Source: Chitinophagaceae bacterium
Lineage (GTDB): Bacteria > Bacteroidota > Bacteroidia > Chitinophagales > Chitinophagaceae
Direction of reading: 5' to 3'
DNA length: 64,000 bases
Assembly (NCBI GenBank): GCA_947488765.1
Contig: CANLAE010000004.1
Span: 1 to 64,000 of the forward strand
The notes beneath the pieces are model-generated. The model saw only the letters and a list, made by a program, of their open reading frames with translations, searched no databases and was not told the DNA's origin. Positions 1-64,000 of the stretch are shown here, one piece after another (position 1 is the stretch's first letter; each line of letters begins with the position of its first letter). Made by a program: the position numbers and the translations under genes.

Positions 1-150
1 TGGGTTGCCGTTAAAAGTTCCATTCCAGGCTTTAGGGTAACCTTTATCAGATTTAAAAATTAAGTTTCCCCCTCTGTTGTAAACTTCTGCAATTAAGTTG
101 GGATAAGCACCGATTGCTTTGATTTCCGAATTATTATAGGTACTTTCATT
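1..150 (-). pseudogene. Fragment of gliding motility-associated C-terminal (CHU_C-type) domain
   Basis: Read on the minus strand from 150 toward the left edge, the sequence encodes about 50 residues that look like the end-domain of large secreted Bacteroidota proteins: an IKAIGAYPNLIAEVYNRGG segment, then a K-G-Y-P-K-A-W-N-G-T stretch. In intact family members this is the rwG...vf.s.GY...WdG core. The codon immediately upstream in frame (151-153) is TAA, and there is no start codon or signal peptide in this frame, so within the window it is a headless remnant. An ATG at 149-147 lies in another frame and stops after 18 codons. The continuation to the left is not visible. Confidence 0.6.
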
Positions 151-262
151 TTAATACACCCTATATTAAAAAATTATTTATTTGTGCGGGTGTTACAACA
201 AAAGTATTTTCGCCATATCATCAAAACTAATCTTTGTTAGTTTGTTATTAACTTTTATATAA

Positions 263-1435
263 ATGTTTACAAATCAGGAAATTAATTTAGATATTTTAAA
301 AAAAAGGGCCTTCAATTTAAGGTGGGCTTCTGTGCCTGAAGGTGTTATTCCCTTAACCGCTGCCGATCCCGATTTTCCCTGCGCTCCTGAAATTGCAGAA
401 GCAATAAATCGTTATACTTCTGATCGTTATTTTTCTTATGCACCTGCCGAAGGGCATTTGTTTTTTAGAGAGGCTGTTGCAAACTTTCACGTTACCAAGC
501 GAAATCTTAATACCAAACCCGATTGTGTAATTGCAGTAGACAGTGCAGCATATGGCATACAAATGGTTTGTAAAGCATTTATCCAAAGTGGAGATGAAGC
601 TATTGTATTCAATCCCGTAGATTTTTTATTTAAATATTGTGTTGAGGCAAACAAAGGAGTTGCTATTCCTTTTCCTGTTCCATTACAGCCGGATGCTGGC
701 ATTGATTTTGAGTTATTAGAAGGGTTAATTACTCATAAAACAAAAATGATTTGTTTGTGTAATCCTTTAAATCCAACCGGAAAAGTATTTACAAAAGCTG
801 AATTGGAACAATTAGGAAATTTAGCTGTAAAACATCAACTGATTATTTTATCAGATGAAATTTGGAGTGATATTGTTTTTGCTCCTAATGTTTATAATAG
901 TATAGCTTCGGTTAATGAGGCAATACAACAGCAAACTATTATTGTAACCGGCTACAGCAAGTCTTATGGTTTAGCGGGGTTAAGAGTAGGTGCAGTAATT
1001 GCTCCCAATGATATTTTGTTTGAAAAATTAATGATTGCATCCGGACATCAATCAACGGTACATGGCTGTAATGTGTTGGCGCAAGTTGCAGTCACTTCTG
1101 CATTAAATGAATGTGAATATTGGCTTCAGAATTTTGTTGCCCATTTAACAAATATGCGTAACATTTGTGTAGAAGGGTTGAATAAAATTAATGGTATTTA
1201 TTGCCCTTCACCTCAAGGGTGTTATTTGGTTTTTCCTGATATTACAGCCACCGGATTTACTGCATCGGAATTGCAGACAATACTGTTAGAAAAAGCCAAA
1301 GTAGCTGTTGTACCTGGTTTGAGCCAATGGTTTGGAGAAAGAGCTGCAGGACACATTCGAATTAGTTTTGCAACTTCAGATGAAATAATACAAGAGAGTT
1401 TATATAGAATAACGAAAGCCATGAGTAACTTATGA
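263..1435 (+). CDS. PLP-dependent aminotransferase / C-S lyase-like enzyme (fold type I)
   Basis: The 390-residue protein has the length and layout of class I/II aminotransferases, with the overall look of the PatB/MalY C-S lyase branch. An N-terminal PLTAADPDFP segment matches the substrate-side loop of that branch. The CNPLNPTGKV and LSDEIWSDIVF motifs are the Asn and Asp elements of the cofactor site. SKSYGLAGLRVGA contains the Lys expected to form the Schiff base, and a C-terminal HIRISFA arginine would bind the carboxylate. The stop overlaps the next start (ATGA at 1432-1435), so it is probably translationally coupled to the FAD monooxygenase-DsbA fusion. Whether it transaminates or cleaves a C-S bond cannot be decided from sequence, and no close functional match is claimed. 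Confidence 0.85.
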   Translation: MFTNQEINLDILKKRAFNLRWASVPEGVIPLTAADPDFPCAPEIAEAINRYTSDRYFSYAPAEGHLFFREAVANFHVTKRNLNTKPDCVIAVDSAAYGIQMVCKAFIQSGDEAIVFNPVDFLFKYCVEANKGVAIPFPVPLQPDAGIDFELLEGLITHKTKMICLCNPLNPTGKVFTKAELEQLGNLAVKHQLIILSDEIWSDIVFAPNVYNSIASVNEAIQQQTIIVTGYSKSYGLAGLRVGAVIAPNDILFEKLMIASGHQSTVHGCNVLAQVAVTSALNECEYWLQNFVAHLTNMRNICVEGLNKINGIYCPSPQGCYLVFPDITATGFTASELQTILLEKAKVAVVPGLSQWFGERAAGHIRISFATSDEIIQESLYRITKAMSNL

Positions 1436-3360
1436 AAGTAGTCATTATTGGTGGTGGTATTGCTGGTATGGCAACTGCAATTTTATTACGTAAAAAGGGT
1501 ATCGATTTTTCTTTGAATGAAAGAGATGAAAGTTTGCCAAAATTTGGCCATGCTTTTCTAATTCATCCAGATGCTATGGAAATATTGGATGTTATTTCGG
1601 AAGTTAATCCTGATATTGAATTGCCCGGGAAAATTATAGATAGAATTGTAATGAAAAGACCTGATAATTCTATAGTACAGATATCAGAACTTGATTCTTG
1701 GATTTGCATTCAACGTTTACGCATTATCGAATTTTTAACTTCTTTTTTAGGAGTGGAACAAATAAAATTTGATAGACAATTTTCTCATTTTATATATGAT
1801 GGAGACAAGGCAATAGCAGCGGTATTTACCAATGGAGAAATTGAATACGGAGATGTTTTTATTGGCGCTGATGGGGCACATTCTTTGGTGCGTAACTCAT
1901 TATTTGGAGAAGTGGAATTCTCAAGGGTTGAAGTAAAAGAAATTGTTGGTGTAGTTGAAAATCCACAACTTATTTCAAAATTTGCCAATACATTTATAAA
2001 GTACATGAGCGATTCAATTGGACTTGCTGTAGGTCTAATTCCTTGTTCTGAAGAAAAAATGGTTTGGTTTATGCAATATGACATCAACCTAGAACAAGGA
2101 AATGTAAAATTGCCGGAAGAATTAAAAAATCATTGTACTAAATTATTGGCCAATTTCCCTGCTGAAGTACAAGAGGTAATTTCTTCCAATGATTTTTCTA
2201 ATAACTATATCTGGAGGTCTACAGACTTTGATTTGCTACCAAGTTTTCACAAAAATAATGTTGTGCTCATTGGTGATGCAGCACATGTGGCAATGCCATT
2301 TACAAGCGCAGGTACAACCAATGCATTACTTGATGCTTATAAAATAACTGAAGTTTTGGGAAGTGGAGAAAAACTTGCAGATGCTTTTGCAGATTATTAC
2401 CAAGTCAGAGCTTCAATTGTAGGAAAACAAATTCAGTTGGGTAGAGAAATAAAATATAATTTTTTACACCAATCATCAGAAGAGGTAAAATTGCCTTTGA
2501 TAGTAAATCAGAAGAACAACGAAGAGGCTGAAATTAAAAAGAAAGTTAAAATTTTATATTTTACAGATCCGGTTTGTTCTACCTCTTGGTTGGTTCAACC
2601 ACAACTTCGAAAATTAGCTTTAGAATATGGCGAATATTTTGAATTGAAATACTATATGGGTGGGTTGTTACCTAATTGGGATGATTATAATCCTTTTGGG
2701 CCAGAGAAGCAAAGTGATGCTGCATCATATTGGCAAGCATTATCAGAAGAACACCAAATGCAAATATCTTCTGATGTTTGGTTAAATTCTCCATTGTCTT
2801 CATCATTTCCGCCTTCAATAGCGCTTAAAGCTGCACAGTTGCAAAATAAAATCAAGGCATATCATTTTCACAGAAGAATAAAAGAGTTATTGTTTGTTGA
2901 AAGTAAAAATATTACAGAAATCAGTTTACTTTTAAATACTGCTGAAGAAGTTGGATTGGATACAAAACAACTATCAGATGATATTGGCGAAATAGCATTT
3001 GTACAGTTTAATGAAGATCTAAATAGGGCATCCGATTTAAACATTTCGGTCCTCCCTACTTTTATTTTATCAAATGATTTGGGTGAAAAAATTAGGTTTG
3101 AAGGGTATCAGGAGTTTGAAACATTGGAAAATGCAATTTTGCAATTAATCCCATACGCAAAAAAGGATTTAAGAAAAAGAGAACCGATAGAGTTATTTAG
3201 ATTTTTTCAAAGTTTAACCACGCATGAGTTTGCTTATTTGATGGGTATAACCCCACTGCAAACCGAAATAATATTAAAAAATCTTTATCAGATTGGGGTT
3301 ATTTATAAGAAAACAAGCAAGGCTGGAATTATCTGGATTTTGAATCAAGGGATGTTATAA
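1432..3360 (+). CDS. FAD-dependent monooxygenase fused to a DsbA-like thioredoxin domain
   Basis: This 642-residue protein is a two-part fusion. Residues 1 to about 365 form a group A flavoprotein monooxygenase: the N-terminal GGGIAGMATAILL dinucleotide fold, the GADGAHSLVR motif, and the GDAAHVAMPFTSAGTTNA motif that contacts FAD. Residues about 370-585 resemble the DsbA/FrnE/SpxH branch of thioredoxin-fold proteins, beginning KILYFTDPVCSTSW and containing the cis-Pro region NISVLPTFILS. The active-site Cys is residue 382, but the second Cys of a CxxC motif is Ser385, so dithiol chemistry is unlikely. The last 50 residues look like a small winged helix. Both halves appear intact and no frameshift is needed. 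It overlaps the PLP enzyme by 4 bases. Substrate unknown. Confidence 0.85.
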   Translation: MKVVIIGGGIAGMATAILLRKKGIDFSLNERDESLPKFGHAFLIHPDAMEILDVISEVNPDIELPGKIIDRIVMKRPDNSIVQISELDSWICIQRLRIIEFLTSFLGVEQIKFDRQFSHFIYDGDKAIAAVFTNGEIEYGDVFIGADGAHSLVRNSLFGEVEFSRVEVKEIVGVVENPQLISKFANTFIKYMSDSIGLAVGLIPCSEEKMVWFMQYDINLEQGNVKLPEELKNHCTKLLANFPAEVQEVISSNDFSNNYIWRSTDFDLLPSFHKNNVVLIGDAAHVAMPFTSAGTTNALLDAYKITEVLGSGEKLADAFADYYQVRASIVGKQIQLGREIKYNFLHQSSEEVKLPLIVNQKNNEEAEIKKKVKILYFTDPVCSTSWLVQPQLRKLALEYGEYFELKYYMGGLLPNWDDYNPFGPEKQSDAASYWQALSEEHQMQISSDVWLNSPLSSSFPPSIALKAAQLQNKIKAYHFHRRIKELLFVESKNITEISLLLNTAEEVGLDTKQLSDDIGEIAFVQFNEDLNRASDLNISVLPTFILSNDLGEKIRFEGYQEFETLENAILQLIPYAKKDLRKREPIELFRFFQSLTTHEFAYLMGITPLQTEIILKNLYQIGVIYKKTSKAGIIWILNQGML

Positions 3361-3447
3361 TAATTAAAAAATTATAATTTGGATATACTGTTTTATCTAT
3401 TTTGATTTTTTCTTTTAAACGAATTTATTACACCAAATTAATATTAT

Positions 3448-4491
3448 ATGATTTCAACTAAAGCATACGCTGCACAAAGTAAAACAACCCCATTAGCTCC
3501 ATTTATTTTTTTTAGAAGAAACGTAAAAGAATCTGATGTACATATAGAAATTTTATTTTGTGGCGTTTGTCACTCAGATATTCATCAAGCAAGAGATGAG
3601 TGGGGTGGTGCTATGTACCCAATGGTTCCGGGGCATGAAATTGTTGGAAAAATAATTTCCATAGGAGAAAAAGTGACCAACTTTAAAATTGGTGAAACTG
3701 TTGGTGTTGGCGTAATGATAGATAGTTGCAGAGAATGTAAAAATTGTAAAAATGATTTAGAACAATACTGCGATGAAGGTATTACCGGTACTTACAATGC
3801 AATAGAAAGAGATGGTAAAACTGTTGCTCAGGGTGGTTATTCCAATCAAATTGTTGTTGACGAAAAATATGTATTACACATTTCTGATAAATTGGATTTA
3901 AGTGCTGCTGCACCCTTATTGTGCGCAGGCATTACAACATACTCCCCATTGCGTTATGCAGGTGTTACAAAGGGTATGAAAGTTGGTGTGATTGGTTTGG
4001 GTGGCTTAGGACATATGGCTGTAAAATTTGCAGTAGCTTTTGGTGCTGAGGTAACCGTTTTAAGTACTTCTCCCCACAAAGAAACAGACGCAAAGAAATT
4101 AGGAGCGCATCAGTTTTTATTAACTACAGATGAAAATCAAATGGCTTCTTATAAAAGATATTTTAATGTTTTGTTAGATGCAGTTTCTGCCAATCATAAT
4201 TATACCAAGTACCTTGATTTGTTGGATATTGATGGCAAATTATTGGTGGTTGGTTTGCCACAGGAACAGCCGAAAGTTTCTCCGTTTTCTTTAATAACTA
4301 ATCGCAGAAGTATCATTGGATCTATGATTGGAGGTATCAAAGAAACTCAGGAAATGCACGATTTTTGTGCGCTTCACAATATTGTTTCTGAGGTTGAAGT
4401 AATACCAATGAATGCTATCAATGAAGCATATGAAAGAATGATTAAAGGGGATGTAAAATATCGTTTTGTAATTGACACTTCAACCTTGTAG
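3448..4491 (+). CDS. Zinc-dependent NAD(P) alcohol dehydrogenase (cinnamyl-alcohol dehydrogenase type)
   Basis: The protein is a medium-chain dehydrogenase/reductase of 347 residues, normal for the family. CGVCHSD and GHEIVG supply catalytic-zinc ligands. The structural-zinc loop is CRECKNCKNDLEQYC. The GLGGLGHMAVKFA segment is the Rossmann-fold nucleotide-binding turn. It most resembles YahK/cinnamyl-alcohol dehydrogenases, which reduce aldehydes with NADPH. An 87-base AT-rich gap separates it from the FAD-DsbA fusion gene, so cotranscription is possible but not shown. Confidence 0.9.
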   Translation: MISTKAYAAQSKTTPLAPFIFFRRNVKESDVHIEILFCGVCHSDIHQARDEWGGAMYPMVPGHEIVGKIISIGEKVTNFKIGETVGVGVMIDSCRECKNCKNDLEQYCDEGITGTYNAIERDGKTVAQGGYSNQIVVDEKYVLHISDKLDLSAAAPLLCAGITTYSPLRYAGVTKGMKVGVIGLGGLGHMAVKFAVAFGAEVTVLSTSPHKETDAKKLGAHQFLLTTDENQMASYKRYFNVLLDAVSANHNYTKYLDLLDIDGKLLVVGLPQEQPKVSPFSLITNRRSIIGSMIGGIKETQEMHDFCALHNIVSEVEVIPMNAINEAYERMIKGDVKYRFVIDTSTL

Positions 4492-4596
4492 TAATCGGTT
4501 TTTGAAATTAATAAATTAAATTTTTAGTGGAAATATTTATCAAGTAATAAACGAGTTTTTTTAAGTAAATATTGTTTAAATTATTGGATTCTTAAG

Positions 4597-4626
4597 TTGT
4601 ATTTCCATTTAAACAACACATCTTTG
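4597..4626 (+). promoter_or_regulatory. Candidate Bacteroidota sigma-A promoter for the mbnP-like gene
   Basis: TTG at 4597-4599 is followed after exactly 19 bases by CATCTTTG at 4619-4626, one mismatch from the TAnnTTTG -7 box. The ATG at 4632 is only 5 bases beyond the box, so the transcript would be leaderless or nearly so. Confidence 0.5.
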
Positions 4627-4631
4627 TTGTC

Positions 4632-5333
4632 ATGAAATCAGGTATTGCAGTTTTTGTTGTTTTTTTTTCAATGAATACCTGTGTGCTTTTTGCACAAACA
4701 ACTTCAAATACAACATTAAATTTTAATCCAAAATTTGGTAATGCTGATTTACAATTAAATGATGCTGTTTACACTACAAAAATCAATGACAGCATTTGGA
4801 TAGATGTTTTTAAATGCTATGTTTCAAATATTGCATTATTACAAAATGGAAAAGTAGTCTGGCAGAAAAAAAATAGTTTTCATCTTATTAATATAGCTAA
4901 TCAACAATCATTGCAGTTGATGCTTCAAACACCTGCTGCACTTGCATTTGATGCAATCCAGTTAAATGTAGGAATAGATAGTACGACAAATGTTGCTGGG
5001 GCAATGGGTGGAGATCTAGATCCTACAAATGGAATGTACTGGACCTGGCAAAGTGGTTACATCAATATTAAATTAGAAGGCAGAAGCAATAAATGCTTAA
5101 CACGAAACAATGCTTTTACTTTTCATTTGGGAGGTTACCAGTTTCCGTACAATGCTTTGCAGAAAATTACCATTCCTATTCAGCAAATAAAAAAAATAAA
5201 CCTTGTAATTGATATTCAAAAATTTATCTCATCAATTGATTTAACCACACAAAATCAAATCATGTCTCCTGGGAAATCTGCGATGTTTCTTTCCAATCAA
5301 TTTTCCACAATTTTTTCTGAATTAAAACAATGA
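4632..5333 (+). CDS. MbnP-like secreted copper-associated protein
   Basis: The 233-residue protein has a signal peptide ending near VLFAQ and matches the MbnP-like family: a beta-rich body with the signature GDLDPTNGMYWTWQSGYIN (about 127-145) and the later FHLGGYQ segment. In methanotrophs MbnP is a periplasmic protein in which a tryptophan is oxidised to kynurenine by the di-haem enzyme MbnH, giving a copper site. The candidate tryptophans here are W137 and W139. The next gene is an MbnH-type enzyme that overlaps by ATGA, which strongly supports the assignment. No methanobactin biosynthesis genes are present. Copper binding here is inferred from the family. Confidence 0.8.
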   Translation: MKSGIAVFVVFFSMNTCVLFAQTTSNTTLNFNPKFGNADLQLNDAVYTTKINDSIWIDVFKCYVSNIALLQNGKVVWQKKNSFHLINIANQQSLQLMLQTPAALAFDAIQLNVGIDSTTNVAGAMGGDLDPTNGMYWTWQSGYINIKLEGRSNKCLTRNNAFTFHLGGYQFPYNALQKITIPIQQIKKINLVIDIQKFISSIDLTTQNQIMSPGKSAMFLSNQFSTIFSELKQ

Positions 5334-6349
5334 AAAAAGTAAGTATTGTTTTTTCGTTACTAATTTTTGTATTGACTGCTTTTGTATCAGTATCGCAACT
5401 ATTTGTTGTGCCAAAAGGATGGCCCAAACAGGGTTATGATTTTTCTAGAAATCCATTATCTAATGAAAAGATTGCATTAGGAAGAGCATTGTTTTATGAT
5501 CCAGTACTTTCAAAAAATAACACTATTTCATGCGCAAGTTGTCACAATCCTTATAATGCATTTGCACATGCAGACCACCAATTGAGCCATGGCATTGAAG
5601 ATAAAATTGGTAAACGTAATGCACCTGCTTTGGTAAACTTAGCTTGGCAAAAAAAGTTTATGTGGGATGGAGCAATCAATCATCTTGATATGCAATCGCT
5701 TTTTCCAATTACGCATCCTGATGAAATGGGCGAACAATTAGATCAGGTAATTTCTAAACTCAAAGGCGCAACTATTTATCCAAAATTATTTTATAAAGCT
5801 TATCAAGACAGCGTTATTACAGGCGAGCATCTATTAAAAGCAATTGCTCAATTCATGCTTACATTGGTGAGTTCAAATTCGAAATACGATAGTGTAATGC
5901 GGCATCAAGCTGTATTTTCAAACCAGGAAAAAAATGGTTATCAATTATTCAAAAAAAATTGCAATTCTTGTCATACAGAACCTTTATTTACAAATCATGA
6001 ATTTGAAAATAATGGATTGCCAATTAATAAAATATTGAAAGATTTTGGCAGAATGAAAGTAACTGGTTTAGTTACTGATTCTCTAAAATTTAAAGTGCCT
6101 ACTTTACGAAATATTCAATATTCATCACCCTATATGCACGATGGGAGATTTGCAAGATTGCAAGATGTTTTAAAACATTATACATTAAGCATTCAAAAGA
6201 GTGCAACACTTTCTCAGAAGCTTCAACAACCAATTGTTTTGACATCCAATGAAAGAGTGGATATTATTGCTTTTTTACTGACTCTAACAGATAATTCATT
6301 TATATCCAACCCCAACTTCAACTATCCTAAATATAACTTATATCCATAG
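5330..6349 (+). CDS. MbnH-like di-haem cytochrome c peroxidase family protein
   Basis: The protein has 339 residues, a signal peptide or N-terminal anchor, and two haem c motifs, CASCH (68-72) and CNSCH (211-215), as in the CcpA/MauG/MbnH family. Other family landmarks are the GKRNAPALVNLAW and FMWDGAINHLDMQ segments and the VPTLRNIQYSSPYMHDGRF stretch near the second haem. It should act in the periplasm. MbnH is known to modify a Trp of MbnP, and the 4-base overlap with the upstream mbnP-like gene makes that partner the obvious substrate. A general peroxidase role cannot be excluded. Confidence 0.88.
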   Translation: MKKVSIVFSLLIFVLTAFVSVSQLFVVPKGWPKQGYDFSRNPLSNEKIALGRALFYDPVLSKNNTISCASCHNPYNAFAHADHQLSHGIEDKIGKRNAPALVNLAWQKKFMWDGAINHLDMQSLFPITHPDEMGEQLDQVISKLKGATIYPKLFYKAYQDSVITGEHLLKAIAQFMLTLVSSNSKYDSVMRHQAVFSNQEKNGYQLFKKNCNSCHTEPLFTNHEFENNGLPINKILKDFGRMKVTGLVTDSLKFKVPTLRNIQYSSPYMHDGRFARLQDVLKHYTLSIQKSATLSQKLQQPIVLTSNERVDIIAFLLTLTDNSFISNPNFNYPKYNLYP

Positions 6350-6460
6350 AAAAAGGATTTTCAATATTATTTCGTCAAACTGTCAAAAAAATAAAGAAGT
6401 ATAAATAAAAATTTACTAAGTACTATATTGGTTTTGATTTCTATTTACACAAATACACAA

Positions 6461-7219
6461 ATGAATCTGGCAATTACAAGCTGGATGAGAAATACAACAT
6501 ATGCAGTTGGGTTTAATAATTTTACAATTTAATTTACAGAGCGATTATCATAGAACAACTGTCGCATACGTTTCTGCTTATGATATTCCTGTATATTCCA
6601 TGGTACAAGGCAAACAAATCTAAATACTCCAAGCAACCAAAATATATTTCTTTATTCACTCTTTATCGGGTAAAAAACAGGTACTAAAATAAATACAGTT
6701 CTAGGTGCTATTGGAATTTGGGAAAATGGTGTGCGAAATTACAATCCTTAAGATGGGTATTATTGGAATATTACCACAAATGCAATTACATAAGGAGTTA
6801 CTCAAAATGGCTATAACAGAAATACATATATTAGGAAGGAGTAAATTGATGGATCTTCCATCATGGGATTAGATACTTGTCACGGACACATTGGTAGCAA
6901 TGGGGTTTATCATTATCATGGCACAACAAATTATCCTTATGTAGTTGGTGCAATGAAAGGAAAAGTAACACCTGATCCGGCAACTCCAGCTCCTGAAAAT
7001 CAAATATTACCACAGGCATTTGCTTCGCCAATTCAACCTGCTACAACTCCTTTAAATGGAGCACAAATTACTGCCTATGCTTCAACAGGTACAAATGCTT
7101 ATAAACTAACTTACAAGCGTGGTACAAAATTTGGATATGTAGATTATAGTCGGTTTTTTGCAAACAATAAAACTACTTACACTTTTATACAAACTGATAC
7201 TGCAGGAACTGTTGTTTAA
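6461..7219 (+). pseudogene. Decayed YHYH-domain protein gene
   Basis: Homology to YHYH-domain proteins can be followed across several frames interrupted by stops. It begins MNLAITSWMRNTTYAVGFNN at 6461, with a stop at the end of that segment. It resumes in another frame as HRTTVAYVSAYDIPVYSMV, then GAIGIWENGVRNYNP, a stop, and DGYYWN. The last open piece is 6863-7219 and carries GLDTCHGH and GVYHYH, the His-rich core that names the family. At least four stops or frame changes are spread along it, so this is genuine decay rather than one sequencing error. The tail (YKLTYKRGTKFGYVDYS) is open to 7219 and could be translated on its own, but it has no signal peptide. YHYH proteins are usually secreted. 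It lies downstream of the MbnP/MbnH pair, suggesting a former association. Confidence 0.7.
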
Positions 7220-7494
7220 AATCAGTATATAAGATAAATAGTATAAATTATATGTAAACTAGTTGGCAGTTTTTTTAGCTACTATTTGAATATCTTGTAA
7301 TAAATCCAATAGTTCTCAAGGCACCACTACAGATAATTACATAGGAACTGGTTCAATTACAAAAGGATTACCAACAACAACTATTATTGGTATGTATATT
7401 TATGTCAGGAAAAAGATTACTTCTAAATTAGTGTAGATATTTATTGTTATTAAGATTCACAACTAATTAATTTTTTTATTTCTTTTATTTGCAT
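7220..7494. other. AT-rich intergenic stretch
   Basis: This is the end of the YHYH remnant and the leader of the glycosyltransferase gene. No hairpin terminator, RNA gene or clear promoter was recognised. A short stretch near 7310-7400 still looks like eroded coding sequence, but no homology could be assigned. Confidence 0.4.
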
Positions 7495-8697
7495 ATGGGC
7501 TATTACACTTTTATATTCTGGATACTTATTGCATTATTGGTGTATGCCTACCTTGGTTATGGAGTTCTTGCATGGTTTATGGGCTTTATACAATCCATAT
7601 TCAAAGCTCCAAAAGCTGTTTCACTTCAATCAGATTTGCCTTCAATCGCAATCATCATACCTGCATACAATGAAGGAATTGCATTGAAAGATAAAGTTGA
7701 AAATACTTTAACCCTAGATTATCCTTCCAACCTTGTTCAAATTATTATTGTAACCGATGGAAGTACGGATGCTTCTGCAAATATGCTTAAAGACTTTCCT
7801 CAAATTTTGCATTTACATCAAAACGAACGCAAAGGAAAAATGTCGGCAATCAATAGGGCAATGACTTTTGTTCAGCAACCAATCGTTGTATTTTCCGATG
7901 CCAATACTTTACTCAATACAAATGCAATTCGTGAAATGGTAAAGCATTACGCCAATGAAAAAGTTGGTGGTGTTGCAGGAGAAAAAAAAGTAATGGTTTC
8001 TTCTACAAAAAATATCATTGGTATTGGTGAAGGGTTCTATTGGCAATATGAAAGTGCCATGAAGCAACTGGATAGTGATTTATATACTGTTGTTGCAGCT
8101 GCCGGTGAATTGTTTTCTATGCGTACTCAATTGTTTTCACCTTTACCGGAAGATACTATATTGGATGATTTAATGCTTGCAATTTCAATTTGCAAACAAG
8201 GCTATACCATTACTTATGAAAAAAATGCTTATGCAATAGAAGCCCCATCTATTAATCTTGCAGAGGAACGAAAAAGAAAAATTCGCATTGCATCTGGCGC
8301 TGCACAAGCAGTTGCAAGAGTTGGCATTTTCCCTTCTGCTACCAATTGGATGCTCAATTTTCAATTTTTTTCCCGTAGGGTAATACGATGGCTGGTAAGT
8401 CCAATATCGCTGCCCATTTTATTTTTAATTAATTGTGTGCTTGTTTTTTATTGCAATACTTCACCATTATACCAACTGCTATTTATTTTGCAGGTGTTGT
8501 TTTATACAATGGCTTGCATTGGTTGGTTAATGTACAAATCGGGGAAAAAAAGTTTGTTGTTTTTTGCACCTTTTTATTTTGTTTTTATGAATGGGTGCAT
8601 GCTAATTGGTTTTATAAAGCAAATATTCAAACCTCAAAAAGGAACTTGGGAAAAAGCACAAAGAGCTTCAATTTTTACCGCCGATACAATTTTGTAG
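7495..8697 (+). CDS. Membrane glycosyltransferase, family 2
   Basis: The 400-residue protein starts at the ATG at 7495; a TTG two codons earlier is less likely. It has one N-terminal membrane segment, a cytoplasmic GT-A catalytic domain (IAIIIPAYNEG, IVTDGSTDAS, FSDANTLL as the DxD-type motif, and ILDDLML as the catalytic acidic region), then three to four C-terminal membrane helices. This is the architecture of GT2 enzymes that make or extrude polysaccharides such as poly-N-acetylglucosamine, though the acceptor cannot be predicted. There is no polysaccharide cluster around it. The following gatC starts 34 bases after its stop. Confidence 0.88.
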   Translation: MGYYTFIFWILIALLVYAYLGYGVLAWFMGFIQSIFKAPKAVSLQSDLPSIAIIIPAYNEGIALKDKVENTLTLDYPSNLVQIIIVTDGSTDASANMLKDFPQILHLHQNERKGKMSAINRAMTFVQQPIVVFSDANTLLNTNAIREMVKHYANEKVGGVAGEKKVMVSSTKNIIGIGEGFYWQYESAMKQLDSDLYTVVAAAGELFSMRTQLFSPLPEDTILDDLMLAISICKQGYTITYEKNAYAIEAPSINLAEERKRKIRIASGAAQAVARVGIFPSATNWMLNFQFFSRRVIRWLVSPISLPILFLINCVLVFYCNTSPLYQLLFILQVLFYTMACIGWLMYKSGKKSLLFFAPFYFVFMNGCMLIGFIKQIFKPQKGTWEKAQRASIFTADTIL

Positions 8698-8730
8698 CAC
8701 CTTTATTATTTTTAAAACTAACTTCATTCA

Positions 8731-9021
8731 ATGGAAGTAACAGAACAATTGGTAGATAAGCTGGCACACTTATCAAGGTTGCGTTTTTCAGCCGATGAAA
8801 AAATAGCCATCAAAAATGATTTGCAAAATATGATTGGGTTTGTACAAAAGTTAAATGAAGTAGATACAACAGGCGTACAACCTTTACTTCACATGGGTGA
8901 TGCCAACAACGTATTTAGGGCAGATGAATTGAAAGGAAGTGTAACCCGAGAAGCTGCACTTGCCAATGCTCCAATACCCGATAATCAATTTTTCAAAGTA
9001 CCCAAGGTGATTAAAAAATAA
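8731..9021 (+). CDS. gatC: Asp-tRNA(Asn)/Glu-tRNA(Gln) amidotransferase subunit GatC
   Basis: The 96-residue protein has the GatC form: an N-terminal helix with LVDKLAHLSRLRFSADEK, a QKLNEVDTTGVQPLLH core, and the FFKVPKVIKK C-terminus. GatC stabilises the GatA-GatB complex, which amidates misacylated Asp-tRNA(Asn) or Glu-tRNA(Gln). gatA and gatB are not in the window, which is common. It sits 26 bases before an ABC ATPase gene and may share its transcript. Confidence 0.93.
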   Translation: MEVTEQLVDKLAHLSRLRFSADEKIAIKNDLQNMIGFVQKLNEVDTTGVQPLLHMGDANNVFRADELKGSVTREAALANAPIPDNQFFKVPKVIKK

Positions 9022-9047
9022 GTTGTTTATTATAATAATTAAGCACA

Positions 9048-9746
9048 ATGAATTCGATTATACATTTAGAAAATCTGCATAAAAGTTATTTCATGGGTAA
9101 TCAGGAAATACCAGTGTTGAAAGGTATTTCATTGGATATTTTTAAAAATGAATACGTAGCATTGATGGGTCCAAGCGGTAGCGGAAAAAGTACACTAATG
9201 AACATCATTGGCTGTTTGGATACACCCACTTCAGGTGCGTATATTTTAAATGATAAGGACGTAAGCAAAATGGCTGATGATGACTTAGCAGAAGTTCGTA
9301 ACCAGGAAATTGGTTTCATTTTTCAACAATTTAATTTATTGCCCAGATTAACTGCTGCAGAAAATGTTGCTTTACCATTGGTGTATGCAGGTATTGGAAA
9401 AAAAGAAAGAATGGAACGTGCTTTGGAAGCGTTAAAAAAAGTAGGACTTGCAGATCGTAGCCATCATAAAAGCAATGAACTAAGTGGCGGACAAATACAA
9501 CGTGTGGCAATTGCAAGAGCATTGGTAAACAATCCATCTATTTTATTGGCAGATGAACCCACGGGTAATCTGGATAGTAAAACTTCTTCTGAAATTATGG
9601 AAATATTTAGCCAAATACAGGAAGCCGGAAATACCGTAGTATTGGTAACCCACGAAGAAGATATTGCCAATTATGCCAAACGAATTATAAGATTAAAAGA
9701 CGGATTGGTAGAAACTGATAAACTAAATGAGCATTTGGTTGTTTAG
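9048..9746 (+). CDS. ABC transporter ATP-binding protein (MacB/LolD type)
   Basis: The 232-residue ATPase has Walker [10 protein letters not shown], the signature [15 protein letters not shown], and Walker [13 protein letters not shown] followed by the H-loop VTHEED. It belongs to the MacB/LolD/FtsE group, which powers lipoprotein release, cell-division or efflux complexes of the mechanotransmission type. The permease partner is not adjacent, so its role is open. A second ATPase of the same group lies at 16838-17488. Confidence 0.9.
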
Positions 9747-9810
9747 TGGTTTGTCAGTCACTTTTTACTGATTAATTTTTTAAAATTCTCTTTCCGAGAC
9801 AAAGCAAATT

Positions 9811-10371
9811 ATGGCATTTAAGATTTATACCAAAACAGGAGACGCAGGAAAAACAAGTTTAATTGGTGGTACGAAAGTCCCTAAAAGCCATATCCGTATT
9901 GATACATACGGTACTGTAGATGAATTGAATTCATACATTGGTGTAGTAAGTGATTACATTACAGATGAACATAGTAAAGTAATTTTAAAAGAAATTCAGG
10001 ATCGTTTATTTACAATAGGGTCTTCCTTAGCCTGTGACCCCGATAAAGAGCCATTGATGAAAATCCCTGATTTGAAGGAATCGGATATTCAATTATTGGA
10101 AAATGAAATGGATGCCATGGATGCACATTTGCCTGCCATGAAATCTTTTGTATTACCCGGCGGTCATTTGGCTGTATCAACTGCGCATGTTGCAAGATGT
10201 GTATGCCGCAGGGCAGAACGTTGTTGTGTAAATATGCAAGAACAAAATATTTTTGTAGATCTATTGGTGATTAAATACCTCAATCGTTTAAGCGATTATT
10301 TATTTGTATTGTCTCGTTACATTGGCCATATTTTACAAGTAGCCGAAATTCCTTGGAAGCCAAGGTTGTAA
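9811..10371 (+). CDS. PduO-type cob(I)alamin adenosyltransferase
   Basis: The 186-residue protein matches PduO-type ATP:cob(I)alamin adenosyltransferases. The N-terminal IYTKTGDAGKTSLIGG is the ATP-binding loop, DTYGTVDELNSYIG follows, and CRRAERCCV lies on the active-site helix. The enzyme makes adenosylcobalamin, the cofactor of B12-dependent mutases. A stand-alone B12-binding mutase subunit occurs at 61683-62090, so the cofactor has at least one plausible user in this genome. Confidence 0.93.
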   Translation: MAFKIYTKTGDAGKTSLIGGTKVPKSHIRIDTYGTVDELNSYIGVVSDYITDEHSKVILKEIQDRLFTIGSSLACDPDKEPLMKIPDLKESDIQLLENEMDAMDAHLPAMKSFVLPGGHLAVSTAHVARCVCRRAERCCVNMQEQNIFVDLLVIKYLNRLSDYLFVLSRYIGHILQVAEIPWKPRL

Positions 10372-10963
10372 AAGGTTATTAATACAAAACTTTATTAGTC
10401 CATTTTAAAAATACCAACCAAGTATTCTCTTGTCATTATTACAAATGCAATTGCATTAGGTACAAATTGGATTAACAGCACCCACACGTTTATTTAAAAC
10501 AATCATTACCCTTCATGCAGCCACTTAAATAGCGATTTGCTGCCTTGCACTTTGTTGCAATTGTAATATCCCCAAAAAAATAGTATGATGCAAGCAAGAA
10601 AATATATTTTGTTTGCATTAGAATTAAAAAAAATAAATATTTATTAAAGCGGTTTTAGAGATTATTTTTTTGATCTTACTATTTCTCCAAATAGTTTGTT
10701 TTCAAAATAATGTAATTGATAAAAAATTTAAAGCTTATTGAATAATGGGGTATTAAACAAATATGATTTAAATATATAGTTTAAAAAAATGGTTTTCAAT
10801 ACGAAAACGTTATAGTATATTTTTAATAAACCCAGTTATTTGCGTTGTTCTTTTTCAATAAATTTACTCCCAAAATGTTACATTGTAACAATTATTTACA
10901 CTTTTGTCATAATGATTGATTTTTTTACCAACGATTTTTTGCAACTAACTAACGAAAACTGCC
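10372..10963. other. 592-base intergenic region
   Basis: This is very AT-rich, with no credible reading frame or RNA gene. The only structure recognised is the palindrome at 10876-10890, just upstream of the giant secreted protein gene. The reading frame at 10840-11046 overlaps the signal peptide of that gene and looks like chance. Confidence 0.5.
10876..10890. promoter_or_regulatory. Perfect 15-base palindrome, possible operator
   Basis: TGTTACATTGTAACA consists of two perfect 7-base arms around one central base and lies 74 bases before the ATG at 10964. It has the size and symmetry of a dimeric-regulator site, but its use as an operator is inference. Confidence 0.4.
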
Positions 10964-13900
10964 ATGAGAAAAACTGTATGTTTACACAAAAAATTCACTA
11001 CTTTTTTTTGTATATTATTTTGCTTATTTACAAGTTCAAATTTTAGCTGGGGACAAATTTCAGAGAATTTTTCAACTTGGACATCAAAAACCACATACAC
11101 TGCCGCACTTTCTCAGTCAGGATCTGGGGGTACGTGGACTGCTATTGCTGGCGCAGTTATAGTTGCGCCTACAGCAGCCGCTAATGGAACCGGTAGTATA
11201 GGATCCGTACAAATTTCGGGTAGTGCTACACCTTATTCCTTAATATTGCCAAATATTATTAGTGGAGGTGTTGGAAAAATAACAATAAAGGCCAGAGCAA
11301 CAAGTGCATCAAATTCCTCTTTTTCTGTAGAAAAAAATGTTAATGGTGGGGGGGTGGACAACGGTAACATCATTTAATAGTATTCCTACTTCAGGGACAA
11401 CGTTTCAAGTTTTTGTTTCTGATCCAAGTTCAAATATTCAATTAAGAGTTACTAATACATCATCGACAACATCAAGGGCAATTATTATTCACGATTTAGT
11501 TACAACTACATTTACTTGTCCCAATATAGCTTCAACCATTACTGTGAATTCAGCCTCTACACCAGTTGCAGGAAGTGTCTACAATACAATTTCGGAGGCA
11601 GTAGCGGATATAAATGGATGTGGAATAACACAATCAACAGTTATCGAATTGGCAAATAATTATACTGGTGCAGGAGAAAACTTTCCAATCAATCTTAAAG
11701 CTATTTCAGGAATGAGTAGTACCAATACAATTAAAATTAGACCTGAAACAGGAGCTTCGGTAACCTTAACATCAGCCGTTGCTTCAAATCCAATATTTTC
11801 TATTAATGGCGGAACTTACTGGACTATTGACGGTAGAGCTGGTGGAGCTGGGACTACTAAAAGTTTAACAATTGAAAATACCAGTACGGCAACATTAAGT
11901 CCTGGAATTCTTTTGATAAATGGTGCTCAATACAATACAATTACCTATTGTAATATTAAAAGTGCAAGTACCTCGACAACACTTGCGGGTACTGTTGCGT
12001 TTTCGACTTCAACGGCTTCGGTTGGAAATTCATTCAATACGGTTTCTTATTGTAATATTAGTGACGCAAGTACCGGAACAAGTACTGCTAGCATTACTTC
12101 TTCTCCTACAGGAAGTTCATTATCTGATGCACGATTTAATAATAACAATACGATAACGTACAATAATATTTCTAATTTTTATAATGCGACAAGCGGTTCT
12201 TATTTGGGCGCTGGTATAGTATTAACGAATGGGTACAATAGCGATTGGACCATCAGCAATAACAGTTTTTATCAAACTAGCACAAGAACCGCTGGTGGCT
12301 CTGGCGCTGATTTTTATTGTATATATGTTAATGGTATAGAGGGTGGTAATTTCACCATTTCAAATAATTATATTGGTGGAATCGAACCCAATTGCGGCTC
12401 AACACCTATGACGTTTGCTACTTCAGCTACCAATACTTTTAGGGGAATCTATTTCAGTGCAGGTAGTACATCAGCATCAACAATAAGTAATAATGTGATA
12501 AAAAACATTTCTTTTACAACGGCTACAACTTCATCCGTAAATGCAGTCATTTCTGTTTTAAATGGTGCAGCAACAATATCAAATAATACAATAGGTGCCT
12601 TAGATGTTGATGCGTCTTCTTCTCCTTCTATTAATTTTGTTTCTGGCGGATCAGGTAGTGCAAATTTTAATGGCATTTTAGCAGGTACTGGAACTACTTC
12701 TCAGGGCGGTATTACCATATCGAATAATTCTATCGGAGGTATAAAATGTTCTAGTGCCAGTTCGGGTCCAATAGCATTTTCAGGAATAAGAATTGAAAAT
12801 GGTACTGGAGCTATTATTACTGCAGCACAATATAATGTTACTAGCAATACTATTGGAAGCGCAACAACTTCCAATAGTTTGTACAATACTAGTAATAACA
12901 ATATTCACGGTATTTACAATCTTACTACCAATACGGCATTAGCAAATTCAATAACTGGTAACACTATTGCCAATTTAGCTTCTAATGTAACAACTCCAAT
13001 GATCACTGCTACTGCAACTGTTGGAACTGGAGGTGCTGCTTCTGTTAGTTCATATGTAGTTACATCAGGTAATACTCTTAGTGCTACTTGTGGTGCGGGT
13101 CCATACTTTGTTGTAAGTGGTGCTGGTTTCCCAACTGGGTCTTATATCTCGGCGTATACAAATACATCATCTTATACTATTACTTATCCTACGCAAGGTT
13201 CAATTCCTACACTTACTGGTAACTTTACCGTTACAGAAACGCCTCAAAATCAAGTAATTGGTTTCAGAAATTCGAGTTCTAGTAGTGCATGTACCTTCAG
13301 TAATAATACGATTTCCAATTTAAGCAGTAATTTATTAAATCCTTTTGCTAATTCAGGCGGTACATTATGTTCAATTGGAATTTATTCAACAGCAACCGCT
13401 GGTGGTCTATTTTCAGGAAATACCATTCATTCGCTTTCAGGTACCAATGCAACAGTAGCTCAAGCCGTAGCTGGAATCTATACTACAGGTCAAAATTCAG
13501 GGACTGCTAGTATCATAGAAAAAAACAATATACATAGTCTGTTTCTAGCAACAAATAGTACATCTGGAAGTTTATTTGGTATTTATGAAAATGCCTATCC
13601 ATTAATTACTAAAAATAATATTATTAGACTAGGAACTAAAAATGATGGAACAAGCATAACAACTGGTTACCAAATTTCAGGTATTTATGATGTCGTAACT
13701 GCCGGTGCAACAAGCATTTATTTTAACAGTGTGTATATTGGTGGATCGTCGGTAGTTGGAAGTGCTTCTAATACCTATGCATTACAAAGTGCGGGTTCTA
13801 CTAACGCTAGAGACTATAGAAATAACATTTTATTTAACGCTAGATCTAATGCATCAAGCAGCACGGGCAAAAATTTTGCCTACAGTATAACTGGAACAAC

Positions 13901-16448
13901 ATCACTTACCTCAGATTTCAATGATATTTTTGCAAATGGTACTGATGGAGTACTTGGATATTTTGGTGCAAATAGAACTACATTGAGCGATTGGAAAACA
14001 GCCACATCTACTGATGCTAATTCTGTTAGTTCAAATCCTAATTTTACCTCAACAACAAACTTATTACCTACTTCTGGCACTGGTTTAGTAGGTACGAGCA
14101 TTACTGGTATTACTAAAGATTTTGCAGATGTAAATCGTATAGGTATTCCATCTATGGGCGCCTATGAGGTAGCTATTCCTGGATGTTGGACAGGTACTAC
14201 TGATACTGATTATGGCACAACAACTAACTGGGATAACGCTACTGTTCCATCGAGTGGTGATAATATAGTTATTCCTTCAACAGTAACAAATAGTCCAGTA
14301 TTAGATGCTAACAGAACGATTGGCGATTTGATTATTGGTACAGGCAAAACAATTAATATTAATGACAAAACGCTTACAATTAATGGTGCTGTTTCTGGGG
14401 CAGGAACAATCACTGGTTCAGCAAGTTCTATTTTAATTGTAGGAGGAACAGCAGGTACTTTAAAATTTACTAGTGGTTCAAGAACGCTTAAAGATTTAAG
14501 TTTAACTGCCAATGCAACTGCAACATTAGGTACTGCATTAGATATAACGGCTGGATCAACTTCTGGTACTGTTACAGTTGGCTCTGGAGCTACAATTACA
14601 ACAGGTGGAAACCTAACTTTAAAATCAGATGCTGATGGGACAGCTAGAGTAGGAAACTCAGATGGAACCATTACAGGCAATGTAACCATAGAGCGCTACC
14701 TGCCAGCCAAGCGAGCCTGGCGTTTTTTAACAACTCCATTAATAGGCAGTAGTAACAATAGTATTTTTTATAATTGGCAAAACAATGGTTCAGCAGTTGC
14801 CAATTATGGTGTAGAGTTATGGTCGCCTACTGGTACCACTGCACCGAGCAGCTCCAATAATGGTATGGCTTTGGGTGGGGCTACCAGTATTAAAGCATAC
14901 AATAGTACTTCAAATGGCTGGGATGAATTAACCAATACCAATACCAGTACCTTGTTTGATGGTACAACGAATAAAGCCTATGGTGTTTTTGTAACAGGTC
15001 CATTTACAACCAATAGCACAGGTAATATTTATACCGGAGCAACAGCTACTACCTTAAAAGCAACAGGTACCTTAATCCAAGGCACACATACCAAAAGTTT
15101 AGGTACAGCAACAGCTGGTCAATATTTTTTAGTAGCCAATCCTTATGCAAGTTCAGTTAATCCGGCAACTATTACACTAACCAACATTGCCAATAATTTT
15201 TACATGTGGGATCCCAATTGTGTAGGTAGTTATAATGTTGGTCAGTACACTACCTATAGTAAGTCTGCGGATACCTATACATTAGTTGGGGGCGGAAGCG
15301 GAAGTGTGTATGTTTCAGGTACTACACCTATACAAAGTGGCCAGGCATTTTTTGTGCAAGCTGATGCAGCTGCTGCAACAGCTATTACCTTTAACGAAAC
15401 TGATAAAGTTAGTGGCAGCACCAATGTTTTCAGAACAAGCAGCAACAATGTGCAAATCATGCGCCATACATTAAAGAAAAGCATTAACGGAGTAGTAACC
15501 AATATAGACGGTGCATTGGGAGTTTTTTACAACGGAGGCAATGCAGCAGTTGATTTTAACGATGCAGCTAAGTTTAGCAATAGTACCGAGAACATTGTAT
15601 TAAGAAGAGCCAACGGTAGCTTTGCCATAGAAGAAAGACCATTGGTAACAGAGAATGATACATTGTTTGTAAGATTGACCAATACACAACAGTCTGCTTA
15701 CACCTTAGAGTTAACAGGAGAAAACTTTACCAATACACCGGGCTTAACAGCAACGTTAAAAGATGCTTATACCAATACCAATTTGCCATTAAGCATTACT
15801 GATACCAACCGGTACAACTTTACAGTAGATGCAAATGCAGCAAGTACCGGTGATAGATTTATGATTGTGTTTAAAACCAATAGTACCTTACCAGTACAGT
15901 TTACCCATATCAATGCAACACAAAAAGGAGCATCGGTACAAGTAGATTGGAAAGTAGCTACCGAACAAAACATCAAACAATATGTGGTAGAGAAAAGCAC
16001 CAATGGCATAAACTTTGTAGCAATTGCAACACAGGCAGCTAATAATATTAACAACAGCAGTTACACTGCAATGGACAATAGTCCAATCACCGGCAGCAAC
16101 TACTACCGCGTTTTAAGTACCGACAATAATGGTAAACAACAATACAGCAATGTAGCAGTGGTGAAAATTGGTGGTAAACAAAGTAGCATTAGCGTATATC
16201 CTAATCCGGTGATAAACAACACAATGAATTTGCAATTAGAAAATATAGCTAAAGGCAATTACACCATACAATTGGTAAATACCCAGGGCAGTGTAGTAAT
16301 GCAAACCAAATTACAACATGCAGGCGGCAGTGGTACGCAAAGCATTGATTTGCCAAGTACATTGAGCAGCGGGAATTATGTGTTGAAAGCAGTAGATGAG
16401 AAAGGAGTGGTGTTTACAGAGAAAGTAGTGTTAAGTAATAAGTTTTAA
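10964..16448 (+). CDS. Giant secreted beta-helix protein with T9SS sorting tail, frameshifted at a G7 run
   Basis: Two overlapping frames (10964-11377 and 11337-16448) make one gene. The first carries the signal peptide (ending near FSWGQ) and a beta-sandwich-like start. The second carries everything else. The break is at the G run 11348-11354: seven G give a stop at 11375-11377, whereas six would read N-G-G-G-W-T-T-V and yield one 1,827-residue protein. The middle contains many short turns such as ISNNTIGG and TITYNNIS, typical of right-handed parallel beta-helices. A later domain has RAWRFLTTPLIG and Gly/Thr-rich segments. The C-terminal 80 residues (VYPNPVINN, GNYTIQLVNTQGSVV, SGNYVLKAVDEKG) form a type A T9SS sorting domain. 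It is predicted to be exported by T9SS and attached to or released from the cell surface. It could be phase-variable, a recent pseudogene, or a sequencing error. Confidence 0.85.
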
Positions 16449-16483
16449 GTAGTAAGTGTTAAGTAATAAGTGTTAAGTAATAA
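16428..16483 (+). repeat. Four tandem copies of a 14-base unit across a stop codon
   Basis: The unit GTGTTAAGTAATAA occurs at 16428, 16456 and 16470, with the variant GTTTTAAGTAGTAA at 16442, head to tail. The first copy encodes the last residues of the giant secreted protein and the second contains its stop (16446-16448), so the repeat has grown across the end of the gene. The period is not a multiple of three. Confidence 0.9.
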
Positions 16484-16492
16484 ATTAAAAAA

Positions 16493-16693
16493 ATGAAACA
16501 AAAATTTTCAATAATTCTTCCATCGGTACTAGTAATAATTATTTTATTGGTAATGCCTTCAATATTACATGCACAACCAATTGATCCGGGTGTAGATCCT
16601 GCACCAATAGATGGTGGTGCAAGTATTGTGGCTGCTGCATGTGCGGGGTATTTGGCAAGGAGAAAACAAAATCACAAAAACAAAGTGGGTTAG
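16493..16693 (+). CDS. PID-CTERM-like small sorted protein
   Basis: The 66-residue product has an N-terminal signal-like hydrophobic helix ending near LHAQ, a short Pro/Asp segment, then PIDGGASIVAAACAGYLARR, that is, a PIDGG motif, a hydrophobic helix and a basic tail. This tripartite end is what PID-CTERM putative sorting domains of Bacteroidota look like. Almost nothing lies between the signal peptide and the sorting signal. Its function is unknown. It follows the giant secreted protein by 44 bases, across the tandem repeat, and ends before a hairpin. Confidence 0.65.
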   Translation: MKQKFSIILPSVLVIIILLVMPSILHAQPIDPGVDPAPIDGGASIVAAACAGYLARRKQNHKNKVG

Positions 16694-16721
16694 TATTTAA
16701 TTCATTGAATATTATTCTCAT

Positions 16722-16756
16722 AAACAAGATATTGGATAAGCGCCAATATCTTGTTT
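16722..16756 (+). terminator. Hairpin after the PID-CTERM-like gene
   Basis: AAACAAGATATTGG (16722-16735) and CCAATATCTTGTTT (16743-16756) form a perfect 14-bp stem with a 7-base loop. The downstream side is only moderately T-rich, so it is a probable rather than certain intrinsic terminator. Confidence 0.6.
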
Positions 16757-16837
16757 GTATGTTTATACAAACTCCTTTTGAAAATCTTTCTACACTTGTG
16801 ATTGATACGATATATTGGTTGAGTATTAAACTCATCG

Positions 16838-17488
16838 TTACACAATCAATCCATCTTTCATGTGCAATAAGCGGTCGCTCATAGCTGCGAGTTCTTCATT
16901 GTGGGTAACAATTAAGAATGTTTGTTGCAATTCGTTGCGAAGCTGCACAAACAATTCGTGTAGGTCTTTTGCATTGTTGCTGTCTAAGTTTCCGGTGGGT
17001 TCATCAGCAAATACAATGCTCGGTTGATTAATCAAAGCCCTTGCTACTGCAACCCTTTGTTGTTCGCCACCGCTGAGTTGTTGCGGCTTATTTTCTAATT
17101 TATTTCCCAAACCTAATTTATCAAGCAGTTGTGCAGCTTCATCTTTTACCTGATTTTTTTTTCGTTTAGCAATCCATCCCGGAATACAAACATTTTCCAA
17201 TGCTGTAAACTCAGGTAATAAATGGTGAAACTGAAAAACAAAACCAATATGTTGATTTCTGAATGCTGCCAATTTTTTTCCTTGTAATAAATGCACGGGC
17301 TGATCTTCCAAAAAAATATTGCCGCTATCTGCCTGGTCTAATGTGCCAAGAATATGTAATAAAGTACTTTTCCCGGCTCCCGAACTACCAACAATACTTA
17401 CAATTTCGCCTTTTTCAATGCGCATACTAACCCCTTTTAGTACGGGTAAGTTTCCATAAGATTTGTATATATCTCTTGCTTCTAACAT
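16838..17488 (-). CDS. LolD-like lipoprotein-releasing ABC ATPase
   Basis: The 216-residue ATPase has Walker A GSSGAGKST, signature LSGGEQQRVAVARAL, Walker [16 protein letters not shown] and H-loop VTHNEEL. Length and the start (LEARDIYKSYGNLPVLKGVSM) fit LolD, the ATPase of the LolCDE complex that extracts lipoproteins from the inner membrane. No lolC/E permease is next to it, so MacB-type alternatives remain. The gene stands alone between convergent and divergent neighbours. Confidence 0.85.
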   Translation of the reverse strand: MLEARDIYKSYGNLPVLKGVSMRIEKGEIVSIVGSSGAGKSTLLHILGTLDQADSGNIFLEDQPVHLLQGKKLAAFRNQHIGFVFQFHHLLPEFTALENVCIPGWIAKRKKNQVKDEAAQLLDKLGLGNKLENKPQQLSGGEQQRVAVARALINQPSIVFADEPTGNLDSNNAKDLHELFVQLRNELQQTFLIVTHNEELAAMSDRLLHMKDGLIV

Positions 17489-17582
17489 TTATAAAGATTA
17501 AAAATAAACATGCAATCAATACAAACGTACGATATTGAAATTTTATTAACCATTTATTTATACTTCAATACAAATTGGGTGT

Positions 17583-17612
17583 TTGTTATTTTAAAAGATA
17601 TGATTACATTCG
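17583..17612 (+). promoter_or_regulatory. Candidate promoter of the DUF2795 gene
   Basis: TTG at 17583-17585, a spacer of 19 bases, and TACATTCG at 17605-17612 (one mismatch to TAnnTTTG). It ends 16 bases before the ATG at 17629, which argues against a start further upstream. Confidence 0.5.
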
Positions 17613-17628
17613 CCAAAATTTAAGCCTT

Positions 17629-17853
17629 ATGTTTTGGAGTTTAGAATTAGCAAGTTATTTGGAAGAAGCACCTTGGCCAGCCACCAAAGATGAGTTGATT
17701 GACTATAGCATACGTAGTGGTGCACCACTTGAAGTGGTTGAAAATCTGCAAGAGCTAGATGATGAAGGTACTGAAGTGTATGAAAGTATAGAAGATATTT
17801 GGCCTGATTATCCAAGCCAAGAAGACTTTATGTTTAATGAAGACGAGTACTAA
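17629..17853 (+). CDS. DUF2795 family small acidic protein
   Basis: The 74-residue protein is acidic and matches DUF2795: LASYLEEAPWPATKDELIDYS, then GAPLEVVENLQELDDEG, ending in a short Asp/Glu-rich tail. The start at 17629 (MFWSLELASYL) is preferred over the in-frame start at 17575 because a promoter-like site lies between them and homologous proteins begin with MFW. The function is unknown. A strong hairpin terminator follows within 20 bases. Confidence 0.85.
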   Translation: MFWSLELASYLEEAPWPATKDELIDYSIRSGAPLEVVENLQELDDEGTEVYESIEDIWPDYPSQEDFMFNEDEY

Positions 17854-17872
17854 TTACATTAATTGTACCAAT

Positions 17873-17906
17873 AAAAATAGCCACTCAAAATTGAGTGGCT
17901 ATTTTT
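17873..17906 (+). terminator. Bidirectional intrinsic terminator
   Basis: The arms AAAAATAGCCACTCAA and TTGAGTGGCTATTTTT are perfectly complementary over 16 bases around a 2-base centre. The outer A and T runs allow termination from both sides, serving the DUF2795 gene (+) and the SemiSWEET gene (-). Confidence 0.92.
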
Positions 17907-17920
17907 ATAATTTGTATTGC

Positions 17921-18184
17921 TTAGTGCGTAAAAGTTAATTTGAAATAAATCAACAAAGCACTTAATATCATGATGATTGCATTGCAAATAATTACAGGTT
18001 TTAATTTTAGGCTGAAGCCATAAATGAGCCAGATAATTGTGCTAAAAAAAACAATGAGCATCATTCCCATACTTAGGTCTCCGGCACTTTTTGATTCCCA
18101 TGTTTTATACACCTGTGGTATAAAGGTGATGCTACTTAGAATTGCACCAATCAAGCCCATTGCTTCTGCTAATTTTTTATTCAT
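17921..18184 (-). CDS. SemiSWEET-type sugar transporter
   Basis: The 87-residue protein is a single three-helix bundle of the SWEET/PQ-loop superfamily. The first helix contains FIPQVYKTW with the signature Pro-Gln, followed by the typical SAGDLSMGMM loop, the second helix, and a third helix ending near YFKL. SemiSWEETs dimerise in the inner membrane to move sugars by facilitated diffusion. No sugar-use genes flank it, so the substrate is not indicated. Confidence 0.9.
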   Translation of the reverse strand: MNKKLAEAMGLIGAILSSITFIPQVYKTWESKSAGDLSMGMMLIVFFSTIIWLIYGFSLKLKPVIICNAIIMILSALLIYFKLTFTH

Positions 18185-18235
18185 AGTATTCTCAGTTGTT
18201 GCCGGTTTTCAAAATGTTGAATGATGTTATAAACT

Positions 18236-18251
18236 TACAAGTGTGCGACGC
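18236..18251 (-). repeat. Dispersed intergenic repeat, family 1, copy 1
   Basis: On the minus strand this reads GCGTCGCACACTTGTA, identical over 16 bases to the cores at 23417-23437 and 63709-63729. It lies between SemiSWEET and fabI. Confidence 0.8.
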
Positions 18252-18286
18252 CGAGGAAGTTGACGGTTGCTATTCAGCTCGGTACA

Positions 18287-19111
18287 TTATTCCTCACCGC
18301 TTACACCTAAATTTTTCATTACATAATCACTAACACCAGTATTGCTGTAACCACCATCATGAAAAAGATTTTGCATGGTTACCATTTTGGTTAAATCACT
18401 AAATAATGTAACGCAATAATTGGCACAATCTTCGGCGCTTGCATTGCCCAATGGAGCAATTGCCTGTGCGTAATCGAAGAAGTCGCCAAAGCCTTTAATA
18501 CCAGTGCCTGCAGTGGTTTTGGTAGGAGATTGTGATACGGTGTTGATACGTACTTTTTTCTCTAAACCATAATGGTATCCGAAGCTGCGGGCAATACTTT
18601 CGAGCATTGCTTTAATATCGGCCATATCGGTATAAAAAGGGAATGTACGTTGTGCAGCCATATAGCTTAATGCTACTACACTTCCCCACTCGTTAATGGC
18701 ATCTAATTTTTTTGCAACAGCCAACATTTTATGAAAACTCATGGCACTTACATCAATGCCTTTCATGAAATAATCGTAATTGCTTTCTGTATAAGGAATT
18801 TTTTTTCTGATGTTTACGCTCATGCCAATTGAATGTAAAACAAAATCTATTTTGCCACCCAATACTTCCTGAGACTGGGTAAATAAATTGGTTAATTCTT
18901 CAATGCTCGTAGCATCTGCAGGAATAATTTGAGCATTTGTTTTTTCTGCCAATTTGTTTATTTCGCCCATACGCATTGCGATAGGAGCGTTGGTTAAAAC
19001 AAATGTTGCACCTTCTTCATGTGCTTTTTCTGCTACTTTCCAAGCAATTGAATTTTCATCTAATGCACCGGTGATGATGCCACGTTTGCCTTTTAATAAT
19101 CCGTAAGCCAT
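18287..19111 (-). CDS. fabI: Enoyl-[acyl-carrier-protein] reductase FabI
   Basis: The 274-residue protein is a short-chain dehydrogenase of the FabI group. The N-terminus has GKRGIITGALDENSIAW, the FabI form of the nucleotide-binding loop. FVLHSIGMSVN follows, and the catalytic Tyr-x6-Lys (YTDMADIK) lies in the expected place. FabI reduces trans-2-enoyl-ACP in the last step of each fatty-acid elongation cycle, using NADH or NADPH. A FabK-like flavoprotein is encoded at 25768-26724, but its role is less certain. Confidence 0.93.
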   Translation of the reverse strand: MAYGLLKGKRGIITGALDENSIAWKVAEKAHEEGATFVLTNAPIAMRMGEINKLAEKTNAQIIPADATSIEELTNLFTQSQEVLGGKIDFVLHSIGMSVNIRKKIPYTESNYDYFMKGIDVSAMSFHKMLAVAKKLDAINEWGSVVALSYMAAQRTFPFYTDMADIKAMLESIARSFGYHYGLEKKVRINTVSQSPTKTTAGTGIKGFGDFFDYAQAIAPLGNASAEDCANYCVTLFSDLTKMVTMQNLFHDGGYSNTGVSDYVMKNLGVSGEE

Positions 19112-19248
19112 AATTTAATTTTAAGTTAGGATGATGTGGTAAAATTAATGGTAAATATGATTGAGCGTATACATTTTGCAATTTGACCTGATGATAATTT
19201 TGTGAAGGAAGATAGAAAATAAGCATCTTTTGCAAAGTAAAATTAAAA

Positions 19249-20901
19249 TCAGTTCATCATTTCTTTTGCACTTTCTATTGCTGCGGCACTTGGTTGTTCG
19301 CCACTCAACATTTTAGCAATTGCTGTTATTCTTTCTTCTTGGGTTAGTTGTTTGATATTGGTTTGTATTGCTTCTCCTTTCATTGCTTTATACACAAAGA
19401 AATGTGCATCTGCTTTACCTGCAATTTGTGGTTGATGGGTGATGCAAATAATTTGTCTGTTTATTGCCAAGCCTTTCATAATACTTCCTACTTGCTTTGC
19501 AGCTTCGCCACTAATACCACTATCAATTTCGTCGAATATCATGGTAGGTAAATCAATACGTTCTGCAACCAGACTTTTAATGCAAAGCATTAATCTGCTT
19601 AGCTCTCCGCCGCTAGCTACTTTTTTAATGGGTTCAAATTTGTTGCTTTTATTGGCATCAAATAAAAACTCAATTGCATCTTTTCCAAACAACTGTAAGT
19701 CTGTTTCTTTCAATTCAACTTTTAATCTTGCATTGGGCATACCCACCTGAAACAACAATCCGTTTACTTTTTCTTCGAAAGGTTTTATTTGTTGTTGACG
19801 AGCAACAGAAATGCTTGTTGCTTTTTGCAAAGCCTCGTTATACAAATGTGCAGTTTCTTTTTCTTTAGCAGCAATGGCATCATCAATATTTAAAATGGCT
19901 TGTAATTTTTGTTCAAGTACGTGTTGAATGGTAATTAATTCGTTGGTCGTTTGTACACCATGTTTTTTTAAAAGTTTATAACCAACAGCCATTTTTTCGT
20001 CAATAATTGCGATGCGTTTTTCATCAAAAATAATATGGTCATTCAGGCGTTCCACTTCATCGGCAATGTCTTGCAACTCTATTTGATTGGATTGTAGCCT
20101 TGCAATAATAGTCGGTAATTCAGCATGATAACTTGCAAATGCATGGAGTTGATTGCTGAGCTGCTTTAATGCAGTCACAATAGGTTGTTCCGATTCTTTG
20201 AGTTCATGATATACTTTATTCAACGCACCTTTTATGCCTTCACTGTTGCTCAGTGTTTTTAATTCGAGATCCAGATTTTCTAGTTCATTTTCCTGTAAAT
20301 TCAATTCATTTAATTCATCAAATAAAAATTGGTTGTAGTCTGCTTCTTTGGTAAAACTTGCTTTTTGATTTTGAAGAGCGGCAAGGTTTTGTTTGGCCTG
20401 AAGCCATTGTTTGAAAATGAATTGATAGGCAACAATTGTTTCTGTTTGATTTGCCAATGCATCTAATACAGTTCTTTGAAAATCGGTATCTCCTAATTCT
20501 AAAGTATCAAACTGTTGGTGTAAATCTACAAGCAGTGAAGCAAGTTGTTTTAGTTGTTGTAATGTAGCCGGCGTATCGTTGATAAATGCACGGCTTTTGC
20601 CATTCGTTGCAATTTCTCGACGCAATACAAGTTCATTGCTATAATCAAATTCCTGTGTTTGAAAAAATTGCTGAACGGCAGTATTATCAGCAACATCAAA
20701 CCAACCTTCGATGCAACATTTTTTATCGTTTTTTAATAAAATAGAAGTATCGGCTCTTTCTCCTAAAATTAAACTCAATGCACCTACTACAATACTTTTG
20801 CCGGCACCAGTTTCACCTGTAATAATATTGAGTTTGGATGAAAAATCAATTTCAATTTCTTCAATAATTGCATAGTTCTGTATGTGAATTTTCTGAAGCA
20901 T
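19249..20901 (-). CDS. recN: DNA repair protein RecN
   Basis: The 550-residue protein is an SMC-like ATPase. Walker A GETGAGKS lies near the N-terminus after the characteristic MLQKIHIQNYAIIEE start. A long coiled-coil centre follows, then the ABC-like signature SGGELSRLMLCIKSL and Walker B TMIFDEIDSGISG. RecN acts early in double-strand-break repair, holding DNA ends for RecA. The start at 20901 is chosen because MLQKIHI is the conserved beginning; an ATG five codons upstream is also possible. Confidence 0.95.
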   Translation of the reverse strand: MLQKIHIQNYAIIEEIEIDFSSKLNIITGETGAGKSIVVGALSLILGERADTSILLKNDKKCCIEGWFDVADNTAVQQFFQTQEFDYSNELVLRREIATNGKSRAFINDTPATLQQLKQLASLLVDLHQQFDTLELGDTDFQRTVLDALANQTETIVAYQFIFKQWLQAKQNLAALQNQKASFTKEADYNQFLFDELNELNLQENELENLDLELKTLSNSEGIKGALNKVYHELKESEQPIVTALKQLSNQLHAFASYHAELPTIIARLQSNQIELQDIADEVERLNDHIIFDEKRIAIIDEKMAVGYKLLKKHGVQTTNELITIQHVLEQKLQAILNIDDAIAAKEKETAHLYNEALQKATSISVARQQQIKPFEEKVNGLLFQVGMPNARLKVELKETDLQLFGKDAIEFLFDANKSNKFEPIKKVASGGELSRLMLCIKSLVAERIDLPTMIFDEIDSGISGEAAKQVGSIMKGLAINRQIICITHQPQIAGKADAHFFVYKAMKGEAIQTNIKQLTQEERITAIAKMLSGEQPSAAAIESAKEMMN

Positions 20902-20989
20902 ATTGTGTAATTGCAATGCTGCAAATTAGTTGATATCGCAATACCAACAATTCATTTTTCGAAGCAGGTTATTAATTTTTTAATAATTA

Positions 20990-22477
20990 TTATTCGCCCT
21001 TACACCTGGCAATTCCGCTCTTTGCCCTTTGGTCTAAACTGTTTTTATAATCATGGTCCTCCATATCCAGGCATTGCTGATAATAATTAATTGCCGATTT
21101 TTTATCACCATTTTTTTCTTTAATCATGCCTATTTGTAATGCTGCACGTGCTGCATAATAGGCTGTATTGTATTTGCCTAATGTAATTGCTTGCGAATAA
21201 TAATTAATGGCATCGTCGTATTTTTTCAGGTCGTCATTAATTCTGCCCATTCTATATACGTACTCCAATTGTTCTATGTCTTTAGAAAAGCTATTATTAT
21301 TTTTCTTTTGCAAAAGACTTAATGCTTCGTTGTTGTAGCCACCGTCATTGAGCAATCTTGCTTTTAACAAACTCACATCAGGCCAGGTATTTGTTTTCGC
21401 ATCTTTCAACGCTTGATTGTCTGCATCAGAAACAGTTCCGCCTTTCTTCAAAATTTTTTTTCGCGTTGCTTCTGCTGCTGCCATGTTTCCTTGTAAATAA
21501 TAACACCAACTCAATTTCTGACAAATATCTTTCACATATAATTTGCCTTTAAAATTGTTCAAATATTTTTCAAAATGTTCAATTGCATCAGGTATTTGTA
21601 ATTGATGCAGGTACGCATATCCCAACTGAAAATCCCAGATAGGTGTTTGAAAATATTCGGCAGATTTATTTCTGTTTAAAACAATGCTTTTACACAATTC
21701 ATTTTGCTTGCTATTCATTGCAAGAGAAGCAGTCATGTAAGCCAGTAAATGGTTATTAACTAAGTCTAATTTTTTCTTTTGTATGAATTGTATTGTTTCC
21801 TCTTTTTTGTTTTCTAAATAAAAATTAAGATAGCAATAAATGAAAGTTGCTTCCGTATTCATAAGCCTTGCCCACGGGTCGCTACTATTAATAAAATTCG
21901 TTACCACTTGCATCCCTTCTTTCAAATTTCCCTTTACTCCAAACAAATTGGCAACCCATTTAAATCCTTTGGGAATGCTGCCTACAACGGCTTGTATGCT
22001 TCCGGAGAAAATATCATTTGGTGTAAAAGTTGGGAAAGATTTTTTGTTTTGTTTGATGTATCGGTAACCAATCTGAAACTCCCAACCGGCTCTCGACTTA
22101 TTATCAAATTTTAAATTCACTCCTGCCTTTTGTAAGTAGGCAGTTCCCAAACAAAAATTATAAAATGGAGAGGTTTGCGGACCTAGTTTCAGCAGTTCAA
22201 TTCTATCGTCAAACTTGTTGTATCTTTTTTGAAATTCATTGCTGTCTTCATTAAAAAATAGCACTATAAAATCAACATAATTTTCTAATAGTATAGGAAT
22301 CAGGTTGTTCGCATTTTGTTGTTTGGCTTTTTCTATCAATGCAATACCATTCGCCAGTTTCATCTGAGTAATTTCTTTATACGCTTGCTGACAAGTGCTG
22401 TTAAATTCATACACTTTTTGTGCCTTGGATGCCACAAAGCATAAAGTAAATATTGAAATGAAAATGATTTTTTGCAT
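20990..22477 (-). CDS. Secreted or periplasmic tetratricopeptide-repeat protein
   Basis: The 495-residue protein has a signal peptide (MQKIIFISIFTLCFVASKAQ) and several tetratricopeptide-like helix pairs, clearest in the C-terminal third (YRMGRINDDLKKYDDAINYY and the following repeat ending YYQQCLDMEDHDYKNS). Families of this type hold protein partners together in the envelope. No enzymatic domain was recognised. It starts about 80 bases downstream of recN in opposite reading order on the same strand and may be in one transcript with it. Function unknown. Confidence 0.75.
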   Translation of the reverse strand: MQKIIFISIFTLCFVASKAQKVYEFNSTCQQAYKEITQMKLANGIALIEKAKQQNANNLIPILLENYVDFIVLFFNEDSNEFQKRYNKFDDRIELLKLGPQTSPFYNFCLGTAYLQKAGVNLKFDNKSRAGWEFQIGYRYIKQNKKSFPTFTPNDIFSGSIQAVVGSIPKGFKWVANLFGVKGNLKEGMQVVTNFINSSDPWARLMNTEATFIYCYLNFYLENKKEETIQFIQKKKLDLVNNHLLAYMTASLAMNSKQNELCKSIVLNRNKSAEYFQTPIWDFQLGYAYLHQLQIPDAIEHFEKYLNNFKGKLYVKDICQKLSWCYYLQGNMAAAEATRKKILKKGGTVSDADNQALKDAKTNTWPDVSLLKARLLNDGGYNNEALSLLQKKNNNSFSKDIEQLEYVYRMGRINDDLKKYDDAINYYSQAITLGKYNTAYYAARAALQIGMIKEKNGDKKSAINYYQQCLDMEDHDYKNSLDQRAKSGIARCKGE

Positions 22478-22524
22478 TATTTCAAATGGTTAATCAATTT
22501 TTAAATGCATATCGTAAAAATAAG

Positions 22525-22553
22525 AAAGGGCAATCATTTTCAGATTACCCTTT
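22525..22553 (-). terminator. Intrinsic terminator of the zinc-ribbon gene
   Basis: Read on the minus strand, AAAGGGTAATC pairs with GATTGCCCTTT (one G-U pair) around a 7-base loop, followed by CTTATTTTT. It sits 34 bases after the stop of the gene at 22587. Confidence 0.75.
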
Positions 22554-22586
22554 ACAAATACGTATTTTAAAAATAATTGTTACAAT

Positions 22587-23342
22587 TTATTTTACTGCTA
22601 CAGTATCGTGCAAGTCGCTGTCTACTAAAATTCTACCACAGTTTTCACACACAATTACTTTTTTGTGCAATCTGATTTCACTTTGTTTTTGAGGAGGGAT
22701 TGCATTGAAACAACCACCGCAAGCATCTCTTTCTACAGGCACAACTGACAAGCCGTTTCTGTAATTGGTTCTAATTCTGTCGTAGCTGTACAACAAACGC
22801 TCATCAATATGAGATCTTGCTTCTTTGCTTTTCTTTTGAAACTGAGTTTCTTCTTTTTCAGTATCTACAATAATTTTTTCTAATTCACTTTTTTTGTGAT
22901 TCAATACACCTTCTTTGGTAGCGATTGTTTTTTTAGCGCCATCCAATAATCTTGCTTTTTCAGCAATTTCTTCATTGGCATCTTTGATATGTTTTTCAGC
23001 AAGTTTTACTTCCAGCTGTTGCATTTCCATTTCTTTATTGATAGCTTCAAACTCACGGCTATTCTTTACATTATCACTTTGCTTCTCATATTTTTTTGCC
23101 AAAGCTTCTGCTTCTTTTATTGCTTCTCTTTTAGATTCAATAAATTCGCTGATGCCATTTACTTCTTCTTCAATTCTGTTTTTACGAGCATGCAAGCCTG
23201 CAATTTCATCTTCCAAATCACTTACTTCTAAAGGAAGTTCGCCTTTCAAAACTTGAAACTCATCTAATTTGCTATCAATTTTTTGTAGCTTAATTAAGCC
23301 AACCAACTTTTCTTCAACAGAGTAATCTTTAATTGCAGCCAT
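22587..23342 (-). CDS. Coiled-coil protein with C-terminal C4 zinc ribbon
   Basis: The 251-residue protein is almost entirely a coiled coil (about residues 15-180, rich in Lys, Glu and Leu) followed by a zinc ribbon formed by CGGC (about 208-211) and CENC (about 232-235). This is the architecture of the CT398/DUF164-type zinc-ribbon proteins found next to Nif3-family genes in many bacteria. The same order holds here, with the nif3-like gene directly upstream on the same strand. The molecular function is not established, and nucleic-acid binding is only suggested by the ribbon. Confidence 0.9.
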   Translation of the reverse strand: MAAIKDYSVEEKLVGLIKLQKIDSKLDEFQVLKGELPLEVSDLEDEIAGLHARKNRIEEEVNGISEFIESKREAIKEAEALAKKYEKQSDNVKNSREFEAINKEMEMQQLEVKLAEKHIKDANEEIAEKARLLDGAKKTIATKEGVLNHKKSELEKIIVDTEKEETQFQKKSKEARSHIDERLLYSYDRIRTNYRNGLSVVPVERDACGGCFNAIPPQKQSEIRLHKKVIVCENCGRILVDSDLHDTVAVK

Positions 23343-23416
23343 AGTATTAATTTAAATGTTACTAGTTTGTAGTTTAAAATTTATGCAACCAGCGAAAGTA
23401 TATCATGGCATCGGCT

Positions 23417-23437
23417 GTTGCGTCGCACACTTGTACT
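23417..23437 (+). repeat. Dispersed intergenic repeat, family 1, copy 2
   Basis: GTTGCGTCGCACACTTGTAC plus one further T is identical over 21 bases to the copy at 63709-63729. It lies between the zinc-ribbon gene and the nif3-like gene. Confidence 0.85.
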
Positions 23438-23516
23438 TTCTGTTTTTCAATTGTTCTATTTACTTTCATCAATCATTGCTTTCGAAAAATATTTCAGCAA
23501 TTCCTGATTTGCTTGT

Positions 23517-24620
23517 CTATAAAAAATACCGCACTGGATTCGTTTTCACTCCACTTTTAAGGACGGCAAAAGTAGGGAAATTTTGCTGTAAAACTTCCAT
23601 CAATAATTCTACGGTAAATTGTTCGCTTTCCCAATGACCAATATCAGCAATCACCAATTGGTTATCTGCGTCAAAAAATTCGTGGTATTTCATATCGGCA
23701 GTTATAAAGATATCAGCACCTGTTTGTATGGCTTTTGGCAATAAAAAGCTGCCTGCACCGCCACAAATAGCTACTTTTTGAATAGGCTTGTCCAACAAAT
23801 TTGTATGTCTAACTACTTGTAAATCAAATGAATTTTTGAGCATGTGCAAAAAATGAACTGCATCTATCGGTTCCGGCAAAAGTCCTGTTAATCCACTGCC
23901 TACCGTTTGCAATTTATTGGCAGTTGGCACTATTTCATAAGCAACTTCTTCATAAGGATGTGCAGCTTTTAATGCATTAATTACTTTGTTTTGCAACCAA
24001 TTTGGGAAAATAATTTCTATTTTTTGCTCTTCAACGGTTGCTCTTTCGCCCTGTTTTCCAATAAAAGGTTGCGATAAACTATTCCCTTTAAAAGTTCCGA
24101 CTCCGGCTGTGCTAAAACTATTTTCACTGTAATTACCTATTTCGCCCGCACCCACGCTAAAAATGGCATCTCTCACTTTTGCCGCGTAATCAAGCGTAAC
24201 ATAAAAGTGCAGCTTGGATAACAAACCGGATTTTGGTTGTAAAATATTTCTGTTTATCAGCCCCAATCTGTCAGCAATTTTATTGTTTACACCATGCAAT
24301 ACATTATCCAAGTTTGTATGGATTGCATAAATCGCAATATCATTTTTTATGGCTGCAATGATGGTTCTTTCAACATAATTATTGCCATTCATTTTTTTTA
24401 ATCCTCCAAAAATGATCGGATGATGCGCCACCACCAAATTGCATCCTTTTGCTATTGCTTCTGCAATTACCTCTTCTGTGGCATCTAAGGTGCAAATGAT
24501 ACCGCTGCATTCCCAGTTGTTATTGCCTGTCAACAAACCTACATTGTCATAACTTTCCTGTAAGCTTGGACTGGCAAGTGTTTCTAAACAAACAACAATG
24601 TCTTTTATTTTCATTTCCAA
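23517..24620 (-). CDS. Nif3-like dinuclear metal-centre hexameric protein
   Basis: The 367-residue protein matches the Nif3/YbgI/YqfO family. GLLTGN near the N-terminus, VVAHHPIIFGGLKK, AIHTNLDN and the C-terminal GHWESEQFTVELL supply the His, Asp and Glu ligands of the paired metal site. The length indicates the YqfO form, which carries an inserted domain of about 100 residues between the two halves. These proteins form hexameric rings. Their activity is uncertain, and the name GTP cyclohydrolase I type 2 sometimes applied to them is weakly supported. Confidence 0.92.
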   Translation of the reverse strand: MEMKIKDIVVCLETLASPSLQESYDNVGLLTGNNNWECSGIICTLDATEEVIAEAIAKGCNLVVAHHPIIFGGLKKMNGNNYVERTIIAAIKNDIAIYAIHTNLDNVLHGVNNKIADRLGLINRNILQPKSGLLSKLHFYVTLDYAAKVRDAIFSVGAGEIGNYSENSFSTAGVGTFKGNSLSQPFIGKQGERATVEEQKIEIIFPNWLQNKVINALKAAHPYEEVAYEIVPTANKLQTVGSGLTGLLPEPIDAVHFLHMLKNSFDLQVVRHTNLLDKPIQKVAICGGAGSFLLPKAIQTGADIFITADMKYHEFFDADNQLVIADIGHWESEQFTVELLMEVLQQNFPTFAVLKSGVKTNPVRYFL

Positions 24621-24745
24621 AACTTTGTTTTATGCTGTAAATGTATGATTTGATTGAAACATAGAAATATATTGAATCAGATTGCTGTCATTATTTAAAA
24701 TGAGATATTCAATAAAAGGCATTACACCGGATAATATTTCAAGTA

Positions 24746-24775
24746 TTGTTTTGAATATTCCTGTACTTATTTTTG
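24746..24775 (+). promoter_or_regulatory. Promoter of the DUF985 cupin gene (leaderless)
   Basis: TTG at 24746-24748, exactly 19 bases, then TATTTTTG at 24768-24775, a full match to TAnnTTTG. The ATG at 24780 is 4 bases after the box, so the mRNA should be leaderless. Confidence 0.65.
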
Positions 24776-24779
24776 AATC

Positions 24780-25283
24780 ATGCTAACAGTTCAACAATTG
24801 GTGCAACAGTTTAATATGCTGCCACATCCCGAAGGTGGTTTTTACAAAGAAAATTATCGTTCTGAAGAAATCATCACTTCAAATGCTTTGCCTGAGCGGT
24901 TTTCAGGAGATCGTTATTTTTCTACTGCTATTTATTTTTTATTGGAGCAAGGCAATTTTTCAGCATTTCATAAAATAAAAAGTGATGAATGCTGGCATTT
25001 TTATGCCGGTCAAACATTAAATGTATATGTGCTTCAGCATGATGGAAAATTAGATACCATAAGATTGGGAAATGATTTGAACAATGGCGAAACATTTCAG
25101 TTTGTTGTTCCGGCAAATTGTTGGTTTGCAAGCGAACCCGCAACAAATAGTGATTTTAGTTTTGTTGGTTGTACCGTTGCTCCTGGATTTGATTTTGAAG
25201 ATTTTGAGTTGGCAAAAGCAGATGAGCTGGTACAAGTCTTTCCGCAATATGAAACTGAAATCAGAAGGTTATGCAGGCTGTAA
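24780..25283 (+). CDS. Cupin protein of the DUF985 family
   Basis: The 167-residue protein has the hallmarks of DUF985 cupins: LPHPEGGFYKENYRS near the N-terminus, IYFLLEQGNFSAFHKIKSDE, then CWHFYAGQTLNVYVL with the His that lines the barrel, and a C-terminal GCTVAPGFDFEDFEL. The fold is that of small metal- or sugar-binding cupins, and the substrate is unknown. It is a single-gene unit with its own promoter. Confidence 0.9.
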   Translation: MLTVQQLVQQFNMLPHPEGGFYKENYRSEEIITSNALPERFSGDRYFSTAIYFLLEQGNFSAFHKIKSDECWHFYAGQTLNVYVLQHDGKLDTIRLGNDLNNGETFQFVVPANCWFASEPATNSDFSFVGCTVAPGFDFEDFELAKADELVQVFPQYETEIRRLCRL

Positions 25284-25308
25284 CAAAACAAAACAAAAAA
25301 CCATAATC

Positions 25309-25686
25309 TTAATAATTAAATTTATACAACCAGTTTTTGCGATCTTCTATTTCAATAGTAACATTGCCTTGTTGTTTTCTAACGGATTGAATGATGCCAA
25401 TTGAATTATTTTGTTTGCTTTTATTTTCACCTCTATTAATGCTTTGTTTAGCCCAACGAATATTTAAAGTTTCGTATTCTAAATAGTAGAATTTATCAAT
25501 TTCCTGTGTATCTACTAATTTAATAGCCTCTGTTGCTGGAATATAACAAGGAACTGATGAAAATATCTTTCTTATATTTTCTGTTTGAATTAATTGTTTA
25601 CAATAAATTTTATTTGATTTTATATTCACTGCAAATGAAAAATGCACGAATATTAATAACAGGAAGGATAATATTAATTTTATCAT
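25309..25686 (-). CDS. Hypothetical secreted protein
   Basis: The 125-residue product starts at the ATG at 25686, giving a clear signal peptide (MIKLILSFLLLIFVHFSFA). The mature part is basic with no recognised domain, though segments such as IDKFYYLEYETLNIRWAKQ look like real protein. It converges with the DUF985 gene. No homologue is recognised. Confidence 0.55.
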   Translation of the reverse strand: MIKLILSFLLLIFVHFSFAVNIKSNKIYCKQLIQTENIRKIFSSVPCYIPATEAIKLVDTQEIDKFYYLEYETLNIRWAKQSINRGENKSKQNNSIGIIQSVRKQQGNVTIEIEDRKNWLYKFNY

Positions 25687-25767
25687 AGCAGAAAATTTGT
25701 ACAAGTATACAAGTGATTAAATTTTTTTACAAGTGTTACGTGTTAATATTTTGTAAATTATAACTTG

Positions 25768-26724
25768 TTATGAAATTGGGTTTTTAAGTTGTTCCTTAAA
25801 ATCATTCCATATTTCCTGTACAATTTCAGCTGCGGGTTTTATACTGTGAATCATGCTGCTGACTTGTCCAATTTCTAATTCACCTTCTTCCATGTCGCCT
25901 TCAAACATGCCTTTCTTTGCACGGGCTCTGCCTAAAATTGTTTGCAATTCACTTGCAGTTGCACCTTCGGCTTCTGCAGTTTGAATAGCAGTTGCAAATT
26001 TATTTTTTAGTAATCTTACGGGTACTACTTTTTTTATACTCAGCATCGTATCACCTTCTATTGCATGCAAAATAGCTTCCTTAAAATTTTGGTGCGAGGA
26101 GGCTTCGGGTGTACAAACAAATCTACTGCCAATTTGCACTGCATCGGCTCCAAGTACCATTGCAGCAAGCATTTGACGGCCTGTTGCAATTCCTCCTGCA
26201 GCAATTACGGGTATGTGCACTGCATTTTTAATCAAAGGAATTAATACCATAGTTGTGGTTTCTTCTTTTCCGTTATGCCCACCCGCTTCAAAGCCTTCGG
26301 CTACAACTGCGTCGCAGCCTGCTTCCTGTGCTTTAATTGCAAACTTGCTGCTGCTTACAACATGTACCACTATAATTCCATTTTCTTTAAAGGTTGAAGT
26401 CCATGCTTTTGGATTGCCTGCACTTGTAAAAACAATGGGAACTTTTTCTTCCAAAATAATATTAATCAGTTCATTGATATCTGAATAAAGTAACGGAATA
26501 TTTACTGCAAATGGTTTATTGGTTGCAGCTTTGCATTTTTGAATATGTTCTCTTAATACATTGGGGTACATGCTGCCTGCACCTATAATACCCAAGCCGC
26601 CTGCATTGCTTACAGCGCTTGCCAATCTCCAACCACTTGCCCATACCATTCCACCTTGAATGATGGGGTACTCAATTTTGAAAAGTTCTGTAATTCGGTT
26701 GTTGGTGAGTGGTTGATTGCTCAT
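25768..26724 (-). CDS. Nitronate monooxygenase / FabK-like flavoprotein
   Basis: The 318-residue protein is a TIM-barrel FMN enzyme of the nitronate monooxygenase/FabK family: YPIIQGGMVWASGWRLASAV at the N-terminus, VVAEGFEAGGHNG, then IPVIAAGGIATGRQM and GADAVQIGSRFVCTPEA for phosphate binding. EAGGHNG contains the His typical of the family. Such enzymes either oxidise nitronates or, as FabK, reduce enoyl-ACP. FabI is present in the window, so a FabK role is not needed, but sequence cannot settle it. Confidence 0.85.
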   Translation of the reverse strand: MSNQPLTNNRITELFKIEYPIIQGGMVWASGWRLASAVSNAGGLGIIGAGSMYPNVLREHIQKCKAATNKPFAVNIPLLYSDINELINIILEEKVPIVFTSAGNPKAWTSTFKENGIIVVHVVSSSKFAIKAQEAGCDAVVAEGFEAGGHNGKEETTTMVLIPLIKNAVHIPVIAAGGIATGRQMLAAMVLGADAVQIGSRFVCTPEASSHQNFKEAILHAIEGDTMLSIKKVVPVRLLKNKFATAIQTAEAEGATASELQTILGRARAKKGMFEGDMEEGELEIGQVSSMIHSIKPAAEIVQEIWNDFKEQLKNPIS

Positions 26725-26805
26725 GAAGTGAAGTTATTACATACAATCTATAAATAATAAAATCGGGTTTTCTGTTATTTCATTTTTTAAAAATGAATGA
26801 ATCAA

Positions 26806-27798
26806 TTATCCAAAATCTATTTCTGTATTATCTCCAATATTCAAACTTCTGCTCAATCCCTTCACTGAAGCGTCACTGCCAATAAGTGAGTTGTCTAAAA
26901 CCACTTCATCCAAATTAGTGTAGCTTCCTATAATGCTGTCTCGGATAATAGATTGTTGTATGGTTGTATTTGCACCAATGGCAACATGTGGACCAATAAT
27001 ACTATTGCTGATAGCACATCCTGCGGCAATACTTACCGGAGGAATGATGATGGTATCTTTAAAATCATGAAAGTCATTTACATTGCCGCCAAACTTTTTT
27101 AAGAGTGTTGCATTGCTTTCTAATAAACTTTCTTTTTTACCGCAATCATACCAACTTTTTACTTTGAAACTTTGAAACTTGGCGCCTCTTTTTATCATGC
27201 AATCCAAAGCATCTGTTAAGTTGTATTCACCTTGTGTGGTAATGTTTTCCTGATAAATGTGTTGCAGACATTCGTATAAAAAATTGGATTCTTTTATTTT
27301 ATACAATCCTACCAAGGCTAAGTTGCTTTTTGGAATTGCCGGTTTCTCCACCACATTTTCTATAAAACCTTCTTCGTCTATTGTTGCAACCCCAAAATTT
27401 CTTGGATCATCTACTTTTTTTACACCAAGCATGCTGTACGGACTTTGCAATACTTCTTGAATGTCGTATTCGCAAATAGTATCGCCCAACACTACAAAAA
27501 CTTCATCATCACCTACAATATTTTTGGTAAGTTCTATGGCATGTCCGGTGCCTTGTCTTTCATTTTGATAAACAAAGTGTGTTGTCAAATCAGGATAGGT
27601 TTGTTGCACATAATCCTGAATTTTTTCACCCAAATGCCCCACAATAAAAATAAATTCCTGAATGCCTGCATCGTGTAATTGATCTACAATGAAACTTAAA
27701 ATTGTTTTTCCGGCAATTGGAATTAAAGCCTTGGGTTGTGTATAGGTATGTGGCCTAAGTTTTGTGCCGGCTCCTGCCACAGGAATAATTGCTTTCAT
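26806..27798 (-). CDS. Sugar-phosphate nucleotidyltransferase with left-handed beta-helix tail
   Basis: The 330-residue protein begins MKAIIPVAGAGTKLRPHTYT, the nucleotide-binding loop of NDP-sugar pyrophosphorylases, followed by QPKALIPIAGK. VLGDTICEYD holds the metal-binding Asp, and GVATIDEEGFIENVVEKP is typical of the family. From about residue 245, hexapeptide-like repeats (IIGPHVAIGANTTIQQSI, IGSYTNLDEVVL) form a short beta-helix. It makes an activated sugar from a sugar-1-phosphate and NTP. The sugar could be glucose, mannose or GlcNAc. No sugar-pathway neighbours help. Confidence 0.9.
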   Translation of the reverse strand: MKAIIPVAGAGTKLRPHTYTQPKALIPIAGKTILSFIVDQLHDAGIQEFIFIVGHLGEKIQDYVQQTYPDLTTHFVYQNERQGTGHAIELTKNIVGDDEVFVVLGDTICEYDIQEVLQSPYSMLGVKKVDDPRNFGVATIDEEGFIENVVEKPAIPKSNLALVGLYKIKESNFLYECLQHIYQENITTQGEYNLTDALDCMIKRGAKFQSFKVKSWYDCGKKESLLESNATLLKKFGGNVNDFHDFKDTIIIPPVSIAAGCAISNSIIGPHVAIGANTTIQQSIIRDSIIGSYTNLDEVVLDNSLIGSDASVKGLSRSLNIGDNTEIDFG

Positions 27799-28150
27799 GC
27801 TTATTTACTTTTGCCCGACAAAATCCTTCACACTATTATCTCTCACTTGCGCTTTCGCACAACAATCGGGGGTGTGAAAATAAGAAAATCTTATTGCATG
27901 GCAAATGATGAATCAAACCAGTAGTTAAAAATATATGTACAGATGAGATTTTTTGATTTTTCAAATTGGTTTTTGTTGCAATACTTTTCAGTAATTCAGA
28001 ATTAAAAAATAATTGTTGCATTCTTATACACTTATCTGCAAAACAAATTCAATAAATCATTGGTTTCAAAGATGTATCGGTTAATTTTGCTGCTTACGAT
28101 GTTTGCTTATTGAGATACATTTATTTAAACCAAATTGAAAATTTAACATC
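27799..28150. other. Divergent intergenic region before glyA
   Basis: This 352-base region separates the minus-strand nucleotidyltransferase from glyA. Its right part contains the glyA promoter (28060-28089) with a leader of about 50 bases. Nothing else was recognised. Confidence 0.5.
28060..28089 (+). promoter_or_regulatory. Promoter of glyA
   Basis: TTG at 28060-28062, 19 bases, then TAATTTTG at 28082-28089, a full match to the Bacteroidota -33/-7 consensus. The predicted transcript start is about 50-60 bases before the ATG at 28151. Confidence 0.7.
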
Positions 28151-29428
28151 ATGCAAAGGGACACACAGATTTTTGACTTGATACATTCAGAATTAAAAAG
28201 ACAAAGACGTGGTATAGAATTGATTGCTTCAGAAAACTTTACAAGTTTCCAGGTAATACAAGCAACAGGAAGTGTACTAACCAATAAATATGCAGAAGGA
28301 TATCCTGGTCGCAGGTATTATGGAGGTTGTGAAGTTGTTGATCAAGTAGAACAATTGGCAATTGATAGATTAAAAGAAGTTTTTGGTATTGAATATGCCA
28401 ATGTACAACCGCATAGTGGCGCACAAGCCAATGCAGCATTGATGTTGGCGATTTTACAACCCGGCGATGATATACTGGGTTTGGATTTAAGTATGGGCGG
28501 TCACCTAACGCACGGAGCTGCTGTAAACTTTAGTGGTAAATTATATAAACCACATTTTTATGGCGTAACACAAGACGGAATTATTGATTATGAAACATTA
28601 GAATCAAAGGCAAGAACGGTAAATCCTAAATTAATTATCTGTGGTGCAAGTGCATACAGCAGAGATATTGATTATGCACGCATCAGAAAAGTTGCAGATG
28701 AAATTGGGGCATTTGTTTGGGCAGATATTGCACATCCTGCTGGATTGATAGCAAAAGGTTTGTTGTCATCGCCATTTAATCATTGTCATTTTGTTACAAG
28801 TACAACACATAAAACTTTACGTGGCCCGCGTGGTGGCGTAATTATGATGGGTAAAGATTTTGAAAACCCATTTGGTTTGAAAGATGTAAAAGGCAATATT
28901 CGGATGATGAGTAATTTGTTGGATATGGCTGTATTCCCCGGTACACAAGGCGGACCGTTAGAACATGTGATTGCTGCAAAAGCAATTGCTTTTGGAGAGA
29001 TATTAACTGATGAATTTACAGTTTATGCAAAGCAGGTGCAAAGCAATGCACAAGCAATGGCGAAAGGCTTTGTAGATAAGGGTTACAACATAATCAGTGG
29101 AGGCACAGATAATCATTTGATGTTATTAGATTTAAGGAACAAAAACATCAGCGGTAAAAAAGCAGAATTGGTATTGGGACATGCAGATATTACTGCCAAT
29201 AAAAACATGGTTCCGTTTGATGATAAGAGTGCATTTGTAACAAGTGGTATTCGTTTTGGAGTGGCTGCAATTACAACAAGAGGCATGAAAGAAGAACACA
29301 TGAATTTTGTTGTAAACGCAATAGATACGGTGTTAATGAATGCTGATGATGAAGCAATTTTGGCAAAAACAAAAGCCCAGGTTAATGAATTTATGGAGCA
29401 ATTTGTTTTGTATCCTGAATTGGGATAA
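28151..29428 (+). CDS. glyA: Serine hydroxymethyltransferase
   Basis: The 425-residue protein is Gly[12 protein letters not shown] near the start, [11 protein letters not shown], and the active-site [14 protein letters not shown] with the Lys that holds PLP, as well as [10 protein letters not shown] and ITSGIRFG-type C-terminal motif ([16 protein letters not shown]). It interconverts serine and glycine while charging tetrahydrofolate with a one-carbon unit. It has its own promoter. Confidence 0.97.
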
Positions 29429-29488
29429 GCAGTTTATGCATTTATCTCTTTTATTGATAACAAATTAAACTTATAAACTCGATTCAAA

Positions 29489-29911
29489 ATGATACAACGC
29501 ATACAAACATTGTGGTTGCTGCTTGCAAGTATTTGTAGCTTCCTTACGTTAAATACAAATATTTCATTTTACAGTGGAAATAAATTAGTAGAAAATTTAA
29601 ATAAGTTTATATTATTAACGGCAAGAGAAAATATTTTTCTTTTGATATTGACAGTTTCGGTGGCTGTGGCATCTTTGATTTTAATTTTTTTATTTAAAGA
29701 TCGTAAGATGCAATTCAAGATTACACTGGCTGTTTTTGCTTTTTCAGTTATTAACATTATTCTCTATTTTTTACAAATGAAAATTTATACAGAAGGAAAC
29801 ATCAGTTTAACTTCTTTAGTACATTTTGCAATACCACTTTTTTTAATATTGGCTGCAAGGTCAATTTGGAAAGATGATCAATTGGTGAAAAGTGTAGACA
29901 GGCTTCGTTAA
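29489..29911 (+). CDS. DUF4293 membrane protein
   Basis: The 140-residue protein starts MIQRIQTLWLLLASICSFLT, the conserved beginning of DUF4293, and has four predicted transmembrane helices separated by short loops. The family is restricted to Bacteroidota and has no known function. The gene follows glyA and precedes a DUF3467 gene by 32 bases. Confidence 0.88.
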   Translation: MIQRIQTLWLLLASICSFLTLNTNISFYSGNKLVENLNKFILLTARENIFLLILTVSVAVASLILIFLFKDRKMQFKITLAVFAFSVINIILYFLQMKIYTEGNISLTSLVHFAIPLFLILAARSIWKDDQLVKSVDRLR

Positions 29912-29943
29912 TATTTTTTAAATTAATTTAATACCAAACAACA

Positions 29944-30252
29944 ATGGAACAACAACCAAACAATCAGTTGAACATAGAAATTAGTGAAGAAGTTGCAGAA
30001 GGTACTTATGCCAATCTTGCAATTATTACACATAGTAATGCAGAGTTTGTAATAGACTTTGTAAATGTGATGCCGGGTACACCAAAAAGTAAGGTAAAAA
30101 GCCGAATAATTTTTACGCCAATGCATGCAAAACGCTTTATGAAAGCGATGGCAGAAAATATAGAGCGCTACGAAGCTGCACATGGCAGTGTTCAAGATAT
30201 AGAACAAGTTGAAATACCATTGAATTTTGGGGGTCCAACTGCGCAGGCATAA
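29944..30252 (+). CDS. DUF3467 protein
   Basis: The 102-residue protein is a compact cytoplasmic beta/alpha protein of the DUF3467 family: NIEISEEVAEGTYANLAIITHS, EFVIDFVNVMPG, and VKSRIIFTPMHAKRFMKAMAE. In Bacteroidota DUF3467 genes often lie near rpoC or ribosomal genes, but not here. Function unknown. Confidence 0.88.
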   Translation: MEQQPNNQLNIEISEEVAEGTYANLAIITHSNAEFVIDFVNVMPGTPKSKVKSRIIFTPMHAKRFMKAMAENIERYEAAHGSVQDIEQVEIPLNFGGPTAQA

Positions 30253-30397
30253 TAAATAAAAATTTTTATCAGCGGGAACATACATATTTGTTTAATTGTA
30301 TATAAGTATACTATTTCCAATGTATTTAAATAAAAAAATTTTCTTTATTTAAATTTTATATTTTCGTTCAAATAACCTCAAGTCAATTTCCCCTGCA

Positions 30398-30970
30398 ATG
30401 AAAAATTTTACGCTATCTGCAATTTTTATATTGCTTTTATCGCATACAGCAAATAGTCAGGCAAGTACCTTGCTTTCAAGTGTTTTAAATACGAGTGGGG
30501 GCACTGCAACACTATCCAATAATTTTACTCTTGATTGGAATTTCGGAGAATCTGAAAGTACAGAAACTTATTTTATAAACAATCCCTTTCCAAACAGCAC
30601 TTTTGGGTCATCTTGGAATTTGACAAGCGGGTTTCTTCAGCCATATGATAAAGGTAAATTCATTTATGTATATCCTATCCCAAGATGGGCAAAGCCAGAA
30701 GTTACTATTAGTCCAAATCCTACTTCCACTTTAACCTATCTTAAGTTTAAATTGAATATTGCTGGAGGACTTGGTAAAATAACGGTGCAATTAATGAGTA
30801 TGGTTGGTAGTATATTGGAGGTAAAAGAATTTCCACAAGTGCAAGGCATTTCTACTCAAATGTGGAATATAGCTCGTTATCCAACGGGTGTTTATACATT
30901 CAGAATTACACTAACTTCTCCTGAAGGTAAAATTGTTAAATCGGGTTCATTCCAAATAATAAAAAATTAA
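30398..30970 (+). CDS. Small secreted protein with T9SS type A sorting domain
   Basis: The 190-residue protein has a signal peptide (MKNFTLSAIFILLLSHTANSQ), a short beta-rich mature segment with the WNFGESES motif common in Bacteroidota tail proteins, and a C-terminal sorting domain of about 80 residues (TISPNPTS, GKITVQLMSMVGSIL, YPTGVYTFRITLT). It is a likely T9SS substrate. It sits 13 bases before another tail-bearing mini-protein and probably shares its transcript. Confidence 0.82.
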   Translation: MKNFTLSAIFILLLSHTANSQASTLLSSVLNTSGGTATLSNNFTLDWNFGESESTETYFINNPFPNSTFGSSWNLTSGFLQPYDKGKFIYVYPIPRWAKPEVTISPNPTSTLTYLKFKLNIAGGLGKITVQLMSMVGSILEVKEFPQVQGISTQMWNIARYPTGVYTFRITLTSPEGKIVKSGSFQIIKN

Positions 30971-30983
30971 ATAAATAAGGGAC

Positions 30984-31271
30984 ATGAAGAAATTCACATT
31001 ACTATTTTTTGTACTTGCTATTTGTACAATTGTCATTAACCCAATTGCTTATAAGCGTATTACCCTTCAGTTAGAAAATGTAGACCAAGGGAATTATCAG
31101 CTTGCCTTATTTAGTAGTATTGGCCAAAGGGTTGCCACTAAAAATATATACGCAAGAGGAGGCTCTTCAACAGAAATATTTGAAGTAAGTAATTTGCCTT
31201 TTGGTATTTATCAATTGAATATTACAGGAGAAAAAAATATCAAAATTACAAAATCAGTAATTATACCATAA
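30984..31271 (+). CDS. Orphan T9SS sorting domain behind a signal peptide
   Basis: The 95-residue product is a signal peptide (MKKFTLLFFVLAICTIVI) joined directly to a T9SS-type sorting domain: NPIAYKRITLQLENVDQGNY, FSSIGQRVATKN, then SNLPFGIYQLNITG. The canonical PNP motif is reduced to NPI, and no cargo domain is present. It could be a remnant of a larger gene whose middle was deleted, or a genuine minimal protein. A hairpin terminator follows at once. Confidence 0.72.
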   Translation: MKKFTLLFFVLAICTIVINPIAYKRITLQLENVDQGNYQLALFSSIGQRVATKNIYARGGSSTEIFEVSNLPFGIYQLNITGEKNIKITKSVIIP

Positions 31272-31287
31272 GTAATTTTTCTTGTAT

Positions 31288-31328
31288 AAAAAGCCTATTG
31301 TTGAACGATGTTTACAATAGGCTTTTTT
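31288..31328 (+). terminator. Intrinsic terminator
   Basis: AAAAAGCCTATTGT (31288-31301) pairs with ACAATAGGCTTTTTT (31314-31328) around a 12-base loop, ending in T6. It closes the two-gene T9SS-tail unit. Confidence 0.92.
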
Positions 31329-31351
31329 ATTTGACATTATAATTTAAAGAT

Positions 31352-31382
31352 TTGGTATAGGTGGTATTAGTTTTTAACTTTG
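31352..31382 (+). promoter_or_regulatory. Candidate promoter of ddl
   Basis: TTG at 31352-31354, 20 bases, then TAACTTTG at 31375-31382, a full match to TAnnTTTG, about 57 bases before the ddl start. Confidence 0.6.
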
Positions 31383-31439
31383 AAAATCCCATTTCAGTAA
31401 ATATTACAATGATCTGGGATTATATCTAACACATTACAA

Positions 31440-32423
31440 ATGAAAAAACGTATTGCTTTAGTAACGGGTGGTTATAGTGGCGAAGCTGCCATCAGCTATA
31501 AAAGTGCAGTTACTGTTCAGAATAATATTGATACTGAAAAATTTGAAGTATATAAAATTGACATCAACCCACAAGGTTGGTTTTTTGAAGATACAAACGG
31601 CAATAAAACAAATGTAAACAGAGAAAATTTTACAATTACTGATGATGGAAATATTGTAAAATTTGATGCAATTTTATTGTGTATTCATGGCACTCCGGGT
31701 GAAGATGGAAAATTGCAAGGCTATTTTGATATGTTGCATATTCCTTATACAAGTTGCGATGCCACTACCTCTGCTCTTACTTTCAACAAACGGTTTACTG
31801 TTGCTGTTGCTGCATTTGGTGATATACATGTTGCAAAATCTGTAATGCTGCTTAAAGACAGTTATAAAAATACAGACCCAATTACACAACAACTCAAATT
31901 CCCTGTTTTTGTAAAACCAAACAATGGTGGTAGCAGCATTGGAATGAGTAAAGTAATGCATGCCGATGAAACATTAGAACTAGCAGTTCAAAAGGCATTT
32001 AAAGAAGACAATCAAATTTTAGTAGAAGAATTTATACAAGGCAGAGAGTTTACAATTGGTGTTTTTAAAACAAAAGGTAAAATCATTACATTGCCAATCA
32101 CTGAAGTAGTTACAACCAATGAATTCTTTGATTTTGAAGCAAAATATGAAGGGAAAAGTAAAGAAATTACGCCGGCAGCAATTGATGAATCAATGGCCAA
32201 TCAAATAAGAGAGGCTGCCCTGAAAACTTATTCCTTATTGAATTGCAAAGGAATTGTGCGTATTGATTTTATTTATAATTCAGCCGATGCACAACCTTAT
32301 ATGTTGGAGGTGAATACTGTACCGGGTCATAGTGCTGCAAGCATTGTACCGCAGCAAGTTGCTGCAATGGGTTGGTCGCTAAAAGATTTTTATACAGCTG
32401 TAATTGAGGAAGCATTTATTTAA
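31440..32423 (+). CDS. ddl: D-alanine--D-alanine ligase
   Basis: The 327-residue ATP-grasp enzyme has the Ddl motifs: RIALVTGGYSGEAAISYKSA, FVKPNNGGSSIGMSKV, the EEFIQGREFTIGV strand, and LEVNTVPGHSAAS with the Mg-binding Glu/Asn. It makes the D-Ala-D-Ala dipeptide for peptidoglycan. The following gene is a PASTA protein, also linked to the cell wall. Confidence 0.96.
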   Translation: MKKRIALVTGGYSGEAAISYKSAVTVQNNIDTEKFEVYKIDINPQGWFFEDTNGNKTNVNRENFTITDDGNIVKFDAILLCIHGTPGEDGKLQGYFDMLHIPYTSCDATTSALTFNKRFTVAVAAFGDIHVAKSVMLLKDSYKNTDPITQQLKFPVFVKPNNGGSSIGMSKVMHADETLELAVQKAFKEDNQILVEEFIQGREFTIGVFKTKGKIITLPITEVVTTNEFFDFEAKYEGKSKEITPAAIDESMANQIREAALKTYSLLNCKGIVRIDFIYNSADAQPYMLEVNTVPGHSAASIVPQQVAAMGWSLKDFYTAVIEEAFI

Positions 32424-32548
32424 CAAGTAATAATCATTAGCAGGCCTACATTTGCTTTGTTGTAAAATTCAATAATTGCTTTTGTAAAATAATTTTGGTA
32501 AGGCATAAAAAAAAATTAATCTTCAACTTTAAATCATTCCATTAATTC

Positions 32549-33373
32549 GTGTTTAAATTCATTACATCAAAACCACTTTGGGTAAATATTCTTGCAGCAA
32601 TCGGTTTATGCTTGGTGCTTGTATTAATCTTCTTTTTTTCATTGGATTGGTTAACTAGTCATGGAAAAAATGAAAAAGTCCCCAACGTACTCGGACAAAA
32701 TATTGTAGCTGCAACACAAACTCTAAAAGCAAAAGGTTTCGATGTAGAAGTACAAGATTCTGTATTTGTAGATTCAATTGCAAGACTGTCTATTGTAAAA
32801 CAATCACCTGAGGCAGATGCCAATGTGAAGGCTGGAAGAACCATTTATTTAACAGTCAATAGAAGTATAGCTCCTGATGTTGAAATGCCCAGTCTTATTG
32901 GGTTTTCGATAAAAAGTGCACAGTTGATGTTACAAAGCTTAAACTTGAAAATGGGTGATACTATTTATCGTCCCGACTTTGCCCGTAATACAGTTTTAGA
33001 ACAATTATTTAAAGGAACAACCATTAAACCCGGCACTAAAATTCCAATGGGAAGCACCATCAGTTTTGTATTGGCAAGTGGCTCGGGTACACTTGATTTG
33101 TCTGTGCCAGATTTAACGGGCATGACCGTACAACAAGCTGTTACTCTTTTAAAAAGTATGAGTATCAATCAGGGCGCAATTGTTCCAAGAACAGCCATCA
33201 GCGATACTTTGAACAGTTTCATTGTTGACCAAACGCCTAAGGCTTTTTTAGAACCTGTTCCAGGTCAGAAGGTTCAAAATAAATTAAAATCTGGACAAAC
33301 AGTTGACTTGTATATCAGCAATACTGCACCTATAATTATTCAAGATTCATTGGCAACAAAAACACAACAGTAA
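32549..33373 (+). CDS. Membrane-anchored PASTA-domain protein
   Basis: The 274-residue protein starts with GTG at 32549. One membrane helix (about residues 13-32) is followed by three PASTA domains: KVPNVLGQNIVAATQTLKAK, then VEMPSLIGFSIKSAQLMLQS, then SVPDLTGMTVQQAVTLLKS. PASTA domains bind peptidoglycan fragments, and the position after ddl fits a role at the cell wall. Unlike most PASTA proteins it carries neither a kinase nor a penicillin-binding domain. Confidence 0.9.
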   Translation: MFKFITSKPLWVNILAAIGLCLVLVLIFFFSLDWLTSHGKNEKVPNVLGQNIVAATQTLKAKGFDVEVQDSVFVDSIARLSIVKQSPEADANVKAGRTIYLTVNRSIAPDVEMPSLIGFSIKSAQLMLQSLNLKMGDTIYRPDFARNTVLEQLFKGTTIKPGTKIPMGSTISFVLASGSGTLDLSVPDLTGMTVQQAVTLLKSMSINQGAIVPRTAISDTLNSFIVDQTPKAFLEPVPGQKVQNKLKSGQTVDLYISNTAPIIIQDSLATKTQQ

Positions 33374-33384
33374 AAGAATAGCTT

Positions 33385-33693
33385 ATGAAAAATATAACAG
33401 TAAATGAATTAAAAAGTAAAATAGATGCTCATGAAAATCTTCATTTAATTGATGTAAGAGAACCACATGAACATGCAGAATTTAATATTGGAGGCACTTT
33501 GCTGAGCGTTGGAAAAATTCAAAGTATGATGATTGAAGATATTGAACATCTGAAAAACGAGCCGGTTATTTGTTATTGCAGAAGCGGTCAACGTAGTATG
33601 ATGTCTTGTTTAATGTTAGAGCAATTTGGATTTACAGATGTTACGAATTTAACGGGTGGTATGATGGCTTGGCGAGATAAATTTGGCGTTTAA
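33385..33693 (+). CDS. Rhodanese-domain protein
   Basis: The 102-residue protein is a single rhodanese domain: LIDVREPHEHAEFNIGG, then the active-site loop CYCRSGQRS with its nucleophilic Cys, and LTGGMMAWRDK at the end. It would transfer sulfane sulfur between small molecules or proteins. It lies 11 bases after the PASTA gene and is probably cotranscribed, but no partner is indicated. Confidence 0.92.
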   Translation: MKNITVNELKSKIDAHENLHLIDVREPHEHAEFNIGGTLLSVGKIQSMMIEDIEHLKNEPVICYCRSGQRSMMSCLMLEQFGFTDVTNLTGGMMAWRDKFGV

Positions 33694-33702
33694 TTTTCGT
33701 TA

Positions 33703-34998
33703 CTAAATTTTCCAATCTACAATTTCATTTTCCCATTCTTTACGGTGAGGTGTAGTAACACGTAAATAGTTATCAGTATAGCCTTCCATCATTCCGTTTT
33801 TGTTGAATGCTTCAAACAACACTTTTCTTGTTTCTCCTGAATGTTGTTGTGTAAAATATTGCAGCTTCATAAAACTCAAATTACGCAATGTTTTGTTGCG
33901 TTCATTTCTAACATTTATTGGAACAACAGGTTTTAGGTCCAATGCATGTGTATTGTCTCTTTCGGAGTATGTAAATACATGCAAATAAGAAACATCTAAT
34001 GAATGCAAGAAATCAAATGTTTCCTGAAAATGTGCATCAGTTTCTCCCGGAAATCCAACAATTACATCTACTCCAATTGCACAATGTGGCATTAATTTTT
34101 TAATGAGTTCCACACGCTCTGCATACAATTCTCTTTTATATCTTCTGCGCATTGTTTTTAAAATTTCATTACTTCCACTCTGTAATGGAACATGAAAATG
34201 CGGCATAAATTTTTTGCTATTGGCTACAAATGCAATGATATCGTTGGTTAATAAATTGGGCTCAATAGAAGAAATGCGGTAGCGTTCAATTCCTGCTACT
34301 TTGTCTAACTCCTGAACCAATTCGTAAAAATTTTCTTCTCGTTGCTGAATACCAATTGAAACACCTGCACCATCAGGACCTTTGCCAAAATCACCCAGGT
34401 TAACACCTGTTAAAATAATTTCTTTAACGCCTTTTGCAGCAATGGTTTCAGCGTTTTTAATTACGTTGTCAATTGTATCACTTCTGCTTTTTCCACGAGC
34501 CATTGGGATGGTGCAAAAGCTGCAATTGTAATCGCAGCCATCTTGTACTTTTAAAAAAGTTCTTGTTCTGTCATTAGATGAAAATGAAGCATTAAATTCC
34601 GTTACTGTTTCAATATCACAACTGCAAATTTTGGTACTGTCTCCTTTGCTTAATTCTGATATATGTTGAACAATATTAAATTTTTCGGCAGCACCCAATA
34701 CCAAATCAACACCCGGAATAGATGCAATTTCATTGGGTTTTAATTGAGCATAACAGCCGGTAATGACTATTAAACTTTCAGGCGTTTTCTTTTGAATTTT
34801 TCTTACCAGATACCTACATTCTTTATCAGCATTATCGGTAACAGAGCAAGTATTAATTACATATACATCTGCAAAATCTTCGAAATCTTTTTTTTCAAAA
34901 CCTTCCTGTTCCAACATTCTAGCAATGGTAGAGGTTTCAGAAAAATTAAGTTTGCAGCCCAATGTATGAAAGGCAACGCTGCGGTTCTTTTGCATCAT
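33703..34998 (-). CDS. mtaB: tRNA ms2t6A methylthiotransferase MtaB
   Basis: The 431-residue protein is a radical-SAM methylthiotransferase. Three Cys in the N-terminal domain (FHTLGCKLN, VINTCSV, TGCYAQ) bind one Fe-S cluster. CDYNCSFCTIPMARGKSRS holds the radical-SAM CxxxCxxC. A short C-terminal segment takes the place of a TRAM domain. MtaB adds a methylthio group to t6A at position 37 of tRNAs. The length fits MtaB better than MiaB or RimO. A -7-like CAAAGATA (35006-35013, minus strand) lies 8 bases before the start. Confidence 0.9.
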   Translation of the reverse strand: MMQKNRSVAFHTLGCKLNFSETSTIARMLEQEGFEKKDFEDFADVYVINTCSVTDNADKECRYLVRKIQKKTPESLIVITGCYAQLKPNEIASIPGVDLVLGAAEKFNIVQHISELSKGDSTKICSCDIETVTEFNASFSSNDRTRTFLKVQDGCDYNCSFCTIPMARGKSRSDTIDNVIKNAETIAAKGVKEIILTGVNLGDFGKGPDGAGVSIGIQQREENFYELVQELDKVAGIERYRISSIEPNLLTNDIIAFVANSKKFMPHFHVPLQSGSNEILKTMRRRYKRELYAERVELIKKLMPHCAIGVDVIVGFPGETDAHFQETFDFLHSLDVSYLHVFTYSERDNTHALDLKPVVPINVRNERNKTLRNLSFMKLQYFTQQHSGETRKVLFEAFNKNGMMEGYTDNYLRVTTPHRKEWENEIVDWKI

Positions 34999-35092
34999 AA
35001 GTTGGCAAAGATAAAATATTTGGATGAATGAAATCAGAAAGAAGATTTGATGAATGCTTTAGTAAACATCTTAAGTTAACATTCATAATACA

Positions 35093-35100
35093 TAAATTTG
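35093..35100 (+). promoter_or_regulatory. -7 box upstream of the GH125 gene
   Basis: TAAATTTG is a full match to TAnnTTTG and lies 17 bases before the ATG at 35118. The -33 position has TTA instead of TTG. Its place between two in-frame starts (35028 and 35118) supports the downstream one. Confidence 0.45.
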
Positions 35101-35117
35101 GAAATCATTATTTAATT

Positions 35118-36557
35118 ATGAACAGAAAAAAATTTATTCAACTTTCCTCGTTGGCAACTGCAGGAATGCTTGTTTCAAAATATGGTATAGCTAGTAGCAC
35201 TATTGAATTTCCGGTTGTTCGTGTTCCATTGGCTCAGAGAAAATTTACGAGTAAAGCAGTGGAAAGAGTGATCAGTGAAATAAAAAATAAAATTGGCAAT
35301 AAAGAAATTGCATGGATGTTTGAAAATTGTTTCCCCAATACTTTAGATACGACCGTTGATTTTGAAATCATTGATGGAAAGCCTGACACGTATGTAATAA
35401 CAGGTGATATTGATGCTATGTGGCTGAGAGATTCTTCTGCACAGGTATGGCCATACTTGCCTTTATGCAAAGAAGACAAAGATTTGCAACAATTGATTAA
35501 AGGCGTTGTAAACAGACAAGTAAAATGTATTTTATTAGATCCTTATGCAAATGCTTTTTATAAAGATGCGAATAAAATCAGTGAATGGAAAAGTGATTTA
35601 ACAGAAATGAAACCTGGCATTCATGAAAGGAAGTGGGAGATAGATAGTTTGTGTTATCCCATACGATTGAGTTACGGCTATTGGAAAGAAACAGGCGATG
35701 ATTCTGTATTTGATGAGCAATGGTTGAAGGCAATGAAATTGATTGTACAAACTTTTAAAGAACAGCAAAGGCTTGATGGTAAAGGGCCGTATCATTTTCA
35801 ACGCACAACCGCATGGGCAACAGATGGTGTGCCTTTGGGTGGTTATGGTTATCCTGTAAAACCAAATGGGTTGATTTGTTCCATGTTCAGACCAAGTGAT
35901 GACGCAACTGTTTTTCCTTATTTGATTCCAAGTAATATTTTTGCGGTAAATGCATTGAAACAAATTATTGAAATTACAAAGTCAAAATATAATTTTAAAA
36001 ATGATAAAGATTCTTTCACTTTATTGTATCACAAGGCTTTGAAATTTTATGAACCATTAAGTCATCTTATAATCCAAGAAGGGATAATAGATCACAAAGC
36101 TTTTGGGAAAATGTATGCTTATGAAGTAAATGGTTTTGGAAGTTTTAGTTTAATGGATGATGCAAATATTCCTTCCTTATTATCACTCAAATATCTTTCT
36201 AAAGAAGTTATTGATAAAGAAGTTTATAACACCACACGTAAAATGATTTTATCCAATGAAAATCCCTTCTTTTTCAAAGGAAAAGCTGCAGAAGGTATTG
36301 GTGGGCCGCATTGTGGTATGGATATGATTTGGCCAATGAGTATTATCATGAGAGGATTAACAAGCAATGATGATAAAGAAATAAAATTGTGTTTGGATAT
36401 GTTGCAACGTACACATGCGGGCACAGGATTTATGCACGAAAGTTTTCATAAAGATGATTCTAATAATTATACCCGTAAATGGTTTGCATGGGCGAATACT
36501 TTGTTCGGCGAATTTATTTGGAAAGTTTATAGAGAGAAACCACACTTACTAAACTAA
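35118..36557 (+). CDS. GH125 family exo-alpha-1,6-mannosidase
   Basis: The 479-residue protein matches glycoside hydrolase family 125. The start at 35118 gives an N-terminal signal (MNRKKFIQLSSLATAGMLVS). GDIDAMWLRDSSAQVWPYL near residue 100 is the conserved substrate-binding region. The later stretch GTGFMHESFHKDDSNNYTR and KWFAWANTLFGEF contain conserved catalytic residues. The family removes alpha-1,6-linked mannose without a metal. With the neighbouring SGNH hydrolase it suggests use of decorated mannosides, such as yeast or plant glycans. Confidence 0.9.
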   Translation: MNRKKFIQLSSLATAGMLVSKYGIASSTIEFPVVRVPLAQRKFTSKAVERVISEIKNKIGNKEIAWMFENCFPNTLDTTVDFEIIDGKPDTYVITGDIDAMWLRDSSAQVWPYLPLCKEDKDLQQLIKGVVNRQVKCILLDPYANAFYKDANKISEWKSDLTEMKPGIHERKWEIDSLCYPIRLSYGYWKETGDDSVFDEQWLKAMKLIVQTFKEQQRLDGKGPYHFQRTTAWATDGVPLGGYGYPVKPNGLICSMFRPSDDATVFPYLIPSNIFAVNALKQIIEITKSKYNFKNDKDSFTLLYHKALKFYEPLSHLIIQEGIIDHKAFGKMYAYEVNGFGSFSLMDDANIPSLLSLKYLSKEVIDKEVYNTTRKMILSNENPFFFKGKAAEGIGGPHCGMDMIWPMSIIMRGLTSNDDKEIKLCLDMLQRTHAGTGFMHESFHKDDSNNYTRKWFAWANTLFGEFIWKVYREKPHLLN

Positions 36558-36568
36558 CCTAGAACCAT

Positions 36569-36602
36569 AACTTAAAACCTAAAACTTAAAACTTACAACT
36601 TA
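36569..36602 (+). repeat. Low-complexity AACTTAAAAC repeat
   Basis: The gap between the GH125 and SGNH genes is made of imperfect copies of AACTTAAAAC. Read on the other strand it is TTTTAAGTT, similar in composition to the 14-base repeats at 16428-16483. Confidence 0.6.
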
Positions 36603-36607
36603 ATCAT

Positions 36608-37291
36608 ATGAGTACAAAAATTGCCTTGATCGTTTTATTTGTAACAAGTATGATCTTAATGGCTTACACACGGACCGGAAAAAAGAAACGTGTTGTTTTC
36701 TTTGGAGATTCTATTACCGAGCAAGGTGCTAAGCCCGGAGGTTACATTACAAAAATGGACTCCATTATCAAACAGGAAAATATTGATACACAATATGAAT
36801 TGTTAGGAGCAGGTATCAGCGGGAATAAAGTGTATGATTTGTTTTTAAGAATGGATGAAGATGTTATAAATAAAAGCCCCGACATTACCGTATTGTATAT
36901 TGGTGTAAATGATGTGTGGCATAAATCTACAAAGGGCACAGGCACTGATGAAGATAAGTTTGAGAAATTTTATCGTGCTATTATTCGAAAGCTACAATAT
37001 GTAAACAGTAAAATTATTTTGTGTACGCCGGCTGTTATTGGAGAAAGAAAAGAGTATACCAATTCACAAGACGGAGATTTGAACCGATATAGTAATGTAA
37101 TAAGAAAATTGGCTAATGAATTTTCATTGCCATTGGTAGATTTAAGGAAGTTATTTGTTGATTATGATGCAGTAAATAATTTTGAAAATAAAGATCGAAG
37201 TATTTTAACAACCGATGGTGTTCACTTGAATCCAACAGGTAATTTATTTGTTGCCAATGCAGTTTGGGAAGCAATTAAGAGTTTGAAATAA
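36608..37291 (+). CDS. SGNH/GDSL-family hydrolase
   Basis: The 227-residue protein has an N-terminal membrane or signal segment and the four SGNH blocks: VVFFGDSITEQG (nucleophile Ser), GAGISGNKVYD, LYIGVNDVWH (Asn) and DGVHLNPTGN (Asp-His). Such enzymes remove acyl groups from carbohydrates or lipids. It follows the GH125 gene by 50 bases, so a joint role in glycan degradation is reasonable. Confidence 0.9.
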   Translation: MSTKIALIVLFVTSMILMAYTRTGKKKRVVFFGDSITEQGAKPGGYITKMDSIIKQENIDTQYELLGAGISGNKVYDLFLRMDEDVINKSPDITVLYIGVNDVWHKSTKGTGTDEDKFEKFYRAIIRKLQYVNSKIILCTPAVIGERKEYTNSQDGDLNRYSNVIRKLANEFSLPLVDLRKLFVDYDAVNNFENKDRSILTTDGVHLNPTGNLFVANAVWEAIKSLK

Positions 37292-37300
37292 GAAAACAGA

Positions 37301-37365
37301 ATATATAATTGCCACAGAAGCTCAGAGACCCTGAAGCACAGAATTTAGTTATCAATAATTATTTG
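37301..37365 (-). repeat. Left flanking repeat of the GxxExxY gene (inverted)
   Basis: Read on the minus strand this contains TTCTGTGCTTCAGGGTCTC, then GAGCTTCTGTGGCAATTATA. It shares the CTTCTGTG...GTGGCAA core with the repeats at 37800-37966, which are in the opposite orientation. Confidence 0.6.
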
Positions 37366-37375
37366 GTATTTAAGA

Positions 37376-37774
37376 TTAGAATACAACTCTTTTGATTTCT
37401 AATTTCAACTTAGCAAAGTTTAAAATTAAACCAACTTTGCATCCAGATATTTTCAAGTAGTTAATGGTTTGAGCATAATCTTCTCCGGCAATTCCGGCTT
37501 GCTTTGCTTTTATTTCAAGAATTACTGAATCAAATACGATAAAGTCTGCATAGAAAAAATGCGGTAAAATAATATTCTTATAATTTATCTGATACTTTTT
37601 TTCACGTTCATAAAAAATATCTTTCATTCCAAATTCATATTCAAAAGCATCTTTATAAACTATCTCAAGAAAACCTGCCCCCAGAATTTTATGAATTTCT
37701 ATTCCGGTAGCAATAATTAAATCTGTTTCGTTTTGGAGAGGATAATTTTTTGAGTCATAAAATTTCTTGTCCAT
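37376..37774 (-). CDS. GxxExxY family protein
   Basis: The 132-residue protein carries the family motif GAGFLEIVYKDAFEYE, followed by a short beta-rich core with FYADFIVFDSVILEIKAKQ. The last part has the D...E-x-K arrangement of PD-(D/E)xK nuclease folds, to which the family is distantly related. The function is not established. It is a lone gene bordered on both sides by degenerate repeats in inverted orientation. Confidence 0.85.
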   Translation of the reverse strand: MDKKFYDSKNYPLQNETDLIIATGIEIHKILGAGFLEIVYKDAFEYEFGMKDIFYEREKKYQINYKNIILPHFFYADFIVFDSVILEIKAKQAGIAGEDYAQTINYLKISGCKVGLILNFAKLKLEIKRVVF

Positions 37775-37799
37775 GACAAATTTTTATAAATTATTAGGT

Positions 37800-37966
37800 A
37801 GCAAAAAATATCAGTGCTTTTGTGTATCAGTGACAAATAACTATCGGTGTCTCAGTAACAAATAAAATATTCTCAGGTTTCAGTGTCAAAAAAACATCAG
37901 TGCTTCTGTGATTCGGTGGCAAATAAATTATACCAATGCTTCTTTGCCTCAGTAGCAAAAAAATTC
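37800..37966 (+). repeat. Five to six degenerate tandem units
   Basis: Units of 25-36 bases begin with CAAAnAA and end in a variant of TCAGTGG. The clearest are CATCAGTGCTTCTGTGATTC followed by GGTGGCAAATAA, and ACCAATGCTTCTTTGCCTC followed by AGTAGCAAAAA. They fill the gap between the GxxExxY and tyrS genes. Unit lengths and sequences vary too much for a CRISPR array. Confidence 0.75.
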
Positions 37967-39244
37967 TCAAACACAAATCACTAAGTAATAATTCTTCTTC
38001 CCCTTTTGTACTAGTATATATTTGTCATGTAGTAGCAAACTATTGTCAATATTGACTTGTAGCCCATCAACTTTATTTCTATTAATACTTAATCCGCCAC
38101 CTTGTATCATTTTTTTTGCTTCGCCTTTGCTTGGGAATATTGTAGTATCTGCTAAGAAAGAAACGATGTCAATACCCGATTCAATTTTACTTTTTTCAAA
38201 ATTAATTTTCTGCACACCTTCCATGTTTTCCAAATCATCATCACTTAAAGTTTCAGCAGGTGCATTGGCATTGACAAATAATTTTTCGGTCGTTTCAATT
38301 GCCTTTTGGTATTCATCTTCACCATGAACAAAAGTGGTAACTTCTTTCGCTAAAGTTTTTTGTAATAATCTTGCAGCCGGATTTTGTTTGTGTGCAGCAG
38401 TAATTTCTTCAATAGCAACTTGGTCTAAAAACGTAAAAATTTTAATCCATTTTATTGCATCTGCATCAGAAGCATTCAACCAAAACTGATAAAATTGATA
38501 GGGTGTAGTTCTATTAGCATCTAGCCAAACATTGCCACTTTCTGTTTTGCCAAATTTTCCACCATCGGCTTTTGTAATAAGCGGACAAGTAAACACAAAT
38601 GCTTCACCACCACTTTTTCTTCTGATTAATTCAGTTCCGGTAGTCATATTCCCCCATTGGTCACTTCCCCCAAATTGTAACTTACAATTCAGATTATTGT
38701 ACAACCAATAAAAATCATATCCCTGCATTAACTGGTATGCAAATTCTGTGTAGCTGATGCCTGCATCTCCTTCAATTCTTTTCTTCACACTTTCTTTAGC
38801 CATCATGTAATTCACCGTAATATGCTTGCCAGTATCTCTCAAAAAATCAATAAAAGAAATAGCTTTAAACCAATCGTAATTATTAGTCATCAAAGCCTTG
38901 TTTGCTTTGCTTGGATCAAAGTCTAGAAATTTTTCTAATTGTGCTTTAATACCCGCTACATTTTTTGCAAGTGATGCTTCATCTAATAAATTTCGCTCTG
39001 CACTTTTCCCACTCGGATCACCTACCATTCCCGTTGCACCACCTACCAATGCTACGGGTTGATGTCCTGCTCTTTGAAGATGCACCAATAAAAGAATTGG
39101 GACTAAACTGCCTATGTGCAAGCTATCAGCTGTTGGGTCAAATCCAACATAGCCGGTAGTCATTTCTTTTTGTAATTGTTCCTCTGTACCCGGCATAATA
39201 TCAGCAATCATGCCTCTCCAACGAAGTTCTGCTACTAAGTTCAT
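37967..39244 (-). CDS. tyrS: Tyrosyl-tRNA synthetase
   Basis: The 425-residue protein is TyrS: GYVGFDPTADSLHIGSLVPI includes the HIGH-type motif, QGYDFYWLYNNLNCKLQFGGSDQWGN binds tyrosine, and KFGKTESGN is the KMSKS-type loop. A C-terminal S4-like domain (EAKKMIQGGGLSINRNKV) binds tRNA. A -7-like site on the minus strand (CAAATGTA, 39264-39271) lies 20 bases upstream of the start. Confidence 0.96.
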   Translation of the reverse strand: MNLVAELRWRGMIADIMPGTEEQLQKEMTTGYVGFDPTADSLHIGSLVPILLLVHLQRAGHQPVALVGGATGMVGDPSGKSAERNLLDEASLAKNVAGIKAQLEKFLDFDPSKANKALMTNNYDWFKAISFIDFLRDTGKHITVNYMMAKESVKKRIEGDAGISYTEFAYQLMQGYDFYWLYNNLNCKLQFGGSDQWGNMTTGTELIRRKSGGEAFVFTCPLITKADGGKFGKTESGNVWLDANRTTPYQFYQFWLNASDADAIKWIKIFTFLDQVAIEEITAAHKQNPAARLLQKTLAKEVTTFVHGEDEYQKAIETTEKLFVNANAPAETLSDDDLENMEGVQKINFEKSKIESGIDIVSFLADTTIFPSKGEAKKMIQGGGLSINRNKVDGLQVNIDNSLLLHDKYILVQKGKKNYYLVICV

Positions 39245-39482
39245 TCAAATATGTATTTGTTGCAAATGTAGCACATGAATTTACAATTGTTTAATACTAT
39301 ACTCAAATAGTATTTTAATTAGATGTTTTTTTATTTTCTATGTTTATTAAAAATCATATTCTTTTTTTGCGATTTTTGTGATTAAATTGCAAGTGTAAAA
39401 GTTGGTACTATTATTTATTTTAAGCCAATCTAGAATGGTTGTCTCTAAATAAAAAAATGTTTCTCTTAACGCACATCTAAAT

Positions 39483-40589
39483 ATGAAATTGATACAAAAA
39501 ATATTTTTCATTGCTTTTCTTATTTTAATTTGTTTTCATTCTGAGGCACAGTTTCGAAAGTACTCTAATGAATTCTTAAATATTGGAGCAGGTGCAAGAG
39601 GCCTAGGAATGGGCGGTGCAATTGTTGCGAGCGTTGATGATGCAACTGCTGCTTATTGGAATCCGGCGGCATTGGTATATGTTAAAGATCATCCTTCTTT
39701 GTCTGTCATGCATGCAGATTATTTTGCAGGAATTGGTAAATATGACTTCGTAGGTTTGGCATTACCATCAAAAGATGGTAACCGTACTTTGGCAATTAGC
39801 GTTTTGCGATTTGCAGTAGATGACATTCCCAATACATTGTATTTGATAGAACCTGATGGCTCTGTTAATTACAACAACATCACCACCTTTTCTTCTGCCG
39901 ATTATGCCCTTCTTTTAAGCTATGCGCAAAGCATTAAAAAGAAGAATAAGCTTACGATAAATGTTGGTGGCAATGCAAAAATTATTTATAGAAATGTTGG
40001 AACATTTGCAAAGGCATGGGGTTTTGGATTTGATGGAGGAATTCAAATTAAAAAAGACAAATGGAGATTTGGTGCTACTGTCAGAGATATAACTACCACC
40101 TTCAATGCATGGAGCTTTACATTCAGCGATAGAGAAAAAGAAGTATTGTATCTTACCAACAATGACATTCCTACAAAAAGTATTGAACTCACAGCACCAA
40201 GATTAATAGGGGCTGCAGCTTATCAGTTTAATATCAATAAAAAAATGAGTTTATTGGCTGAAGCAAATTTACATTTCACTTTTGACGGAAAAAGAAATAC
40301 ATTAATAAGTACTAATCCTATAAGTATTGATCCTAACATTGGGCTAGAAGCCAATTTGAATAACAGTGTTTTTTTAAGAGCAGGCATTTCAAATTTTCAA
40401 CGTGCATTGGCAGATGGAGATACATTGAATCAAAAAAAAGTTTGGATATTTCAACCAAGTTTTGGTGCAGGATTTAAGTTTGGTAATGTAGGAATTGATT
40501 ATGCTTTTACCAATCTTGCCAATCAATCAAATCCTTTATATACACATATTTTCAGCCTAAGAATTGATTTAACCAAGAAGGAAAAATAA
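39483..40589 (+). CDS. PorV/PorQ family outer-membrane protein of the type IX secretion system
   Basis: The 368-residue protein has a signal peptide (MKLIQKIFFIAFLILICFHSEAQ), then FLNIGAGARGLGMGGAIVAS and DDATAAYWNPAAL, the conserved start of the PorV/PorQ family, followed by an outer-membrane beta-barrel. PorV is a shuttle that carries T9SS cargo from the translocon to the sortase. The next gene, 3 bases downstream, encodes a C25 sortase. PorV and PorQ cannot be told apart here, but the neighbourhood favours a PorV-like role. Confidence 0.88.
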   Translation: MKLIQKIFFIAFLILICFHSEAQFRKYSNEFLNIGAGARGLGMGGAIVASVDDATAAYWNPAALVYVKDHPSLSVMHADYFAGIGKYDFVGLALPSKDGNRTLAISVLRFAVDDIPNTLYLIEPDGSVNYNNITTFSSADYALLLSYAQSIKKKNKLTINVGGNAKIIYRNVGTFAKAWGFGFDGGIQIKKDKWRFGATVRDITTTFNAWSFTFSDREKEVLYLTNNDIPTKSIELTAPRLIGAAAYQFNINKKMSLLAEANLHFTFDGKRNTLISTNPISIDPNIGLEANLNNSVFLRAGISNFQRALADGDTLNQKKVWIFQPSFGAGFKFGNVGIDYAFTNLANQSNPLYTHIFSLRIDLTKKEK

Positions 40590-40592
40590 TTT

Positions 40593-43500
40593 ATGCGCAA
40601 ACTATTTGTAATCATAACAATATTATCATCTGTTCATATAATGGCACAGCCTTATAATAATGAATGGATTGATTATAACAAAACATATTACAAGTTTAAA
40701 GTTGGCATTACAGGTTTGTATCGAATCAACCAAACTGCATTACCTGCAGATATTGCAAGTACTCCTGCTCAAAGTTTTCAGTTATGGCGCAATGGAAAAG
40801 AAATTGTATTATACACAAGTGTTGCCACAGGATCTTTACCCAGCAATGGTTTTATAGAATTTTGGGGGGAAATGAATGATGGGGTTGCTGATAAAGTTTT
40901 GTACAAAAATCCAACTTATCAGGTTTCAGATAAGTATAGTTTGCAAACAGACACAGCTGCTTTTTTTCTTACGGTAAATACCACATCAAGCAATTTGCGA
41001 TATGCTGATGTGGCAAATAATGTTGCAGCAAATACATTAACTCCTGAAGCATCATTTTTACATACCCAACGATTTTTTTTTAAAGAACAAATAAATAGAG
41101 GTTATGGTGATAATGTAGGTGAAAGGGTTACATCATCCACTTTTGACATCGGTGAGGGGTGGAGTACAGCTGATATTCGTCAGACAACACCTTATAATTT
41201 CTCTGCTACTAATTTGTTTCCCGCTGCTTCGGGAGCCACTCCCACATTGACTTTGGCGGTTACAGGAGTTTCTTACAACAGCAGAACAGTTTCTTTAAAA
41301 ATGAATGGCACTGCTTACATCAACAATCAGGTTTTGTTTGAAAACAGTATGCCTCCTGGTTATTCTTACGGTGCAGAAACTTCTAAAATATTTACCAATG
41401 CATCTAACACAATTCCTTTAACTGCAATCAGTAATAATAGCAACAGTTTCACAATAGAAATTAATGCACCAAATGATAATACCAACAGAATTGTTGCTCA
41501 CTATGTTTCATTAACTTATCCAAGACTCTTCAACTTTGCAAACAGTAGTAACTTTTCTTTTATTTTACCTGCAAGTACCAATATTTCTGGTACTTACATA
41601 GAAATTGCGAATTTCAATAGCACATCTGCTCCGGTATTGTATGATATCACCAACAACAAAAGATTTGTAGCTGTTGTAAATAATGGTCTGATCAAATTTG
41701 CTTTGCCTTTTTCATCTCTACAAAGAGATTTTATTTTAGTTAGTCAAGATGCTTCTGCAATCAATACAATCACTTCATTTACTTCTAAAAATTTTATCAA
41801 TTTTTCTACTATTTCCAATCAAGCAAATTATTTAATTGTATCCAATAAATTACTTGGAATTAATAGCGGCGGATCAGTTGATTTATACCGTCAATACAGG
41901 ACTTCAGCTCTTGGAGGAAGTTTTAACGCAAAAATTTATGATATCGATGAACTTGTTGATCAGTTTGCATTTGGAATAAAAAAACATCCGTTAAGTATTA
42001 AAAACTTTGTACGTTTTACAAAACAAAATTTTACAGTTGCACCTTCTCATTTATTTATGATTGGTAAGGCTGTTGCATACGATGAATATCGCAATTTTGA
42101 AAACACAACTTTTGCTGATCGATTAAATCTTGTGCCAACTTTTGGATGGCCCGCAAGTGATATGTTATTGACTTCTCCTGCCAGTATAGTTGCGCCACTT
42201 GTAATGACAGGAAGGATTTCTGCAGTTAGTTCACAAGAAGTAAATACTTATTTACAAAAAGTAAAAGAGTATGAAGCACAGGCACAAAATAATATACAAT
42301 CCATTTCCAATAAACTTTGGATGAAACAAGCCGTAAACGTTGCAGGAAGCAATGATGCAGCAATAGAACAACAGCTAATCTATTATCTAAATGGCTATAA
42401 AAATAGTATTAAGGATACCTTATTTGGTGCAAATGTTATTGACTTTAATACACAAGCAACAGGTGGTGGGGCTACTCCCGCGGTAATTAATTACTTGAAA
42501 ACTTTATTCAGCAGTGGAATCAGTTTACTCACTTATTTCGGACATAGTGCTGCAAGTCAGTTAGATTACAATTTGAACAATCCTTATGATTATGAAAACT
42601 TAGGAAAGTATCCAATGTTTTTATTGAACGGATGTAATGCAGGAAATTTTTTCGATTACGACACATCAAGATTAAATAATATTACTTCATTCTCTGAAAA
42701 ATTTGTGTTTGCCCAACAACATGGTGCTATTGGCGTTATTGCAAGTACGCACTTTGGTTTAACGGGATACTTAGATACTTATTCTACTAATTTTTATCAA
42801 TCACTTACAAAAACAAATGGCTATAAAAATTATGTGGGTAAAAATATGATTGATGCAATTGTTCCCCTGATTGGAGATTACATGCCTCAAAGAATGCATG
42901 CTGAACAATTTCTATTACATGGCGATCCGGCAATTAAAATTTATGCTCATGACAAACCAGATTTTGTAGTAGAAGATCAAACCGTAAGTATTGCTCCATC
43001 AACACTTTCTGTTGCTGATACAAAATTTACTTTAAAAACTTTGATTTATAATATTGGTAAAGCTCAGGCTGCAAGGGCTAATAATTCTGGTGATTCTTTA
43101 CAGGTAACCATTAAATGGCAACATGGCGATGGCAGTACTGATTATTTGTATCGAAAATTTATAAAGCCTTCTATTCGTTTTGCAGATTCAATTGTTTTAG
43201 ATGTTCCTATTGTTCCTACAAGAGATAATGGTAATAATTGTATCACTGTAATATTGGATAGTTTGAATCAATATGATGAACTGAGCAAGTCGAATAACAC
43301 CATCACAAAATGCTTTTTCATTTTTGATAATGATCTAAAACCTGTTTATCCATTCACCTTTGCAATAACCAATAAGAGTTCCGGAAAACTATATGCATCA
43401 ACTGCCAATCCATTTGCAACATCAAGACAATATGTAATGGAAATGGATACTACAGAATTATTCAATTCTGCTTTTAAAATTTCTAAAACGATTACAAGTG

Positions 43501-45740
43501 CAGGTGGCGTAATTGAATTTGATCCACAAATTACTTATAAAGACAGCAGTGTATATTATTGGAGAGTAGCACCTGTTCCAACTTCGGGGTTGTACAAATG
43601 GAATACCAGTAGTTTCATGTATTTGAATGGTGCTGAAGTTGGTTTTAATCAAAGCCATTTGTACCAGCATTTGAAAAGTAATTTTGAGCGAATAAAATTG
43701 GATAGCTTCACTCGAAAATGGAATTTTGGATTAGCCAATACAGGCTTTACAGTTACACAAGGTGTATATCCTTATACAGATCAGGATGCAAATTTTTCGA
43801 TATTTAAAAATGGACAATCAATTATAAGAAGTGGATGTTTAGGCTATTCAATTCGCTGGAGTTTATTTGATCCTGTGAACATGAAACCACTTTACAATCA
43901 AGCTGTTCCATCTACTGATTCTGTTGGCTCAACTGGAGGTTTTATGGGTAGTTCAACTGTTGCATGTAATAAATTGGGACGTCAATTTAATTTCGAATTT
44001 AATTACAATACTTTGGCAGGCCGTAATCAAATGCGTGACTTTATCAATTGGATTCCAAACAATGTAATTGCTGTTGCAAGAATTACACTTGATTTACCGT
44101 TTGATCCAAATCCGGTCAGTATTTGGCGAGATGACTCTATACCAAATGGTTCAATTACCAATACGCTTTATGGCAAATTAAAATCGGTTGGTTTTGCTGA
44201 CCTTGATTTGTTTAATACTCCAAAGCCTTGGGTATTCATGTTCCAAAAAAATAGTAATAGTGCGTTTAGTCCGAAATGGAAATTTGGATATGATTTTAAT
44301 GAAACTGCTCACTTGGATGTAACGGCTGTCTCAACAGATACATTGGGCTTTATTACTTCACCAACTTTTGGTCCTTCTACTTCATGGAAACAATTAAAAT
44401 GGCGAGGTGCAGCTCTTGAAAGTATTCCGGGTGATATCCCAACTGTTGATCTTATTGGCGTTTCAAGCACAGGTGTTGAAGCAACCTTATTTACAAATAT
44501 TTCAGCTACACAGCAAGACTTCAATCTTAGCACAATCAATGCAGTTCAATATCCCTATTTGAAATTGAAAATGAAAAATTTGGATAAAATTAATCTGACT
44601 CCTTATCAGCTTCGTTATTGGCGTTTGATTGGTGATATGGTTCCTGAAGGTGCCATTGCGCCAAATATAAATTACACATTTAAAGACACGTTGGATGCTG
44701 GAGAAAATTTGAACTTTGCTATTGCTTTTAAGAATATCAGTGATGTTGCTTTTGCAGATAGTATTCAGGTAAAAATGCAATTGTTTGATGTAAATAATAT
44801 TGCCAATAATATTGTAATTGCAAAGTTGAAAAAACCGCTGAATCCAAATGATACCGTAACGCTCAGAACAATCATAGACACTAAAAATTTTATTGGAAAT
44901 AATACATTACTAGTTGATATTAATCCGAATAATGCCCAGCCGGAACAATACCATTTCAATAATTTTGTGTATAAAAATTTCTTTGTCAAATCGGATAAAA
45001 TCAATCCTTTGGTGGATGTAACTTTTGATGGCATTCATATTTTGAACGGTGATATTGTAAGCAGTAAACCCGCTATCAGAATTAAATTAAAAGACGAATC
45101 TAAATTCCTTTCACTCAATGATACTGCAGGCATTACATTACAACTTCGTTATCCTGATTACTCTATCAAGCGATTTAAATATGGCACAGATACATTGCGT
45201 TTTACACCTGCTACAATCAACGGATCAGATAATACAGCAACAACAGATTTTACTCCTGTTTTAACACAAGACGGAGAATATGAATTGTTTGTTAAAGGAA
45301 AAGATATGAGCAACAACAGCGCAGGTTCACAAGATTACCGTGTAACCTTTAATGTAAACAATAAGCCTATGATTAGTGAGGTGTTTAATTATCCAAATCC
45401 ATTCACTACATCTACTGCATTTGTATTTACATTAACCGGTAGCCAGCTTCCAAGTAATATCCGAATTCAAATACTTACTGTTACCGGAAAAATTGTTCGT
45501 GAAATTAATAAAGATGAATTAGGGCCTATCAGAATAGGAAGAAACATCACTGAATACAAATGGGATGGAACAGATAATTACGGGCAAAAATTAGCAAATG
45601 GTGTTTATCTATATCGAGTGATTACCAACCTTAATGGCAATTCACTGGAAAAGTTTGATATTACAGATTTCAATGGAGATAAAATAAAAACTACCAACTA
45701 TTTCAAAGGCGGCTATGGAAAAATGTATTTGATGCGCTAA
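40593..45740 (+). CDS. PorU2-like C25-family T9SS sortase
   Basis: The 1,715-residue protein has a signal peptide (ending near SVHIMAQ) and a central C25 (gingipain-like) peptidase domain with the catalytic His in LTYFGHSAAS (His651) and Cys in FLLNGCNAGNFF (Cys681). Large beta-rich domains follow, and the C-terminus has YPNPF and the NGVYLYRV motif of a FlgD-like/T9SS tail. PorU cleaves sorting tails and attaches the mature protein to lipid. PorU is usually about 1,150 residues, and this long form fits the protein called PorU2. Its specific role beside or instead of PorU is not known. It is translationally close to the PorV-like gene. Confidence 0.88.
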   Translation: MRKLFVIITILSSVHIMAQPYNNEWIDYNKTYYKFKVGITGLYRINQTALPADIASTPAQSFQLWRNGKEIVLYTSVATGSLPSNGFIEFWGEMNDGVADKVLYKNPTYQVSDKYSLQTDTAAFFLTVNTTSSNLRYADVANNVAANTLTPEASFLHTQRFFFKEQINRGYGDNVGERVTSSTFDIGEGWSTADIRQTTPYNFSATNLFPAASGATPTLTLAVTGVSYNSRTVSLKMNGTAYINNQVLFENSMPPGYSYGAETSKIFTNASNTIPLTAISNNSNSFTIEINAPNDNTNRIVAHYVSLTYPRLFNFANSSNFSFILPASTNISGTYIEIANFNSTSAPVLYDITNNKRFVAVVNNGLIKFALPFSSLQRDFILVSQDASAINTITSFTSKNFINFSTISNQANYLIVSNKLLGINSGGSVDLYRQYRTSALGGSFNAKIYDIDELVDQFAFGIKKHPLSIKNFVRFTKQNFTVAPSHLFMIGKAVAYDEYRNFENTTFADRLNLVPTFGWPASDMLLTSPASIVAPLVMTGRISAVSSQEVNTYLQKVKEYEAQAQNNIQSISNKLWMKQAVNVAGSNDAAIEQQLIYYLNGYKNSIKDTLFGANVIDFNTQATGGGATPAVINYLKTLFSSGISLLTYFGHSAASQLDYNLNNPYDYENLGKYPMFLLNGCNAGNFFDYDTSRLNNITSFSEKFVFAQQHGAIGVIASTHFGLTGYLDTYSTNFYQSLTKTNGYKNYVGKNMIDAIVPLIGDYMPQRMHAEQFLLHGDPAIKIYAHDKPDFVVEDQTVSIAPSTLSVADTKFTLKTLIYNIGKAQAARANNSGDSLQVTIKWQHGDGSTDYLYRKFIKPSIRFADSIVLDVPIVPTRDNGNNCITVILDSLNQYDELSKSNNTITKCFFIFDNDLKPVYPFTFAITNKSSGKLYASTANPFATSRQYVMEMDTTELFNSAFKISKTITSAGGVIEFDPQITYKDSSVYYWRVAPVPTSGLYKWNTSSFMYLNGAEVGFNQSHLYQHLKSNFERIKLDSFTRKWNFGLANTGFTVTQGVYPYTDQDANFSIFKNGQSIIRSGCLGYSIRWSLFDPVNMKPLYNQAVPSTDSVGSTGGFMGSSTVACNKLGRQFNFEFNYNTLAGRNQMRDFINWIPNNVIAVARITLDLPFDPNPVSIWRDDSIPNGSITNTLYGKLKSVGFADLDLFNTPKPWVFMFQKNSNSAFSPKWKFGYDFNETAHLDVTAVSTDTLGFITSPTFGPSTSWKQLKWRGAALESIPGDIPTVDLIGVSSTGVEATLFTNISATQQDFNLSTINAVQYPYLKLKMKNLDKINLTPYQLRYWRLIGDMVPEGAIAPNINYTFKDTLDAGENLNFAIAFKNISDVAFADSIQVKMQLFDVNNIANNIVIAKLKKPLNPNDTVTLRTIIDTKNFIGNNTLLVDINPNNAQPEQYHFNNFVYKNFFVKSDKINPLVDVTFDGIHILNGDIVSSKPAIRIKLKDESKFLSLNDTAGITLQLRYPDYSIKRFKYGTDTLRFTPATINGSDNTATTDFTPVLTQDGEYELFVKGKDMSNNSAGSQDYRVTFNVNNKPMISEVFNYPNPFTTSTAFVFTLTGSQLPSNIRIQILTVTGKIVREINKDELGPIRIGRNITEYKWDGTDNYGQKLANGVYLYRVITNLNGNSLEKFDITDFNGDKIKTTNYFKGGYGKMYLMR

Positions 45741-45794
45741 TGATTCTTGTAAAACACTTCCGAAGTTCAACCTTCATTTGTGTAAATTTGCACC

Positions 45795-46178
45795 ATGAAT
45801 ATACAGTATACAGGTTTTGGCACCCGTGTTTTAAATTTTGGCATCGATACAGTACTTGCTGCGTTGTTGGCAATCCTTTTTTATAGAATTTACAATTGGT
45901 ATGTTTTTTATTATCAAATTTCTTATTTAAATTTTGGATGGTTTTTCTTTGGCACTTTGTTTTTGTATTATTCAATCTTCGAATCTTTATTTGCTCGTAC
46001 ACCAGGCAAGTGGTTTAGTCATAGCAAGGTTGTAAAGACCAATGGATCAAAGCCGGGCTTTCTTCAAATCATTGTTCGTTCATTGGTTAGAATTACAATT
46101 ATCGATATGTTTTGTTATCCGTTCCTTGAAAAAACTTTACATGATTATGTGAGTAAAACGGAGTTGGTACAAGCTTAA
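45795..46178 (+). CDS. RDD family membrane protein
   Basis: The 127-residue protein is an RDD-family membrane protein: FGTRVLNFGIDTVLAALLAIL as the first helix (with the Arg and Asp that name the family), a second helix, then FARTPGKWFSHSKVVKTNGSKPG, typical of the family, and a last amphipathic part. Function unknown. A -7-like TAAATTTG (45783-45790) ends 4 bases before the start, suggesting a leaderless mRNA. Confidence 0.9.
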   Translation: MNIQYTGFGTRVLNFGIDTVLAALLAILFYRIYNWYVFYYQISYLNFGWFFFGTLFLYYSIFESLFARTPGKWFSHSKVVKTNGSKPGFLQIIVRSLVRITIIDMFCYPFLEKTLHDYVSKTELVQA

Positions 46179-46251
46179 AATAAAACTTGAAATTTATTTC
46201 TTAACCGACTTTTATTTCAATATTTAATCAATACTCTTTTTATTTTTTTAT

Positions 46252-48111
46252 ATGGCAAAAATTGCAATTAATATAGCAACAGGAAGTTTGCAACAAGCTG
46301 AAATGATTGTGGGCATTGACTTAGGAACAACCAATAGTTTAGTGGCAATTATTCATCCCGAAACAAAACAACCTATTGTTTTAAAAGAACACAACAGTAG
46401 CAGTCTTGTTCCAAGTGTAATTCATTTTGATGAATCCGGCAATGTAACAGTGGGTGATGAAGCCAAAGCTTATTTAGAAACAGAACCGCAACAAACTATT
46501 TTTTCATCAAAAAGATTGATGGGAAAAAGTTACAATGACATCAAAAACAATGCTGATTTTTTTACGTATAAAGTGATTGATGACGATACAGAAAGTTTGG
46601 TGAAAGTGCAAGTTGGACAACAATTCTATTCACCTATAGATTTGTCTTCACATATACTTACAGAATTAAAAAACAGGGCTGAACATATTTTAAAAACGCC
46701 TGTAACTAAAGCAGTTATTACTGTTCCTGCTTATTTTAATGATGCACAACGTCAGGCAACAAGAGATGCTGGAAAGCTAGCAGGGTTGGATGTTTTGAGA
46801 ATTATTAATGAACCAACTGCTGCAAGTTTGGCGTATGGTTTTGGGGTTGATACCAATGATGAAAAAACGATTGCTGTATATGATTTAGGTGGAGGAACTT
46901 TTGATGTTTCTATTTTGAAAATTGTAAACGGCATTTTTGAAGTATTAAGTACCAATGGTAATACCTACTTAGGTGGTGATGATTTTGATAAAGCCATCAT
47001 GCAATTTTGGATGGATGAATTGAATATTACAAATGAACAGTTAAGAAATGATAAGTCATTATCTCAAGGTTTGCGTTTGCGTGCTGAAGATGCTAAAAAA
47101 TATTTGAGTAATCATGAAAGTTTTGAAACAACTTTTCTGCATTACAATTTATCAGTTAGTCGTACTCAGTTTGAAACTTTGATACAACCACTTATTGATG
47201 CTACTTTACATAATTGTAACAATGCCTTAAATGATGCGGGTGTTACAAAAAATGAAATTGATGTAATAGTAATGGTAGGAGGAAGTACAAGAGTTCCTGC
47301 AGTTAAAAATGCTGTAAGCAACTTCTTTGAAAAACCTGTCAATGATACGGTGAATCCTGATGAAGTTGTGGCTTTGGGTGCAGCTATTCAGGCGGATATT
47401 TTAGCCGGTAATAATAAAGATTTTTTATTGCTCGATATTACACCATTAAGTCTTGGATTGGAAACGATGGGCGGTTTGATGGATGTATTGATTCCTCGTA
47501 ATTCTAAAATTCCTACAAAAGCAGGAAGACAATATACTACCCAAAAAGATGGTCAAGGCAGTATGCGTATTTCTGTTTTTCAGGGCGAAAGAGATTTGGT
47601 AAAAGACAATAGAAAATTAGCTGAATTTAATTTAACCAATATCCCCGGAATGCCCGCAGGACTTCCAAAAGTTGAAGTAAATTTTTTGATTAATGCAGAT
47701 GGTATTTTAATGGTTACTGCAAAAGAATTACGTAGCGGCGTACAACAAACAATTGAAGTAAAACCACAATACGGATTGAGTGATTCAGACGTGGAAAAAA
47801 TGCTGATGGACAGTATCACGCACGCCAAAGAAGATATTGCTGTAAGGGCTTTGGTTGAAGCTAGTACAGAAGGAGAACAGTTATTAGCGGCAACAGAAAA
47901 CTTTTTATCAAAGCATGCATCATCAATTCAGCAAGATGAATTAATGGATACAGCCCAAGCAATGCAAGCTTTACAATTGGCTTTGACGATGGCCGATAAA
48001 AATTTAATTCAATCAAAAATTGAAGCATTAAATGAAATTAGCAGACCTTATGCTGAACGTTTAATGGACGAAGCTGTTGGTGCTGCGATGAAAGGAAAAA
48101 CTATTGAATAA
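46252..48111 (+). CDS. hscA: Hsp70-family chaperone, HscA type
   Basis: The 619-residue protein has an ATPase domain with [46 protein letters not shown] and [14 protein letters not shown], then a substrate-binding domain ([14 protein letters not shown] onwards). The N-terminal extension ([18 protein letters not shown]) and the short C-terminus without an EEVD-like tail point to HscA, the chaperone for iron-sulfur cluster transfer from IscU, rather than DnaK. No isc genes are adjacent. It overlaps ribE tail to tail by 11 bases. Confidence 0.88.
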
Positions 48112-48709
48112 CTGATTGGCTTAATTGCAAATCTCTGAATCTGTTCAAGTATTTTCCAATCATATCAAATTCTAAATTCACTGTATCACCTTCATTTACA
48201 AATTGAATATTGGTGTGGTGATAAGTGTAAGGTATAATGGCAACACTGAGTTTATTGCGACCAACATTAAAACAGGTAAGACTGATTCCATTAATACAAA
48301 TGGAACCTTTTTCAATTACCAAAGCTGCAAATTTTTCATCAAATGAAAAACTAAAAAGCCAGCTTCCGTCCATTTCCTTCTTTTCAATACAAATGCCTGT
48401 TGCATCTACATGACCCTGAACAATATGTCCGTCAATTCTGCCATGAAATGGCAAACATCTTTCTAAATTAATTTTAGCACCTTCTTTCCAAAATTGTACG
48501 TTGGTTTTACTGATGGTTTCAGCTATTGCTGTAACTGTGTGCTGATTGCTTTCTACTTTTTCTACAGTTAGGCAAACGCCATTGTGTGCAATACTTTGAT
48601 CCACTTTTAATTCATGGCTAATTTCACTTTCTATTGTAAAACTCAAATTGCTGTTTTCACTTGTTATATTTTTAATAATACCTGTAGCTTCAATAATTCC
48701 TGTAAACAT
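48101..48709 (-). CDS. ribE: Riboflavin synthase, alpha subunit
   Basis: The 202-residue protein has the two-fold repeat of riboflavin synthase: [15 protein letters not shown] at the start, [16 protein letters not shown], then [16 protein letters not shown] and [13 protein letters not shown]. It converts two molecules of 6,7-dimethyl-8-ribityllumazine to riboflavin. Its 3' end overlaps hscA. No other riboflavin genes are near, and no FMN riboswitch was seen upstream. Confidence 0.95.
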
Positions 48710-48777
48710 CTTATTTTATTTGTTGTGTAAATTAAAAAATGGCTGTAATCTTGTTACAAATATCTTCATAACAGATA

Positions 48778-50118
48778 ATGAAACAGAAAAGTTGGATAAT
48801 AATATTATTAATACTTGCCCTTTGCAATGTGGTATTGTATTTCCCTTCTCAATTCTTTTTTTTGAATGACGATTTTATACATCTTGCATTAACCGATGAA
48901 GGCGTTTTTTTTCAGCATCGTTCCATTCGCCCAATTCATGAATTATTGGTAAAGTTTAATTTATTGGTTTGGGGAAAACATGCTTTTGGATTTCATGTTA
49001 CTTCATTAATACTTCATTTTGTTGTTTGTATTCAATTGTTTTTTGTGGGTACTACCATTCTATTAAAGCAGTTTAATGCCAATGCTCATAACGCAAAACA
49101 AGTTTCATTTCTTGGAGTTGCACTTTTTTTAATTTATCCGCAACATACAGAATCATTGACCTGGATTATTGGTGGAGCACCAATACTAGCTGGAATATTT
49201 TTGTTGTTATGTCTGCAAATTTATTATCAAGAAAAATTGAATTTAATTTATTGTCTAGCAGGTTTTATTTTTTTTCTAATTAGTTTATTTACGTACGAAC
49301 AAGGCATTTTATTGCCTATATTTTTATGTCTTTTATTAAAAGGAAAATCACAAGAAAATTATTTTAATAAAAGACTGAAATACGCATTAATACTGCTTTT
49401 TGCAGGGTTTATATACATCATCTCAAGAAAAATAATTACTACCGAAATTGTTGGTAGTTATGAAGGTGGAAATTTCAATATCAGCCATATAGAAGCATTA
49501 GCTGGCAACGTTGTTCGATTATTTTTTCGATTATTTTTAAATCCATCATCTGTTAATTTATTTCTTACTGGAACTATTGTCGTAATGTTATTCGCACTAT
49601 TATTATTGTGGAGATTTAAAAAAATTATTCTCAATTTTCACCTATTGTTTTTTATTTCTATTATTTTTTTATTGATGATTCCAGTTTTTTCATTAGGTAT
49701 TTCTGTTCAGTCATTTGAGTCGGGCAGGTATTTGTATTTACCTTCAATTTTTTTAGTAATGGCATGGAGTAATTTTTTGGTGGAAGCGTATAATTCAAAA
49801 ATTATTTCAAAAAAATGGCTGTTGATTACTTTTTCTTGTTTTTGTTTGTATTGGATTAATGGGAAAATAGTAGGAGCCAATGATTACAAATCAGCTTCTA
49901 TTTACGTAAAAAATACTCACAAAGTTGTTCGGGAACACTTTAATATATCTAACGATACACTGCGTATAGATACACTTCATCTAACAATTCATAAAATTCC
50001 TGTGTTCAGAATGGGGTTTAAACGGGGTATTCAATGGCTAAACCCATTAATTGATACCAATAAAATAGTAATCAATCATTTTAATGACGATATTCTTCCA
50101 AAGAAAAACAAATTCTAA
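48778..50118 (+). CDS. Polytopic membrane protein, possible GT-C glycosyltransferase
   Basis: The 446-residue protein has about ten transmembrane helices. A soluble loop after the first helix contains FFFLNDDFIHLAL, the position where GT-C glycosyltransferases (for example the PMT and TMTC group) have a catalytic Asp-Asp or Asp-Glu. HPQHTESLTWIIGGAP-like wording (YPQHTESLTWIIGGAP) and EQGILLPIFL also resemble that superfamily. The donor would be a lipid-linked sugar. The assignment is at superfamily level only. Confidence 0.65.
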   Translation: MKQKSWIIILLILALCNVVLYFPSQFFFLNDDFIHLALTDEGVFFQHRSIRPIHELLVKFNLLVWGKHAFGFHVTSLILHFVVCIQLFFVGTTILLKQFNANAHNAKQVSFLGVALFLIYPQHTESLTWIIGGAPILAGIFLLLCLQIYYQEKLNLIYCLAGFIFFLISLFTYEQGILLPIFLCLLLKGKSQENYFNKRLKYALILLFAGFIYIISRKIITTEIVGSYEGGNFNISHIEALAGNVVRLFFRLFLNPSSVNLFLTGTIVVMLFALLLLWRFKKIILNFHLLFFISIIFLLMIPVFSLGISVQSFESGRYLYLPSIFLVMAWSNFLVEAYNSKIISKKWLLITFSCFCLYWINGKIVGANDYKSASIYVKNTHKVVREHFNISNDTLRIDTLHLTIHKIPVFRMGFKRGIQWLNPLIDTNKIVINHFNDDILPKKNKF

Positions 50119-50119
50119 T

Positions 50120-50149
50120 TTGGCTATTTAATTTCAAAGCCTATCTTTG
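50120..50149 (+). promoter_or_regulatory. Promoter of rpsU
   Basis: TTG at 50120-50122, 19 bases, then TATCTTTG at 50142-50149, a full consensus match. The predicted mRNA starts a little upstream of the Shine-Dalgarno at 50167. Confidence 0.75.
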
Positions 50150-50166
50150 CCGTCATTTAATCACCC

Positions 50167-50175
50167 AAAGGAGGT
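50167..50175 (+). promoter_or_regulatory. Exceptional Shine-Dalgarno sequence of rpsU
   Basis: AAAGGAGGT is complementary over nine bases to the usual 3' end of 16S rRNA and ends 9 bases before the ATG at 50185. Bacteroidota genes rarely have such a sequence. In this phylum bS21 helps to hide the anti-SD on the ribosome, and an SD on rpsU is known to allow feedback control. Confidence 0.9.
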
Positions 50176-50184
50176 ATATCATTT

Positions 50185-50382
50185 ATGCTTATTATTGATT
50201 CAAAAGACTGCGAAAACATCGACAAGGCACTTAAAAAGTACAAGAAAAAGTTTGAAAAAAGTAAAACTTTATTGCAATTAAGATCTCGCCAAACATTTAC
50301 GAAACCTTCTGTTACAAGAAGAATGCAAGTGTTGAAAGCGATTTACAAGCAGAAACTATCTAGTGGACAATTAGAAGGGTAA
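50185..50382 (+). CDS. rpsU: 30S ribosomal protein bS21
   Basis: The 65-residue protein is bS21: MLIIDSKDCENIDKALKKYK, then KFEKSKTLLQLRSRQTFTK, with the usual basic tail. It is near the 3' end of 16S rRNA on the small subunit. In Bacteroidota bS21, with bS18 and bS6, sequesters the anti-SD. The gene carries a strong SD and a consensus promoter and is followed by xerC and hpf, an order I believe is common in the phylum. Confidence 0.97.
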   Translation: MLIIDSKDCENIDKALKKYKKKFEKSKTLLQLRSRQTFTKPSVTRRMQVLKAIYKQKLSSGQLEG

Positions 50383-50447
50383 TCCCCTTTTTATACCCAT
50401 ATATTATTGAGTAGTCTTTAGTTATTAACTTTAGACTACTTTTTTTT

Positions 50448-51350
50448 ATGGTTATAACCGAACAATATCCTGCTATTTCTACTTTTTTAAACTACTTAAA
50501 GTTTGAAAAAAGATATTCTCAGCATACAATTATTTCTTATGAGAATGATTTAAACCAATTTTTTTCTTATCTATTACACCAATATCCAGATACAACTATT
50601 AATGATGTTAAATCAATGATGGTAAGAAGCTGGTTGGCGCAATTAAAGGGGGAAGAAGATTTAACTGCGAAAAGTATTAACCGCAAAATTTCGGCCTTAA
50701 AATCATTTTTTAAATATCAGATGAAACTTGGGGTATTATTACAAACTCCAATGGGAACAATAGTAGCCCCAAAAATTACGAAGCGTTTACCAAGTTTTAT
50801 TCAGGAAAGTCAGTTAGACACTTTATTTCATCATGTTGAATTTGCAGATAACTGGCAAGGGCGAACAGAAAAATTGGTATTGGATTTGTTTTATGCCACC
50901 GGTATGCGTTTAAGTGAATTGATTCAACTTAAAGAATCTCAAATTGATAGTTCCTACAGGCAAATTAAAGTATTGGGAAAAGGGAATAAAGAACGCATTA
51001 TTCCTGTATCACAACAATTAATTGAAGGCATACAGCAATACATACAAGATAAGCCAATAAAACTAGAAGGAATTTATCATGTATTTATAACTGAAAAAGG
51101 GAAATCACTAAATCCAAGATCAGTTTATGGTTTTGTTAAGAAAAATTTAGGATTGGTTACGACTGCCCAAAAGAAAAGTCCACATACATTGCGACATAGT
51201 TTTGCTACACATTTAATGAATAATGGCGCTGATTTAAATGCTGTAAAAGAGTTATTGGGCCATAGCAGTTTAGCAGCCACACAAGTATATACACATAATA
51301 CCATTGAAAAATTAAAAGAAGTATTTCAGAAAGCACATCCAAAGGCGTAA
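50448..51350 (+). CDS. Tyrosine recombinase XerC/XerD
   Basis: The 300-residue protein has the SAM-like N-terminal core-binding domain (FLNYLKFEKRYSQHTIISYE) and a catalytic domain with the Arg of ATGMRLSELIQL, the HxxR of SPHTLRHSFATHLMNNG, the HSS of LLGHSSLAATQ, and the nucleophilic Tyr of QVYTHN. It matches chromosome-dimer-resolving recombinases and is linked to rpsU. XerC and XerD cannot be told apart. No att or dif-like site was found close by. Confidence 0.93.
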   Translation: MVITEQYPAISTFLNYLKFEKRYSQHTIISYENDLNQFFSYLLHQYPDTTINDVKSMMVRSWLAQLKGEEDLTAKSINRKISALKSFFKYQMKLGVLLQTPMGTIVAPKITKRLPSFIQESQLDTLFHHVEFADNWQGRTEKLVLDLFYATGMRLSELIQLKESQIDSSYRQIKVLGKGNKERIIPVSQQLIEGIQQYIQDKPIKLEGIYHVFITEKGKSLNPRSVYGFVKKNLGLVTTAQKKSPHTLRHSFATHLMNNGADLNAVKELLGHSSLAATQVYTHNTIEKLKEVFQKAHPKA

Positions 51351-51532
51351 TCAAGTGATTTTGATTTGTTAAAATCCGGATAAATCCTTCATTTTTTGGA
51401 TAATAAAATATTGGAACTGTAATTGAATTGCTGTAACTTGTTATTCACAATAATCAATAAATATGCCCTTGACTTTTATTGATTTTATTGTTCATTAAAT
51501 TTATTATTTAACCATTTTAAATTGTAATTATC

Positions 51533-51831
51533 ATGAACGTAAAAATTCAATCAGTACATTTTGATGCAGATCAAAAATTAGTAGATTATGTTTCCGAAAA
51601 AATAGAAAAATTAAAGACTTTTCATGACCGGATTTTGAAAGTAGATGTGTTTTAAAACTTGATAATGTAGTTCATAATATTAAAGACAAAGTTGCTGAAA
51701 TACGTGTCTATGCTCCCAAGCATGATTTCTTTGTAAAAGCTACATCCAAATCTTTTGAAGAAAGTTTTGATAGCGCATTGGATTCTATCTCGAATCAAAT
51801 TATCAGAAAAAAAGAGAAGTTAGCTCCTTAA
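51533..51831 (+). pseudogene. hpf: Ribosome hibernation promoting factor, frameshifted
   Basis: The gene encodes a short HPF/RaiA-type factor of 99 residues if one base is restored. Frame one reads MNVKIQSVHFDADQKLVDYV to KVDVF and then stops (TAA at 51652-51654). A +1 shift continues with KLDNVVHNIKDKVAEIRVYA to the stop at 51829-51831. The break is at the T run 51650-51653, where five T instead of four would give KVDVFLKLDNVV. HPF binds the 30S decoding centre and makes 100S dimers in stationary phase. As written the product is 41 residues and inactive. Both halves are well conserved, so it is either a very recent mutation or an error in the sequence. Confidence 0.88.
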
Positions 51832-51844
51832 TTAATTCATACAT

Positions 51845-51878
51845 AAAAAAAGCCGCAAATTTGTTTGCGGCTTTTTTT
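51845..51878. terminator. Bidirectional intrinsic terminator
   Basis: AAAAAAAGCCGCAAA (51845-51859) and TTTGCGGCTTTTTTT (51864-51878) form a perfect 15-bp stem with a TTTG loop, flanked by A7 and T7. It serves hpf (+) and the outer-membrane gene (-). Confidence 0.95.
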
Positions 51879-51892
51879 ATACAATTGATTTA

Positions 51893-53587
51893 TCAAAATA
51901 AAAATTCTCTTCTGCCAATATTCCACCTGATGCCGGCTGTGACAACTTTTGTTTGAAGTTTGCCGGTTGTTATTCTATCAAAATTTCTTGATAAAAATGA
52001 AACATCAAAAAATAAATTTTCTTTGATTTCGTAACTGGCTAAAAAGGTAAAGATCATACATTTTGCTAAATCTCCAGTTCCAATTTCCCAACCATAATCT
52101 GTAGTTCTTTTTTGGTTAAAACTGAATACGCTACTCCCAAAATTTTGAAGTACACCTTGCTTTAAACTATCCAAACCTTGTTTGTAATAAATCACTTTTG
52201 CTTCCAAAAATAATTTAGGTAAGGGTTGATATTTTACAATGGTTACATACTCTTTAAAATTTGCTCCCAAAGGATGTGCCAATTGCTGATTGTAATGATT
52301 GTAACTGGTAAATGAATCTGTGCATGAGTAAGTGAAAGGCCTTACTGCATTGGTTTCCGCTTGAAGATCTAAATTTTTAATACCTAAAACATCAATGTAT
52401 TTAAAACCCAATTGGTAACCAAATTTGTTGCCCCACCAATTATTTTTCAGTTCATTTATTTTCAATCGATCAATCATCATTTGATGATAAATTTGAATTT
52501 TCTTTGCCGCATTAAATTTAATATCAAAGCCCGTATACTTTTTATCATCAATTCTTTTTTCACTTTTACTTGGAATGTTTACAAAAATGATTGGATTGAA
52601 TAATGGCAAACTCATTGCATCTGTTTTGCCTAATATTACACCATCAAATAAGCCAATGTTTAGCCACTTAGTTGCGTTGTAACTCAAATAACTTATTCTG
52701 CTATATTTTCTTGGATAAATTCTATCAGTCCCAGCAATCCGTTGCGCCACTAACTCCATGAATAAGTTTTGGTAATTGAATTTACCAAAATGAGTATTTA
52801 CTTTTAAGAACATTGCATTCGTGCTGAAATCACTTAACAGCAAACTTCTGTAACCATTGCCAATAAAGTTTCTGTCATATCCCAATTGCATATCCATGTA
52901 ACTATTAGCCTTCCATGTAACCCCACCTCTTACATCAAAATAGTCGGAAGCATTTGTTTTAAAATATTTAATGTAGCCGGCACCCGGAACTGCAATATTA
53001 TTATTAACGTAGCTTCTTACATAGTCAGGTTGTCTTTCCTGATTTTCTGTGAAATAAAAATAAAATCCAATTTTTGAATTGATATTACCACGCATTGAAA
53101 CACCTCTTTGATTAATGAAAGTGCTTTGTGTATTGCCACCTTTACTTCCTTGTTGATACTGAATGATAGGGTTTACAATTAATCGGAAATCTTCTTTTTT
53201 TAAGTCAACCATGTTTGCTTTTGAAAGATAGAAATTTTTTAGGATTGGGTGCTTACTTGAAAAATTACTTTTCATTTTACTCCACTCACTATTAGCCATC
53301 AACATACTTTGTATATTGTGATAGTCAATATTTGAAAGCCCTTGTTTTGCTGCGCTATTATCACTGTTGTGCAAACTATCTAATTTTTCAGCTTCTCTTA
53401 TTACATCTCTTCTGTTGTAGGGTTTAATACCTGAAAATGTAAAATAATTTGTCCTCGTTTTAATTTCCAATCTGTTTAAAAGAATTTCTTCTTTACCACC
53501 AGGAATAAAATAAGTAGTTTGAGATTGAACTGCTAACGGTATAACAAAATTCAGTAAAATCAATAATTTATGTATGGTAATTTTCAT
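51893..53587 (-). CDS. Predicted outer-membrane beta-barrel protein, paralogue 1
   Basis: The 564-residue protein has a signal peptide (MKITIHKLLILLNFVIPLAVQSQ), an N-terminal extension of about 120 residues, and then many amphipathic strands ending in WNIGRREFLF, a C-terminal aromatic as in outer-membrane barrels. The motif GYDRNFIGNGYRSLLLSDFS is shared with the next gene. Similar wording occurs in proteins annotated RemB- or Wzi-like in Bacteroidota, so a surface-polysaccharide or motility role is possible but unproved. Confidence 0.72.
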   Translation of the reverse strand: MKITIHKLLILLNFVIPLAVQSQTTYFIPGGKEEILLNRLEIKTRTNYFTFSGIKPYNRRDVIREAEKLDSLHNSDNSAAKQGLSNIDYHNIQSMLMANSEWSKMKSNFSSKHPILKNFYLSKANMVDLKKEDFRLIVNPIIQYQQGSKGGNTQSTFINQRGVSMRGNINSKIGFYFYFTENQERQPDYVRSYVNNNIAVPGAGYIKYFKTNASDYFDVRGGVTWKANSYMDMQLGYDRNFIGNGYRSLLLSDFSTNAMFLKVNTHFGKFNYQNLFMELVAQRIAGTDRIYPRKYSRISYLSYNATKWLNIGLFDGVILGKTDAMSLPLFNPIIFVNIPSKSEKRIDDKKYTGFDIKFNAAKKIQIYHQMMIDRLKINELKNNWWGNKFGYQLGFKYIDVLGIKNLDLQAETNAVRPFTYSCTDSFTSYNHYNQQLAHPLGANFKEYVTIVKYQPLPKLFLEAKVIYYKQGLDSLKQGVLQNFGSSVFSFNQKRTTDYGWEIGTGDLAKCMIFTFLASYEIKENLFFDVSFLSRNFDRITTGKLQTKVVTAGIRWNIGRREFLF

Positions 53588-53598
53588 TACTAATGGTA

Positions 53599-55275
53599 TT
53601 AAAATTCAAAAGTTCTTTTGTTGATATTCCATCTAAATCCAAATGAGTACATCGTGGTATTTTCAGCAGCACCAATTACCAGTTTGTAATTTCTTACTGC
53701 AATTGAAGCATCAAGAAATAAATTATTTCTCAATTCATATGAAGCGTTGGCACTAATAAAAGTGCAAGTGGCTTTGTTGCCCGAACCAATTTCATAACCA
53801 TAATTTTTTTCAATACCTGTGATTGGATCTTTGTATCTATTTCTGTAATCAATTAAAATATTATTGCCAAAGTTTCTACCTGCTATATCTTGACCTTGAT
53901 AATAATAAATTAGCTTGCCTTCAAGAAATAATTTTTGTATGGGTTGATATCTTACTACTAAAATATATTCCTGAAAACCTGCTCCCAAAGGATGTGCAAG
54001 TGCAATGTTATTGTTGCTGTAATTAGAAACAGAATCATAGTGTGTGTACATGAAAGGCCTGCTTCTGTTGCTTTCCAACTGAACATCCATATTTTTAATA
54101 TTGAAAGCGTCAATATATTTTAAGCCCAATTGGTAACCGTATTTATTAGCCCACCAGCCATTATTTGCTTTGATTTCCGACAACTTAAATTCATCTAATA
54201 CCAATTGCCCATATACCTGATAGCGTTGTTTAATATTGGCTTTAAAATTTAATCCTACTAATGCATTATCCGGACTTCCACTTTGTTGTTCCATGGCTCT
54301 CAAAAAAGTAAATGGCTGAATATAATTTAGCTCAAACTGTTTTTCTCTTCCAAAAACAACTGCATCAAAAATGCCTACATTCAACCATTTTGTTGCATTG
54401 ATACTAAGTGTATTAATGCGTAAATACTTTTTCTTGTTAGATTCATTTATAATTCCATATTGAGGAGTTAATTGCATATATAAATTCTCGAAATTGAATT
54501 TCCACAGTCTTGTGTTGAGTTTCAAAAAAAGTGAATTACCGCTAAAATCACTCAACATCAAACTCCTCATTCCATTACCAATAAAATTGCGGTCATACCC
54601 AAACTGAACATCAATAAGTTTTGCTAGTGTAAAATTCATTGAACCTCTAAAGTCTATATAATTGACTGTTGTGCTATCCTTTAAAGTGTAATTACTAAAT
54701 CCTGGAATCGCTCTGTATTTGTTGGTAAACTGTCTTACATAGTAAGGATTTCGTTCCTGATTACTTGTTAAAAATAATTGAACCCCAATCTTCTTTCCAA
54801 TGATTGCCCGTGAATTGATACCGGCACTTACTAAAAATTGTTGCTTTGGATTAATACTTTCAAATCCATGACGGTATTGAATTGCGGGGTTTATTGCTAG
54901 ATATAAATTGGACTTATTTACTTCGATTAAATTATAATTATTTTTTTTATTGATTACTGAACTGTTACTCAATCCGTATGCTTGATATTCTTGTAAAAAT
55001 TCATGTAAGTTCTTTTTATCAATTTCAGTTAATTTAGTGTATTGTTGATTATTTAAATTTAACAAGCTGTCGGATGCTGCAACTTCCTGTACCATCAACC
55101 TCGCATTCAATGGTTTTTGGTAAGAACTGTTCAACCCTTGTCGTCTTGTTTTAATTTCCAGTTTGTCTAAAAAAATTTCACTTTTACTTCCCTGCGGAAT
55201 GTAGTAGGTTTGTGCTAATGAATCAAGCGGAAGTAATAGTAATATTACTTTGCAAAGCGTTTTAAAAAAGTTCAT
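53599..55275 (-). CDS. Predicted outer-membrane beta-barrel protein, paralogue 2
   Basis: The 558-residue protein starts at 55275 (MNFFKTLCKVILLLLPLDSL as signal peptide); an in-frame start at 55356 would precede the signal with an unlikely hydrophobic stretch and overlap the dihydroorotase gene. It shares the architecture and many motifs of its downstream neighbour, including IPQGSKSEIFLDKLEIKTR versus IPGGKEEILLNRLEIKTR and GYDRNFIGNGMRSLMLSDFS. The two lie 11 bases apart, so they are products of tandem duplication and probably one transcript. Role unknown, with RemB/Wzi-like as the best guess. Confidence 0.72.
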   Translation of the reverse strand: MNFFKTLCKVILLLLPLDSLAQTYYIPQGSKSEIFLDKLEIKTRRQGLNSSYQKPLNARLMVQEVAASDSLLNLNNQQYTKLTEIDKKNLHEFLQEYQAYGLSNSSVINKKNNYNLIEVNKSNLYLAINPAIQYRHGFESINPKQQFLVSAGINSRAIIGKKIGVQLFLTSNQERNPYYVRQFTNKYRAIPGFSNYTLKDSTTVNYIDFRGSMNFTLAKLIDVQFGYDRNFIGNGMRSLMLSDFSGNSLFLKLNTRLWKFNFENLYMQLTPQYGIINESNKKKYLRINTLSINATKWLNVGIFDAVVFGREKQFELNYIQPFTFLRAMEQQSGSPDNALVGLNFKANIKQRYQVYGQLVLDEFKLSEIKANNGWWANKYGYQLGLKYIDAFNIKNMDVQLESNRSRPFMYTHYDSVSNYSNNNIALAHPLGAGFQEYILVVRYQPIQKLFLEGKLIYYYQGQDIAGRNFGNNILIDYRNRYKDPITGIEKNYGYEIGSGNKATCTFISANASYELRNNLFLDASIAVRNYKLVIGAAENTTMYSFGFRWNINKRTFEF

Positions 55276-55308
55276 AGTATTTAATTCAAAATAACCCAAA
55301 AATATAGT

Positions 55309-56700
55309 ATGAGTAATTACATCATTAAAGATACAACCATTATAAACGAAGGACAAAGGATTAGTGGGGATGTGTTGATAAAAAACAATCGTATCGAAAG
55401 AGTAGGTGGAGTTATCAACACCGCTTATGCAATCAATGAAATAAATGCTAGTAATCAGTTTTTACTTCCGGGTTGTATTGATGATCAGGTGCATTTCAGA
55501 GAGCCCGGACTAACACACAAAGCAACGATTGCAACCGAAGCAAAAGCAGCAGTAGCAGGTGGTGTAACTAGTTTTATGGAAATGCCCAATACCAATCCAC
55601 CCGCATTTTCTCATGATTTATTAGAAGAAAAATACCATATCGCTTCTCAATCATCACTTGCTAATTACTCTTTTTATATGGGTACTAGTAATGATAATTA
55701 TGAAGCTGTTATGCAAACCAATCAAAAGAAAAATGATGTTTGTGGTATTAAAATTTTTATGGGTTCTTCTACTGGAAATTTATTGGTAGATAGTCCGTTG
55801 GTTTTGGATAAAATTTTTGCAGGTAGTGAATTGTTAATAGCTACGCATTGTGAAGATGAGCAGACTATTAAAAATAATTTCACATCTTTGAAAGCTACCA
55901 AACCTTTTTTAGAACCTGCTGATCATCCCATAATTCGTAATGCTGAAGGTTGTTTTGAAAGTAGTTTTAAAGCCATTCAGTTTGCTAAAAAATATGATAC
56001 TCGTTTACATATTTTACACATCAGCACCGAAAGAGAATTGCAATTGTTTGGTAATTTATTGCCGCTGGAACAAAAAAGAATTACAGCAGAAGTTTGTGTA
56101 CATCATTTGCATTTCACTGCAGATGATTATGGAACATTGGGTAATCAAATTAAATGCAATCCTGCAATTAAATCACCAAATAACAAAGAAGCCTTATGGG
56201 CAGCTTTGCTAGATGATCGTTTAGATGTAATTGCTACAGACCACGCCCCACATACGTTAGCTGAGAAAGGATTGTACAGAGAGGGTAATCGAATATTATC
56301 AATTGCCAAAGCAGGCGAAGACCGATACGAACATGCACACGCAGGATTGCCTTTGGTTCAACATGCTTTATTGTTGATGTTGCATTATGTAAAACAAGGA
56401 AAAATTCCTTTAGAAAAAGTAGTTGAAAAAATGAGTCATGCAGTCGCTACATGTTTTCAAATTAAAGAACGTGGCTTTATCAGAGAAGGATATTTCGCTG
56501 ATCTTGTGATGGTAGATATGAATAAGCCAACAACCATTCAGCAAGAAAATATTTTATATAAATGTGGCTGGAGTCCATTGGAAAATTTCACAGCTCCTGC
56601 AAAAATTACCCGTACATTCATTAATGGAAATATGGTGTATGATAATGGCACTTGGAATGAAGCAACAATGGGCATGAGAATGAAATTTGATAGGGCATAA
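55309..56700 (+). CDS. pyrC: Dihydroorotase
   Basis: The 463-residue amidohydrolase has the metal-binding DDQVHFREPGLTHKATI motif, the MEMPNTNPP loop, LHILHISTERELQLF with paired His, and ATDHAPHTLAEKG with the catalytic Asp. It closes carbamoyl-aspartate to dihydroorotate in pyrimidine synthesis. Some relatives are hydantoinase-like, but the REPG and TDHAPH motifs favour dihydroorotase. It is divergent from the outer-membrane genes. Confidence 0.9.
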   Translation: MSNYIIKDTTIINEGQRISGDVLIKNNRIERVGGVINTAYAINEINASNQFLLPGCIDDQVHFREPGLTHKATIATEAKAAVAGGVTSFMEMPNTNPPAFSHDLLEEKYHIASQSSLANYSFYMGTSNDNYEAVMQTNQKKNDVCGIKIFMGSSTGNLLVDSPLVLDKIFAGSELLIATHCEDEQTIKNNFTSLKATKPFLEPADHPIIRNAEGCFESSFKAIQFAKKYDTRLHILHISTERELQLFGNLLPLEQKRITAEVCVHHLHFTADDYGTLGNQIKCNPAIKSPNNKEALWAALLDDRLDVIATDHAPHTLAEKGLYREGNRILSIAKAGEDRYEHAHAGLPLVQHALLLMLHYVKQGKIPLEKVVEKMSHAVATCFQIKERGFIREGYFADLVMVDMNKPTTIQQENILYKCGWSPLENFTAPAKITRTFINGNMVYDNGTWNEATMGMRMKFDRA

Positions 56701-56733
56701 AACGAAAAATATTTTCTCTATTAATAATTGAAC

Positions 56734-58047
56734 ATGCTGGCAGATAAAACAACACTGAGCGATTTATCCATTTTTGAAAGTGAAGAAGAACTATCTGTTT
56801 TTCATCACCTCAATCACACGCATACCAATCAGGGAAGAGATTATTTGTGGCATATCCTCAACAATCCATTACCAAATGTTCTTTTAATCCATGATGTACA
56901 AAATTTAATCAAACACATACAAACTGTTGCGGCAAAATGGCCTAATACCATTACCAATGGGACAATAATGGTGATTGAAAAGTTTTATGATACACCCATC
57001 AGTCCATATCCCAAAAACAAAAATGAAGTTGAAAGTTTATTCTATAAGTTATTTAACAAGTTCGATTATTCGCTTAGTAAATACTCTGTAGAACATGCTA
57101 TCAGTTTTATTAATGGAATATATCAACTAGCAAATCTTCTGAACCAATCTGATAGCAAAAAATTACAACATTGGGTAGATGCAATGCTTGAAAAATTCAA
57201 TCATCATTTGGTGCAGCAAATGTTGCAATTAGATGCTAAATCTATTTTACAACCCTACCAAATATTACAATATGCTCATTTTTTTCGCCACAATTTCAAG
57301 CATGAAATCAATGAGTTGATTGATTTGTACAGCCAGCTCGATGCTTATTTAAGTTTGGCAATTGCTTGTAATAAAAACCATTATACATTTCCTGTTTTAC
57401 ACCAATCCGAAACGCCTTTTATCGATGCTGAAAAAATGTACCACCCATTGCTGCAAAGCCCTGTCAGCTATGATGTACAGCTGATGAAAGAAAAGAATTT
57501 TCTTTTTTTAACAGGTGCTAATATGGCGGGTAAAAGTACATTTATCAAAACAGTAGGAGTGAGTGTTTATTTGGCTCATATAGGCATGGGTGTGCCTGCA
57601 CAAAAGATGGAGTTGAGTTTTTTTGACGGACTGTTAAGCAACATTCATGTTTCGGATAATATTATGAAAGGCGAGAGTTATTTTTTCAATGAAGTGCATC
57701 GTATAAAAAGTACTATTGAAAAAATAAGTGATGGAAAAAATTGGTTGATATTAATTGATGAATTATTTAAAGGCACCAACATACAAGATGCTATGAAGTG
57801 CAGTACGGCTGTAATTGAAGGCTTTTGTAAAATGAGCAATGCCTTATTTGTTTTGTCAACTCACTTGTATGAAATTGCAGAAGATTTACAAAAACACAAC
57901 AACATACAATTCAAATATTTTGAAACTTCAGTGAACAACAATCAATTATTGTTCAGCTATGAATTAAAAGAAGGAATCAGTAATGACCGCCTTGGCTATC
58001 TTATTTTACAACGAGAAGGAGTAGTACAGTTATTAAATAATTTATAA
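56734..58047 (+). CDS. MutS-related ATPase lacking mismatch-recognition domains
   Basis: The 437-residue protein (ATG at 56734; a TTG two codons earlier is less likely) corresponds to the core and ATPase domains of MutS. A helical region of about 240 residues precedes Walker A TGANMAGKSTFIKTVG, then SYFFNEVHRIKSTIE, Walker B WLILIDELFKGTNIQDA and the H-loop VLSTHLYEIA. The N-terminal mismatch-binding domain is absent, so it is not a canonical repair MutS. Such short MutS-like proteins are common in Bacteroidota, and their role is unknown. Confidence 0.85.
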   Translation: MLADKTTLSDLSIFESEEELSVFHHLNHTHTNQGRDYLWHILNNPLPNVLLIHDVQNLIKHIQTVAAKWPNTITNGTIMVIEKFYDTPISPYPKNKNEVESLFYKLFNKFDYSLSKYSVEHAISFINGIYQLANLLNQSDSKKLQHWVDAMLEKFNHHLVQQMLQLDAKSILQPYQILQYAHFFRHNFKHEINELIDLYSQLDAYLSLAIACNKNHYTFPVLHQSETPFIDAEKMYHPLLQSPVSYDVQLMKEKNFLFLTGANMAGKSTFIKTVGVSVYLAHIGMGVPAQKMELSFFDGLLSNIHVSDNIMKGESYFFNEVHRIKSTIEKISDGKNWLILIDELFKGTNIQDAMKCSTAVIEGFCKMSNALFVLSTHLYEIAEDLQKHNNIQFKYFETSVNNNQLLFSYELKEGISNDRLGYLILQREGVVQLLNNL

Positions 58048-58079
58048 TTATATTTTTGGGGCAATCAATTGTAACGCAA

Positions 58080-58165
58080 TATTCATATGTATTTGAGGCT
58101 TTTCGCATGTAGTCCTCACAAAGCTCCGGGCTACTTTGCTGCAATCCCCCTGCCTTTGAACTTTA
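58080..58165 (-). repeat. Dispersed intergenic repeat, family 2, copy 1
   Basis: On the minus strand it reads AAAGGCAGGGGGATTGCAGC, then AAAGTAGCCCGGAGCTTTG and ACTACATGCGAAAAGCC. It resembles the copies near 59505 and 61578. Confidence 0.65.
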
Positions 58166-58255
58166 TCTCATTGATGAACTTTTTAAATAGAATTTGTTTG
58201 TTTGACTTTCTCACAGATAACATAGATATTTTATTAATCCCTGATAAAAAAAAAT

Positions 58256-58972
58256 TTGAACGCTAAAACCCTTTCAATCAGAAATGTAGTATTAATGGCT
58301 ACTTTGTTAGTTGTATTATTTACATCTTGTAAAAAAAATGAAGCAGTAATTCCGGTTCCTGTAGAAGAAGCTAGTATCATTATTAAACATGCTTCTCCAG
58401 ATGCCCCAAATGTAGACTTGTTTGTGGACGGTGCAAGAATCAATACTTCTTCAATTTCTTTTAACACCAACACCGGGTATGTTAAAATTAAAGCAGGAGC
58501 AAGAAATATTAAAGTAAATGCTGCCGGCAGTACAAGTTCTGTAATCAATGCAAATGTAACATTGGTAAAAGATAAAAATTACTCACTCTATGCAGCCAAC
58601 AAATTGTCTGCTATTGAGCCCGTACTTGTAGAAGATAATTTAACTGTACCAGCTGCCGAAAAAGCACATATACGTTTTGTTCATTTAAGCCCAGATGCGC
58701 CTTCAGTGAATATTGTAAGTGGTACAGCTACTACCAATCTTTTTTCCGCTGTAACTTTCAAATCTAGTACAGCATTCACTCCTGTAGATGCAACTGCTAC
58801 CGGAACAGCATTTACATTTAACATTCGCAATGCAACTACGAGTGCTAATGTAGCTTCTGTGCCTGCAACTTTAGTAGCCGGAAAAATTTACACAATTGTT
58901 ATCAGAGGATTTGCAACACCTCCTACTAATAACATTATTGCTTTAGGTGCTACTTTAATTACAAACAAATAA
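58256..58972 (+). CDS. DUF4397 lipoprotein
   Basis: The 238-residue protein has a lipobox (LLVVLFTSC, Cys at about residue 25) and two DUF4397 repeats: SIIIKHASPDAPNVDLFVDG and HIRFVHLSPDAPSVNIVSG. It is predicted to be lipid-anchored in the outer membrane. The start is taken as the TTG at 58256, which gives a basic N-region; the ATG 13 codons on would leave it without one. Function unknown. Confidence 0.83.
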   Translation: MNAKTLSIRNVVLMATLLVVLFTSCKKNEAVIPVPVEEASIIIKHASPDAPNVDLFVDGARINTSSISFNTNTGYVKIKAGARNIKVNAAGSTSSVINANVTLVKDKNYSLYAANKLSAIEPVLVEDNLTVPAAEKAHIRFVHLSPDAPSVNIVSGTATTNLFSAVTFKSSTAFTPVDATATGTAFTFNIRNATTSANVASVPATLVAGKIYTIVIRGFATPPTNNIIALGATLITNK

Positions 58973-58977
58973 TTTTT

Positions 58978-59019
58978 AAAAAACAAATAGCCCATAGTAA
59001 AATGGGCTATTTGTTTTTT
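58978..59019. terminator. Bidirectional intrinsic terminator
   Basis: AAAAAACAAATAGCCCAT (58978-58995) and ATGGGCTATTTGTTTTTT (59002-59019) make an 18-bp stem with a 6-base loop. It separates the convergent DUF4397 and XRE genes. Confidence 0.95.
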
Positions 59020-59025
59020 GTAATG

Positions 59026-59397
59026 TTAGTCAATACCTTCTGAAATATAAGATGCGGTTTCTAATGTCGCCATTATAGCAGCATATAATTTATGGTCTTC
59101 TTCTTTTTTTAATTTAAAGCTATGCTGCAAATCATGGATAAAAAGTATGATTTCTTTGCGGCTAACCTTATCTGTTGCCAAATGATGGGGTTTGCAAATT
59201 TCAAATTCATCTCTTAATAATTCGACAATAGGAACATCTAAAATACTAGATAATTGTTTGACATGCGTAACAGTAAGTTGGGTAATATTGTTTTCAATTT
59301 TACTATAAGCATTCTGAGAAATACCCATTTTTCTGGATACATAATCCTGAGAATAATTTCTTAACTCACGGAATTGTTTGATGATGGTTCCAGGCAT
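59026..59397 (-). CDS. XRE-family transcriptional regulator
   Basis: The 123-residue protein starts with a helix-turn-helix of the Cro/CI type (IKQFRELRNYSQDYVSRKMG, then SQNAYSKIENNITQLTVTHV) covering residues 5-60, followed by a helical tail with no recognised ligand domain. Such regulators are often found with restriction or toxin genes, but none is adjacent. Target unknown. Confidence 0.88.
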   Translation of the reverse strand: MPGTIIKQFRELRNYSQDYVSRKMGISQNAYSKIENNITQLTVTHVKQLSSILDVPIVELLRDEFEICKPHHLATDKVSRKEIILFIHDLQHSFKLKKEEDHKLYAAIMATLETASYISEGID

Positions 59398-59504
59398 AAA
59401 AGGTCTTTGGTTTATACAAATTTCAGCAGAAACAATATATACTGCTAAATTATTTTGATTTTGTAAAATTAGCTGTTATAAAAACACTTTTCTTTTAGTT
59501 CAAA

Positions 59505-59570
59505 GAATGTTCTGTTGCTAAAGCTACTGGCTACATTGCCGCAACCCATATGCCTTTGTGTTTTAGTGCA
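59505..59570 (-). repeat. Dispersed intergenic repeat, family 2, copy 2
   Basis: On the minus strand it reads AAAGGCATATGGGTTGCGGC, then AATGTAGCCAGTAGCTTTAG. It aligns with the copy at 58080 over about 50 bases with several mismatches. Confidence 0.6.
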
Positions 59571-59609
59571 TTATTAATTTTTTTAATGTTAGTTTCGGAC
59601 ACAAAACGA

Positions 59610-59655
59610 AAAACCCCACAGACACAAGTGTTAACAATTATGTCTGTGGGGTTTT
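59610..59655 (-). terminator. Intrinsic terminator of the FISUMP gene
   Basis: AAAACCCCACAGACA (59610-59624) pairs with TGTCTGTGGGGTTTT (59641-59655) around a 16-base loop, 12 bases after the stop of the minus-strand gene at 59668. Confidence 0.88.
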
Positions 59656-59667
59656 GAAGGCTACGAA

Positions 59668-61341
59668 TTAATTTTTAATACATCGGCAAGAATATCCCGT
59701 TGCTCTGTTGTTTGCCATGTTGGTTCGGGCTTCGCTGCCATTCATCATCATCATCTTGGAAGAAGTGCCGAAAGTTGTTGAGCTCCAGTAGTATCCGGTA
59801 CCACCGCCACTATCAATGGTGCCGCTTGCTGGTATAGCATATGAAGGGCCATTGTACCTTCGTCCAGAAAGTGGCAGCTTGAGAGGAGAAGCGAATCCAC
59901 CGGCTGCATTACTCGAGGTCCAGCTTAACCGTTCGGTTTCTAATTCGGTGGTGGTTGGCAACCGCCATCCTGTGGGGCAAACATTGTTGGTACTCCCAAC
60001 ACCCTGCCAGAGTAAATTATTTACAGGGTTTCGCCAGTTATTATCTATATAAACATCAGGAGACAAGATAAAATTACCATGTCCTGGATTGTCGGTACTA
60101 CTAAGTGTAGTAGTAGTGGGTGATCCTGTACCTGTGCTGCTGCTTGTCCAAGTAACGGATTGATGCCCATCATCACCTCGTCCCCATTGAAAAAGATCGC
60201 CATAGCCATTGGCATCTGAACTGCTTAATGCTACTCTGGAAGCTCCAAGATTACGGTCCATCCAAAGTCTATTGTTAGCACCTAGTACCACGCCGTAAGT
60301 AACTGAAGACCCTCTGTAGGTAAAGGTCACTTGGGTCTGGAAAGTTACGGTTCGGGTAAGCGTGATCGTTTTCCCTCCGATATTAACCGCAAAAGAAGCC
60401 GTGCCAGCACCTGCAGGAGTTCCGGTGATATTGTAAGTTAGTGAACCTGTGCCGATTTGAAAGTTACCGGCACTTAGGGTTGCTGTGAGTCCGCTTACAC
60501 CTGTGGAGGTTACTATTTGTCCACTATGTGGGCCACCATTGCCGCCTGTATAATTGATTAAACTGCTAACGCTACTTGCAGGTACTGCATCTGCAAGCGT
60601 ACCACTGGCTGTGCCGACTGTTAGGGTTGAGACTTCTCCTGTTGCCACTGTACGCATTAGTGTGGTGGTCTGGCCCCCTACACTGATGGCAAAGTATGCA
60701 GAACCGCTGCTTGCAGGCGTTCCGCTAATGTTGTATGTCAATGACCCATTGCCTTCCACAAGTGCACCGGCATTTAGGCTTGCAGTTAGACCCGTAACCC
60801 CCGTTGAGTTGATGCTTTGTCCACTGTTGTATTCTCCGTTTCCACCCGTGTAAGTGTATGTATTACTAACTCCATTGGCTGCTAAACCTAATACAAGAGT
60901 ACCATTGGAAGTGCTTGCAGTGAGTGAAGAAACAGAACCCACAGGCAATGTAGTATTCAACTGCTGCCATGCACCTGAGAAGTAAACATTCAGCATATTG
61001 GATGTTGTATTGAATATGACGGATCCATTTGCGGGATTTGTTATTGCATTTCTTTGGGTAACGGTCATTCTAGGTAGTAAAAAACCCTGTGTTGTGGACG
61101 ACACCTCAACGAGTCCATCATTTCTTACAGTAAGAATGGTGCCAGTGGCATTTCCAACTTTTAATGCCGATGAAGTAGCAGTAGTTCCAGATCCAACTAC
61201 TTGCAACATGCTCGAAGGAACATTGGTTCCAATACCCACCTGGCTTAATACGATATAAGGAATCAGTATAATGATCTGGGTTATAATAATCTTTGATAAA
61301 ACAGACATTTTAGACGAAATCATCGGCAGTTGATAGTTCAT
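59668..61341 (-). CDS. Secreted protein with FISUMP domain and two internal repeats
   Basis: The 557-residue protein has a signal peptide (SKIIITQIIILIPYIVLSQ), an N-terminal VGIGTNVPSSMLQVVG stretch typical of Bacteroidota surface proteins, and GFLLPRMTVTQRNAI. Two repeats of about 90 residues follow (YTGGNGEYNSGQSINSTGVT... and YTGGNGGPHSGQIVTSTGVS...). The C-terminal third is a FISUMP domain (major paralogous domain of Fibrobacter succinogenes): NRLWMDRNLGASRV, GDLFQWGRGDDGHQ, CPTGWRLPTTTELE, and YYWSSTTF. There is no clear T9SS tail. It is presumably extracellular, with unknown function. Confidence 0.87.
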   Translation of the reverse strand: MNYQLPMISSKMSVLSKIIITQIIILIPYIVLSQVGIGTNVPSSMLQVVGSGTTATSSALKVGNATGTILTVRNDGLVEVSSTTQGFLLPRMTVTQRNAITNPANGSVIFNTTSNMLNVYFSGAWQQLNTTLPVGSVSSLTASTSNGTLVLGLAANGVSNTYTYTGGNGEYNSGQSINSTGVTGLTASLNAGALVEGNGSLTYNISGTPASSGSAYFAISVGGQTTTLMRTVATGEVSTLTVGTASGTLADAVPASSVSSLINYTGGNGGPHSGQIVTSTGVSGLTATLSAGNFQIGTGSLTYNITGTPAGAGTASFAVNIGGKTITLTRTVTFQTQVTFTYRGSSVTYGVVLGANNRLWMDRNLGASRVALSSSDANGYGDLFQWGRGDDGHQSVTWTSSSTGTGSPTTTTLSSTDNPGHGNFILSPDVYIDNNWRNPVNNLLWQGVGSTNNVCPTGWRLPTTTELETERLSWTSSNAAGGFASPLKLPLSGRRYNGPSYAIPASGTIDSGGGTGYYWSSTTFGTSSKMMMMNGSEARTNMANNRATGYSCRCIKN

Positions 61342-61682
61342 TTTTTAGGATAGTTTTGGCTTTGCAATTTAATATTTTATTTACTATAACTATAGCTTAT
61401 TGGATTTATTTTTTTATTTAATTGTAATGCAAAGAAATAATTACAACTTTTTTAGTATTTGATACTAAATTGTGTTATAGATAAACAATATATGTAATTT
61501 TTTCTCTAGCTGTAATTTTGTTTGTGAGTATAAAAAGAATAAAATTCTTGTTTTTCATTTTGTCTAATACATTTCCTATTGCATACAGGCTAGGGTTTGA
61601 AGCGGTAGCTGCCTTTGCAAAAGGCACTACAAGCGAAAAGCCCGAAACTATTGCTGCACAGTGATTTGCTGTTGACAGGCCC
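61342..61682. other. Intergenic region with a family 2 repeat
   Basis: This 341-base stretch is the leader of the FISUMP gene and the downstream region of the B12-binding gene. Apart from the repeat at 61578-61680 nothing was recognised. The reading frame at 61475-61756 overlaps the B12-binding gene and is not credible. Confidence 0.5.
61578..61680 (+). repeat. Dispersed intergenic repeat, family 2, copy 3
   Basis: On the plus strand it reads CAGGCTAGGGTTTGAAGCGG, TAGCTGCCTTTGC, then CACTACAAGCGAAAAGCC. It shares the ACTACAnGCGAAAAGCC end with the copy at 58080, in the opposite orientation. Confidence 0.65.
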
Positions 61683-62090
61683 TTAAAAATTTCTATTTTG
61701 TTGTACCCAATTGGTGATGTAAGTTGCAATTTCGGTAGTGGCTGTGCCGGGTGCAAATAATTTTCCTACACCCATATCATTTAGTATTTGCATATCATCA
61801 TCCGGGATAATGCCGCCACCGGTTAATAAAACATCGTTCATTCCTTTTGCTTTCATTAAAGCAATCACTTTTGGAAAAACAGTATTGTGAGCACCACTTA
61901 AAATACTAATGCCAATAGCATCTACATCTTCCTGTAATGCAGCATTTACAACCATTTCAGGCGTTTGGCGTAAGCCGGTATAAATTACTTCCATGCCTGC
62001 ATCACGCAAAGCAGTGGCTATTATTTTAGCACCACGATCGTGGCCATCTAATCCAACTTTTGCTACCAAAACTCTTATCGGTCTTTTCAT
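61683..62090 (-). CDS. Stand-alone cobalamin-binding subunit of an acyl-CoA mutase
   Basis: The 135-residue protein is the B12-binding domain of methylmalonyl-CoA-type mutases: [18 protein letters not shown] with the DxHxxG that carries the axial His, [15 protein letters not shown], and [14 protein letters not shown]. In many organisms it is the C-terminal part of a large mutase. Here it is a separate gene, as in two-subunit mutases such as isobutyryl-CoA mutase. The catalytic subunit is not in the window. The cofactor could be supplied by the adenosyltransferase at 9811-10371. Confidence 0.92.
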
Positions 62091-62135
62091 AGATGCTGTT
62101 TTAAAACGATGACAACTAAGGTACTTTAATAAAGT

Positions 62136-63650
62136 TTAACTTAATAAATTCAGCACATGTTTTATTCTGTTGGCGGTTTCCGATTTTCCAATAAGCGCTG
62201 CTATTTCAAAAACGGTTGGTCCAAATTTCCCACCTACCAACATGATTCTGAATGGCAACATCAATTCGCCTTGTTTCAATTCATGTATGGCAGCTAATGC
62301 TTTGAATGTTTGTTCTAAATCGGCAGTGTTCCAGTTTTCCTGTGCGTTAAATTGTGCTATCAATTCTGTAAAAAATATTTTTTTCTTTTCATCCCACTTG
62401 CTCTGTAATGAAGCAGTATCAATTGTTTCAGGCGATTGAAAGAAAAAACCCGCCTGCTCTTTAAAATCTGAAAGTAAAATGCATCTTTCTTTTACCAAAG
62501 CAATTATGTGGTCAATATACGCATCATCAAATTTTCCTAAGTCTGTTCCAAATATATTTTTTATATGCATTCTGAGGCTGTCGGCATCTAACTTTTTAAT
62601 CCATTCTCCGTTATACCATTTTGCTTTTTCGTAATCAAATTTTGCGCCGCCTTTGTGCACTCTTTCAATGCTAAATTGTTGTATCAATTCATTTAACGAA
62701 AATATCTCTTGCTCTGTACCGCTGTTCCAGCCAAGCATTGCAAGCATATTTACAAATGCTTCAGATAAAAATCCTTTCTCTTTAAAACCTGTGTTGACCT
62801 CTTCATTTTTAGGATCTTTCCAATCCATTGCAAATACTGGAAACCCTAGTCTATCACCATCTCTCTTGCTCAACTTTCCATTCCCATCGGGTTTTAATAT
62901 CAATGGCAAATGTGCCCATTTAGGCATGTTTTCGATACCAAATAAATATTGCCACAACAATACATGCACCGGTGCACTTGGCAACCATTCTTCTCCACGA
63001 AATGCATGTGTTATTTGCATTAAAAAATCATCTACTACAACCGCCAAATGATAAGTAGGCATTCCATCTGCTTTCAACAAAACTTTATCATCAACCAAAC
63101 TTGTATTAAAACTTACATCGCCACGTATCATATCATTTAAATGCACTTCAGTTTCTTGGGGCATTTTAATTCTGATTACATAAGCTGCACCTTCATTCAA
63201 CAATTGTTGAGTTGCAGCTTCATCCAATACCAATGAATTTTTCATTTCATTTCTGGTGTGCTGGCTGTATTGAAAATTGTTGATTGCTTTTCGCTTTTCA
63301 TCTAGCTCTTCTGCTGTGTCAAATGCATAGTAGGCTTGACCTGCAGAGATTAACTGATCTGCATATTGACGGTAAATTGCTTTACGTTCACTTTGTCTGT
63401 ATGGTGCAAAAGGACCACCATGCAACGGACTTTCATCGGGCTGTAAGCCACACCATTCAAGGCATTTGAAAATATATTCTTCGGCACCTTCTACAAATCT
63501 TGTTTGATCGGTGTCTTCTATTCGTACTATAAAATCGCCACCATTGTGTTTGGCAAATAAATAATTAAACAACACAGTTCTTACACCACCCAAATGCAAT
63601 CCACCCGTTGGGCTTGGCGCAAATCGTACACGTACTTTTTTAGAATTCAT
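62136..63650 (-). CDS. gltX: Glutamyl-tRNA synthetase
   Basis: The 504-residue protein is GltX: VRFAPSPTGGLHLGGVRTVL holds the HIGH-type motif, IVRIEDTDQTRFV is the Glu-binding region, and GKLSKRDGDRLGFPV is the KMSKS-type loop, followed by the helical anticodon-binding domain. The gatC gene at 8731 suggests that Glu-tRNA(Gln) or Asp-tRNA(Asn) transamidation occurs in this organism. A -7-like CAAATATA lies at 63655-63662 on the minus strand, only 4 bases upstream of the start. Confidence 0.96.
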   Translation of the reverse strand: MNSKKVRVRFAPSPTGGLHLGGVRTVLFNYLFAKHNGGDFIVRIEDTDQTRFVEGAEEYIFKCLEWCGLQPDESPLHGGPFAPYRQSERKAIYRQYADQLISAGQAYYAFDTAEELDEKRKAINNFQYSQHTRNEMKNSLVLDEAATQQLLNEGAAYVIRIKMPQETEVHLNDMIRGDVSFNTSLVDDKVLLKADGMPTYHLAVVVDDFLMQITHAFRGEEWLPSAPVHVLLWQYLFGIENMPKWAHLPLILKPDGNGKLSKRDGDRLGFPVFAMDWKDPKNEEVNTGFKEKGFLSEAFVNMLAMLGWNSGTEQEIFSLNELIQQFSIERVHKGGAKFDYEKAKWYNGEWIKKLDADSLRMHIKNIFGTDLGKFDDAYIDHIIALVKERCILLSDFKEQAGFFFQSPETIDTASLQSKWDEKKKIFFTELIAQFNAQENWNTADLEQTFKALAAIHELKQGELMLPFRIMLVGGKFGPTVFEIAALIGKSETANRIKHVLNLLS

Positions 63651-63708
63651 GCTGCAAATATAAGCGAGGTATTTTTTGTATGGGCAATCGTAACACTATG
63701 TGTCTGTG

Positions 63709-63729
63709 GTTGCGTCGCACACTTGTACT
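63709..63729 (+). repeat. Dispersed intergenic repeat, family 1, copy 3
   Basis: GTTGCGTCGCACACTTGTAC plus one further T is identical over 21 bases to the copy at 23417-23437. It lies between gltX and the partial gene at the right edge. Confidence 0.85.
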
Positions 63730-63820
63730 GAAGCTTGTTGATGCAGCTTTTTTTTCATCAATTCATTTCAAAAAGGTATAAAAATTGAAATCACCTAACT
63801 TTATCACTTAAATCAAAGCA

Positions 63821-64000
63821 TTGAAGCGAATTTTTTTTTTATATTTTTTCATATTTATCGCAAAAAATTCAATTGCGCAGTTAACTTTTCCCAATCTGCA
63901 AGTGCAATACGATTCTGCATGGGTTTGTAATCATTATCAATTAATCCCTATCATTTTTACGCCCAATACCTTTAATTATAATTTGTTTCCAAAGCAGCTG
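63821..64000 (+). CDS. Start of a secreted protein, cut off by the window edge
   Basis: A frame open to the last base begins with TTG at 63821 and encodes a signal peptide (LKRIFFLYFFIFIAKNSIAQ) followed by LTFPNLQVQYDSAWVCNHYQ and LIPIIFTPNTF. The signal peptide and amino-acid make-up are those of a real gene. No ATG precedes it in frame close by. The first 60 residues do not identify the family. Confidence 0.65.
   Translation, partial: MKRIFFLYFFIFIAKNSIAQLTFPNLQVQYDSAWVCNHYQLIPIIFTPNTFNYNLFPKQL

Follow-up and report, generated by a model that had tools for sequence, protein, structure and literature searches.

In the window, a 64,000-nucleotide stretch of a Chitinophagaceae genome (G000), the open reading frame at 1432-3360 encodes, as judged by sequence comparison, a flavin monooxygenase (FMO) joined through a linker to a complete YjbH/SpxH-type protein in one chain (Table 1). 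The fusion is confirmed as real and conserved and is not an artefact of a single assembly. It is complete in 21 of the sampled genomes (that of the window and 20 others), which upholds the single-chain reading of the initial annotation. The trees suggest that FMO and SpxH were joined twice, in opposite orders. The preferred reading, tentative and at a little below an even chance, is a two-gene Bacteroidota enzyme module in which the SpxH half would hold, or reduce, a thiol partner for the FMO reaction. Literature searches found no paper on an FMO-SpxH fusion.

Table 1. Coordinates of the module in the window.
Feature	Position	Strand	Remarks
PLP enzyme (Aminotran_1_2), 390 aa	263..1435	+	dedicated partner gene; 4-base overlap with the fusion
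FMO-SpxH fusion ORF	1432..3360	+	642 aa, zero internal stops
Group A (two-domain) FAD monooxygenase part	1432..2496	+	residues 1-355; PF01494, E 4e-22
Linker	2497..2538	+	residues 356-369; fast evolving
SpxH thioredoxin domain with helical insert	2539..3141	+	residues 370-570; PF13743, E 7.7e-40; 6ghb alignment
Active-site motif CSTS	2575..2586	+	Cys382 = 2575-2577, Ser385 = 2584-2586
C-terminal winged-helix domain of SpxH	3142..3357	+	residues 571-642, boundary approximate; covered by the alignment with 6ghb chain B (C-terminal part)

Two Pfam families exceed their cut-offs on the fusion protein, FAD_binding_3 (residues 2-312) and Thioredoxin_5 (residues 376-566). The motifs GxGxxG (G7/G9/G12), DG (D147-G148) and GD (G281-D282), which we take to be those of Group A FAD monooxygenases, are invariant in 23/23 rows, as the initial assignment to group A would have it. 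The invariant-residue counts given here (23 FMO rows, 21 PLP rows) exclude 13 FMO rows of a later class search. Residues 369-635 align with residues 24-290 of the 298-aa YjbH/SpxH protein GK0824 (PDB 6ghb; E 1.2e-33), and a profile built from eight relatives aligns with chain residues 23-292 (E 3.9e-60). The second half of the protein thus appears to resemble this Geobacillus protein (UPF0413, 6ghb chain B) over its whole length, through thioredoxin domain, helical insert and winged helix. The DsbA-like domain and winged-helix-like end that had been described as separate pieces are one YjbH/SpxH-type protein. A C-terminal winged helix is also described for YjbH-Gk in the accessible text of PMC7253607. 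The window copy differs from YjbH/SpxH in being fused to an FMO, in its CSTS motif and in lying in a genome without a Spx/ArsC match. NCBIfam has no SpxH model that matches the fusion protein. P542-T543 is present and is likely the cis-Pro loop. An AlphaFold2 model made from two sequences only (window and L002) has a pLDDT of 31.5 and a pTM of 0.21, too low for the model to be of use. The PADLOC anti-phage models match the fusion and the PLP enzyme with 0 families at E<=1e-3.

The FMO half is most closely related, among solved structures, to 6-hydroxynicotinate 3-monooxygenase, the tetracycline destructases Tet(50/51/56) and the flavoprotein monooxygenase 3rp8, which we take to be of the HpxO type. 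It aligns with these enzymes over most of its length but falls far under the cut-offs of all of the best 25 of 102 NCBIfam-type curated models. NAD(P)H-dependent aromatic hydroxylation is predicted for this half.

Several group A FPMOs (HbpA, PHHY, RdmE, GrhO5) likewise consist of an FAD monooxygenase followed by a thioredoxin fold in one chain, their domain III. In the accessible parts of PMC9299503 and PMC4515095, group A FPMOs often bear such a C-terminal domain, for which roles in stability or protein contacts are proposed. By analogy with domain III of phenol hydroxylase-type enzymes, which has no Cys, the SpxH half could serve structure or dimerisation; the loss of the second Cys from four fused rows would fit. 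This is unlikely, as the SpxH half belongs to a different domain family (Thioredoxin_5/DSBA in Pfam). The phenol-hydroxylase C-terminal domain is not among the Pfam matches of the fusion protein, and none of the best 60 of 78 PDB matches of the SpxH profile bears a monooxygenase name. The window protein adds a winged helix, the relatives also have SpxH at the N-terminus, and 12 solo FMOs manage without SpxH in the chain. Many domains III are without a catalytic Cys, whereas Cys382 is retained in 26/26 fused rows.

The PLP gene adjoins the FMO-SpxH fusion in 19/21 genomes, the reversed SpxH-FMO fusion in 3/3 complete cases and the unfused FMOs of the same subfamily in 12/12. The linkage that had been noted in the window therefore recurs elsewhere. 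Around generic FMOs the PLP gene is found at 0/13 loci, within flanks of up to 1.5 kb; these are the loci of the first homologue search and not the many generic matches of the later one. This distribution indicates that FMO and PLP enzyme are the core and that SpxH is a recruited partner. In the window, the PLP gene lies upstream and overlaps the fusion by the four bases ATGA, in agreement with the initial annotation. At E<=1e-70 the PLP enzyme is present as a single copy in 12/12 genomes examined. Its residues K233, D198, W201 and R366 and a PVDFLF stretch are invariant in 21/21 rows.

The initial annotation had further suggested an oxygenation and C-S cleavage route for a thiol-linked compound. 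In the form considered here, the FMO would oxygenate a thiol adduct of bacillithiol or cysteine, and the PLP enzyme, as a C-S lyase, would then cut it. This route is improbable as a whole, and for the PLP enzyme C-S lyase is one candidate activity among others. The PLP enzyme aligns with MalY/PatB C-S lyases and the GntC cyclodehydratase over about 355-362 residues, and the PatB family C-S lyase is within its top three NCBIfam matches (220 bits). However, an aminotransferase (224 bits) and GntC (221 bits) score equally high, and all are far under cut-off: TIGR04350 (PatB family) at 220.2 bits against 340 (65%), and GntC NF041364 at 220.7 bits against 415 (53%). Among solved structures, an aromatic aminotransferase matches best (E 3.2e-45), and a cysteine-S-conjugate beta-lyase, 9k71, comes fifth in the PDB (E 1.2e-41). 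A DEI-SDI stretch is common to the PLP enzyme and 4dgt, which presumably resembles MalY/PatB. The invariant Trp201 and PVDFLF stretch set the PLP enzyme apart from MalY/PatB and GntC; position 201 aligns with His in 4dgt and Tyr in 1dju. BshA and BshC are present in the window genome, which speaks for this route and also for the preferred thiol-handling reading, but the kin of the FMO are ring hydroxylases. BshA is above cut-off in 12/13 carriers (the exception is G391), a frequency that has no non-carrier baseline and so backs bacillithiol only as a possibility.

A fusion copy 94% identical to that of the window is present in a second genome of the same genus (G005), and the reversed order, SpxH-FMO, occurs in three further genomes. 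Two fusions are truncated by contig ends; one (G112) is omitted from the careful trees and the other (G115) enters the SpxH rows only. A supposed fusion fragment in G165 was rejected and is a stand-alone SpxH. The careful trees were built without generic FMOs. In the FMO tree of 23 rows, forcing all fused FMOs into one clade is rejected by the AU test (p 7.5e-5). In the 36-row FMO tree, a single clade is rejected when two secondary losses are allowed (p 2.4e-4), with p 0.018 when L087 is also allowed as a third loss. One origin is also rejected in the PLP tree of 33 rows with all three solo rows allowed in (p 7.4e-4). The clades of these 36-row and 33-row tests were named post hoc, with the tree already in view. 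An earlier 36-row value (p 1.4e-6) was set aside because it is inflated, two of the solo rows being secondary losses.

In the SpxH tree, a single branch separates each of three groups (22 FMO-SpxH, 3 SpxH-FMO and 20 solo sequences) from the rest, and the branches are long. Thr384 is found in 19/22 FMO-SpxH rows and 4/4 SpxH-FMO rows. The CSTC pattern also occurs in stand-alone SpxH genes of four genomes (G335, G374, G220, G324); neither the tree nor the common Thr384 settles whether both fusion types had one SpxH ancestor. Two joinings in opposite order imply that the FMO and SpxH parts probably cooperate. The opposite-order fusions, placed apart by the trees and accompanied by the same third gene, are strong genomic evidence for this cooperation.

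Cys382 is conserved in 46/46 SpxH rows, 26 of them fused. The full CxxC motif is present in 18/22 FMO-SpxH rows, 4/4 SpxH-FMO rows and 20/20 stand-alone SpxH rows. The second Cys is missing in four rows only: the window and G005 (CSTS), and G893 and G1120 (CSAS). Ser385 does replace the second Cys in the window, as had been noted, and the two active-site Cys of a DsbA-type dithiol are not both present there. The one-Cys mechanism built on this replacement cannot be general, since most relatives have CxxC. In the window lineage, the second Cys is lost yet the SpxH half is under purifying selection, with a dN/dS of 0.068. The value is 0.065 in the thioredoxin domain and 0.077 in the winged helix, and is 0.074 for the FMO and 0.093 for the PLP enzyme. 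The linker (codons 356-370, 15 codons only) has a dN/dS of 0.34, against about 0.07 on either side.

YjbH is known in Firmicutes, among which the accessible text of PMC7253607 describes it as conserved, as a protease adaptor for Spx. The SpxH half may have retained such a protein-binding surface, bringing the FMO to a client or steering ClpXP turnover of the FMO, the PLP enzyme or a client; redox state would alter binding, and thiol chemistry would be unnecessary. This adaptor role is doubtful. The architecture is that of YjbH from end to end, ClpX is present in the window genome and the CSTS domain is still constrained. According to the same partial source, YjbH has many protein partners, and in B. 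subtilis and S. aureus it can promote Spx degradation without its Cys; the S. aureus protein has SxxC, so CxxC is not strictly defining. The well-known client Spx (ArsC family, PF03960) has zero match in the window genome (the search is positive in B. subtilis as a control) and no match in 8/15 carrier genomes, one of which is just 84% complete. For the window protein, a role as Spx adaptor was set aside on this ground; the argument does not extend to every carrier, as 7/15 have an ArsC-family match (Spx and arsenate reductase not told apart). CxxC is nonetheless retained in 22/26 fused rows, which speaks against a surface without thiol chemistry. On a Spirosoma plasmid, the annotation of a stand-alone relative reads 'ClpXP adapter SpxH family protein'.

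Under the preferred thiol-handling reading, the FMO half would bind FAD and NAD(P)H and oxygenate a small molecule, by kinship probably an electron-rich aromatic or heteroaromatic one. The amino-acid moiety of that compound would be the target of the PLP enzyme, at an earlier or later step. The SpxH half, acting in cis through Cys382 and its protein-binding thioredoxin surface, would hold or reduce a thiol partner, maybe a small thiol of the bacillithiol type, a disulfide of the substrate or some protein. The fusion would thereby keep the reaction step and its thiol partner together. Most members would do so with a CxxC dithiol; the nucleophilic Cys alone, as in the window lineage, would permit binding or a mixed disulfide but not a full thiol-disulfide cycle. 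In favour of this reading, the CxxC of Listeria YjbH is needed for several functions and contacts, according to the accessible text of PMC7253607. Against it, the FMO half has its nearest kin of solved structure in enzymes named as ring hydroxylases and not as thiol oxygenases, and ring hydroxylation is presumably also their chemistry. The redox step may be dispensable, given that, in that text, YjbH of B. subtilis or S. aureus can do without CxxC when Spx is degraded, and that the motif is absent from four fused proteins.

In G893 and G1120 the fused SpxH is degenerate (CSAS, with MGGLL altered), and in G906 a SpxH remnant lies past the FMO stop. All three genomes have an intact stand-alone SpxH (CSSC) directly adjoining the module, as if the function were supplied from outside, which favours the thiol-handling reading. 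A broader proposal is that Bacteroidota YjbH/SpxH proteins are dedicated partners of the FMO-PLP pathway and not Spx adaptors, fused twice at opposite ends, with Cys382 presenting the thiol partner and an adjoining SpxH taking over upon decay. It is possible but, taken as a whole, rather unlikely. Three findings count against the thiol-handling reading. In the window genome, a search at E<=1e-3 gives one SpxH match in total and no stand-alone copy, so the take-over idea leaves the lost Cys of the window unexplained. Many stand-alone SpxH proteins have a lipoprotein-like N-terminus, as judged by eye, and replacement in trans would therefore meet a compartment problem. No SpxH is detectable by tblastn within 9.5 to 15 kb of ten solo FMO and PLP loci (best E 0.067). 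If the broader proposal is true, YjbH-type proteins would gain a metabolic role beyond regulated proteolysis. A YjbH version linked to both an oxygenase and a PLP enzyme, in genomes that lack Spx, opens this possible second function to testing and points to a three-part pathway, as yet uncharacterised, across many Bacteroidota families.

No Pfam family recurs among 20 neighbour proteins (10 at fused loci and 10 at solo FMOs and one reversed fusion). A larger conserved operon is rejected, as nothing beyond FMO, PLP enzyme and SpxH is kept among the neighbours scanned. In the window, the fusion is followed by an alcohol dehydrogenase gene, of which G005 has only a 117-aa piece; the other loci that were searched with it gave no match. 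A partial exception is a MauG-type peroxidase, encoded close to the module in G142 (620 aa) and, in the window, three genes past the fusion (339 aa).

The open reading frame of the FMO-SpxH fusion is intact, encodes 642 aa and overlaps that of the PLP gene by 4 bases. Residues 1–355 form a two-domain group A FAD monooxygenase (FMO). The part after the FMO, described in the initial annotation as a DsbA-like domain with a separate winged-helix-like end, is instead, judging by alignment, a complete YjbH/SpxH-type protein (SpxH). Residues 369–635 align with residues 24–290 of the 298-residue Geobacillus YjbH (PDB 6ghb; E 1.2e-33), and an SpxH profile built from eight relatives matches 6ghb with E 3.9e-60. 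No NCBIfam SpxH model matches the SpxH half of the window protein. One stand-alone SpxH relative, encoded on a plasmid of Spirosoma, carries the annotation "ClpXP adapter SpxH family protein".

Coordinates of features in the window and in the loci of genomes G893, G1120 and G906
Feature	Stretch	Coordinates	Remark
PLP gene	window	263-1435 (+)	
FMO-SpxH fusion	window	1432-3360 (+)	
MbnP-family and MauG-like pair	window	4632-6349	
Common block	L140 (G893)	3267-8133	
Common block	L141 (G1120)	3569-8435	
Common block	L142 (G906)	2307-6694	most of the block shared; fused SpxH decayed
Second, truncated PLP gene start	L142 (G906)	1-353	contig edge

A complete FMO-SpxH protein is found in 21 different genomes when all samples are pooled, and the single-chain monooxygenase and thioredoxin fold first noted in the window is therefore not peculiar to one assembly. 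By sample, the fusion is present in 4 of 99 relatives (the window's genome G000, G005, G028 and G084), in 9 of 396 genomes drawn from the order, in 11 of 395 from the class and in 2 of 395 from the phylum; these samples are overlapping draws that all include the window's genome, and the counts are not prevalences. One further FMO-SpxH (G115) is truncated at a contig end. Three genomes (G074, G391 and G981) carry the reversed order, SpxH-FMO, and G112 probably carries a fourth, truncated at a contig end. Matches to reversed fusions scored approximately 1e-51 to 1e-69 in the order and class samples, and the E-value limits of the phylum (1e-45) and class (1e-50) samples may hide others. The profile searches were confined to one phylum, Bacteroidota. 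No record in the plasmid collection spans 80% of the fusion protein.

The PLP gene adjoins the fusion in 19 of the 21 genomes, which bears out its expected linkage, and adjoins all three reversed fusions. It also adjoins unfused FMOs of the same subfamily (12/12, including G1077 with a gap of approximately 0.4 kb and G976 with a PLP gene truncated at a contig end). In the two exceptions, G212 (C4) and G312 (C97/C441), the PLP gene sits elsewhere, beside a second, unfused FMO; this copy is the only one found at E<=1e-70. At the same limit, 12 of 12 genomes tested contain one copy. Among 13 generic FMO loci from the 99-relative sample, none has the PLP gene in the flanks of up to 1.5 kb on either side (tblastn, E<=1e-5). 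Because the PLP gene accompanies fused, reversed and unfused FMOs of this subfamily and none of the 13 generic ones, the conserved unit consists of FMO and PLP enzyme, with SpxH as an addition. The gene order by clade is PLP, FMO-SpxH; FMO, PLP; or SpxH-FMO, PLP. In both fusion types, SpxH is joined to the FMO end distal to the PLP gene.

In the FMO tree, the reversed fusions cluster with four unfused FMOs (100/99), separate from the FMO-SpxH clade. With groups named only after the first tree was seen, forcing all fused FMOs together is rejected (AU p 7.5e-5, 23 rows; p 2.4e-4 with 36 rows and two evident secondary losses let into the clade; p 0.018 when L087 is also let in). The PLP tree, with groups likewise named after the first tree, also rejects one fused group (p 7.4e-4, 33 rows). 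The SpxH tree does not decide between one and two origins. The simplest reading is two joinings of SpxH to this FMO, at opposite ends; a single fusion that was later rearranged and lost several times is a less likely alternative. Two such joinings are strong evidence that FMO and SpxH work together.

The first active-site cysteine, Cys382, is kept in 46 of 46 SpxH rows. The proposed one-cysteine thioredoxin part holds for the window, where the second position is Ser (CSTS), and is not general: a second Cys stands there in 18 of 22 FMO-SpxH, 4 of 4 SpxH-FMO and 20 of 20 stand-alone rows. Ser is shared by the window and G005 and occurs separately in G893 and G1120 (CSAS). CSTC is the motif of G1009 and G1135, the closest relatives beyond the window's genus. 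The window's SpxH domain is not decaying, since its dN/dS between G000 and G005 is 0.068 (FMO, 0.074; PLP gene, 0.093). The CSTS form thus remains under selection, which shows that full dithiol cycling is dispensable in the window lineage. No stand-alone SpxH is found in the window's genome at E<=1e-3.

In G893 and G1120, the fused SpxH additionally lacks the MGGLL stretch that is otherwise invariant. The G906 locus is a near copy of theirs (blastn blocks, 84 to 96% identity) in which only a broken SpxH remnant follows the FMO stop. All three loci include, immediately next to the FMO and on the other strand, an intact stand-alone SpxH (CSSC). G893 and G1120 share a block of about 4.9 kb at 93% identity, with flanks that have no further match in the stretches compared. 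The block encodes a 197-aa lipoprotein-like protein with a CxxCH motif, the stand-alone SpxH, FMO-SpxH and the PLP gene. The three genomes fall in three families by family codes, and the block ends in unmatched flanks, which suggests that the set as a whole was recently transferred horizontally. The extra PLP gene start in G906 matches the G1120 locus at 98% identity along 353 bases; duplication or an assembly end are possible sources.

All 23 rows checked keep the FMO motifs intact, and the FMO is thus probably a working enzyme. Its solved relatives are, by name and presumed chemistry, aromatic or heteroaromatic ring hydroxylases. In the PLP enzyme, K233 and R366, which we take to be the cofactor lysine and the carboxylate-binding arginine, are kept in 21 of 21 rows. 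The aminotransferase, GntC and PatB models score within 5 bits of each other, and scores do not assign the reaction. No Spx-type protein is matched in the window's genome, which contains ClpX as well as BshA and BshC for bacillithiol synthesis. Published findings on the YjbH cysteines differ: according to PMC7253607, several functions in Listeria require them, but degradation of Spx in B. subtilis or S. aureus does not. On these grounds, thiol handling or thiol holding for the FMO/PLP pathway is the favoured role of SpxH, and protein docking is the main rival.

Thioredoxin-fold domains behind group A monooxygenases are already known, and FMO-SpxH is rated a variant of this arrangement. PMC4515095 describes such a C-terminal domain in HbpA, compared there with PHHY, RebC and RdmE, and PMC9299503 reports that domain III of GrhO5 lacks a catalytic Cys, as in many group A enzymes. 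FMO-SpxH resembles these in having both domains in one chain. Unlike theirs, its SpxH domain is from another family, has a winged helix and mostly a CxxC motif, and also occurs N-terminally. No paper on an FMO-SpxH fusion was found in literature coverage that excludes most subscription journals.

Inspected by eye, stand-alone Bacteroidota SpxH (L039–L044, L082, L091, L092, L105 and L107) share a second pair of Cys near the N-terminus, in an NPLLCDPxxGxCExP-like stretch. Many of the stand-alone forms, though not every one, begin with a lipoprotein-like signal by eye, and the family may therefore include both exported and cytosolic forms. The second and third genes downstream of the window's fusion encode an MbnP-family protein (PF20243, E 1.7e-43) and a MauG-like di-haem peroxidase, with a 4-base overlap. 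This is presumably an MbnP/MbnH-type pair, which we assume to have a copper role.
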